35,807 nucleotides of DNA, from positions 1 through 35,807 of the forward strand of contig PMZI01000053.1 in NCBI GenBank assembly GCA_003170475.1, read 5' to 3'. This DNA comes from Ignavibacteriota bacterium. GTDB lineage: Bacteria; Bacteroidota; Ignavibacteria; UBA10030. Each line of letters begins with the position of its first letter. The first letter of the stretch is position 1. The notes under the pieces are model-generated. The model did not search any database. It saw nothing but the letters and a program-made list of their open reading frames with translations, and had not been told where the DNA came from. Positions 1-35,807 of the stretch are shown piece by piece. Both the position numbers and the translations under genes were made by a program.

Positions 1-230
1 CGGTCGATCAGTGAAAACTGAAAGTGTCGTGTAGCACAAGAGCGTACCAAAAATCCTCAAATTCACGCCGTTTCTTGGCAATCTGGCCGAAACCGGCTGT
101 CTCTTCTTGCTCTTGTTCGTGAAATAAGTACATTGAGCAAGCACCATTGTTGTTCCGGTCCTCCTCTCCGGACAGACTCAACTCAAGACAAAATCGACCC
201 AACCAGTATTCCACATTAGGCAGAACGCCT
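1..230. other. Leader region with no supported gene
   Basis: This stretch precedes the TlpA-like gene. An open frame on the minus strand crosses it (8-274) but overlaps the signal peptide region of the TlpA-like gene and shows no family I recognise. The promoter of the downstream gene may lie here, but I see no convincing -35/-10 pair. Confidence 0.4.
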
Positions 231-1871
231 ATGCGCACCTTCATGCTCATCGTTTCCTTTCTCTGCGCGAGCATTGGCTATGCTCAGGAGCAGACAGTCA
301 TTTCGGGAAGACTCCTCGGGCATGACAAGAAGCCGATGCTGATGGCTCACGCTCACCTGCTGAAGACCTCCAGTCCAAAGCCGCTCGTTCAGGCCAGGGC
401 GAAAGCTGATGGATCTTTTGAGATCACGACAAAAGAGACCGGACTGCTCATTGTGGAATTCACAGGGGTCAATCACATGGCGCTCGATGTCCCGCTTCTC
501 ATCGAGAAACCGATGAAGCTTGAGCTCTCCGCTACTCTTGCAACCTACTCGTACGGCGACGAGATGAAGGATGTCAAGATAATGACGGACATGACAAACT
601 ACGCCTACGACAAGGCGCAACCGATGCAAAAACAGGGCGACGGGACATTCGCGATTGATCTTCAAACAACCAAAGACAAAGTGACTTATCAGATCCTTGG
701 TGCTGAGAAGACCGGTCGGAGTATCAACGGGACACAATCAGAGGGGTTCGAATTTGATGATGGCGGAGACTATCGATCGATTGTGGCGGCGAAGGACGGC
801 AAGGTAAGAATCATCTTCGATCCATCGAAGACCGTTCGTTCGACTGTCGAGGCAGAGGCAACGTTCGCGGATCCTACTTCCACAGTTGCTAAGATTGCGG
901 GTGTGCAGGTGGAAATCGGTAAGCGCACTGCGATCATGTCGGCTGCAATGAACGACTTCGTCAAAGCGGGAAACGATTGGAAAAAGTTCACCTACGATTG
1001 GTCCAAAGATCAGGCATCAATCCTTGCCCGTCTGAAGACAGAAAAAGACCCACTGGTCCGTCAATCGCTTCTGCTCGACTATGTTGACACGAAAAGCAAA
1101 TACGCGAAAACGGCTGACCCGGCAATTGGCTTATTGGTCTTCAAAGATGTTCCCCCCGACTCAAAACTCTGGATGATGCCCACCTTGCCGCTCATGAAGG
1201 CAGCAGGAGATCTTTCCGGGGACGAGAAGGCATTCAAGGAGTACCTGGCAAAATTTCTTGACAAACATCCTGACATGACGCTGAAAACAAATATGCTCAT
1301 GAGTCAACTGATGAACGCGAAGATGACGAATGATGAGAAGAACCTCAAATTGTACTATGAGGTTGCGGTGAGATTCTTCGGTGACACGCCGATGGGCAAG
1401 AATGTGAAAGAGCGCTTCTCGCCGGTCATCAAGATTGCTGTCGGAAAAGCGGTTCCGGTCTTCAAAGTGAAATCGCTCGAGGATACAGCCAAGTTTATCA
1501 CGAACGACACGTTTCAGGGAAAGGTGTACATGCTTGATTTCTGGGCCACATGGTGCGGACCGTGCGTTGGTGAAATGGAGAAGCTCCACAAGGCCTACGA
1601 CAAATTCAAATCGAAGAATTTCCAGATTCTGAGCCTCTCACTGGATCAAAAACCGGGTGACGTGACCAAATTCCGCGGCGACAAGTGGAAGATGCCGTGG
1701 CTGCATACGTTTGTGACAGACGATAAGGCTCTGACGAATGCGTTCGAAGTGATAGCGATACCACGGCCGCTCCTGGTCGACGTGAATGGGACCATCGTAG
1801 CAATGGACACAGACCTTCGCGGCGATCAGCTGGAAAAAACGCTTGCGAAGTTTCTCGGGGAACCCAAATAG
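231..1871 (+). CDS. Exported TlpA-like thioredoxin-fold protein
   Basis: This is a probable periplasmic thiol-disulfide oxidoreductase of 546 aa. The ATG at 231 is chosen because it begins a clear signal peptide (MRTFMLIVSFLCASIGYAQ) with a signal peptidase I-type end; the frame is open further upstream but gives no signal sequence. Residues about 25-105 look like a beta-sandwich regulatory domain. Residues about 110-205 resemble a carbohydrate-binding or AMPK-type sandwich (a GDYRS stretch, then FDPSK). The middle is helical. The C-terminal TlpA/AhpC domain carries the redox motif WCGPC at residues 441-445 and a later cis-Pro region (AIPRP). The family reduces or isomerises disulfides, or supports cytochrome maturation. 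The substrate is not evident from the neighbours. Confidence 0.88.
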   Translation: MRTFMLIVSFLCASIGYAQEQTVISGRLLGHDKKPMLMAHAHLLKTSSPKPLVQARAKADGSFEITTKETGLLIVEFTGVNHMALDVPLLIEKPMKLELSATLATYSYGDEMKDVKIMTDMTNYAYDKAQPMQKQGDGTFAIDLQTTKDKVTYQILGAEKTGRSINGTQSEGFEFDDGGDYRSIVAAKDGKVRIIFDPSKTVRSTVEAEATFADPTSTVAKIAGVQVEIGKRTAIMSAAMNDFVKAGNDWKKFTYDWSKDQASILARLKTEKDPLVRQSLLLDYVDTKSKYAKTADPAIGLLVFKDVPPDSKLWMMPTLPLMKAAGDLSGDEKAFKEYLAKFLDKHPDMTLKTNMLMSQLMNAKMTNDEKNLKLYYEVAVRFFGDTPMGKNVKERFSPVIKIAVGKAVPVFKVKSLEDTAKFITNDTFQGKVYMLDFWATWCGPCVGEMEKLHKAYDKFKSKNFQILSLSLDQKPGDVTKFRGDKWKMPWLHTFVTDDKALTNAFEVIAIPRPLLVDVNGTIVAMDTDLRGDQLEKTLAKFLGEPK

Positions 1872-1982
1872 GCGAGAGCCCCAGCGCGACGCTCTTTCAA
1901 TACCAGGTGAATTGATTTCTGAAGCATTCAATGATTCGAAATGTCCGTCTTGGACGCGTATTGACTCGATGGGGTTAGACTT

Positions 1983-2369
1983 ATGGGACAAACACAACTT
2001 CTCCTTGTCATTTTGGGTGTCATTATTGTCGGCATAGCCATCTTCATTGGAGTGCAATACTTTCAGCACAATTCTATCGATAGCGTGCGGAGCGCGGTCA
2101 TGACGGACCTCAATAATCTCGCCTCCCGGGCGTTGGCATATTATGTGAAACCCGCGACGCAAGGGGGAGGCAACAAGAAGTTTGACGGTGTCACGATAAG
2201 CAAGATCTTCCCCATGGCTGAGAACGTCAATGGATGCTATTACGTCGAGAGTGCTCAGGGGGACAACTGTGCGATTGTCGGCGTGGGAAAAGCGCTTTCT
2301 GGCACAGATTCCATTCGCATCCGAATACGTATTACGCCTGCACGGAATACCATCGAAATCATTAATTAG
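1983..2369 (+). CDS. Small single-pass membrane protein, pilin-like architecture
   Basis: A 128-aa protein with one strongly hydrophobic N-terminal helix (residues about 5-25, rich in Ile, Val and Leu) directly after a short MGQTQ start, followed by a soluble domain. Two cysteines at about 83 and 92 (GCYY...DNCA) could form a disulfide as in type IV pilin-like C-terminal domains. It lacks the canonical prepilin GFTLIE cleavage motif, so calling it a pilin is only an analogy of shape. No pilus assembly genes are nearby. The ATG at 1983 has a weak G-rich stretch upstream (GGGGTT) and no clear Shine-Dalgarno sequence. Function unknown. Confidence 0.65.
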   Translation: MGQTQLLLVILGVIIVGIAIFIGVQYFQHNSIDSVRSAVMTDLNNLASRALAYYVKPATQGGGNKKFDGVTISKIFPMAENVNGCYYVESAQGDNCAIVGVGKALSGTDSIRIRIRITPARNTIEIIN

Positions 2370-2591
2370 TGTAGCGTCAAGAACCGCTTGTCCTTTTCGC
2401 AGGACTTTCCTGTAATTCTTCCCTCGTCATTTGGCAGCAGTGGCTCGTCGGAATAATGAATTCGATAAGTCGAGCAGCCCGACAATTGTATCTCCCCTCT
2501 TTCCATCCTACCTTCCAGTTGAAGAGACAGAATTTCTTTGCCACTGAACTGGTGGCCTTCGCCCAAGGAGTAAGAACGAAAATTGCCCGGA

Positions 2592-3665
2592 ATGAATACG
2601 ATTGCCCATCGAGTCAGCCATTTACTCTTGTGCCTCTTTGTCTTGTCCTCGTCTTTTGCCGGACTTCAGGCCCAGGGAGTACCTCATGCTATCGTCAAAG
2701 GCCGCGTCGTTGATGATTCGACGGGTGCTGCGCTTCCGCTGACGAATATCTTTGTGGCCAACTCCACTGTTGGTGCTGCCGCGAACGCCGAAGGAAGATT
2801 CGTACTCAAAAGAGTTCCGCTCGGTACCCAGCAGATCGTTGCATCCATTGTTGGCTATGGTGTTGAGACCTGGACGCTCCACGTCGCGGATACCGTTACA
2901 TATGAAATCGAATTTCACCTCAGACCCCGCGAGGTCCAAATGCCGGGTGTCCTCGTGGAGGCGAGAGATCCTGTCGAATGGAAAAAGCATCTTCAGAGAT
3001 TCGTGGATTCATTTTTCGGCACCGGTCCCAATTCCACTTTTTGCCGGCTGCTGAATCCGCAGGTTCTCGACTTTCAGATAGATGACCCAAAAAACCAGTT
3101 CACGGCAACATCACGCGACCCACTTCAGATTGAAAACCGGGGTTTGGGATATCGTTTCACGTACATTCTGCGTCGATACATTGAGTCGCCGCAGTTCTTT
3201 CAGTTTCTGGGGATCACACATTTCGAGGAACTTCATCCGCGAGACGGGCAGGAGGCCGCTCAGTGGAAAGAGAACCGACGCAAGGCGTACTACGGTTCCA
3301 AACGGCACTTCCTCACAGCACTGATACGCAAGACGTGGAGGGAAGACGGTTTTGAAGTGAACAGCATTCACAAGACGCCACCGCGTATGGCGTTGATGTG
3401 GAGCGCTGGCAACCAAGTAGACGCCGATACGCTTCTCAGGCCCGGACGTGCGGCGTATGAACGAAGAATCTCTTTTGAAGGACTCTTGCAGGTGATCTAC
3501 ACACAGGGCCGACGACAGGAATTCTCGCTGATCCAATTGGACCAACCCGTTGTTACAATCTACACGAATGGTCTTGTTGAGAATCCGTTGAAGATGGTGA
3601 CCCAGGGATACTGGTCGGGTCAGCGGGCAGCTGACCTGCTGCCTACGGATTACGAGCCGGAGTAG
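2592..3665 (+). CDS. Exported carboxypeptidase-regulatory-like domain protein
   Basis: A 357-aa secreted protein. A signal peptide (residues about 1-28, hydrophobic core LLLCLFVLSSSFAG) is followed by a CarboxypepD_reg-type beta-sandwich at about 34-115, with motifs GRVVDDSTGAALPLTNIFV and the AEGRFVLKRVP strand typical of Bacteroidota surface and periplasmic proteins. The remainder (W-K-K-H-L-Q-R-F, then a CRLLNPQVLDF stretch and LGYRFTYIL) matches a domain often found behind this sandwich in the same lineage, with unknown function. An AAGGAG at 2565-2570 lies 12 nt before an in-frame TTG (2583) and 21 nt before the ATG at 2592, so the TTG could be the true start, adding three residues. The 222 nt before it hold no gene I can support. 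Confidence 0.8.
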   Translation: MNTIAHRVSHLLLCLFVLSSSFAGLQAQGVPHAIVKGRVVDDSTGAALPLTNIFVANSTVGAAANAEGRFVLKRVPLGTQQIVASIVGYGVETWTLHVADTVTYEIEFHLRPREVQMPGVLVEARDPVEWKKHLQRFVDSFFGTGPNSTFCRLLNPQVLDFQIDDPKNQFTATSRDPLQIENRGLGYRFTYILRRYIESPQFFQFLGITHFEELHPRDGQEAAQWKENRRKAYYGSKRHFLTALIRKTWREDGFEVNSIHKTPPRMALMWSAGNQVDADTLLRPGRAAYERRISFEGLLQVIYTQGRRQEFSLIQLDQPVVTIYTNGLVENPLKMVTQGYWSGQRAADLLPTDYEPE

Positions 3666-3811
3666 CAGTCGTCTCGAACCTTCAAGAGACATTGGGCAAC
3701 GCCTGCAGCCTGAGGCTAACCCGCTCTATGGGCATCCCACAGCAAGTTTTCCTCCCTTTTTGCATCTTACCTCTTGTAGAAACAGTTGTGGCCATCCACA
3801 CCGCAATCCAA
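3666..3811. other. Probable promoter region of the sigma factor operon
   Basis: This gap of about 146 bp precedes the sigma factor trio. It is pyrimidine-rich toward its end (TTTTCCTCCCTTTTTGCATC). The frame of the sigma gene stays open through it, but the translation is low quality and not sigma-like. An in-frame GTG at 3788 is an alternative start. I see no confident -35/-10 pair. Confidence 0.35.
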
Positions 3812-4363
3812 ATGACATTTCCTGAAGACAAAGAACTGCTGAATCAGATCCGTGCCGGCAACGAACGCGCCTTCACGGATCTGTACAACAAGCACCGACG
3901 AAGACTGTTGGCGTACTGCTTTCGACTGCTGCAGGACAGAGCTACGGCCGAAGATGCTGTGCAGGTTGCATTTCAAAAAGCATATGAATCGCTCAACTCA
4001 CTCGACAAACCAGAGCTCTTTTTCTACTGGCTGTACAGCATCGCACGCAATGAGGTTTATGGAGCAATTCGAAAGACGAGGAAGAACGGCACGACTTCTT
4101 CCATTGAGGATGAGAAAGATATCTGGGATGAGGAGACGCCACTCGAGCTCATCGTCAAGACCGAACTGGCAGAACTGGTACAATATCATCTCAATCATCT
4201 GAAAGTAGAGTACCGGGAGGTCCTGGTGCTGCGGCAATACGACAGGCTGACGTACGCAGAGATAGCGGCCATCACCGGAGCCACCATCAGCTCGGTTGAA
4301 TCAAGACTGTTCAAGGCGCGAAAAGCCTTGGCGAAGAAGCTGGAGCCGTATTTCAGGCAATAA
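3812..4363 (+). CDS. ECF-type RNA polymerase sigma-70 family factor
   Basis: A 183-aa extracytoplasmic-function sigma factor with only regions 2 and 4. Region 2 lies at about 20-90: the AFTDLYNKHRRRLLAYCFRL helix, a DRATAEDAVQVAFQKAY segment of the type that contacts core polymerase and the -10 element, and WLYSIARNEV. Region 4 lies at about 115-180, with the helix-turn-helix LTYAEIAAITGATISSVESR. The ATG at 3812 puts region 2 close to the N terminus as is usual. The next gene encodes a zinc-finger anti-sigma protein, and the third is a sensor-like membrane protein, so this is probably a stress or envelope regulator held inactive at the membrane. Targets cannot be read from the window. Confidence 0.93.
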   Translation: MTFPEDKELLNQIRAGNERAFTDLYNKHRRRLLAYCFRLLQDRATAEDAVQVAFQKAYESLNSLDKPELFFYWLYSIARNEVYGAIRKTRKNGTTSSIEDEKDIWDEETPLELIVKTELAELVQYHLNHLKVEYREVLVLRQYDRLTYAEIAAITGATISSVESRLFKARKALAKKLEPYFRQ

Positions 4364-4417
4364 CGAGAGTTCCATGTTGGTGAGAACGGTTAGGAAAATG
4401 AGTGGAGGAGCAGAACA

Positions 4418-4822
4418 ATGACCTGCAACGAATGTCAACGAGCGATCAACAAGCTTCTTGACGGCGAAGTCACCGCCGCATCAAGTAGTGATTTGTTCGA
4501 TCATCTCACAAAGTGTGGTGACTGCAGAAGGTTCTTTGATGCGATGGCTTTGATCGGGCGAGAAATGGAGAAGAGTCAGCAGTTGGACGAACCAATGACC
4601 GCGTTGGCATGGAACGCAGGTTCAAGAAAGGACCCGCGACATTCGATCGCTGGAATTTCAATTCAACGCCAGACCCGTCAAAGCCGATTCAGAACGCTCG
4701 TTGTTGTGAGCGCTCTTATTCTCCTCACGGGGTTGTTCTGGACGACAGCCATACTCAGTCGACCAATCGAGCGAACTGATGCCGTTCAGCAGCTTGTGCA
4801 GCCAGAGACACCGAACCATTAA
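4418..4822 (+). CDS. Membrane-anchored zinc-finger (ZAS-type) anti-sigma factor
   Basis: A 134-aa protein. The N-terminal cytoplasmic segment has the anti-sigma zinc signature: Cys3, Cys6 and an HxxxCxxC at His29, Cys33, Cys36. A single transmembrane helix follows at about 93-113 (LVVVSALILLTGLFWTTAI), leaving a short outer tail of about 20 residues. The domain binds and blocks a partner ECF sigma factor, here the gene 54 nt upstream. A good ribosome binding site (GGAGGAG) precedes the ATG at 4418. The outer tail is too short to be an elaborate sensor, which makes the following CHASE2-like protein a plausible signal input. Confidence 0.88.
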   Translation: MTCNECQRAINKLLDGEVTAASSSDLFDHLTKCGDCRRFFDAMALIGREMEKSQQLDEPMTALAWNAGSRKDPRHSIAGISIQRQTRQSRFRTLVVVSALILLTGLFWTTAILSRPIERTDAVQQLVQPETPNH

Positions 4823-4837
4823 ATGCGAGGTGGTGCC

Positions 4838-6349
4838 ATGCGATCCTTTAGAAATATATCTTCTTTGACGATTGTCATCTACTTTGTTCTTGCGATGATA
4901 TTCGCTGCATGCAGCATGCTGGCGAGCCGACTGCCCGGGCTGCAATACACGCCGACCGCTGGCACGTTTGTGATCAAGAATAATCTTAACTGGATATTTT
5001 GGCTCTTCATTGTACTTTCCACTCTATGTGTGCTTCCACTTCTGAATGCGCTGCTCTATCAGCTACATCTTCGAAAAGCCTTGCCGCGTGCTCTTGCTGA
5101 ATTGTATGAAGAAGAGACCTCATCGGAAAAAGAAGGTTTCTTCCACTGGCTCAAGAAAAAGGTAGGGAGTGAGGATGGAAGGATTATTCTCGTGGGGATG
5201 GCTATCTTCGCTCCGGTTTTCATTCTTTCCCTGACAAACGCGGTGAGAGAAAACGATGTGGACAGTTACATCTACGAGTACATTTCAAGAGTTGTCGGAA
5301 AAAGGGCATTCGACCGCATGGAATCTCCACCTGTGACACACGGTATTTTCTTTTATGATAGGGATAATGCGAAATATCTCAAAGGATGCTTGTCGATTGT
5401 TGAGGAGTTGAAGAGAGTGGGTGCTCGAGCGGTCTTGGTCGATATTCGCGATATACGATGGGGCGAGCGGAACCAGGATGTCTTTCCTCTGTTGAAGAAA
5501 ATGGAAAACACCGGAATTGCAGTGTTGGGTTTGCCAATGTGGTCGGACCTGCGAATTGCGGACTCGACAGGGGAGTTTGCATTCTCAAAGGGGCGAATGA
5601 CCATGCAGCCGTTCGAACTCCGATTGAATCCGTTTCTCTTTCGAGTCAGGCTGCAAGACAAATCGAGCGGCAACAAGTTATCCGTTCCCGACATCTCAGT
5701 GGAGCTCCTGCGAAAATACCATCGTTATTCGCGGGCGATCGCGCCAGCGACGGATGCAGGCGTGGTTGAGTTCGGCGACTACCGGCTTCCCGTTGACGCT
5801 GATGAATGGATGTACGCTCGCCAGTCCTCCGCCGTATACATGGAACGGACAATAGTCGTATCATACATGGGAGATTCCAGCGCCAACCTGAGGTTCAGCG
5901 GTGTTTATAGCAAGAAGAATTTCTCCGACCCATTCACGCTTGAAGACCTCAAGGGCGACTATGAAGGCAAGATAGTCTTCATTGTTCGGGGGGATCCAAC
6001 CTCCATGGAGAACGGATGGCTGCTGGGTAATTCCTACCGAAGTGTGCTCGAGTCCATTGTCTCACAAACTGTGGTTGTGCGATCGCAGACCCTGCACATC
6101 TGGCTGACAATACTTTGCATAGTCTGTGCAGGGTTTATTGCGAGTAGATTCCGACCGATGCCAGCATTACTTTCGATCTTCGCTCTTGGGGTGGTCATCC
6201 TTCTTGGGACATGGCTGGTCTATCAACGATTCTATCTTCTCGTCGACGTGTTCTACCCCTTGCTAGCTACGGGCATGTCGATGTTCATCTTCCCGGCATT
6301 ACGGGTGGCAGAGACGCCGCAGGAGAACGAGCGGCAGGCGTTGTCTTGA
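4838..6349 (+). CDS. CHASE2-like membrane sensor lacking an output domain
   Basis: A 503-aa integral membrane protein. Hydrophobic helices lie at about 8-28, 48-72 and 115-135, followed by a roughly 270-residue extracytoplasmic domain and three closely spaced C-terminal helices in the last 85 residues. The loop domain follows the CHASE2 pattern: a VGARAVLVDIRDIRWGERNQ stretch, an IAVLG strand, a VPDISVELLRKY helix, a VVSYMGD strand and a GKIVFIVRGDP segment before the C-terminal helices. CHASE2 proteins normally continue into a kinase, cyclase or similar module; here the protein ends about 15 residues after the last helix. GAGGTGG before the ATG at 4838 decides the start, although an in-frame ATG at 4823 touches the anti-sigma stop. 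Tight spacing implies co-transcription with the sigma and anti-sigma genes. The CHASE2 assignment is from pattern only. Confidence 0.7.
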   Translation: MRSFRNISSLTIVIYFVLAMIFAACSMLASRLPGLQYTPTAGTFVIKNNLNWIFWLFIVLSTLCVLPLLNALLYQLHLRKALPRALAELYEEETSSEKEGFFHWLKKKVGSEDGRIILVGMAIFAPVFILSLTNAVRENDVDSYIYEYISRVVGKRAFDRMESPPVTHGIFFYDRDNAKYLKGCLSIVEELKRVGARAVLVDIRDIRWGERNQDVFPLLKKMENTGIAVLGLPMWSDLRIADSTGEFAFSKGRMTMQPFELRLNPFLFRVRLQDKSSGNKLSVPDISVELLRKYHRYSRAIAPATDAGVVEFGDYRLPVDADEWMYARQSSAVYMERTIVVSYMGDSSANLRFSGVYSKKNFSDPFTLEDLKGDYEGKIVFIVRGDPTSMENGWLLGNSYRSVLESIVSQTVVVRSQTLHIWLTILCIVCAGFIASRFRPMPALLSIFALGVVILLGTWLVYQRFYLLVDVFYPLLATGMSMFIFPALRVAETPQENERQALS

Positions 6350-6416
6350 ACATGTGCTGTCGCGGACTGACGGGGCGAAGCTCTAATGGGATGGGCAGGA
6401 CTGTGACAGTCTTCGA

Positions 6417-6442
6417 CTCCCCGCTTTCTATATGGCGGGGAG
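6417..6442 (+). terminator. Hairpin downstream of the CHASE2-like gene
   Basis: An 8-bp perfect stem, CTCCCCGC (6417-6424) with GCGGGGAG (6435-6442), and a 10-nt loop, 68 nt after the stop codon. No T-run follows, so it is at best a weak terminator or an mRNA 3' end structure. Confidence 0.4.
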
Positions 6443-6452
6443 GAGGGCAGCA

Positions 6453-6638
6453 TTACGCTGCATTTCCTTTCAGTGCCGCTTCGACTTTCTCAAATACTAC
6501 AAGCACTAGCCCGTCGCTGTTCGTCAACACTTCAGCATTCTTGAATCGAAGCACCTCCAAGCCATCACTTCGCAAATCAGCGTCCCGTATCTTGTCCCGC
6601 CGTTTTCCTTTGGGTGTGAAATGTTGAGCGTCGTCGAC
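6453..6638 (-). pseudogene. DUF559 nuclease-like remnant, C-terminal half only
   Basis: About 61 codons on the minus strand match the C-terminal half of the DUF559 (Vsr/MTES-like endonuclease fold) family: VDDAQHFTPKG, then IRDADLRSDGLEVLRFKNAEVL and a final GLVLVVFEKVEAAL helix. The family normally has 110-130 residues, with an N-terminal LW..LR / KFRRQ part and an acidic catalytic pair. Here the first half is missing: similarity stops at about 6638, only 7 bp from the arm of the palindromic element at 6645-6798. The frame continues for 14 unrelated residues. I infer a decayed, non-functional gene truncated at or by that element. Confidence 0.7.
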
Positions 6639-6644
6639 TTCCGG

Positions 6645-6798
6645 CGACACACCCCTAAATCCCCTCTCCCTCTTGCACAACCCACCCTCAGAGGGGACTG
6701 ACTAAGCTCGGTTGTTTGCGGGTTTTCATTCTTTGCTATACGCGTCCCCTCTCGTGCGAAGGAAGTGTGTGGAGAGAGGGGAGCAGAGGGGTGTGTAC
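6645..6798. repeat. Nested imperfect palindromic element
   Basis: The outer arms 6645-6681 and 6765-6798 are imperfect reverse complements, sharing a GAGAGGGGA block and AGGGGTGTGT in the same order. Inside them is a perfect 9-bp inverted repeat, AGAGGGGAC (6690-6698) and GTCCCCTCT (6744-6752), around a 45-nt loop. The whole is an approximately 154-bp cruciform-capable unit abutting the DUF559 remnant. It contains no coding sequence. It resembles a MITE or REP-like unit in form; I could not identify target-site duplications. Confidence 0.65.
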
Positions 6799-6829
6799 AA
6801 CATGCCCGCCGAGGATTGGGTCAGCATCA

Positions 6830-9800
6830 CTATTGCTTCTGCATTTCAAGCTTCTGCAGCGAATCAAAATATTTACGGATGAGCTCCTGATAGTCTTTGG
6901 AGTATCCATGTTCGAGGGATTTGAGGAGATCTTCCAAAAGCTTGTTCTTTCCTTCCAGCAACGAGGGATCAAGCTCGCCGGGACCACGGCGGACGATTTG
7001 AGTGCCTGTCGTGGCTTTTCGTTTTTTCTCATAGTCACGTTCATGCATTGACTTTGAGGCATCGAGCAAACGCGAGAGAATTCGCTCCTGCTTGCGAACG
7101 GTCTCCGGATTGACGTTGTTCTGTGTGAGGTTCTGAACCACTTCTTTCATCTCTTCGGCAATCTTATCGAGATCGCCAAGCATATTCTTCTGCTCGCCGC
7201 TCGCCTGCGCTTCCTTGTTGAGTTGTTCCAATGACTTGCGAACAGCTTCCTGCTCGACGGCAAGGCGCGCGGCCTCGGCCGCCTGCTGCATGCTCTGCGT
7301 CTGGGCGTTGATGGATTGCTGCTGCCCCGCCATCATTTGCAGTTGTTGCAGCAGTCCGCCCATCCCGGACCCGCTCCCTTGCTTCATCATGTTTTGCATG
7401 GCCCCCTGAAGCTGCGTGGCAGTCTTGTTCAAGGAGCTCATCGATTGGCCCTCTTCCTGCGATGCGCCGTAGCCGTTACGCCCTTCAAGGGCTTCGAGGG
7501 ATCCCTGCATGTGCGCCATCGCCTCGCCGATCGACCGTCCAATTTCCGGCGTCACGGCAAACGATCGTTTCGACAACTCACCCAATCCACGAATGACGTT
7601 CTGCATATCCTGCATCGCTCGCATCTGATCCTGAGCGTTTTGGCGCAATTGCGGTGAGTTGGTCGGCGCCGCCTGTGATTGGTGCTTCAGGCTTTCTTCG
7701 CGCTTGGATAGTTCCAGCATGTCGTTCGTCGCCCGGCGAAGCGCATTGAGTGTCTGCTGCATCTGCTTTTGCAACATCTCCTGCTGAATCGATTGCAGTT
7801 CCTTTGATTGCTCCTGGAGTTGTTGCCCAACTTGCTGCTGTGCTTGTTGTGCTTGCTGCATCTGTCCGGCCTGCATCTGTTTGCCGGCCTGCGTCATCTT
7901 TTGTCCAAGCTGCTGCGCCTGCATCTGGGCATTCAACTGCTGCATGCGATCGGCAGGCATCTCGGTAAAGAACTCCTCCATGCGCTTCTGGACATCGGCT
8001 GTTTCCTGTTCGAGCTGTCGCTGTTTCTCTGCCAGATCGTTCTGTTTCTTGGCGACCTCGTTTCGTTTCTGCTCGTCTTCCGTCCCCTTGGCAGTTTCCT
8101 GAGACAATTCCTTCTGAGCCTGCTCGAGCTCTTGCGCGCGCTTCCGTGCTTCGTCAATCTTTTGCTCGATTTGAATGCGCTTCAGAAGCTCAATGGTGCG
8201 CTCGATGCTCTGACGGAAACGGTCCTCAGAAAATGTGAGTTTCTGCATTGCCTGCTGGAGCTGTTCTTTATTCAGGTTCTGCATTGATTGCTGCATTTGT
8301 TTCAGCGCCTGCTGAAGCTCGGCGGAGTTCATCTGCTCGAACATCTGCTGCAACTCGAGATACTTCTCCATCGTCTCTTTTGAAAGAACCTGCTGCTGGT
8401 CCATCTTCTGGACCATCTCGCTGACCTTATTCTGGACGTTATCCAATTTCTTCTGGAGCTCCTGGTACTTCTTCGACATCTCCTCCAGCTTCTTCTGCTG
8501 CTGCCAATCCATCTCCTTGTTCTTCTTCATATCCTGGTTGACGGACTCGATCTTTTCCTTCAACTGCTTGGCGTCCTCAAGCGCCTGCTTCATATCATCG
8601 AGCGATGCCTCGTGCCCTTTGTCCACCTCTGCGAACACTTCTTCGAGCGAAGGAAGTCGGATGAGAAATATCTGACTCTTTCCTGACTTGGGACCGTGAA
8701 CAGCATCATTGTCAAACACCTCTGCAAAATACTCGATGACATCTTCGGGTACGAGGTGAAGGGGCGTCAGATCCCATGTGTAGGGCAATTCAAGCTCTGT
8801 GGAAATGCCGGATGGGAGCGCAATGGAGACGTACCGAGGGGCTTCCCAGGGCTTCTCATAACGGGAATGAACCATGCGGTACCCAAGCCGGAGCGCTGAT
8901 ATTCCGAAATCATCTTTCGCTTGTATCAAAAGGCGGATTAGTGGATCTCCGGCCAAATCGAGATTGCGTCCCGGTTGAAGAAGAGCGACCGTGGGCGACT
9001 CATCGGGGATGATTTTGAGTTGATAGCGAATAGGATCGGCATTGACGAGGTTCTCTGCGTCACTCACATCGATATGATAATCCGTCTCGCTTTCGAGTCG
9101 GAACGACGCGGAGAATTTCTGATTGTTCACTGCCAGCGGGAGCGATTTTCCGGCGCCGAAGATAATAGTTCCCGAGCGAAGATCCTTGCTGGCAATTCCC
9201 GTGAGAGTGATCTTGGTACCGGCAAGCGCTGCCACATCACCGGTGAATTCGTCCTGAGCCTTTGGTGGCAGCTTCGTATAGCCGGGGTATTCCAGTCGTA
9301 CCTGAAATGATCGGAACACGGGCCGGTCGACGACGGTGAGTTTGAATCGTTCGCTCTCAGTGTTGGAAATCGTTGCATAGTATTCTGTTGATCCACGGAT
9401 GTTTTGAAATGCAGTCTTGTATGTTCCCACAGAATCAGGTCGAAGTTCAGCGTGCTCGAAGCTCCGAGTTCCATCCAGCCGCCAGAAAAGATCGAGCGTG
9501 TGCCGGTGTGTGGCTTCAGGCAGCAGGTGAACCGTCTGCACGCGGACGGCGACCTGAACTGTTTGTCCTTTGATAACCTCACTGTTTCCCGGCGTTACTT
9601 CGATGGTGAATTCTGAGGGAGAGACAAACTCTCTATTGAAATGAGAGATCCGAAAGAGCGCATCCGAGAATTGTCCGGATGACGGCAGGACAAGGAGGAT
9701 GGCGCCAACAATGCTCGCCGCGAACAGTTTTGTTGAGCGCACAACAGGCGAAGTGTCGATCGAAGCTGTGAAATCGAGATCACGGATGTTCTCCGCGAGG

Positions 9801-10219
9801 TCTTGAAATGAAGCATCCACGAGCTCGGGGGAGTATAACGACCTCCCGGCAACGATCTCCTGATGCAATTGGAGGAGATTCAGCATTCGATCGTGAATTC
9901 GGGGGAACGAGGCTCCAACAGATTTTGCCAGCTCGAAGTCGTTTGCTGAACGAAGAATTCCAAAGGCTTTCAGAACAGGACGGCCAACATACCAGAGGCC
10001 GAAGAAGCCAATACAGGCGGCAGCGACAAAAAAGACAATTGTTCGGCCAGAACTGTCGAGTCTGAACGCGAGTTCGAGAAGCGACGCGGCAACAAGCGTG
10101 AGGATGACAATTGCTGAGAATGAAAGGAGGTTGGCGCGAAGCTCAACAGAGTGCTGACGCTTGCGCGTGGCGGAGAGACGCTTCAGGATCTCGCTCAGTA
10201 TGTTAGCGGAGTCGGGCAA
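6830..10219 (-). CDS. DUF4175-family membrane protein with long Gln/Met-rich coiled coil
   Basis: An 1129-aa protein. Hydrophobic helices at about 32-50, 60-78 and 166-186 anchor it in the membrane. Residues about 200-530 form beta-rich repeats (EVTPGNSEVIKGQTV, LEYPGYTKLPP, DDFGISALRL) as in the DUF4175 family. From about 540 to 1010 it is an extended coiled coil unusually rich in Gln, Met, Lys and Glu, followed by a helical C-terminal tail. The only start in this frame is a TTG at 10219: an in-frame TGA lies four codons upstream, and no Shine-Dalgarno is visible. In this lineage such proteins occur near DUF4159 and VWA/MoxR-type genes, and DUF4159 is the next minus-strand gene here. Molecular function is unknown. 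The plus-strand Leu-rich frames opposite the coiled coil are shadows. Confidence 0.8.
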   Translation of the reverse strand: MPDSANILSEILKRLSATRKRQHSVELRANLLSFSAIVILTLVAASLLELAFRLDSSGRTIVFFVAAACIGFFGLWYVGRPVLKAFGILRSANDFELAKSVGASFPRIHDRMLNLLQLHQEIVAGRSLYSPELVDASFQDLAENIRDLDFTASIDTSPVVRSTKLFAASIVGAILLVLPSSGQFSDALFRISHFNREFVSPSEFTIEVTPGNSEVIKGQTVQVAVRVQTVHLLPEATHRHTLDLFWRLDGTRSFEHAELRPDSVGTYKTAFQNIRGSTEYYATISNTESERFKLTVVDRPVFRSFQVRLEYPGYTKLPPKAQDEFTGDVAALAGTKITLTGIASKDLRSGTIIFGAGKSLPLAVNNQKFSASFRLESETDYHIDVSDAENLVNADPIRYQLKIIPDESPTVALLQPGRNLDLAGDPLIRLLIQAKDDFGISALRLGYRMVHSRYEKPWEAPRYVSIALPSGISTELELPYTWDLTPLHLVPEDVIEYFAEVFDNDAVHGPKSGKSQIFLIRLPSLEEVFAEVDKGHEASLDDMKQALEDAKQLKEKIESVNQDMKKNKEMDWQQQKKLEEMSKKYQELQKKLDNVQNKVSEMVQKMDQQQVLSKETMEKYLELQQMFEQMNSAELQQALKQMQQSMQNLNKEQLQQAMQKLTFSEDRFRQSIERTIELLKRIQIEQKIDEARKRAQELEQAQKELSQETAKGTEDEQKRNEVAKKQNDLAEKQRQLEQETADVQKRMEEFFTEMPADRMQQLNAQMQAQQLGQKMTQAGKQMQAGQMQQAQQAQQQVGQQLQEQSKELQSIQQEMLQKQMQQTLNALRRATNDMLELSKREESLKHQSQAAPTNSPQLRQNAQDQMRAMQDMQNVIRGLGELSKRSFAVTPEIGRSIGEAMAHMQGSLEALEGRNGYGASQEEGQSMSSLNKTATQLQGAMQNMMKQGSGSGMGGLLQQLQMMAGQQQSINAQTQSMQQAAEAARLAVEQEAVRKSLEQLNKEAQASGEQKNMLGDLDKIAEEMKEVVQNLTQNNVNPETVRKQERILSRLLDASKSMHERDYEKKRKATTGTQIVRRGPGELDPSLLEGKNKLLEDLLKSLEHGYSKDYQELIRKYFDSLQKLEMQKQ

Positions 10220-10228
10220 TGCGGATGG

Positions 10229-10265
10229 TCAATTAGTTAATTAGTTAATTAGTTAATTAGTCAAC
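10229..10265. repeat. Octamer tract TTAATTAG, left of the IVP gene
   Basis: Three exact copies of TTAATTAG with degenerate half-copies on both sides (TCAATTAG at the left, TCAAC at the right). It begins 10 nt before the TTG start of the DUF4175 gene, so it lies in that gene's leader. It contains AGTTAATTAGT, whose reverse complement ACTAATTAACT occurs in the tract on the far side of the IVP gene. Confidence 0.8.
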
Positions 10266-10343
10266 TTGTTGGCAAAGTGGTTTCCGTCATACTGCCAATC
10301 GTTTTTTGGTGAATGGCTCTACTGGATTTGCTTCATTGGAATC

Positions 10344-10727
10344 ATGGCCACGTACAGTTTCGAAGATCTGGAAGTCTACAAAGCTGCAAGAGAGTTCCGA
10401 AAGAAGATATTTGACCTGATAAAGAGGCTCCCGCCCGAGGAGAAGTACAATCTCGGTTCTCAAATGCGACGAGCTGCAAAATCGTTGACCAACAATATTG
10501 CTGAAGGTCATGGAAGATTTCATTATCAAGAGAACATCCAGTATTTGCGACAGTCGCGAGGATCTCTTGAAGAATTACTCGACGACTTGAATATTTGCCT
10601 CGATGAATCATATTTCCATGCAGGTGAATTCGACCCTATCAAAGCGGAAGGCTTGGAATTGCAGCATCGTATCAACGGATACATCGCCTACCTGCGCCGC
10701 AGAAAATCCGCTGAAGAATCACCCTGA
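10344..10727 (+). CDS. Four helix bundle protein, 23S rRNA intervening-sequence (IVP) type
   Basis: A 127-aa soluble helical protein of the S23 ribosomal/IVP family. Diagnostic segments are MATYSFEDLEVYKAAREF at the N terminus, KYNLGSQMRRAAKSLTNNIAEGHGR in the middle and RQSRGSLEELLDDLNICLD in the third helix. The ATG at 10344 is chosen because family members start just before the F-x-x-L-x-V-Y/W-x-x-A motif; the frame is open 26 codons further upstream. Members are encoded either within 23S rRNA intervening sequences or as scattered stand-alone genes, and relatives act as accessory proteins of diversity-generating retroelements. No rRNA or reverse transcriptase is nearby. It is the only plus-strand gene between two minus-strand genes and is bounded by AT-rich repeat tracts, which suggests insertion. 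Function unknown. Confidence 0.9.
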   Translation: MATYSFEDLEVYKAAREFRKKIFDLIKRLPPEEKYNLGSQMRRAAKSLTNNIAEGHGRFHYQENIQYLRQSRGSLEELLDDLNICLDESYFHAGEFDPIKAEGLELQHRINGYIAYLRRRKSAEESP

Positions 10728-10800
10728 TCATATAAGTAACCAATCACCAATCACTACTCACCAGTTAACCACTCACTAATTAACTGTTCACCAACTAGTG
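10728..10800. repeat. Degenerate AT-rich repeat tract right of the IVP gene
   Basis: The gap between the convergent IVP and DUF4159 genes is made of degenerate repeats of the CCAATCA / CCACTCACTAATTAACTG kind. It includes an inverted repeat CAGTTAA ... TTAACTG. On the minus strand the tract starts at the TAG stop of the DUF4159 gene (10795-10797). The sequence type matches the tracts at 15959-16027 and 30966-31066. Confidence 0.65.
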
Positions 10801-11493
10801 GCTCAACGCCCACACTACGATGTTCGTTCCGAACCGAAGCGCTTCCTGGCGAACGGATTCGGGGTCGCCGTGCACCTCGGGGTCAGCCCATCCGTCGCTG
10901 GGATTTGACTCGTATGTATAATAGACGACCAGCCGGCCTTTGTAGAACAGGCCAAACCCCTGCGGCGGCTTGCCGTTGTGCTCGTGTGTCTTCGGAACGC
11001 CATTGGGGAAATTGAAATGACAGTTGTAGAGCCCGAAACTAAACGGGAGTTCGACGAGATCCTGATCCGGAAAGAGCCTTTTCATTTCCCTTCGAAAGGC
11101 CTTATCCATGCCGTAATCATCATCTGCGTAGAGAAACCCGCCATCGACCAGATATGACCGCAATCGTTGAATCTCAAAATCCGTGAAAACGATATTCCCA
11201 TGACCAGTCATGAAAAGAAAGGGGTACGATGGGAGTTTTTCGCTTGTGAGATCGACGAACTCATAACGTGGATCGGTATCGATCGCAGTATTATCCTTGA
11301 TGAATTTAAGCAGGTTCACTTCAGCTGACGGATCGTTGTACCAATCCCCGCCGCCGCTGTACTTGAGTCGTGCAATGCGGAATTGGCTTTCGACGCGTGG
11401 CTGGGCCCAAACCGGAAAAGCGGTCAGACAGAAGAGAATGAGCGAGAGAATTTTGATGATGAAGCGCACATCAAAAATGTAGGGAAAGCGCAT
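10795..11493 (-). CDS. Exported DUF4159 family protein
   Basis: A 232-aa protein. The ATG at 11493 begins a signal peptide (hydrophobic core IIKILSLILFCLTAFPVWA, cleavage after AQ at about 30); the frame is open 42 codons upstream, but that would read through the ftsZ terminator hairpin and bury the signal sequence. The mature part matches DUF4159 along its length: FRIARLKYSGGGDWYNDP, FLFMTGHGNIVFTDFE, LRSYLVDGGFLYADDDYGMD, FRREMKRLFPDQDLVELPF and the HEHNGKPPQGFGLF block. The family has a glutamine-amidotransferase/ThuA-like fold and no established activity. It lies 177 nt downstream of ftsZ but beyond a strong terminator, so it is probably transcribed separately. Confidence 0.9.
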   Translation of the reverse strand: MRFPYIFDVRFIIKILSLILFCLTAFPVWAQPRVESQFRIARLKYSGGGDWYNDPSAEVNLLKFIKDNTAIDTDPRYEFVDLTSEKLPSYPFLFMTGHGNIVFTDFEIQRLRSYLVDGGFLYADDDYGMDKAFRREMKRLFPDQDLVELPFSFGLYNCHFNFPNGVPKTHEHNGKPPQGFGLFYKGRLVVYYTYESNPSDGWADPEVHGDPESVRQEALRFGTNIVVWALSH

Positions 11494-11526
11494 CAGAGAA
11501 GCAACGAAAGGGTGACGGACAAAAAA

Positions 11527-11557
11527 TCCCCGCGAAGTCTTAGCTCCTTCGCGGGGA
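11527..11557 (-). terminator. Rho-independent terminator of the dcw operon
   Basis: An 11-bp perfect GC-rich stem, TCCCCGCGAAG (11527-11537) and CTTCGCGGGGA (11547-11557), with a 9-nt loop. Read on the minus strand it is followed by TTTTTT, the classic form. It lies about 115 nt after the ftsZ stop codon and closes the 16-gene cluster. Confidence 0.93.
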
Positions 11558-11670
11558 CGGAGATGATTGATGCATCCGTGATCGATTTGCAGGACGGGTG
11601 GAACCGCCCTGATGACCACATTCGTATAACAGCAACTCGAGTGGGACAGCAGAACCCGCTCGTTGGATGA

Positions 11671-12843
11671 TTAGTCCATGATCTTTCGCAAGAACGCCGG
11701 CTTATCCGGATCAGCCTTGTCGATTTTTTCGTCACCCCTCTCGGAGTCGCGCGGCGCCTGAATGGAAATGTCAATGCCGCGACGCAAGAATGTGGGCTCT
11801 TCGAACTTCTGCAAGTCATTCGGTCCGGACGGAATGCGATCAATCAGTTTCGACACCGTCTTCGGCGGCACTTTCACTGCCATGGCCTTCTTGTTGAAGC
11901 CGGTGGCGATGACTGTCACCATGATCTCGTCCTTCATGTTTTCATCGATCACCGTACCGAGGATGACGTTTGCGTCATCACCGGCTGCGTCGTGAATGAC
12001 ACTCGTGGCTTCATCGACTTCTACGAGGGACATGTTTTTGCCGCCTGTTACGTTGATGAGAATGCCCTGTGCGCCGGCGATGGAGACACCATCGAGCAGC
12101 GGGCTTGAAATTGCAGCGTGCGCTGCCTCAACGGCACGATTCTCACCCGTCGCAATACCGGAGCCCATCAGTGCGTCGCCCATCTCGCGCATCACCGTGC
12201 GAACATCTGCGAAATCAACATTGATCAGTCCGGAGACAGTGATCAGCTCGGAAATTCCACGCGTCGCGTTGTGCAGAACCTCGTTCGCCAGCTCGAAGGC
12301 GTCGAGCAGCGGAGTGTGCCGATCGATGATGTCCAGCAGCTTCTGGTTGGGGATGACGATCAGGGTATCGACTTGCTTCTTCAACTCTTCAATTCCCTCT
12401 TCAGCCTGAGCCATCCGCCGTTTTCCTTCGCTGTTAAACGGCCTTGTAACAATTCCGACGACGAGAGCGCCGAGACTCTTGGCGATATTGGCTACGATGG
12501 GGCCTCCGCCGGTCCCGGTGCCGCCTCCCATGCCTGCTGTGACGAAAACCATATCACTGCCTGCGATGGCACGAGCGATTTCCTCCCGATCCTCTTCCAC
12601 GGCCCGATGGCCGATCGTAGGATCAGCGCCGGCACCGAGACCCCGGGTCAGTGTCTTTCCGACCTGGATCTTTTGCGATGCCTTATTGCGTTCCAGCGCC
12701 TGGACGTCGCAGTTGATTGCAATGAAATCGACTCCGGCCAATCCTCTGTCGATCATGCTGTTGACGGCGTTTCCACCGCCGCCACCAACGCCAACTACAC
12801 GAATCTTTGCCCCGCGGTCCGCTAAGGTGTCAAGTTCAATCAC
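11671..12843 (-). CDS. ftsZ: Cell division protein FtsZ
   Basis: A tubulin-like GTPase of 390 aa that polymerises into the Z-ring at midcell. The glycine-rich N-terminal nucleotide-binding loop ([14 protein letters not shown], 17-30) and the tubulin signature GGGTGTGGG (106-114) are intact, as are the [10 protein letters not shown] segment and the T7-loop region ([11 protein letters not shown]). The C terminus has a short charged linker (about 355-380) ending in [10 protein letters not shown], the conserved tail peptide that binds FtsA and other partners. The start is a GTG at 12843, set by AAGGAG eight bases upstream. It is the last gene of the dcw operon, separated from ftsA by 74 nt, and is followed by a strong terminator. 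Confidence 0.98.
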
Positions 12844-12917
12844 GGTAACATCTCCTTGGTTTAGTGAGTGAATGGATTATTGATCTCTTAATTTTTGATA
12901 TGGGCCAACGGCCTACA

Positions 12918-14168
12918 CTACAGCTCGTCGAACCACGTTTTCATACGATTAAAAATGTTTTTGACAGACCCCTTTCCCTTTTCCGGAGTTACTGTTGAGG
13001 TGATCGTTGAACGATCACGATGTTTCAGTTCATGAATGACAAGTCCGACTCCTGTCGCATAAATTGGATTTTCAATTTCCCGAACAAGCCCCGCGCTGAA
13101 ACCCGAAGGAATTCCAATCTTTACCGGCATTCCAAGAACTTCTCGAGCCAAGTCCGCGGTTCCTTTGATCAGCGATCCTCCGCCAGTCAATACCACTCCG
13201 GCGGACAGATGTTTTGAATATCCAGACCGCTTGATTTCCATGGAGGCGATTTCGAGAATTTCTTCCATCCTCGGTTGAATGACCTGGCAAAGGAGCTTCT
13301 TATCAATCTCGATTGGTGCGCGTCCGCCGATTCCCGGGAGAACGATGGGCTCATTGTTCACAATGGCAGGCATAAACGCATACCCATGGTCCTGTTTGAT
13401 GCGCTCAGCCTGGTCCGTCAGGATGCCGAGGCCTTTCCGAATATCATCAGTAACCTTTTTGCCTGCGATGCCGATGACGGCTGTGTGGCGAATGGTGCGT
13501 TCTTCAAAGACTGCGAGGTCAGTGGTTCCGCCGCCGATATCGAGCAACGCTACGCCCACTTCCTTTTCCTCGTCATCGAGCACGGCATAACTTGATGCAA
13601 GCGGTTCGAGAACCATGTCGTTCACATGAAGGCCCGCACGCTGTACACACTTGTAAATATTCTGGGCCGCCGTCACCAGTCCTGTAATAATGTGAACCAC
13701 GGCCTCCATCCGAACGCCGGACATTCCAACGGGGTCGTAAATTCCGTCCTGGCCGTCCACGATAAACTGTTGCGGAATGACATGGATGATCTTCCGATCG
13801 GAAGGGAGCGCGACCTTTTTCGTGTCATCGATCAATCGCTCCACGTCTGCCTGAGAAATCTCGTTCTCGGGACGGCTGATGGCCACAACGCCGCGGCTCT
13901 GGAAACTCTGAATGTGGTCGCCTGCGATGCCAACGGTGACAGAAGTGATCTTGACCCCCGACTGAGCCTGAGCATCCGCCACGGCATTCTGGATCGAGCG
14001 GACGGTCTTTTCGATATTTGTGACGACGCCGCGCGTCAACCCATCCGATGCACTCTTTCCAATACCAAGAATGTTCAACTTCCCGGGATGGTTCTCATCT
14101 GGCGCAGCAACAATGGCGCAGACTTTTGTGGTGCCAATATCAAGTCCAACTGCGATATCTTGTGTCAT
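12918..14168 (-). CDS. ftsA: Cell division protein FtsA
   Basis: An actin-like ATPase of 416 aa that tethers FtsZ to the membrane and recruits later divisome proteins. Visible motifs are phosphate-1 (VGLDIGTTKVCAIV, about 7-20), the SHS2/1C domain at about 85-165, phosphate-2 (LLDIGGGTTDLAVF) and the adenosine motif (VVLTGGGSLIKG). The final residues (KNIFNRMKTWFDEL) form an amphipathic helix typical of the membrane-targeting sequence. The ATG at 14168 is chosen over the longer open frame because the family begins right before the D-x-G-T-T-K motif, and AAGGAAG lies upstream. It sits between ftsQ and ftsZ, the conserved order. Confidence 0.97.
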   Translation of the reverse strand: MTQDIAVGLDIGTTKVCAIVAAPDENHPGKLNILGIGKSASDGLTRGVVTNIEKTVRSIQNAVADAQAQSGVKITSVTVGIAGDHIQSFQSRGVVAISRPENEISQADVERLIDDTKKVALPSDRKIIHVIPQQFIVDGQDGIYDPVGMSGVRMEAVVHIITGLVTAAQNIYKCVQRAGLHVNDMVLEPLASSYAVLDDEEKEVGVALLDIGGGTTDLAVFEERTIRHTAVIGIAGKKVTDDIRKGLGILTDQAERIKQDHGYAFMPAIVNNEPIVLPGIGGRAPIEIDKKLLCQVIQPRMEEILEIASMEIKRSGYSKHLSAGVVLTGGGSLIKGTADLAREVLGMPVKIGIPSGFSAGLVREIENPIYATGVGLVIHELKHRDRSTITSTVTPEKGKGSVKNIFNRMKTWFDEL

Positions 14169-14235
14169 ACAGCCTTGTCTTCCTTTCAATCCGGGACCGG
14201 CACACAACCAGCCCGTCGTGACATGAACTGAATTG

Positions 14236-14982
14236 CTACCCTTGTTTTTTATTCCATCGGACGACCACCTGGTCGTCGAACCGCAAATCCACATACTGCA
14301 AATTGTCAGAACCGCGCTCGTGGACAACATCATTCCAGAAGGCTTCCAGTCGCACCAACTTCTTGGCGATTTCCCCACGGCCAAAAATGATCGGCACCCC
14401 CCACTCTGAAGCATACAGAACAATGTCGCCGCCGTTTCGCAGCCGCACCTCCGAGATCAGATGATAGAGCTCTTTGTTCACCAGTTTCGTGCAGGCGAGA
14501 ATCCTGAGCGCTTCCTGTATGTCATCGTTTTTGAGCGTTGCTCCGGGGGCGAGGGAAAGGCCGTCAGGCATTCCCGTCAGCACGGGCAAATCGAACAATT
14601 GCTTCGAGATCGAGTGAGGCAACACGACGCCGTCCTCGTCCAGATAGAGAATTTCTGTGCTGTTGATCATGGCAAGCGGCACGCGCTCTTTCACGGTCAC
14701 TTTCAACGTTGCCGGCAAATCACGCTCGACCACGGCATCTTTGATGAAATGGTGACTCATGATGTCTCGTCGCACAGCCATCAGATCGATTTCCTGGAGC
14801 TGCGTGTTCTTGGGGACCTTGATCAGCTGGAGGAGCTCCGCTGTTTCGACGATTCGGTTTCCCTCGATTGTTACACGCTTCACCTTCAGGTCCGATTTCC
14901 AGAGATTCGCTGCGACAACGAGTCCTATCGCCAGCACGCCCAATCCCAGAAATCCGAATTTCAATGATCTGCTTGTGCTCAT
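14236..14982 (-). CDS. ftsQ: Cell division protein FtsQ/DivIB
   Basis: A 248-aa bitopic membrane protein of the septal FtsQLB-type complex. A short basic cytoplasmic start is followed by a transmembrane helix at about 9-27 (FGFLGLGVLAIGLVVAANLW), a POTRA domain at about 33-100 (KVKRVTIEGNRIVETAELLQ ... VVERDLPATLKVTVKERVP) and the FtsQ beta domain (YLDEDGVVLPHS ... LPVLTG). The cytoplasmic segment is very short. Its ATG at 14982 overlaps the murB stop in ATGA, indicating translational coupling. Confidence 0.93.
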   Translation of the reverse strand: MSTSRSLKFGFLGLGVLAIGLVVAANLWKSDLKVKRVTIEGNRIVETAELLQLIKVPKNTQLQEIDLMAVRRDIMSHHFIKDAVVERDLPATLKVTVKERVPLAMINSTEILYLDEDGVVLPHSISKQLFDLPVLTGMPDGLSLAPGATLKNDDIQEALRILACTKLVNKELYHLISEVRLRNGGDIVLYASEWGVPIIFGRGEIAKKLVRLEAFWNDVVHERGSDNLQYVDLRFDDQVVVRWNKKQG

Positions 14983-15896
14983 GCGACCTTCTGTCGGATT
15001 TCGTTGGGAAAACCCACGAGCTTCACTTCAAGTTCGAGGAGAACACCCGTGTTTTGATGGACCGTCCGCAGTGCAAGATCAACGAGCGTCACCACGTCGG
15101 CAGCCTTTGCGTCCCCGAGATTGACGATGAAATTGGCATGTTTCTCGGAGATCTGAGCATTTCCCACCCGTTTCCCTTTGAGCCCGGCCTGTTCGATCAA
15201 CTTGGCGGCAAACAGCCCCGGCGGGTTCTTAAACATGCTCCCGGAGTTGGGGAGGGTCAGTGGCTGCGTTGTGTTCCTCTTCAGAATGTACTCTCTGCGC
15301 CTGGCAATCAACTCTTCCCGATCCCCCTGCGGCAAACGGAACGATGCGCTCAGGACAATGTCCTTTTCGAAACCAGAGCGACGGTACGCGAACCGTGCAT
15401 CTGCTTTCTTCACCGTCTGGAACTGACCGTTGCGGAATACTTCCACATCCACCAGGTAATCAGCAGCCTCTCCGCCGCGTGCTCCGGCGTTCATCACCAC
15501 GGCGCCGCCGACGGTTCCGGGTATGCCGGCCAGCATTTCCACGCCCGCCAGACCGTTCTGAATGCAGAAGTCGACAAATTTCGACCAGTGTGCTCCTGCC
15601 TCAGCAATGACGAGATCGCCTTCCATGCGAACATCAGACAGACTTGACTCCACGTTGAGGGCGGCGCACCGTATGCCCTCATCACTGACAATCATGTTGC
15701 TCCCGCGCCCCAACATCATGTAGGGGTACGAATTCTTCTCGAAGTACGAAACGATCTCGATGAGATCCTTTTTGTCCACAGGTTCGACATAATAATCCGC
15801 CGGGCCGCCAACGCGCATCGAGGTGTACTTTGCCATCGGTTCGTTGATGGCAATGTGCCCGCGGAAAAATTGCTGTATGTCGCTTATAGTGACCAC
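14979..15896 (-). CDS. murB: UDP-N-acetylenolpyruvoylglucosamine reductase MurB
   Basis: A cytoplasmic FAD enzyme of 305 aa that reduces UDP-GlcNAc-enolpyruvate to UDP-MurNAc with NADPH. FAD-binding features are TSMRVGGPADYYVEP (25-39), MLGRGSNMIVSDEG (61-74) and GIPGTVGGAVVMNAGA (124-139). Catalytic candidates are Arg172 in FAYRRSGFE, Ser220 in NSGSMFKNP and the Glu pair near the C terminus (LLELEVKLVG, Glu288/Glu290). The length and the SxFKNP motif fit the shorter, non-E. coli type of MurB. It overlaps ftsQ by 3 nt. A 134-nt gap with a repeat array separates it from murC. Confidence 0.97.
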   Translation of the reverse strand: MVTISDIQQFFRGHIAINEPMAKYTSMRVGGPADYYVEPVDKKDLIEIVSYFEKNSYPYMMLGRGSNMIVSDEGIRCAALNVESSLSDVRMEGDLVIAEAGAHWSKFVDFCIQNGLAGVEMLAGIPGTVGGAVVMNAGARGGEAADYLVDVEVFRNGQFQTVKKADARFAYRRSGFEKDIVLSASFRLPQGDREELIARRREYILKRNTTQPLTLPNSGSMFKNPPGLFAAKLIEQAGLKGKRVGNAQISEKHANFIVNLGDAKAADVVTLVDLALRTVHQNTGVLLELEVKLVGFPNEIRQKVA

Positions 15897-15936
15897 ATCA
15901 GTGACTTGTTAATTTGTGATTGGCTCATTGGTGATG

Positions 15937-15952
15937 AGCTCGCTTTCGAGCT
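15937..15952. repeat. Small hairpin in the murC-murB gap
   Basis: A 6-bp perfect stem AGCTCG (15937-15942) and CGAGCT (15947-15952) with loop CTTT, next to the octamer array. It may stabilise the mRNA between murC and murB or be part of the repeat unit. Flanking text (ATTGGTGATGAGC) resembles the tract at 30999-31045. Confidence 0.6.
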
Positions 15953-15958
15953 AGCCGA

Positions 15959-16027
15959 TTAACCAATTAACCAATTAACCAGTTAACCAGTTAACCAGTT
16001 AACTAATTAACTAATGAACTAATGAAC
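15959..16027. repeat. 8-bp tandem repeat array TTAACCAR between murC and murB
   Basis: About 8.6 head-to-tail units with an exact 8-bp period. In plus-strand order they are TTAACCAA x2, TTAACCAG x3, TTAACTAA x2, TGAACTAA and TGAAC. The array ends 3 nt before the murC stop codon (complement at 16031-16033) and is transcribed within the dcw message. The blocks of identical neighbouring units indicate local duplication. Confidence 0.9.
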
Positions 16028-16030
16028 CCC

Positions 16031-17410
16031 TCACTTCTTCATCTTGCTCAGAAACTCTTCCCCGTATTTCCAGATGTCTCCAGCGCCCATCGTGATAACA
16101 ATATCGCCGCTCTTGACGATCGACTTGAGATGATCTGGGATCATTTTCTTGTCGGGGACGTAGTGCGCATCCTTATGACCGAATCGCCTTGCCGCGTTGA
16201 CGATCAATTCTCCTGTCACACCCTGGATCGGCTCCTCGCGCGCAGGATAGACATCCGTAACGACCAGCACGTCGGAGAGCAGAAAGGACTTGCCAAACTC
16301 TTCGTAGAAATCGCGTGTCCGTGTGAAGAGATGTGGCTGAAATACGCAAACGACGCGCCTCCTCCAGCCGGCCTTCACTCCGGCGAGCGTTGCGCGACAC
16401 TCCGTCGGGTGATGCGCGTAGTCGTCATACAGTGCGATGCCGTTGACTTCGCCCTTCTTTTCCCAGCGTCTGTACACCCCGGCAAACTTCTCAATGCCCG
16501 ATCGAACCTTGTCGAATGGAACTCCTAGCTCCAATCCTACGGTAATGGCTGCAAGCGAATTTTGCACGTTGTGATTGCCGGGCACTTGAATCGTAACGGG
16601 GCCGAGGTCCTTTCCGTCTTTCACGACCGTGAACGTCGAAGTGTTGTCCTTGTGCCGGATGTCGACCGCCTGGATGTCCGCTTGAGGATTCAGTCCGTAG
16701 GTGAGGATCTTCTTCTTGCTGAGCTGTGGCATGATGTCGAGCAACGCAGGTTCATCAAGGCACAGGACGACAAATCCGTAGAACGGAACTTTCGACGCAA
16801 ATTGAATAAACGCTCCTTTAATGTCTTCGAGGTCGCGATAGCAGTCAAGATGGTCGGTCTCGAGTGTCGTCATGACGGCAATCGTTGGGGTAATGGAAAG
16901 GAACGAGCGATCAAATTCATCCGCTTCCACCACGATGAAATCGCCGTGGCCCAGGCGAGCATTCGTGCCGCCGAGACCGCTCAATTTTCCACCCACGATG
17001 ACCGTTGGATCGAGGCCGCCTTCCATCAGGACAAGGCTGACCATCGATGTCGTCGTTGTCTTGCCGTGTGTGCCGGCAATGCCAATGCCGTACTTCAGTC
17101 TCATCACCTCGGCCAGCATCTCCGCGCGGCGGATAACGGGAATCTTGCGCCGCTGGGCTGCCAGGACTTCGGGATTTTCCATTGCGACGGCGGAAGAATA
17201 GACTAGCGCGTCAACATCGTCCGCGATGTTTTCCGCCTTGTGTCCCTCGTAAATAGTGGCTCCGAGTTTTTGAAGTCTTTCGGTGACCTCTGAGAGGCCT
17301 CGATCGGAGCCGCTGACGCGGAAACCCTCATTGAGCAGAATCTCAGCGATCCCGCTCATTCCGATGCCACCGATACCGACGAAGTGTATTTTTTTGATCG
17401 ATGAGAACAT
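16031..17410 (-). CDS. murC: UDP-N-acetylmuramate--L-alanine ligase MurC
   Basis: An ATP-dependent ligase of 459 aa that adds L-Ala to UDP-MurNAc, the first amino acid of the stem peptide. An N-terminal Rossmann segment has the MurC signature HFVGIGGIGMSGIAEIL (9-25). The ATP loop GTHGKTT is at 113-119; the His-containing form of this loop is the MurC variant. VEADEFDRSFL, the TTLETDHLDCY stretch and DDYAHHPTE later in the protein are typical. The ATG at 17410 is used because it places the Rossmann motif near the N terminus; a start at 17452 would add 14 residues from AT-rich spacer. Repeat arrays flank the gene on both sides. Confidence 0.97.
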   Translation of the reverse strand: MFSSIKKIHFVGIGGIGMSGIAEILLNEGFRVSGSDRGLSEVTERLQKLGATIYEGHKAENIADDVDALVYSSAVAMENPEVLAAQRRKIPVIRRAEMLAEVMRLKYGIGIAGTHGKTTTTSMVSLVLMEGGLDPTVIVGGKLSGLGGTNARLGHGDFIVVEADEFDRSFLSITPTIAVMTTLETDHLDCYRDLEDIKGAFIQFASKVPFYGFVVLCLDEPALLDIMPQLSKKKILTYGLNPQADIQAVDIRHKDNTSTFTVVKDGKDLGPVTIQVPGNHNVQNSLAAITVGLELGVPFDKVRSGIEKFAGVYRRWEKKGEVNGIALYDDYAHHPTECRATLAGVKAGWRRRVVCVFQPHLFTRTRDFYEEFGKSFLLSDVLVVTDVYPAREEPIQGVTGELIVNAARRFGHKDAHYVPDKKMIPDHLKSIVKSGDIVITMGAGDIWKYGEEFLSKMKK

Positions 17411-17443
17411 GAAGTCTTGATGGTCCTTTGACTGAAATACACT

Positions 17444-17485
17444 GAATTCCAAACCCGAAATCCTAAACTCGAAATCTCAAATTCC
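17444..17485. repeat. 7-bp periodic TTTNRRR-like tract upstream of murC
   Basis: On the minus strand, TTT recurs exactly every 7 bp through five units (TTTGAGA, TTTCGAG, TTTAGGA, TTTCGGG, TTTGGAA) and into a sixth. Together with 17526-17566 it fills most of the 149-nt gap between the PH-like gene and murC. Confidence 0.75.
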
Positions 17486-17525
17486 GATCTTTGAATCCCG
17501 CCTCGTTGCGGAATCCAAGAGCGGG

Positions 17526-17566
17526 ACAAATCCAATATCACAAATCATAAATCGAAAATCTATATC
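17526..17566. repeat. 7-bp periodic GATTTNN array at the 3' end of the PH-like gene
   Basis: On the minus strand the units are GATTTTC, GATTTAT, GATTTGT, GATATTG and GATTTGT, preceded by GATATA, with a 7-bp period. The array overlaps the TAG stop of the PH-like gene (17560-17562). Between this and the other heptad tract lies a hairpin-capable segment with TCCCGC (from 17496) and GCGGGA (17521-17526). Confidence 0.75.
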
Positions 17567-18060
17567 CCCTTCCTCCGTCTCATTCCGAACCGTCTGCGTT
17601 TTCCCTTTGGAACGTGCTGCGCGATGCGCTCCATCTCCACGACAAGTTCTCTGTCGCGTTCGTAGCGTCCGACGCGTATCCGGAACAGCCGCTTGCGCCC
17701 CTTCATTTTGAAAATAATCAGCTGAAAATGTCCGGCCGTCTGGACCAGCATCTCGCGCCCGATGTGCATCCATTCAATTTCTGAAATCATGATTTCACGC
17801 TCGCGGTCACGAGACTGAAACATCAGTCGATCGTCCGTGATCACTAATCTGCGATTTCGGTAGAGGTTCAACACGAGCGAGCCAAGAGCGATGACAACAA
17901 AAAACATCATGATGTAGACCAGGGGATCTTTGAAAACGAAATGGAACTGGTCTTCAAAAAAACTCCCCTTGATGCCCGCGTACAACAGGAACACCAGCAG
18001 GTACGAAAGAGCTTGCTGGTAGTAAAAGTCGAGTTTATATTTGAATGTCTTTTGCTGCAT
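17560..18060 (-). CDS. Two-helix membrane protein with PH-like domain, inside dcw
   Basis: A 166-aa protein that I do not recognise as a named division gene. Two hydrophobic helices lie at about 15-33 and 47-67. The C-terminal half (about 70-145: RLVITDDRLMFQSRDREREIM ... ISEIEWMHIG, a QLIIFKMKGRKRLFRIRVGRY strand set, then a long helix) has the strand order and the initial L-x-x-T-D-x-R-L motif of bacterial PH (bPH2/YdbT-like) domains. The tail (150-166) is very basic (KRRRFGMRRRKG). It begins 6 nt after the murG stop and reads in the same direction, so it is co-transcribed with dcw. A role near the membrane in cell wall synthesis is plausible only by context. Confidence 0.75.
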   Translation of the reverse strand: MQQKTFKYKLDFYYQQALSYLLVFLLYAGIKGSFFEDQFHFVFKDPLVYIMMFFVVIALGSLVLNLYRNRRLVITDDRLMFQSRDREREIMISEIEWMHIGREMLVQTAGHFQLIIFKMKGRKRLFRIRVGRYERDRELVVEMERIAQHVPKGKRRRFGMRRRKGI

Positions 18061-18066
18061 CGCGAA

Positions 18067-19164
18067 TTATCGAATCATCTCCAAGATCGTTGTTGCGATT
18101 GCCCGCCCTGCGTTGGGCTTTCCGAGTCGGGCACTCATTCTGCTCATGTTCTCCAAACGTTCTGGGTCGTTCAGCAGAGTGAGCGCGACGGATTTCAGTT
18201 CGTGTCGTGCGTTGTGATCGGCAATCATGACGGCCGCCCCTGCATCAGCCAGCGAACGAGCATTATGCGTTTGATGGTCTCCGGCTGCACGGGGATATGG
18301 GATGATAATTGCCGGTTTCCCAACCCGCGTAAGTTCAGCCAGCGTTGTCGCCCCCGAACGGCAAACGACAAGATCCGCGGCGCCGAAAGCATATTCCATG
18401 CTGTCAATGAACGCTCCCAGCCAGCCGATGGACCTGGCGCCGATCGCAGCCCGCACGCGCTCGAAATCGCCCTGACCAGTCTGCCAGATCAGCTGAACAC
18501 CGGCATCGAGCAGATCATCCAGCGCCTCCAAGACGGCACTGTTGATGGAGGCTGCGCCCAAGCTTCCGCCGAACACGAGAAGCGTCTTCTTCTCCGGCTC
18601 AAGCTGAAAAAACTCTCGACTTACAGACTGTGAAACTGTCCCGAGGGTTTCCCGTGTCGGCGTTCCGATAAGCGTCAGGTGGTCTGTGCGTTTCAGCCAA
18701 CGCTTCGCGTCATCGAAGGCAATGAAGATCTTTGTTGCCCTCCTGGCGAGCATCCGGGTCGTGACCCCGGGGTAGCTGTTCGATTCATGAATCACCGTCG
18801 GGATTTTTAGAATCGAAGCGACGAACAATACCGGTCCGCACACATAGCCGCCGGTTCCAACGACAACGTCCGGGCGAAACTGGCGTATGACAAAGAACGA
18901 TTGAACGAGTGAAACCAATACTTTCAGCGGGAAGAGGAGATTGTCAAGGGTCAGTCTCCGGTGAAAGCCGCTGATCCAGATTGCTCGAAATGCATAGCCG
19001 CGCTGGGGAACAACGCGTGCCTCAATTTTTCCTTTTGTTCCCAGGAACAAAAACACAGCGTCCGGTTGCAGCTTCATGATCTCGTCAGCAATGGCGAGGG
19101 CGGGGAACAAATGGCCCCCTGTCCCGCCTCCTGCAACCAGAATGTGTGAAACATCTTTGTCCAC
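18067..19164 (-). CDS. murG: Lipid II-forming GlcNAc transferase MurG
   Basis: A membrane-associated GT-B glycosyltransferase of 365 aa. It transfers GlcNAc from UDP-GlcNAc to lipid I at the inner face of the membrane. Motifs are the N-terminal G-loop AGGGTGGHLFPALAIA (about 11-26), a second loop in DVVVGTGGYVCGP, IPTVIHESNSYPG, the C-domain loop LLVFGGSLGAASIN and the UDP-binding VVCRSGATTLAELTRVGKPAIIIPYP segment. The family usually has EQN where this protein has ESN, a small variation. It is 8 nt downstream of ftsW and 6 nt upstream of the PH-like gene. Confidence 0.97.
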   Translation of the reverse strand: MDKDVSHILVAGGGTGGHLFPALAIADEIMKLQPDAVFLFLGTKGKIEARVVPQRGYAFRAIWISGFHRRLTLDNLLFPLKVLVSLVQSFFVIRQFRPDVVVGTGGYVCGPVLFVASILKIPTVIHESNSYPGVTTRMLARRATKIFIAFDDAKRWLKRTDHLTLIGTPTRETLGTVSQSVSREFFQLEPEKKTLLVFGGSLGAASINSAVLEALDDLLDAGVQLIWQTGQGDFERVRAAIGARSIGWLGAFIDSMEYAFGAADLVVCRSGATTLAELTRVGKPAIIIPYPRAAGDHQTHNARSLADAGAAVMIADHNARHELKSVALTLLNDPERLENMSRMSARLGKPNAGRAIATTILEMIR

Positions 19165-19172
19165 ATTGGTCC

Positions 19173-20345
19173 TTAGTACACTTTTGCGGTCTGGTCTTCC
19201 AACGGTTGCGATGACTTCTCGGGAACGGGCGTTTTTTCCAGCCGAGGATGCATGTCCGTTTGCGACGAAATGTTCAAGAGAACACCGACGGCAAACGATG
19301 TAAAGAGCAACGATGATCCTCCATAGCTCACAAAGGGCATCGGTAGTCCTGTTGTGGGCAATATCCCAAGCGTGACGCCGGCATTGACGAGCGCATAAAG
19401 CGTGACGACGCTCGTGATACCAATTGCCAGCAGACGACCGAAGTCGTCTCGTGCATTCTTCGCGATTTTGAATCCCCGCAAAAGCAGAACCAGAAACAAT
19501 CCCATAAATACGATCGTGCCGATCAAGCCATATTCTTCGCCGACAATGGAAAACACGAAATCGCCGTACGACTCGGGAAGAAAGAAATCGCGCTGCTTGC
19601 TCAGGCCGGGTCCGACGCCGAACAACCCCCCGTTGCCAAAACCGATGATTCCCTGCATCAGCTGATAATTCAGATGCCCGCCGCTGGCACTTCCGTCAAT
19701 GAACGACTTGATGCGCGCCATGACGTGAGGACGAGCAAGAGCGACTGCACCCAGAACGGGGATCGCCGCTCCAACCGTGCCGAACAGATGCGTGAATTTC
19801 GCCTCGCTGATAAACAACATGACCATACTCATCAGGATAATCATGGATCCCGTGCTGAAGTTTGGCTGAATGAGCACGAGACCCGCAACGCTTCCGATCC
19901 AGACCATCATCGGCAGGAAGCCCTTCTTGAAATCTCTGATGGCCTCCCCTTTGGTCGAGATGAGCGTGCAAAGGTGGAACAGGAGCGCGAACTTGGCAAA
20001 CTCTGAAGGCTGAAGACTCAAGCCGCCAAATCGCAACCAACGCGTTGCACCCTTCACTTCACCGCCGAGGACCAGCGTGATCGTCAGAAAAATGATGGAG
20101 AGAATGACCGCCGGTTTCGTCAGCTTCTTGTACTTTCTGTAATCAATGGTCATGCCGACAAAAAGTGCGACCAAACCAAGTAAGACTTTGAGAGCATGCA
20201 GATTCAGAAGCCGGTTGCTCTCTCCAAACTTCTCCATCGCCCAGGTGGCCGAAGCGCTGTACACCACTCCGAGGCTCAGAACCATGAGCGTCAGCACCGT
20301 GATGAGCGTCGGGAGATCGATATGATTTCGTTGGGCCCGGGTCAT
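19173..20345 (-). CDS. ftsW: Septal peptidoglycan polymerase FtsW (SEDS family)
   Basis: A polytopic membrane protein of 390 aa with about ten helices. The SEDS family polymerises lipid II and works with a class B penicillin-binding protein, here FtsI in the same operon. Visible signatures are VVYSASATWA near the first helix, GATRWLRFGGLSLQPSEFAK, the ILIQPNFSTG-type loop (LVLIQPNFSTGSMI), GEEYGLIG and the C-terminal LPTTGLPMPFVSYGGSSLL. The C-terminal cytoplasmic tail of about 30 residues is charged. The gene lies 7 nt after murD. FtsW is preferred over RodA because of its place between murD and murG. Confidence 0.96.
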   Translation of the reverse strand: MTRAQRNHIDLPTLITVLTLMVLSLGVVYSASATWAMEKFGESNRLLNLHALKVLLGLVALFVGMTIDYRKYKKLTKPAVILSIIFLTITLVLGGEVKGATRWLRFGGLSLQPSEFAKFALLFHLCTLISTKGEAIRDFKKGFLPMMVWIGSVAGLVLIQPNFSTGSMIILMSMVMLFISEAKFTHLFGTVGAAIPVLGAVALARPHVMARIKSFIDGSASGGHLNYQLMQGIIGFGNGGLFGVGPGLSKQRDFFLPESYGDFVFSIVGEEYGLIGTIVFMGLFLVLLLRGFKIAKNARDDFGRLLAIGITSVVTLYALVNAGVTLGILPTTGLPMPFVSYGGSSLLFTSFAVGVLLNISSQTDMHPRLEKTPVPEKSSQPLEDQTAKVY

Positions 20346-20352
20346 GTATGCG

Positions 20353-21708
20353 CTAGAGATTTTTTACCAGTTCCTTGAAGACTCTTCCGCGTTGTTCGTA
20401 GTTCTCAAACCAGTCGAAGGAAGCACAGGCCGGGGAAAGAAGAACCACGTCTCCCCTCTGAGCAAGGCGTTGCGCGGTTTGCACCGCCTCGTCGATGGAG
20501 TTTGCCCGGCGGACCGGCTTCGTTCCGGAGAAAGCCATTTCGACCTTGTCTGCCGATTCACCCATGGCAACGATGGCACGGACATGTTTCTGCACGAGAT
20601 CCAGAATCCGTGCATAGTCGTTTCCTTTGTCCCGCCCACCGAGCATCAAGACGATCGGTTGATCGTATGCTTGAAGAGCGTACCGAACGGCTTCGACACT
20701 CGTTGCTTTCGAATCATTGTAGTACCGCACGCCGTTGACTTCCCGTACAAATTCCTGGCGGTGTTCGACGCCTTTGAAATTTCGCAGCGTGGCCCGAATC
20801 GAGGCAGTGCCCACACCTTCCAACTGTCCGACCAACGATGCGGCCATCGCATTATAAAGATTGTGAGGTCCCTTGATGCTTATCTCGTCCACGTTGATGA
20901 CCTCGGTCCGTTTTCCGGCGAGAGTGGTCACCAGCATTCCGTTCTCGACAGACGCCCCCTCGGCTAATCGCTGCCGGATGCTGAACGGGATCCGCCTGCA
21001 CCGTGCGCTCTCCACAATCTTCACTGTTTGCTCGTCATCTGCGTCGTAGATCAGGATGTCGTCGTCTTTCTGGTTCATGAAAATCCGCGCCTTCGATCCC
21101 GCATACTTTTCCATTGAGTGATCGTACCGATCCATATGGTTCTGCGTGATATTCATGATCGCCGAAATGCGCGGTCGAAACGTCTCACAGTGATCGAGCT
21201 GAAAGCTGCTTATTTCCAGAACAGCAATATCTGCTGGAGCCAACTCCAGAACGACGGATGAGAATGCCGTGCCAATGTTCCCCGCAACTGCATGTTTCTT
21301 CTTTGCATCGCCGAGGATCCTCCCAATCAATGTGGTTGTTGTTGTCTTCCCATTCGATCCGGTAATCGCGATGATGGTTGAACGACAGAACCAGCTTGCA
21401 ACCTCTACCTCGCTGACGACGTTGATGCCCCGTGTTCGGGCTTCCAGTACCACGGGAGCGTTGCTTGGGACTCCCGGGCTTATGACAATCAAAGAACACT
21501 CATACGCGCGGTCAGAATGACCGCCGAGCTCGTAAGCAATGCCGAGCTCGCGCAACATCTGTGCTTCCGTTTTCAGTTTCTCCGGGCCGGTCTTGTCACT
21601 GACGAAGACCAGCGAGCCTTGACTCTGAAGCAGTTTCGCGACCGCAACACCGCTACGGGCGGCACCGATGACAGAAATCTTCTTGTCGCGCAGCTGCGAA
21701 ATGTCCAT
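20353..21708 (-). CDS. murD: UDP-N-acetylmuramoylalanine--D-glutamate ligase MurD
   Basis: A cytoplasmic ATP-dependent ligase of 451 aa that adds D-Glu to UDP-MurNAc-L-Ala. The N-terminal Rossmann part (KISVIGAARSGVAVAKLL, 10-27) is followed by SPGVPSNAPVV, the ATP loop GSNGKTT (117-123), the LEISSFQLDH segment, NITQNHMDRY and the C-terminal NDSKATSVEA and LSPACASFDWFENYEQRG motifs, the last being specific for MurD. Length is usual. The gene is 35 nt after mraY and 7 nt before ftsW. Confidence 0.97.
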   Translation of the reverse strand: MDISQLRDKKISVIGAARSGVAVAKLLQSQGSLVFVSDKTGPEKLKTEAQMLRELGIAYELGGHSDRAYECSLIVISPGVPSNAPVVLEARTRGINVVSEVEVASWFCRSTIIAITGSNGKTTTTTLIGRILGDAKKKHAVAGNIGTAFSSVVLELAPADIAVLEISSFQLDHCETFRPRISAIMNITQNHMDRYDHSMEKYAGSKARIFMNQKDDDILIYDADDEQTVKIVESARCRRIPFSIRQRLAEGASVENGMLVTTLAGKRTEVINVDEISIKGPHNLYNAMAASLVGQLEGVGTASIRATLRNFKGVEHRQEFVREVNGVRYYNDSKATSVEAVRYALQAYDQPIVLMLGGRDKGNDYARILDLVQKHVRAIVAMGESADKVEMAFSGTKPVRRANSIDEAVQTAQRLAQRGDVVLLSPACASFDWFENYEQRGRVFKELVKNL

Positions 21709-21743
21709 GAAACTCGCTCACTTGTTTCCCCGGGCCGTTGTTG

Positions 21744-22871
21744 TCAACGCACCTTGAACGTCGCCAGGCTCAGAATCATGAAAAGAATCGCGATGATGTA
21801 GAATCGCGTAACGATTTTCGGCTCCGGCCATCCAAGCAATTCAAAATGGTGATGGATAGGCGCCATCTTGAACACGCGGCGCCCCTCTCCGTATTTCTTC
21901 TTGGTGTACTTGAAGTACATCCGCTGAATGATCACCGACAGTGTTTCCATGAGAAATACGCCCCCCAGTGTCGGCAGCAGAAATTCCTTTTTGATCAGTA
22001 CGCACATCGCACCGATGACACCTCCGAGGGCGAGCGACCCCGTATCGCCCATGAACACCTGGGCCGGATATGAATTGAACCACAGAAAACCGAGCGCAGC
22101 TCCTACCAACGCCGAGCAGTAGATGGCAAGCTCTCCGTTTCCTCTCAGAAATGGAATCGTGAGGTACTTGCTCCATTCTGCGTGACCTGAAACATAGGCG
22201 ATGATGGCCAGCGTCAAGGCAACAATGCCGACCGTTCCGATGGCCAGTCCATCCAATCCGTCAGTGAGATTCACCGCATTCGATGTTGCCGTGATAATAA
22301 AAATGACGATCGGGATGTACAGGATTCCAAGGTCGAGTTCCAGATACTTGAAGAACGGCACCGTGGTTTTCGTTTTCATGACAACGAGAGTCGAGTCTAT
22401 CCACTGCGGGTGAAAGTAAATCACGCCGCCCACCACGAGTCCCACCAGCACCTGACCGATAATCTTGTACCTGCCGATAAGCCCTTTCGGTTTTTTCTTC
22501 ACAACTTTCAGATAGTCATCGAGGAAGCCCACAGCGCCAAGAACGACGGTGACAAAAAGAATGAGGAGGATATACCCATTCTTAAGATCTGTCCAGAGGA
22601 GAGCGGGGATCACAAGCGCTGCGAGCACGATTAATCCGCCCATCGTTGGAGTCCCTGCTTTGCTCAGGTGCGATTTTGGAGCTTCGACTTTTGCGGCCTC
22701 GCCAATCTGATGGTTGCGAAGCGCCTGAATGATCTTCGGCCCCAACCAGAATGCGATGACCAGTGCCGTTACTGCCGCTGCACCCGCTCTGAATGTGATG
22801 GCCCGGAACATAGCAGATCCTGGAATGTCGATCTGCTTGCTATGGAGATATGTGAAGAGATAATAGAACAT
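21744..22871 (-). CDS. mraY: Phospho-N-acetylmuramoyl-pentapeptide transferase MraY
   Basis: An integral membrane enzyme of 375 aa, about ten helices, that joins UDP-MurNAc-pentapeptide to undecaprenyl phosphate to give lipid I. Motifs are HLSKAGTPTMGGL (near 68-80), the aspartate-rich GFLDDYLKV, NAVNLTDGLDGLAIG, FMGDTGSLALGG and the HHHFELLGWPE loop near the C terminus. These include the Mg2+-binding and catalytic aspartates. It follows murF by 13 nt. Confidence 0.98.
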   Translation of the reverse strand: MFYYLFTYLHSKQIDIPGSAMFRAITFRAGAAAVTALVIAFWLGPKIIQALRNHQIGEAAKVEAPKSHLSKAGTPTMGGLIVLAALVIPALLWTDLKNGYILLILFVTVVLGAVGFLDDYLKVVKKKPKGLIGRYKIIGQVLVGLVVGGVIYFHPQWIDSTLVVMKTKTTVPFFKYLELDLGILYIPIVIFIITATSNAVNLTDGLDGLAIGTVGIVALTLAIIAYVSGHAEWSKYLTIPFLRGNGELAIYCSALVGAALGFLWFNSYPAQVFMGDTGSLALGGVIGAMCVLIKKEFLLPTLGGVFLMETLSVIIQRMYFKYTKKKYGEGRRVFKMAPIHHHFELLGWPEPKIVTRFYIIAILFMILSLATFKVR

Positions 22872-22884
22872 CAGCCGCTGAGTC

Positions 22885-24321
22885 CTAGGTTGCCTGATCG
22901 GGCGTTGTCTTCGACGTCTTGAATCGTTCCGTGATAAACGCGACCACTTCTTCCATTCTCATTCCTCGGGAGCCTTTGACAAGCACAACGTCGCCGGGAG
23001 AGAGGAGGCTGAACAAATACTCCGACAGCACCGTCTTCTGCTCATAATGGGATTTCTGAGCAGTCGCTGCCGCTTCGTGTGTATGCTTCGAAAGCTGTCC
23101 GTACGTCAGGAGGTATTTTGCTCCCGACGTGGTTACAGCCTCGCCAATTCTTTTGTGCTCTTCTATGGAGTTCTTCCCAAGTTCCAGCATATCTGCGAGG
23201 ACCGCGATTTTCTTTCCGGGGGTGCCGATGCTGCCCAAGACGCCGAGGGCGGCCATCACAGAATCCGGGTTGGAATTGTATGTGTCATTCAATACAATCA
23301 CAGAATCGAGCTTCAACACCTGCATCCTCTTGCTGGCACTGGAGAAGGAAGAGAGCGCCTGCTGAATCCGCTTCACCGGAACCTTGAACGTGAGGCCAAC
23401 GGTCGCGGCAGCCAACGCATTAAAAGCATTGTGCTGGCCGGGGACGGAGAGTTGTACGCGGAAAGGCTTTTTTGCCCGCTGCCTGACTTCAAGCTGCACA
23501 CAAGCGCTTTCACTGACAGATTGCACTTTGCCTTTGACGATCGCAGCCCCTTTGGCAAAGCCATAGCTGATTGCCTTGTGGACCCCCTTCGACTGCTTTT
23601 TCAGATGACCGTCGTCCTGATTCACGAAACCGATACCGGTCGTACGTCGATGCTGGCGGAGCCATTCAAATGCTTCGCCTTCTGCTTTGGCGACTCCATC
23701 GATGGAGCCGAAAAACTCAAGGTGTTCACGGCCAACGTTCGTAATCAACACGTGCGTCGGTTCTACGATGGAGCAGAGGTAGTCAATCTCTCCGAAATGG
23801 TTCGTGCCAATCTCCAGAACGGCGATTTGGTGTTCCTTCCCAAGACGCAGGATCGTCTGCGGCACGCCGACGTGATTATTCAGGTTGCCTTCCGTATGAA
23901 GGATGCGGAATTTCGAACGAAGGACCGCAGAGACCATTTCTTTCGTCGTCGTCTTGCCGTTGCTTCCGCCAATCACCAACACGGGAATCTTGAACTTCTT
24001 CCGGTGTGCATTCGCCAACTGTCCAAACGTACGAATGGTATCTTCAACGATGAGCCTTGGGACGTTCAGGCTGGAGAAAAGAATCTGGTTTGGTTCGACC
24101 CATTTGGAATCAGCAACGATCGCTCCTGCCCCAGCCTCAACAGCCTTGGTAATAAAATTGTGTCCGTCGAACGTGTCGCCACGAAGCGCAATGAATAGGT
24201 CACCGTGCTGGATTGTTCGTGAATCCGTAGATATGCCGGTAAGGACAAAATCCTTCCCCCGTTCAAACCCGAGCGCTTGAAGATGTGGAAGAGCGAGGAG
24301 TGTGCTTGCCGTTAGTTTCAT
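22885..24321 (-). CDS. murF: UDP-MurNAc-tripeptide--D-alanyl-D-alanine ligase MurF
   Basis: A cytoplasmic ligase of 478 aa that adds D-Ala-D-Ala to complete the pentapeptide precursor. It has the N-terminal STDSRTIQHGDLFIAL motif, the ATP loop GSNGKTT (119-125), EIGTNHFGEI (a family signature), NDTYNSNPDSVMAAL and a C-terminal LVKGSRGMRMEEVV segment. Its start codon overlaps the murE stop by 4 nt, indicating coupled translation. No ddl gene for making D-Ala-D-Ala is in the window. Confidence 0.97.
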   Translation of the reverse strand: MKLTASTLLALPHLQALGFERGKDFVLTGISTDSRTIQHGDLFIALRGDTFDGHNFITKAVEAGAGAIVADSKWVEPNQILFSSLNVPRLIVEDTIRTFGQLANAHRKKFKIPVLVIGGSNGKTTTKEMVSAVLRSKFRILHTEGNLNNHVGVPQTILRLGKEHQIAVLEIGTNHFGEIDYLCSIVEPTHVLITNVGREHLEFFGSIDGVAKAEGEAFEWLRQHRRTTGIGFVNQDDGHLKKQSKGVHKAISYGFAKGAAIVKGKVQSVSESACVQLEVRQRAKKPFRVQLSVPGQHNAFNALAAATVGLTFKVPVKRIQQALSSFSSASKRMQVLKLDSVIVLNDTYNSNPDSVMAALGVLGSIGTPGKKIAVLADMLELGKNSIEEHKRIGEAVTTSGAKYLLTYGQLSKHTHEAAATAQKSHYEQKTVLSEYLFSLLSPGDVVLVKGSRGMRMEEVVAFITERFKTSKTTPDQAT

Positions 24322-25820
24322 TCGCGAATAAACTCTTCGACGATTTCCCGGTCACTGAAATGAATTTTCTCTTTACCGATCACCTGATAGTCTTCGTGTC
24401 CTTTCCCGGCAACCAGGATGACATCGCCGGCCTTGGCTTGTTGCAGAGCCGAGTGAATAGCGGCTCGTCTGTCGACTTCCCGTGTCACTTGCGCTGCACG
24501 CGGAATCCCCGCAACGATCCCGTCAATGATGCTCTGCGGCTCTTCTGTGCGTGGATTATCGGATGTTACGATCACGATGTCACTCCATTGACCGGCAACC
24601 GCTCCCATCAGAGGGCGCTTCGTCCTATCGCGGTCACCCCCCGCGCCGAAGACCGTAATGATCCGGCCGCGGCCTTCACGAGGAAGGACATCATGGATGG
24701 TTCGCAGGCATTTCTCAAGAGCGTCCGGAGTGTGCGCGTAGTCAATGATCGCTGCCCATCCTTTTGGCGAAGCAATCCGCTCGAACCGGCCACGCACACT
24801 CTTCACGCTACGGATTCCCGCTGCAAGCGTGTCCGGTGAAAGACCCAGGGCCAGTCCCGTGGAATAGGCCGCCAGAATATTGTAGACGTTAAATCGGCCT
24901 ACCAGCGGGGTCGTCATGGTCGTCTGCTGGTTGTTAAACGACAGGGCGCAGGAAGAACCGTCGATCGAAAGCCGGATGTCGCTTGCCCGGACATTGGCAT
25001 GTTCTGCAATTCCATACGAAAGAGTGCGGGCCGGGCTTGATGCCGCGATCTGCATCCCCCAGGTGTCGTCAGCATTTGTGATTGCGACAGCGTCACGCTC
25101 GAGAGTATCGAAGAGAATCTTCTTTGCGCTGAAATACTCTTCCATGGAACCGTGATAGTCAAGGTGGTCCTGCGTCAGGTTCGTGAACACAGCTGCACTG
25201 AATTGAAGCCCATACACTCTCGATTGGTGAAGGGCATGGGATGAGACTTCCATCGAGACCGACTGGCAGCCGGATGTCGCCATGCGCGCCAAAAGCTCAT
25301 TGAGCTCTAATGATTCCGGCGTCGTGTGCGATGCAGGGATCACTTCATCACCGATTCTGTATTCAATCGTCCCGAGAAGTCCGACTCGCTGACCGGCAGC
25401 TTCCAAGATCGCTTTGACAAGGTGTGTGGTTGTAGTTTTTCCATTTGTTCCCGTCACCCCTACCATCGTGAGCTTGCGGGAGGGATGGTTGTAATAATTT
25501 GCCGACATCACTGCAAGTGCCTTGCGACTGTCGGGGACAACGATCTTCACCACGCCCGAGTGCATGAAATAGTAGTCGGAGAGCGCTGAGTCCTGCTCGA
25601 GGACGACCACCGAGGCTCCGTTTCCGATCGCCGACTCGAGGAACTTGTGACCGTCGGTACCGGTGCCGCGTATGGCGATAAAACAATCGCCGCGCTGAAT
25701 CTTCCGCGAATCGTACTGAAGTTGGTGAACATGCACTTCGTGCGTGATCGCGGAATGCCCATAGGTTGTTTCAAACATCTTACTGACCTGGACGCCTGCG
25801 AGAAGCTCTCCCAACCTCAT
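24318..25820 (-). CDS. murE: UDP-MurNAc-L-Ala-D-Glu--meso-diaminopimelate ligase MurE
   Basis: A cytoplasmic ATP-dependent ligase of 500 aa that adds the third residue of the stem peptide. The first domain has LQYDSRKIQRGDCFIAI. The ATP loop GTNGKTT is at 124-130. YHGSMEEYFSAKKILF carries the Lys that is usually carbamylated. The specificity motif DNPR is at 421-424, which in the family selects meso-diaminopimelate rather than L-lysine, and GKGHE (472-476) follows as expected. This supports a DAP-type peptidoglycan. It lies 21 nt after ftsI and overlaps murF. Confidence 0.97.
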   Translation of the reverse strand: MRLGELLAGVQVSKMFETTYGHSAITHEVHVHQLQYDSRKIQRGDCFIAIRGTGTDGHKFLESAIGNGASVVVLEQDSALSDYYFMHSGVVKIVVPDSRKALAVMSANYYNHPSRKLTMVGVTGTNGKTTTTHLVKAILEAAGQRVGLLGTIEYRIGDEVIPASHTTPESLELNELLARMATSGCQSVSMEVSSHALHQSRVYGLQFSAAVFTNLTQDHLDYHGSMEEYFSAKKILFDTLERDAVAITNADDTWGMQIAASSPARTLSYGIAEHANVRASDIRLSIDGSSCALSFNNQQTTMTTPLVGRFNVYNILAAYSTGLALGLSPDTLAAGIRSVKSVRGRFERIASPKGWAAIIDYAHTPDALEKCLRTIHDVLPREGRGRIITVFGAGGDRDRTKRPLMGAVAGQWSDIVIVTSDNPRTEEPQSIIDGIVAGIPRAAQVTREVDRRAAIHSALQQAKAGDVILVAGKGHEDYQVIGKEKIHFSDREIVEEFIRE

Positions 25821-25841
25821 ACACTCACAACGACTTTCGGT

Positions 25842-28043
25842 TTAGTAAAGAACAGCGGTCACCAGTGGCCGCGGTTCACATGCCAAATGGATTGTTGCCC
25901 CAGCCTGCACCCTCTGCCCTGCAGCAGGAACCTGGCTCACCACAACTCCGGATCCGCGCACCTGGATATCAAAATCGTCCACGACGAGTCGATTGATCGC
26001 ACGTCGTAAGCTCATGCCGCGGACGTCGGGAACAACCGGCGGTCCGCCGGAGGCGTCGGCACCCGGTTCATTCAGAACGATCTGGACGACGTCATCCTTC
26101 TCCAGATGTTTGCCTGGCTCCGGCACCTGTCGCACGACAATATCTCCCGTGCCGACGGTCTGACATTTCAACCCGTGGCTTTCGAGAAGCCGGCTTGCAA
26201 TGTTCAGTTGAAGTGTCCGGACGTCGGGAACGGTGATTCCATTTCTTGGCTGCTCGTCCTTCGGCTGCGGTGTTTTCGTGAAGCGACCCGAGGTGTTGAT
26301 GATGCGATCGGCGATCGCTCGAAACACCGGTGCACTGACAGTTCCGCCGAAGTAACTTCCGCCTTGTGGATTGTCCATCATGACGAGACACACCACCTGG
26401 GGATCTTCGATCGGGAAAAAACCGACGAAAGAACCGGTATAGGATCCGGCACCGTAGTGACCATCAACGACCTTTTTCGACGTTCCAGTCTTGCCGGCGA
26501 TTCGAACACCCTGAATGTGCGATTCCTTCGCTGTGCCGCGTTCAACGACCCCCTCAAACGCCTGAATGAGCATCGCTGCGGTTTGTTCGGAGATTACTCT
26601 TCGAATGATCTGAGGTCTCTGTTCGAACAATACTTCACCGTCTCGGTCCTCAACTTCTGACACGATGTACGGCTTCATCAGCACACCTTTGTTTGCGACG
26701 GCCGCGTACGCCAGTGCAATCTGAAGCGGGGTGACAGAAACTTCGTAGCCGTAGGCCATCGTTTGAAGCGTCGTCCCGGACCATTCGTTTGGTTTTTTCA
26801 GCCTTCCCCGCACTTCTCCCGGCAAGTCAATGCCCGTGGGGATGCCAAAACCAAAGTTTCGGGCCTGCCTGTAAAGTCTTTCAGGGCCTATCGTTGGGCC
26901 AACTTTCGCCATGACGATATTGCTGGAAAGCTCGATAGCTTGCTGAAACGTGAGCCACTCATACGGGTGAGTGTCTGTGATCTTTTGCGGCTTTGAGCGA
27001 GAAGAGACCGTGGCGTAGTAGGTGCCATGCTCGGCGTAAAATTTCTTCTCGGGTGTCACCAAACCGTTCTCGTATGCGGCGGATGCCGTGACGACTTTGA
27101 AAACGGAACCCGGTTCAAAAACGTCGGTGACAACACGATTGCGCGATGCATTGATGTCGTACGAACCGAGATCATTCGGATTGATTCCTGGGACATTCGC
27201 GAGAGCGAGAACTTCGCCGGTTTTTGGATTCAACATCACCGCCAGCCCGGCGCTGGATTTGCTTTTTTGAACGCCTCTCTTGAGTTCCTCTTCGACGATG
27301 GACTGATAGGCAAGATCGATCGTCAGAATAAGATTATGACCATTTCGAGGTTCGATGCGCGGGTAGTCGACGGAAGGTCGGGCATGGCCGAGTCCATCGC
27401 GCTGCATGATGACTGAACCATCTTTGCCTTTGAGGTACTCATCGAACTCAACCTCAAGCCCGGAGATTCCTTTGTTGTCGACATCAGTGAAACCGATCAG
27501 CGTTCCGGCAACGGCGTCGTAATGGTACAAGCGTTTCGGCTCATCAATGGGTACAACACCCGTGAGCTTCTGTGCCTCAATCCGTTTCGCAACTTCCGGT
27601 CGGGCATGACGCTCGAGCCAGACAAATCGTTTCAGCGAACCGGAGCTTGTGACACTATGCAGTTTGGCCGCGTAGTACGAAGGTGATTTGCCAAATGCGG
27701 TGGCGAACTGCCTTGCGATTTCGTCAGCATTTTCGCCGACAACTTTCGGATCAGCCGCAAATGATACATACATGGAATTCGATGCGAGAACATTATTGTT
27801 GCGGTCGTAAATATTTCCGCGCACCGAGGGCTGGACGACAGTCAGTTCATACTGTTTGCGGGCGATCAATTGGTACTTCGACGCTTGCAGAAACTGCACC
27901 TCTGTGAGCCGTCCGGCAATTACAACAAAGAAAATGGCGAAGCCCAACTTCAGCGCAATAAATCGTCCCCGAGCTTTCGCCGGGGCCTCGGGCTGCTGCG
28001 CCGCTGCCGGTTTCTGAGCCGATATGGTATTTTTCTCGGGCAT
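25842..28043 (-). CDS. ftsI: Septal class B penicillin-binding protein FtsI with two PASTA domains
   Basis: A transpeptidase of 733 aa that crosslinks septal peptidoglycan. An N-terminal anchor lies at about 28-47. The dimerisation/pedestal region (RGNIYDRNNNVLA) is followed by the transpeptidase domain: SVFK at 313-316 with catalytic Ser313, SSN at 373-375 and KTG at 518-520. Two PASTA domains end the protein, at about 605-660 (ITVPDVRTLQLNIASRLL) and 668-725 (VVPDVRGMSLRRAINRL). This layout resembles SpoVD/PBP2x-type proteins rather than E. coli FtsI. The ATG at 28043 overlaps the ftsL stop in TGATG and is preferred to a TTG one codon upstream. It probably works with FtsW. Confidence 0.96.
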   Translation of the reverse strand: MPEKNTISAQKPAAAQQPEAPAKARGRFIALKLGFAIFFVVIAGRLTEVQFLQASKYQLIARKQYELTVVQPSVRGNIYDRNNNVLASNSMYVSFAADPKVVGENADEIARQFATAFGKSPSYYAAKLHSVTSSGSLKRFVWLERHARPEVAKRIEAQKLTGVVPIDEPKRLYHYDAVAGTLIGFTDVDNKGISGLEVEFDEYLKGKDGSVIMQRDGLGHARPSVDYPRIEPRNGHNLILTIDLAYQSIVEEELKRGVQKSKSSAGLAVMLNPKTGEVLALANVPGINPNDLGSYDINASRNRVVTDVFEPGSVFKVVTASAAYENGLVTPEKKFYAEHGTYYATVSSRSKPQKITDTHPYEWLTFQQAIELSSNIVMAKVGPTIGPERLYRQARNFGFGIPTGIDLPGEVRGRLKKPNEWSGTTLQTMAYGYEVSVTPLQIALAYAAVANKGVLMKPYIVSEVEDRDGEVLFEQRPQIIRRVISEQTAAMLIQAFEGVVERGTAKESHIQGVRIAGKTGTSKKVVDGHYGAGSYTGSFVGFFPIEDPQVVCLVMMDNPQGGSYFGGTVSAPVFRAIADRIINTSGRFTKTPQPKDEQPRNGITVPDVRTLQLNIASRLLESHGLKCQTVGTGDIVVRQVPEPGKHLEKDDVVQIVLNEPGADASGGPPVVPDVRGMSLRRAINRLVVDDFDIQVRGSGVVVSQVPAAGQRVQAGATIHLACEPRPLVTAVLY

Positions 28044-28561
28044 CAATGCTCGCGTGTTGCTTCTTCGAGTGTGCGGATCTTGTCCTGATCAACGTTAAGC
28101 GGGCGGGGAATATCGGTCGGGTTTCGAAGGCCCAGTTCGTCTTCTGCGCGCTTACGGACGTGTTCAAGACTGGACATCTGGTTGATGTGTGCTTTCAGAA
28201 TTTCCTGTTCGCTCAGGATGTCCTGGAAGCGGACATCGCTCTTATGAATATCGTTGACAAGCTGATTCACGGCGATGATGTTGCTGATGTATAGCACAAT
28301 TGCCGCCGCCGTTCCCATGAGGACGAGAATAATATTGAACGGGGAGACGCGGCGTTTCGTGAAGCGCCGATTTGTCGGCGGCTGCGTCGTTCCGGATGGG
28401 AGTTCCGCCTGTGGTGGCACAGGCATTGTCCCGCCATAAATGAGTCGCCGCTGCTGAGGTTTGTTCGAAGGATCTGACGCTTGTTGGCTCTTCGATCGCT
28501 GATCAGACTCCATCGCACGCTCGGCAAGGATTTCCGCACTATTTCTGTAAACTTTTGCCAT
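28043..28561 (-). CDS. ftsL: FtsL-like division protein with long cytoplasmic N terminus
   Basis: A 172-aa bitopic protein. Residues 1-74 are hydrophilic and rich in Gln, Pro, Ser and Arg. One transmembrane helix lies at about 75-95 (FNIILVLMGTAAAIVLYISNI) and a coiled coil at about 96-145, with a conserved-looking ending LEHVRKRAEDELGLRNP. Size of helix, coiled coil and position between rsmH and ftsI identify FtsL, which bridges FtsQ and FtsI/FtsW; sequence similarity in this family is always low. E. coli FtsL has a much shorter cytoplasmic part. The ATG at 28561 is used; a TTG eight codons upstream is possible. It overlaps ftsI by 1 nt. Confidence 0.8.
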   Translation of the reverse strand: MAKVYRNSAEILAERAMESDQRSKSQQASDPSNKPQQRRLIYGGTMPVPPQAELPSGTTQPPTNRRFTKRRVSPFNIILVLMGTAAAIVLYISNIIAVNQLVNDIHKSDVRFQDILSEQEILKAHINQMSSLEHVRKRAEDELGLRNPTDIPRPLNVDQDKIRTLEEATREH

Positions 28562-28623
28562 CAAAGAACTTAAGGGAACTCCCAATCCATTTCAGTAAAG
28601 AGTGTGTGGCTCGTCTTTGATGT

Positions 28624-29562
28624 TCATAATTTCTCAGCGACCCTCAGCTTGGCGCTTCGTGATCGGGGATTAACACGGCTCTCATCGTCGGTTGCCGTGA
28701 TCGGTTTTTTCGTCAGGATCTTGACCTTTGGCTGCAAGAGAGTGTCAGGTACCAATTTGTTTCCTGACCGTTGAACCGAAGCAGCTTCCTGTTTCAATGT
28801 ATCCTTGACGATCCGGTCTTCCAGCGAGTGATAGGAGATGACGACGAGTCTGCCGCCGGGCTCGAGGATGGCAATCGCCTGTGCGAGTGCGGACTCCAAA
28901 TTCATCAACTCGTTGTTGACTTCGATCCGTAACGCCTGAAAAACTCTCGCGAGTGATTTCACCAGGAACCGTTCGCCCACAATCCCTTTGACAAGGGCGG
29001 TCAGCTCTCCTGTCGTCTGCAGCGGCGAATGTGTCCTGTGACGAACAATTGCATGAGCGATTCTGCGAGAGGCTCGCTCTTCACCGTACATCCAGAGTAC
29101 ATCTGCAAGCTCGCGTTCTTCATACTGGTTGACGATCGTTCGGGCGTCAACAGCCTGAGTGCGATCCATCCGCATGTCGAGGCGGTCGTCTGTTCGAAAA
29201 CTGAAACCGCGTGATGGCTCGTCGAGCTGGTATGATGAAACTCCAAGATCAAACAATATGCCGCTGACGCGATCAATTCCCTTTTGTGCAAGCGCAACGG
29301 AAATGTCTCGAAAGTTGCTATGGACGAGCACTGCCCGTCCCTGGTAACTCGATAACCGTGATGTCGCGAATTGGATGGCGTCAGAATCGGCGTCGAGGCC
29401 GACCAACACTCCTGGTGGATTCAGCCGTTGAAGAATGGACTCCGCATGGCCGCCTCCCCCAAGCGTGGCATCGACATAGATGCCGCCGGCAGACGTGATG
29501 AGCCCTGTCAGGACTTCGTCGCGTAAAACCGGCGTATGATACAATGCCAGACGTACAGCCAT
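28624..29562 (-). CDS. rsmH: 16S rRNA (cytosine-1402-N4)-methyltransferase RsmH (MraW)
   Basis: A 312-aa S-adenosylmethionine-dependent enzyme that methylates N4 of C1402 in the ribosomal P site. Motifs are YHTPVLRDEVL at the start, the SAM loop YVDATLGGGGHAESIL (about 29-44), VGLDADSDAI, GILFDLGVSSYQLDEPSRGFSF and VISYHSLEDRIVK toward the end. Length is typical. It follows mraZ by 8 nt, the conserved dcw beginning. Confidence 0.98.
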   Translation of the reverse strand: MAVRLALYHTPVLRDEVLTGLITSAGGIYVDATLGGGGHAESILQRLNPPGVLVGLDADSDAIQFATSRLSSYQGRAVLVHSNFRDISVALAQKGIDRVSGILFDLGVSSYQLDEPSRGFSFRTDDRLDMRMDRTQAVDARTIVNQYEERELADVLWMYGEERASRRIAHAIVRHRTHSPLQTTGELTALVKGIVGERFLVKSLARVFQALRIEVNNELMNLESALAQAIAILEPGGRLVVISYHSLEDRIVKDTLKQEAASVQRSGNKLVPDTLLQPKVKILTKKPITATDDESRVNPRSRSAKLRVAEKL

Positions 29563-29570
29563 AGGCCAAC

Positions 29571-30020
29571 TTATGGTGTTGGCTTCAGAACAACCTCGGC
29601 GACGGTCTCGTACGTCGCGGGCTGGTTGTTCATGTATGCTTCATAGATCTTGGGATTCCAGATCTCGATACGTTCGAGAACCCCAAGAATGAGTACTTCA
29701 TCTTCGATACCTGCGAACTTCAAAAGATCCTGCGGAATCGACAAGCGAGCCTGACTGTCGAGCTGACAATCGATGGCCCACTGAAGCAACGTTCGCACGA
29801 AAAATCGGTGTTGAGGATTTGAGGGAGAGAGGCCCCGGATGGAGTCTTCGACTTTCGCCCACTCATCCTGTGGGTACAGGAAGAGGCATTGCTCATATCC
29901 GCGCGTAACAATGAACGTGTCGTTCGCGTCTGGTGACACGTTCTTGCGGACCTTCGCCGGAATGGCTATGCGTCCTTTATTGTCAACTGAGTACGAGTAG
30001 CGCCCCTTGAACGAAGACAT
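29571..30020 (-). CDS. mraZ: Transcriptional regulator MraZ
   Basis: A 149-aa DNA-binding protein with two SpoVT/AbrB-like halves: FKGRYSYSVDNKGRIAIPAK at about 4-23 and IDCQLDSQARLSIPQDLLKF at about 78-97, each with the D/S-x-x-x-R-I/L-x-I-P motif. MraZ forms ring-shaped oligomers that bind repeated TGGGN boxes upstream of its own gene and usually represses the dcw cluster. Three such boxes occur at 30061-30090, between the probable promoter and this gene, so autoregulation is expected. Confidence 0.97.
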   Translation of the reverse strand: MSSFKGRYSYSVDNKGRIAIPAKVRKNVSPDANDTFIVTRGYEQCLFLYPQDEWAKVEDSIRGLSPSNPQHRFFVRTLLQWAIDCQLDSQARLSIPQDLLKFAGIEDEVLILGVLERIEIWNPKIYEAYMNNQPATYETVAEVVLKPTP

Positions 30021-30060
30021 GAAAAACCACCCTCAGAAGTGCTTGATTTTATTGGAGAAA

Positions 30061-30090
30061 ACTCACCCCATATTCCCCACTTTTCCCCAC
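30061..30090 (-). promoter_or_regulatory. MraZ operator: three 10-bp-spaced TGGGG boxes
   Basis: On the minus strand the 10-mers GTGGGGAAAA (30081-30090), GTGGGGAATA (30071-30080) and TGGGGTGAGT (30061-30070) follow directly. This gives three (G)TGGGG direct repeats at 10-bp (one helical turn) spacing, the arrangement known for MraZ sites (TGGGN with 5-nt spacers). They lie about 40 nt upstream of mraZ and just downstream of the candidate promoter, where binding would block transcription. Confidence 0.88.
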
Positions 30091-30100
30091 ACGGCATTGA

Positions 30101-30128
30101 AATTTAGGGAATTGGCGATTAAAGTCAA
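30101..30128 (-). promoter_or_regulatory. Candidate sigma-70 promoter of the dcw operon
   Basis: On the minus strand, TTGACT (30123-30128) is separated by 16 bp from TAAATT (30101-30106). Transcription would begin near 30094, just before the MraZ boxes. An AT-rich segment lies upstream. The position fits, but the -10 match is moderate. Confidence 0.6.
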
Positions 30129-30290
30129 GTAAAAAGAGCTTGAAAATAAAGGGTTTCTGAGTGTGTTGAGAAAGTGGCTGTCAATGCTGGAGAACGCTAT
30201 TCGGCAATATTCCCCACCGGAGCCTCAAAAGTGGCAAACTTTGCACCGATTTGGGGAAAATGCTGCCCTTCGAGGGTGGGTAGGAGGGGG

Positions 30291-30959
30291 TTAGATGAGC
30301 TTCAAATCGGAGAAGTGCTGCTCAATATTCTTCGTCCCGACAAACTGGTGAGCGATGAACCCGGCCGTCCGGGCGGCCTGGACGTTCTCGGCGAGGTCAT
30401 CGATGAAGAGGATCTGCTCCGGAGGGACTGAGATCTGCTTGATGATCCGCGCGAAAATCTCAGGTTCCGGCTTCAACATCTTCAATTGATAAGAAAGAAA
30501 GTGTGATGAAATGTTTCGGAGCACGCCGAACGTCTGAAGACAATACTCAAAGTGGACTGGATTGGTATTGCTGAGGAGGCCGAGTGGTACTGATGCGCCG
30601 ACGCGGCGCACAATCTCTTCCATGCCTTCTACTGGCGCTCCGACGATCGATAGCATCGCGTCCCGGAATTCACTCGGAGAAAAATACTCCTTCCCGCCAT
30701 GGTGACGGTGCGCGTTCCTCACGTTCTGGTTGAAGAGCATATCGAGATTGACAAAGAAACATTCTGTAGAGTCATCCCCTCTCTCGTACCGTTTCACGAT
30801 GTCGATGATTTCCGGTTGATAATATGCCCGGTTCTCCGGGGTGTCAATCGAAAGTGTTCGAAGAAACGCGCCGGGGTCGATGTGCACCAGTACATTGCCC
30901 ACATCGAAGATGACGTAGGATGGTCGATGGTGTGTCAACGTACTCGAATTCCTGAGCAA
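30291..30959 (-). CDS. HAD-superfamily (subfamily IA) phosphatase, YihX-like
   Basis: A soluble hydrolase of 222 aa. Motif I is VIFDVGNVLVHID with nucleophile Asp19; the Asp usually two residues later is Gly, as in YihX-type sugar phosphatases (FDLGNV). Motif II is LGLLSNTNPVHFEY, with the SNTN loop characteristic of that subgroup. Motif III is the Lys in LKMLKPEPEIF. Motif IV is ILFIDDLAENVQAAR. A helical cap lies at about 35-110. The substrate is probably a small phosphorylated metabolite, perhaps a sugar phosphate. It reads in the same direction as dcw but lies upstream of the dcw promoter, so it is a separate unit. I saw no terminator after it. Confidence 0.88.
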   Translation of the reverse strand: MLRNSSTLTHHRPSYVIFDVGNVLVHIDPGAFLRTLSIDTPENRAYYQPEIIDIVKRYERGDDSTECFFVNLDMLFNQNVRNAHRHHGGKEYFSPSEFRDAMLSIVGAPVEGMEEIVRRVGASVPLGLLSNTNPVHFEYCLQTFGVLRNISSHFLSYQLKMLKPEPEIFARIIKQISVPPEQILFIDDLAENVQAARTAGFIAHQFVGTKNIEQHFSDLKLI

Positions 30960-30965
30960 GAGGAT

Positions 30966-31066
30966 TAAAAAGAAAGTTAATTAGATAACTGATTAATGAG
31001 TTCATTGGTGAGTGGCTCACTCGCCTCCGAATGAACCAATGAACTACTCACAAATTAACTGAACCA
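30966..31066. repeat. Repeat tract with nested hairpin between the metallophosphoesterase and HAD genes
   Basis: The gap begins with TTAATTAG-like octamers (GTTAATTAGATAACTGATTAATG) and contains a perfect 11-bp inverted repeat, AGTTCATTGGT (30999-31009) and ACCAATGAACT (31035-31045), enclosing a second small hairpin GAGTG-GCT-CACTC (31010-31022). It ends with CTACTCACAAATTAACTG. The same words occur at 10728-10800 and 15901-16027. Confidence 0.8.
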
Positions 31067-31093
31067 TGATCACTCTGACGTGCCACCGAACCG

Positions 31094-31744
31094 CTATCCG
31101 CACAATTGGATCTTAACAGTTTCGGCTAATTCAATCACCGCATAATATCCTCGGGCTGCGGCTCCGCAATTGACCATTTGTGTTTTCCCGAGAGAATCAA
31201 CACCACGAGACTCGTGAATATGTCCGCACACGAGCACGTCCGGCTGATGGAGTTCAACAAACTCCCGGACCGCGACGCTTCCGACGTGTTTTCCTATCAG
31301 AATTCTGTCGAGCGTTGTTCCTCTGGGCGGGGCGTGCGGTACAAAGATCCTCCAACGGGCAGCGGCGACATCCTGCCAACCTAACGCAGCACGCCGTGCG
31401 ATCTCCGTTTCGGATATCTCGTAGGGCGTATTCATTGGCGTGAACGGAGAACCGGCTACTCCGAAAAATCCCGTATCACCAACCACGACCCCCTTCCCAT
31501 TAATATTCACACCCAAATTCTCGTACGTCGAATCGAACGAGGGGGAGTCCATGTTTCCGGCGACAGCGAGCACCGGTTTGTGAAGTTCCTGGAGTCTTCT
31601 GATGACGGAGGCGGCCTCATCGGTTGTTCCTTGCGTGGTGAGATCTCCGCCGATGATGATCGCATCGAAGGAAGATTCCGTCCGCAGAATTTCCTCAAGC
31701 CGATCGTATGATCCGTGGACATCAGTGAAGGCGACGATACGCAT
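31094..31744 (-). CDS. Metallophosphoesterase (calcineurin-like, YfcE/MJ0936-type)
   Basis: A soluble protein of 216 aa with the binuclear-metal phosphoesterase motifs in order: FTDVHGSYDRL (Asp8, His10), IIIGGDLTTQGT, VAGNMDSPSF (where N is usually followed by H or C-D), FVPHAPPRGTTLD and VCGHIHESRG. It probably hydrolyses a phosphodiester or nucleotide-type substrate; the specific one is not evident. The ATG at 31744 begins MRIVAFTDVHG as expected; the frame remains open 119 codons further but this covers the divergent gene's region and is not family-like. It is divergent from the DUF6483-like gene and followed by a repeat tract. Confidence 0.9.
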   Translation of the reverse strand: MRIVAFTDVHGSYDRLEEILRTESSFDAIIIGGDLTTQGTTDEAASVIRRLQELHKPVLAVAGNMDSPSFDSTYENLGVNINGKGVVVGDTGFFGVAGSPFTPMNTPYEISETEIARRAALGWQDVAAARWRIFVPHAPPRGTTLDRILIGKHVGSVAVREFVELHQPDVLVCGHIHESRGVDSLGKTQMVNCGAAARGYYAVIELAETVKIQLCG

Positions 31745-31919
31745 CGATGAAGGTGCCGCATTTGTGGATGACCTGGTGTTTTGAATGCACAAGAAAGATC
31801 GGCAGAAGTTCGGAGAATTGAAAATGTCTTCCGTGGGGCGTATTTCCTGCTTGTATTTTCCTCGAAGCGTGGTTACTTTTCTGTATGGAATCCGGTGGAC
31901 AAAAAAGAGCGAGTATTCT
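31745..31919. promoter_or_regulatory. Divergent intergenic region
   Basis: 175 bp between the start codons of the metallophosphoesterase (minus) and the DUF6483-like protein (plus). It should hold both promoters. I see no clear -35/-10 pair or operator. It contains open frames in both directions that run on from the real genes and look non-coding. Confidence 0.4.
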
Positions 31920-32570
31920 GTGATTACACGCGACTTCTTCTTGAGGATGATCCACCAACTGGCGCAAGTCATTGCGAAAGTTCTGAAGCTTAATGAGGTG
32001 CAACAGTACACTGAAGCATTGGAGGAAATCCAACTCTCGTCGAAACAGTTGTTGGGAATGGATCTTCGGCTCATCACCTCTCTTTCTGACACAGAGTTCA
32101 TTCGGTTCTTCTCCCTCGGGGAACGTTTTGATGTGGAAAAGTGCGTTGTGACTGCGAAACTGCTGCTGCTGATAGGAGACGTCCGGGAACGTCAATCCGA
32201 GGAAAACGAGAAATATCACTCGTATGCGACATCCCTGAGTCTTCTCCTGGAGCTGTTGTTTCGTGAATCGGAGACGCTGCCGAAGGAGTACTTTGATGAA
32301 ATTGATGTGTTGATCGGCAAACTCTCTTCCTACGAACTGCCGCCCACTCTGCAGCAGAAACTCTTTCGCTTCTATGGTATTGTCGGGAGATACGATATCG
32401 CGGAGAATGTCCTCTTTGATCTTGTTCAGAACAATCCTGCATTTGGCGCAGAAGGAGTGAAGTTTTACGAGCGACTGCGGACGAAAAGCGACGAAGAGCT
32501 GGAACGAGGCAATCTTCCGCGCAAGGAGATTGAAGCGGGGCTTGCAGAGCTTCTCAAAAAAAAGGCATAA
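31920..32570 (+). CDS. DUF6483-like cytoplasmic helical protein
   Basis: A 216-aa mostly helical protein. The N terminus (ITRDFFLRMIHQLAQVIAKVL, then EALEEIQLSSKQLLGMDLRLITSLSD) resembles DUF6483-type proteins, which start with a D-Y/F-x-L-R-M-I-x-Q-L motif followed by a helix and a GxD segment. A TPR-like arrangement of helices follows (FDVEKCVVTAKLLLLIGDV, LFRFYGIVGRYDIAENVLF). The GTG at 31920 is chosen since it gives this family-like N terminus; an ATG at 31947 would cut the motif and an ATG at 31785 would add 45 poorly conserved-looking residues. It is followed after 20 nt by the Lrp/AsnC-domain gene. Function unknown. Confidence 0.7.
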   Translation: MITRDFFLRMIHQLAQVIAKVLKLNEVQQYTEALEEIQLSSKQLLGMDLRLITSLSDTEFIRFFSLGERFDVEKCVVTAKLLLLIGDVRERQSEENEKYHSYATSLSLLLELLFRESETLPKEYFDEIDVLIGKLSSYELPPTLQQKLFRFYGIVGRYDIAENVLFDLVQNNPAFGAEGVKFYERLRTKSDEELERGNLPRKEIEAGLAELLKKKA

Positions 32571-32590
32571 CAGAAAGGCGGAAATTTCCT

Positions 32591-32881
32591 ATGGTAACCG
32601 CGTTGGTATTGCTCAGCGTGCAACACGACAAAACGAACACCGTGGCGGAACAGATCACAGCCATTCCGGGAGTCACAGAAGTGTATTCTGTGGCAGGGAG
32701 ATATGATCTCGCCGTGATCATCCGTGTCAGAGAGAACGATCAACTGGCTTCCGTGGTGACGGATCAGATTAGGAAAGTTGAGGGTATCGAACGATCGGAA
32801 ACGCTGATTGCGTTCCGGGTGTACTCTCGATTTGATCTCGAGTCGGCCTTCTCCCTTGGAATGGAACCGCGGCGCGCATAA
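32591..32881 (+). CDS. Stand-alone Lrp/AsnC ligand-binding (RAM) domain protein
   Basis: A 96-aa protein consisting only of the alpha-beta sandwich ligand-binding domain of Lrp/AsnC regulators: ALVLLSVQHDKTNTVAEQI, IPGVTEVYSVAGRYDLAVII, and VEGIERSETLIAFRVYS. There is no helix-turn-helix. Such stand-alone domains form octamers and bind small molecules, often amino acids, and can act as effectors without DNA contact. The AAAGGCGG before the ATG at 32591 supports the start. It appears to be in one operon with the DUF6483-like gene, and a hairpin follows 24 nt after its stop. Confidence 0.9.
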   Translation: MVTALVLLSVQHDKTNTVAEQITAIPGVTEVYSVAGRYDLAVIIRVRENDQLASVVTDQIRKVEGIERSETLIAFRVYSRFDLESAFSLGMEPRRA

Positions 32882-32904
32882 TAAGAAGGATATCCATAAA
32901 CAGG

Positions 32905-32930
32905 AAGGGCGCCAGTACCTTGGCGCCCTT
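32905..32930. terminator. Bidirectional terminator hairpin between convergent genes
   Basis: A 10-bp perfect stem AAGGGCGCCA (32905-32914) and TGGCGCCCTT (32921-32930) with loop GTACCT. It sits between the convergent Lrp/AsnC-domain gene and the MIP18-like gene. The flanking T-richness is weak on both strands, so efficiency is uncertain. Confidence 0.75.
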
Positions 32931-32955
32931 GGTTCTCTTCACTACTCACCAGTCA

Positions 32956-33279
32956 CTATTTCTTCATCCCTAACTTCGCTTTCGCCTCATCACTCATCCT
33001 GCTCGCGTCCCACTCTGGCTGCCACACGATGCGTACATCGGCATCGCCGACGCCGGGAATTTTCTTCAGCCGGTCTTTCACCTGCTGAGAAATCATGTTG
33101 CTTGCCGGACATCCGGGTGAGGTGAGAGTCATTTTCACGCCGACCCAGTCGTCAACGATGGTGATGCCGTACACCAACCCCAGGCTTACGATGTCCACAG
33201 GAACTTCCGGATCGTAGCATTCCCGCAATGCGCTGGTGATCTCTTCTTCGGTAAGGTTTCCTGCCTGATTGTTAGCCAC
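32956..33279 (-). CDS. MIP18/DUF59 family Fe-S assembly factor, SufT-like
   Basis: A 107-aa cytoplasmic protein of the DUF59 family. Motifs are ECYDPEVPVDIVSLGLVYGI, the MTLTSPGCPASNMI segment with the single conserved Cys57, and VRIVWQPEWDASRMSDEAK at the end. Homologues (SufT, and the eukaryotic CIAO2/MIP18) support maturation of Fe-S proteins, with the Cys thought to be important. It starts 12 nt after the Cys-rich gene of the feo operon, so its expression is likely linked to iron import. The paaD subfamily is an alternative, but no phenylacetate genes are near. Confidence 0.92.
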   Translation of the reverse strand: MANNQAGNLTEEEITSALRECYDPEVPVDIVSLGLVYGITIVDDWVGVKMTLTSPGCPASNMISQQVKDRLKKIPGVGDADVRIVWQPEWDASRMSDEAKAKLGMKK

Positions 33280-33291
33280 GATGTGCTCCGA

Positions 33292-33498
33292 TTATTTGGA
33301 TAAAGAGTTCGACTCGAATTTCTTAATGCTTGCTACGGGACAGCCCGAGTTGTGAACGCAAGCTCCGCAGCCCGGATCGAGCACAGGAACATGGGCGAGG
33401 CATCGGGGGCACCGCTCAGAAAATGGATTCTCAATGACATTCCTGCATTGAGGGCACATGCGCGTTTCTGACTGCAGTCTTTCCTGAAGAGATATCAT
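33292..33498 (-). CDS. Small Cys-rich protein coupled to feoB
   Basis: A 68-aa protein with seven cysteines: CPQC (about 15-18), CPRC (about 29-32) and a C-terminal CGAC...C segment (LDPGCGACVHNSGCPV). The first two pairs fit a zinc-ribbon; the third cluster could bind a metal or an Fe-S cluster. Its ATG at 33498 overlaps the feoB stop in ATGA, which chooses this start over the longer open frame and implies translational coupling. FeoC and FeoB-associated Cys-rich proteins occupy the same place in other feo operons, but this one has no transmembrane helix or winged helix that I can see. A function in iron handling or sensing is an inference from context. Confidence 0.75.
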   Translation of the reverse strand: MISLQERLQSETRMCPQCRNVIENPFSERCPRCLAHVPVLDPGCGACVHNSGCPVASIKKFESNSLSK

Positions 33499-35396
33499 AT
33501 AAGAATCTGGGAGAGAATTCCACCGACCAGAAAAGCGACGATCCACGTCCCGGCCCAAACTGTGAATGCCTCTTTCCAGCCGCGCTCCTTCATCATCACC
33601 ATCACCGACGCGATACAGGGAGTAAAGAGCGTGATGGTTACAAGAGCGACGACAACCTGATTCGGCTGAAGTGCGAGATTATACAGTCCGGCAGCGCCAA
33701 AATCTCTTCGCACCATGCCCATCACAAAAGCCGTCGATGCTTCATGAGGCAGTTGCAGCCATTTCGTTGTCAGTGGATTGAGGAGGTTCTGCCACACTGT
33801 GAGAAGTCCGGTCACCTGCAGGATACCGCAGGCGAGTGCCCCGACAAAGAACCATGGGGCGGCCTCTTTCATAAAGAAGTACGAGCGGTAGGCTGTCTTC
33901 CGTGCGACGTTGTCGAGACGGGGAAACCGCATCGGGGGTAGATCAATTAACAAGGGAGTTGTCGATCCCGGGAGAATCCTGTGAAGGATGGTACCGACGG
34001 CGACAAAAACGACAAAGATAGTGATGCTATAAATGGCCATGGCGCCAAACCCTGCGCCGGCGAGGAAAGCGGCGACGACCGCGAGTTGAGCAGAACAAGG
34101 GACTGCAAACTGAAGGATGGCTGACGCGATGGTCTTTTCCCGCTCGCTCCCCAGCAGGCGCGTTGTCACTGTCGCCATCGTCACGCATCCGAAGCCGAGG
34201 ATAAGTGGGATGACGGCGGAGCCGTTCAAGCCGATCGCATTGAGGCTTCGATCCACAAGCGTTGCAAGGCGTGGCAAATACCCGCTGTCCTCCATCAGAG
34301 CAAGAGAAAAATAAAAAGCGATGACGAGCGGAAGTAAAAGAAAAATCAGGTACGTGACGGTCATCGAGACGACGCCGAACTCGCCCACGAGGAGGATTCC
34401 GAACCAGGAAGTCGGTGAAACATACTGGTTGATGATTCCCCGAATCCACGGTTCCCAGAGTCCATGACCAAGCGTCGTTTCGGTGAAGTTCACGAGGTCC
34501 TGAGCGACAAGTTTTCCGACGAAGAGATAAATGAGGTACAGCGCCAACACGATCAAGGGAATCCCGGTCCACGGATTGACAGCCCAGCGGCCAAGCAGAG
34601 TTGCAAACCGTATGCGGACATTCCTCTCAATGAGGACGGAGTTGATGATGATGTTGACGCGGTTACGCCGGTCAATATAGAGGGATTCACGTTCGTGCCC
34701 GGGAGCAACGCCATGGCGCTGAGAAACGCGTTCGTCGCCTTCGAGAATCAGGAGTGCTTCCGCTTCGGATCCGGTTTCGGAAAGCAGCGTGTGCAGCCGG
34801 TGATGAAGAGTCGGAACCTGCGCGCCCCTGCGCGCCTGGTGCAGCGCTGCATCAATTTGATCAAAGCCACCGCGCGTTGTTGCCGTCGTTCGAAAAACAG
34901 GAACACCGAGAGTCGAGGAAAGAAGATTCGTGTCGATCTCAAGGCCGAGTTTTTCCACCTCATCCATGAAGTTCAGGAGAATGGCAACTCTCTTTCCCAT
35001 GTCGATCAATTGCTGGGTCAGGAAAAGATCGCGCTCAAGGTGAGAGGCATCAACAATGTTCAGGACAATGTCGGCCTGAAGGACGACATCGCGCGTAACG
35101 GCTTCTTCGTCCGTGAAAGAGGAAATCCCATAGACGCCGGGAGTGTCGACGATCTCGTACGACTTGTAGCGTCCTTTGGTGAACTCGATCGTCGTGCCGG
35201 GGTAGTTCGAAACGTCGACGTACATCCCTGACAGATAGTTGAAAAAGAGGGACTTTCCTACGTTGGGATTCCCAACGAGAGCAACGCTCAGGATCGACGC
35301 GTCATCGCCGGGGACTTCGATGCCGGCATGTCGATGCTTCTCGACGTGGTCTTGAAGTGCGGGCTCGTGAATGGTTGATGTGGAATGGTCTCGCAT
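33495..35396 (-). CDS. feoB: Ferrous iron transporter FeoB
   Basis: A 633-aa inner-membrane Fe(II) transporter with an N-terminal GTPase. G1 is GNPNVGKS (42-49), the TT after SNYPG is G2, G3 is DTPG (84-87) and G4 is NFMDE (142-146). The membrane part has the Gate-type segments, but the usual GFGCNVP and MPCSARLP motifs read GFGCVTMATVTTR and VPCSAQLAVV. RRDFGAAGL near the C terminus is the expected variant of RRDxGA. The first 33 residues before the GTPase are an unusual His-containing extension (His4, 10, 17, 21, 23). It starts 9 nt after feoA and overlaps the Cys-rich gene. The length is at the short end of the family. Confidence 0.95.
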   Translation of the reverse strand: MRDHSTSTIHEPALQDHVEKHRHAGIEVPGDDASILSVALVGNPNVGKSLFFNYLSGMYVDVSNYPGTTIEFTKGRYKSYEIVDTPGVYGISSFTDEEAVTRDVVLQADIVLNIVDASHLERDLFLTQQLIDMGKRVAILLNFMDEVEKLGLEIDTNLLSSTLGVPVFRTTATTRGGFDQIDAALHQARRGAQVPTLHHRLHTLLSETGSEAEALLILEGDERVSQRHGVAPGHERESLYIDRRNRVNIIINSVLIERNVRIRFATLLGRWAVNPWTGIPLIVLALYLIYLFVGKLVAQDLVNFTETTLGHGLWEPWIRGIINQYVSPTSWFGILLVGEFGVVSMTVTYLIFLLLPLVIAFYFSLALMEDSGYLPRLATLVDRSLNAIGLNGSAVIPLILGFGCVTMATVTTRLLGSEREKTIASAILQFAVPCSAQLAVVAAFLAGAGFGAMAIYSITIFVVFVAVGTILHRILPGSTTPLLIDLPPMRFPRLDNVARKTAYRSYFFMKEAAPWFFVGALACGILQVTGLLTVWQNLLNPLTTKWLQLPHEASTAFVMGMVRRDFGAAGLYNLALQPNQVVVALVTITLFTPCIASVMVMMKERGWKEAFTVWAGTWIVAFLVGGILSQILI

Positions 35397-35405
35397 GATC
35401 GCGTA

Positions 35406-35663
35406 TTACGCTTTCGGTTGTTCCCCGGCATTCACATACGCGACGAGGATTGTCCGCGCAAGCGTGACGCCAATGGCGATCTCCTGCCGATGTTTCTGGA
35501 TAACCACAGTCCCGCCGGGAAGTCGCTCCAGGCACCTGATAAACTCACCCTTCACAACTCCCAAACGTATCAATTGGGAGCGACTTCGCCCTTCCGGAAT
35601 CTCAACAATTACCAGACGGCTTCCCTTCCGAACCTGATGCAAGGGAATAGGATCGGTCTTCAT
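35406..35663 (-). CDS. feoA: FeoA, SH3-like partner of FeoB
   Basis: An 85-aa cytoplasmic protein with the FeoA SH3-like fold: IPLHQVRKGSRLVIVEIPEG, RSQLIRLGVVKGEFIRCLER, and a final IAIGVTLARTILVAYV strand, where IAIG..LA..I is a family mark. FeoA is needed for FeoB activity, probably by contacting it. It is the first gene of the feo operon, 9 nt upstream of feoB, and follows a palindromic candidate operator. Confidence 0.94.
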   Translation of the reverse strand: MKTDPIPLHQVRKGSRLVIVEIPEGRSRSQLIRLGVVKGEFIRCLERLPGGTVVIQKHRQEIAIGVTLARTILVAYVNAGEQPKA

Positions 35664-35711
35664 GTTCTGGTCTGAATTCCCTTAAATTTTGCAAATACCG
35701 GCGGTTATTAT

Positions 35712-35732
35712 ATAGGACTAGAATAGTCTTAT
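35712..35732 (-). promoter_or_regulatory. Candidate iron-regulator operator at the feo promoter
   Basis: A 21-bp palindrome with 9-bp arms, ATAGGACTA and TAGTCTTAT, a 3-bp centre (GAA) and one mismatch. It lies about 50 bp upstream of feoA. On the minus strand it overlaps a possible promoter: TTGACA (35747-35752) followed after 17 bp by TATTCT (35724-35729). Its shape suits a DtxR- or Fur-family dimer, but the sequence is not a known consensus that I can confirm. Confidence 0.5.
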
Positions 35733-35807
35733 TATACTCAATTGTCAATAATCGAATTTGAAAATTGCGTAAAATTAAACAATCTTAAGGGGAATTCCTT
35801 TTAAATT
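35733..35807. other. AT-rich region upstream of feo
   Basis: This is highly AT-rich and contains no open frame that I support. It includes the -35-like TTGACA on the minus strand (complement at 35747-35752) and an inverted AAGGGGAATTCCTTTT-type segment at 35787-35802. Confidence 0.4.

Follow-up and report, generated by a model that had tools for sequence, protein, structure and literature searches.

A predicted operon linking an ECF sigma factor and a zinc-finger anti-sigma factor to an output-less, CHASE2-like membrane protein in an Ignavibacteriota bacterium

The window, i.e., the whole 35,807-nucleotide stretch of DNA that we analyzed (contig PMZI01000053.1), contains three neighboring genes predicted to encode an ECF sigma factor, a zf-HC2 anti-sigma factor, and a CHASE2-like membrane protein. 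The genome carrying them is 4.08 Mb in size. A preliminary description had portrayed these genes as tightly spaced and co-oriented, and so they are, only 54 and 15 nt lying between them (Table 1). A purine-rich GAGGTGG stretch sits immediately 5' of the start at 4838. The strong hairpin that follows the last gene is a possible end of the operon; the terminator scan omits it, listing a weak neighbor at 6447-6461 (five sites vs. 2.6 expected).

Table 1. Predicted features of the three-gene operon, in coordinates of the window
Feature	Coordinates	Strand	Basis
Predicted ECF sigma factor, 183 aa	3812..4363	+	Pfam Sigma70_r2 2.6e-15, Sigma70_r4_2 5.4e-15
Predicted zf-HC2 anti-sigma factor, 134 aa	4418..4822	+	PF13490 3.6e-6, residues 3-37, above cut-off
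Single membrane helix of the anti-sigma factor, residues 94-112	4697..4753	+	Hydropathy
Outer tail of the anti-sigma factor, 22 residues	4754..4819	+	Hydropathy; without TonB_C-type tail motif
Output-less CHASE2-like membrane protein, 503 aa	4838..6349	+	Family vs. CHASE2, hhalign Prob 98.6, E 8e-16
N-terminal three-helix module, residues 10-134	4865..5239	+	Hydropathy
CHASE2-like extracytoplasmic domain, about residues 142-417	5261..6088	+	Ectodomain-only hhalign Prob 96.6, E 5e-10
Three C-terminal helices, residues 418-485	6089..6292	+	Hydropathy; helices-only hhalign Prob 88.5
ECF-type promoter-like element GCAAGTTTT-N10-TGCATCTTA, 5' of the sigma gene	3742..3769	+	Conserved block; function inferred
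Strong hairpin 3' of the last gene	6409..6448	+	-27.1 kcal/mol, z -4.4; no T-run after

The product of the first gene matches the Pfam families PF04542 and PF08281 above cut-off, with no region 3 family listed, and TIGR02937 in NCBIfam (92.6 bits vs. a cut-off of 42.9). With Sigma70 regions 2 and 4 and no region 3, it fits the definition of an ECF sigma factor and is predicted to be one. The second gene comes after the sigma gene, and its product, which matches PF13490 with 27.4 bits (cut-off 22.2), possesses C3, H29, C33, and C36, which we take to be the zinc-binding residues of a C...HxxxCxxC motif. This protein fits the definition of a zf-HC2 (ZAS-type) anti-sigma factor, with predicted binding of both zinc and sigma, and is anchored by what appears from hydropathy to be a single helix.

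As for the third protein, sliding-window hydropathy bears out the six helices claimed in the preliminary description (approximately residues 10-28, 55-73, 116-134, 418-436, 443-461, and 467-485). In the N-terminal module, a charged loop of 42 residues separates helices 2 and 3, while an ectodomain of ~270 residues extends from helix 3 to helix 4. W52, F54, W55, P67, and P83 are invariant in the family alignment (hereafter A1), which consists of five orthologues of the window's third protein. After helix 6, 18 residues are left, close to the ~15 previously claimed, and the absence of a kinase or cyclase also holds, since no output domain of either type is matched in Pfam or NCBIfam. AF2 monomer models of the whole protein and of residues 108-503, each built from four sequences only, have pLDDT values of 48 and 51, which are too low to search for similar folds.

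CHASE2 is known as the sensing part of fusion proteins with cyclases (PMC13001267), kinases, and enzymes of similar types. The third protein on its own has no match to Pfam CHASE2 (PF05226), even at an E-value of 10, NCBIfam likewise yields nothing, and two of the five A1 members match the Pfam model under its cut-off (best E 0.0016). In contrast to this plain Pfam search, profile-profile comparison finds the CHASE2 match that the preliminary description had anticipated. When A1 was aligned by hhalign with A2, a set of 17 CHASE2 proteins that the Pfam model had picked out in this genome and in relatives of it, the match covered 343 columns spanning the ectodomain and the three next helices (Prob 98.6). 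To rule out helix-driven matching, the ectodomains were compared on their own, which gave a Prob of 96.6, as opposed to 0.1 when the profile was reversed and 0.0-1.9 across five column-shuffled controls; the claimed CHASE2-like ectodomain is thus upheld. Furthermore, A3, a family of one-helix, output-less relatives, links the two groups (A1-A3 E 2e-35; A3-A2 E 1e-21). Among these one-helix relatives, one protein (L032) passes the Pfam CHASE2 cut-off, with 26.9 vs. 26.3 bits, and also matches the window-family profile (2.7e-33), while the other eight of nine have no Pfam CHASE2 match. The three Pfam-positive CHASE2 proteins of the window's own genome are all encoded by other genes, and the window protein lacks WPWPR and YYGPxG, two stretches of the A2 consensus. 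The profile-profile matches, together with the missing Pfam match, identify the third protein, at the level of sequence, as a divergent CHASE2 relative lying outside the Pfam family as defined. Separately, eight PDB sequence matches, the best of which was to a designed repeat protein (E 0.0008), were judged to be due to chance.

Among 98 genomes of the order, 15 contain proteins that the A1 profile matches at an E-value of 1e-8 or better, and the same 15 were recovered from 391 genomes of a class sample in which no more than three candidates per genome were scored. Sorting of 23 profile-match places gave 11 window-type genes with visible upstream DNA, window included; two C-terminal fragments at contig edges (G005:C398 and G015:C226) and a cyclase-fused gene (L033) were left out. 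A sigma gene and an anti-sigma gene lie directly upstream in nine of these 11 (G000, G002, G003, G005 twice, G021, G045, G027, and G088), so the linkage in relatives, whose absence would have refuted the preliminary description, is kept. The linked trio spans five genera and two families in one order, to which the class sample adds none, and sensor identity to the window protein falls to 19%. Such recurrence at such low identity indicates that the association exceeds chance. In seven of the nine operons the sensor is whole, with six helices each (for G027, once the hydropathy threshold is lowered); the other two are cut by contig ends, namely one G005 copy (69 residues, two helices) and G045 (200 residues, three helices). 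We conclude that sigma factor, anti-sigma factor, and a second membrane protein are encoded in one conserved predicted operon. The two exceptions are G049, where an open sensor frame lies next to a 62-residue sigma remnant without an anti-sigma gene, and G015, where a 216-residue sensor piece has no pair nearby and a stop within the matched stretch. Conversely, G001 (L047) has an orthologous sigma gene with neither an anti-sigma nor a sensor gene adjoining.

In L033, a six-helix sensor of the same type runs on into a Guanylate_cyc domain (2.9e-56), a fusion implying that this module can drive outputs. An apparent fusion of anti-sigma and CHASE2 genes in L040 was rejected because the long ORF extends upstream across the anti-sigma gene out of frame with it; the anti-sigma gene is at 11537-11977, and the sensor probably starts at the methionine of MNEEDS. 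Of the one-helix output-less relatives, none of 11 has a sigma pair nearby, upstream DNA being short in L032 and L035. One of them (L039) lies within a gene row alongside SpoIIE and YdjM proteins. A scan of the genome contigs for the third protein gave no match with a single sequence and three loci with an alignment, all among the relatives already found, while tblastn of plasmids returned none.

The sigma orthologues of the genus share an upstream element. GCAAGTTTT-N10-TGCATCTTA, or a one-base variant, precedes six of them, and its 30-base form, allowing up to three mismatches, occurs at six places in five of the six genus genomes (none in G004), with zero control matches, and a sigma gene of this set follows every one of these sites. 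Of the nine CHASE2-like operons, eight carry the element or a near variant, G021 being without it, and in the window's own genome the operon's site is the only one with two mismatches or fewer. Its position, spacing, and -35-like half fit an ECF promoter, and the sigma factor may autoregulate its own operon through it. Searches for a regulon beyond the operon, made with a shorter pattern at up to three mismatches, found none, giving five sites vs. four control sites in the own genome and 52 vs. 61 in 10 genomes. The idea that the promoter is specific to CHASE2-like operons was discarded, as eight of 22 pairs with a TonB_C third gene carry a CATCTT version too, which argues that the element marks the sigma class and not the partner. 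A GCAAG variant is found in the orthologues of this sigma factor, in L030, and in L167, a TonB_C pair.

Such TonB_C pairs emerged from 46 sigma rows taken from chosen loci, of which the 39 with an adjoining anti-sigma gene were retained and the seven without one left out. Third genes in these 39 rows are TonB_C in 22, CHASE2-like in nine, others in seven, and at a contig edge in one. Among the TonB_C genes, seven were confirmed by Pfam (10 proteins scanned) and the rest were assigned by a profile made from those seven; L036 and L040, which the automatic filter had missed, were assigned to the CHASE2-like kind by hand from their sensors. The outer tail of the window's anti-sigma factor (22 residues, or 21 by a second tail-measuring method) agrees with the ~20 residues claimed earlier. 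The argument that this makes it poorly equipped to sense is weaker than it seemed, because tails are on average shorter in CHASE2-like operons but the lengths overlap among all kinds: 16-33 in CHASE2-like operons (mean 23.4, n = 9), 22-45 in TonB_C operons (mean 34.2, n = 22), and 23-47 in other pairs (mean 31.4, n = 7). Taken alone, the short tail is weak evidence for a separate sensor.

The tails of TonB_C pairs and of CHASE2-like operons also differ in kind. TonB_C-pair tails are alike even when the sigma factors are <50% identical, the nearest tail being from a TonB_C pair in 22/22 cases, and the mean tail score is 35 within TonB_C pairs vs. 17 between TonB_C and other pairs. A looser tail pattern, set after the tails had been viewed, is present in 19/22 TonB_C pairs, 0/9 CHASE2-like operons, 1/7 others, and 0/1 at the contig edge. 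A stricter one recovers 14 TonB_C tails and none from CHASE2-like, other, or contig-edge rows, while a first, poorly constructed pattern had recovered 12/22 TonB_C tails. For CHASE2-operon tails, by comparison, the nearest tail among those with sigma factors <70% identical is from a CHASE2 operon in only 3/9 cases. A likeness of the 22 TonB_C-pair tails to TonB boxes was rejected, since comparison with 30 plug-proximal segments gave them scores no better than those of shuffled tails (mean z 0.20).

On the best sigma tree, with the edge row omitted, partner kind changes seven times, and well-supported branches force at least two changes for each main partner kind; of its 36 inner branches, 11 have weak support, and in places long branches come together. 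An independent-pairs test on this tree was uninformative, offering only two usable pairs on starred branches. The nearest relative of the window's sigma clade is the TonB_C-linked sigma factor L167 (support 97/96). These changes, and the joining of L167 to the window's clade, suggest that partner kinds have been exchanged on a common sigma/anti-sigma core. We tentatively extend this, while regarding it as somewhat doubtful, to a scheme in which a fixed core (sigma factor, zinc-finger anti-sigma factor, and shared promoter type) would be combined with an exchangeable envelope partner encoded by the third gene, the helix and tail of the anti-sigma factor being swapped along with it as a docking part.

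Within the genus, the operons are mosaics. In a seven-row sigma tree, G000 groups with G003 (85% identical, support 92/99), whereas for the sensor G000 groups with G002 (48%) and G003 with G005. The sigma factor rejects both G000+G002 (p-AU 0.0004) and G003+G005 (0.0001), and the sensor rejects G000+G003 (p-AU 6e-16), although the tested groupings were named after the identities were known. When the zinc-finger half is added to the sigma factor, G000+G002 is still rejected (0.0125) and G000+G003 is allowed (0.55). On its own, the zinc-finger half gives no resolution (p-AU 0.24), while the helix and tail alone (five rows) recover the sensor grouping (97/96, p-AU 0.03 against G000+G003). This pattern suggests a junction somewhere from the sigma gene to the anti-sigma helix. 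In ancestry, the helix and tail of the anti-sigma factor go with the sensor in this genus and not with the sigma factor. The mosaic is consistent with helix, tail, and sensor forming one unit, but plain recombination linkage explains it as well and needs no contact between proteins, because neighboring DNA recombines together.

There are several known systems with which this operon can be compared. In the RseA/RseB-RpoE and FecR systems, a separate envelope protein passes a signal to a single-pass anti-sigma factor, much as we propose here, although the partners there are periplasmic or outer-membrane proteins and not polytopic CHASE2-like ones. The closest layout is sigM-yhdL-yhdK of Bacillus subtilis, also a three-gene operon with an ECF sigma factor, a membrane anti-sigma factor, and a second membrane protein (PMC6827917, PMC11081497). 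There, YhdL is fully active only when YhdK, the second transmembrane protein, is present (PMC6827917), and the YhdL-YhdK complex is thought to be allosterically controlled in response to a lipid carrier (PMC11081497). That operon is autoregulated, which for the window operon is a prediction, and the cited sections of these papers do not portray YhdK as part of a receptor of the CHASE2 kind (PMC6827917, PMC11081497). CHASE2 itself is reported to signal through cyclases, with an outer-membrane protein upstream, and CyaD1, CyaD2, and CyaK are examples of such receptor adenylate/guanylate cyclases (PMC13001267). Comparing the window family with the CHASE2 proteins of relatives, the order of one helix, CHASE2, and three helices is alike, but the window protein is without an output domain and has two extra N-terminal helices. 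In Campylobacterota, CHASE2 cyclases are reported to cluster with FecR-domain outer-membrane proteins (PMC9239204), so CHASE2 proteins adjoin parts of an ECF pathway there as well; those keep their cyclase, whereas the window's protein has none and adjoins a cognate sigma/anti-sigma pair. A published ECF group with the same gene context may exist.

We propose, at roughly even odds (a probability of about 0.5), that the operon encodes a three-part transmembrane sigma switch in which the CHASE2-like protein is the membrane partner of the anti-sigma factor. The zinc-finger domain of the latter would hold the sigma factor at the membrane, and the CHASE2-like protein would be a receptor half (helix, CHASE2 domain, and three helices) that, in place of being fused to a cyclase, is coupled through contact with the anti-sigma factor. 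A change in the ectodomain would pass through the helices of the CHASE2-like protein to the helix and short tail of the anti-sigma factor, upon which the zinc-finger grip would loosen and the freed sigma factor would raise expression of its own operon. The switch would work like sigM-yhdL-yhdK, whose anti-sigma factor depends on a second membrane protein to be fully active. We infer the contact between the two membrane proteins, the signal, and the direction of control. Speaking for such a switch are the controlled CHASE2 relationship, the conserved linkage, the L033 fusion, the element in nearly all CHASE2-like operons, the mosaicism, the difference between tails, and the YhdK precedent. Counting against it are the sensor genes without a pair in G049 and G015, CHASE2-operon tails that are unlike one another in distant operons, the lack of a wider regulon in our searches, and the one-helix relatives, of which none of 11 has a pair and only one of nine scanned reaches the Pfam CHASE2 cut-off.

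Third genes of this kind could instead be targets. The anti-sigma factor would then sense alone and the sigma factor would induce an envelope protein of its own operon, an arrangement that agrees with a promoter-like element expected to co-transcribe all three genes, with TonB_C third proteins of paralogous pairs that could be outputs, and with the persistence of a sensor-type gene or piece without a pair in G049 and G015. However, the protein is built as the input half of receptor cyclases and its type is once fused to a cyclase, the anti-sigma helix and tail share sensor ancestry in the genus, and TonB_C-pair tails are unlike those of CHASE2 operons, so that we consider this alternative rather unlikely, if still to be taken seriously. 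The YhdK precedent would also suit a constitutive co-anti-sigma factor or stabilizer of the anti-sigma factor with no sensing role, since YhdK is reported to be required for full YhdL activity (PMC6827917), but an ectodomain of such size, related to a sensing domain, would exceed the needs of a scaffold, and we hold this to be distinctly improbable. Least plausibly, the CHASE2-like protein might partner one of the three Pfam-positive CHASE2 proteins encoded elsewhere in the genome, its link to the sigma factor being incidental, as one-helix output-less relatives without a sigma neighbor might suggest, but linkage kept over two families is hardly incidental.

If the three-part switch is correct, a standalone receptor half beside a sigma/anti-sigma pair would show how sensing modules shift between intramolecular and intermolecular signaling, and the operon would supply a CHASE2-like protein whose effect on transcription can be read from its own promoter. 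The related cassettes with other third genes look like domain swaps already carried out by evolution, and such swaps would allow a direct test of how an anti-sigma factor in the membrane reads its partner. Should the scheme of exchangeable partners (CHASE2-like receptor parts, TonB_C proteins, and small polytopic proteins) also be true, swapping the membrane half would wire one core to different signals.

Among the 39 pairs of an ECF sigma factor and a neighbouring anti-sigma factor that we gathered from chosen loci, 22 have a zf-HC2 anti-sigma factor and are followed by a gene for a TonB_C-domain protein. The tails of these anti-sigma factors (i.e., the residues outside, after the single membrane helix) mostly share a motif like YVxxLPxVEVxGY, and a shuffle test gave no support for a likeness to a TonB box. 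In a third class of pairs, the tails resemble EIPxxLIxKIPxxL. The third proteins of this class contain several hydrophobic helices in the L027, L045 and L048 loci, and a Pfam scan of those from L027 and L048 returned no credible match.

In one related genome, four ECF sigma cassettes with three kinds of third gene lie within about 16 kb (loci L045 and L026). An ammonium transporter gene (PF00909) is located between two ECF sigma cassettes in L048, and a multi-helix ORF of similar size occupies the same place in L045. The sigma orthologue in L047 has neither an anti-sigma factor nor a sensor detected beside it, and the ECF-type promoter-like element ahead of it is intact. The ORF that follows encodes 575 aa and appears thioredoxin-like as read by eye.

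As for the surroundings of the operon, a DUF4175 gene is convergent with it. In L026, L027, L031 and L042, the sensor gene or a fragment of one has beside it an opposite-strand ORF of nearly the length of this DUF4175 gene.

CHASE2-like sensors are also found in other settings. A six-helix CHASE2-like protein of the same kind as the sensor in the window is fused to a Guanylate_cyc domain; Pfam does not recognise this sensor as CHASE2. Elsewhere, an output-less CHASE2-like gene with one helix stands in one row with genes for YdjM, for two proteins that contain SpoIIE domains and for a membrane protein of 249 aa.

Features in the window and in loci (L) from related genomes
Feature	Location	Strand
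DUF4175 gene	window 6830-10219	-
TonB_C-type cassettes	L026 3171-5653; L045 5285-7221; L048 4101-5991; L049 3750-5616; L051 5745-6377	
Further TonB_C-type cassettes	L046, L052-L059, L167, L170, L172, L174-L177, L182	
Third-class pairs	L027 1751-4308; L045 9312-11001; L048 184-1886; L050 937-1995; L051 8588-9600	
Four-cassette cluster	G002:C7:145353-160742	
Sigma orthologue without detected anti-sigma or sensor	L047:4002-6351	
Six-helix CHASE2-like/Guanylate_cyc fusion	L033:5386-7518	-
Gene row with one-helix CHASE2-like gene	L039:8638-14164	-
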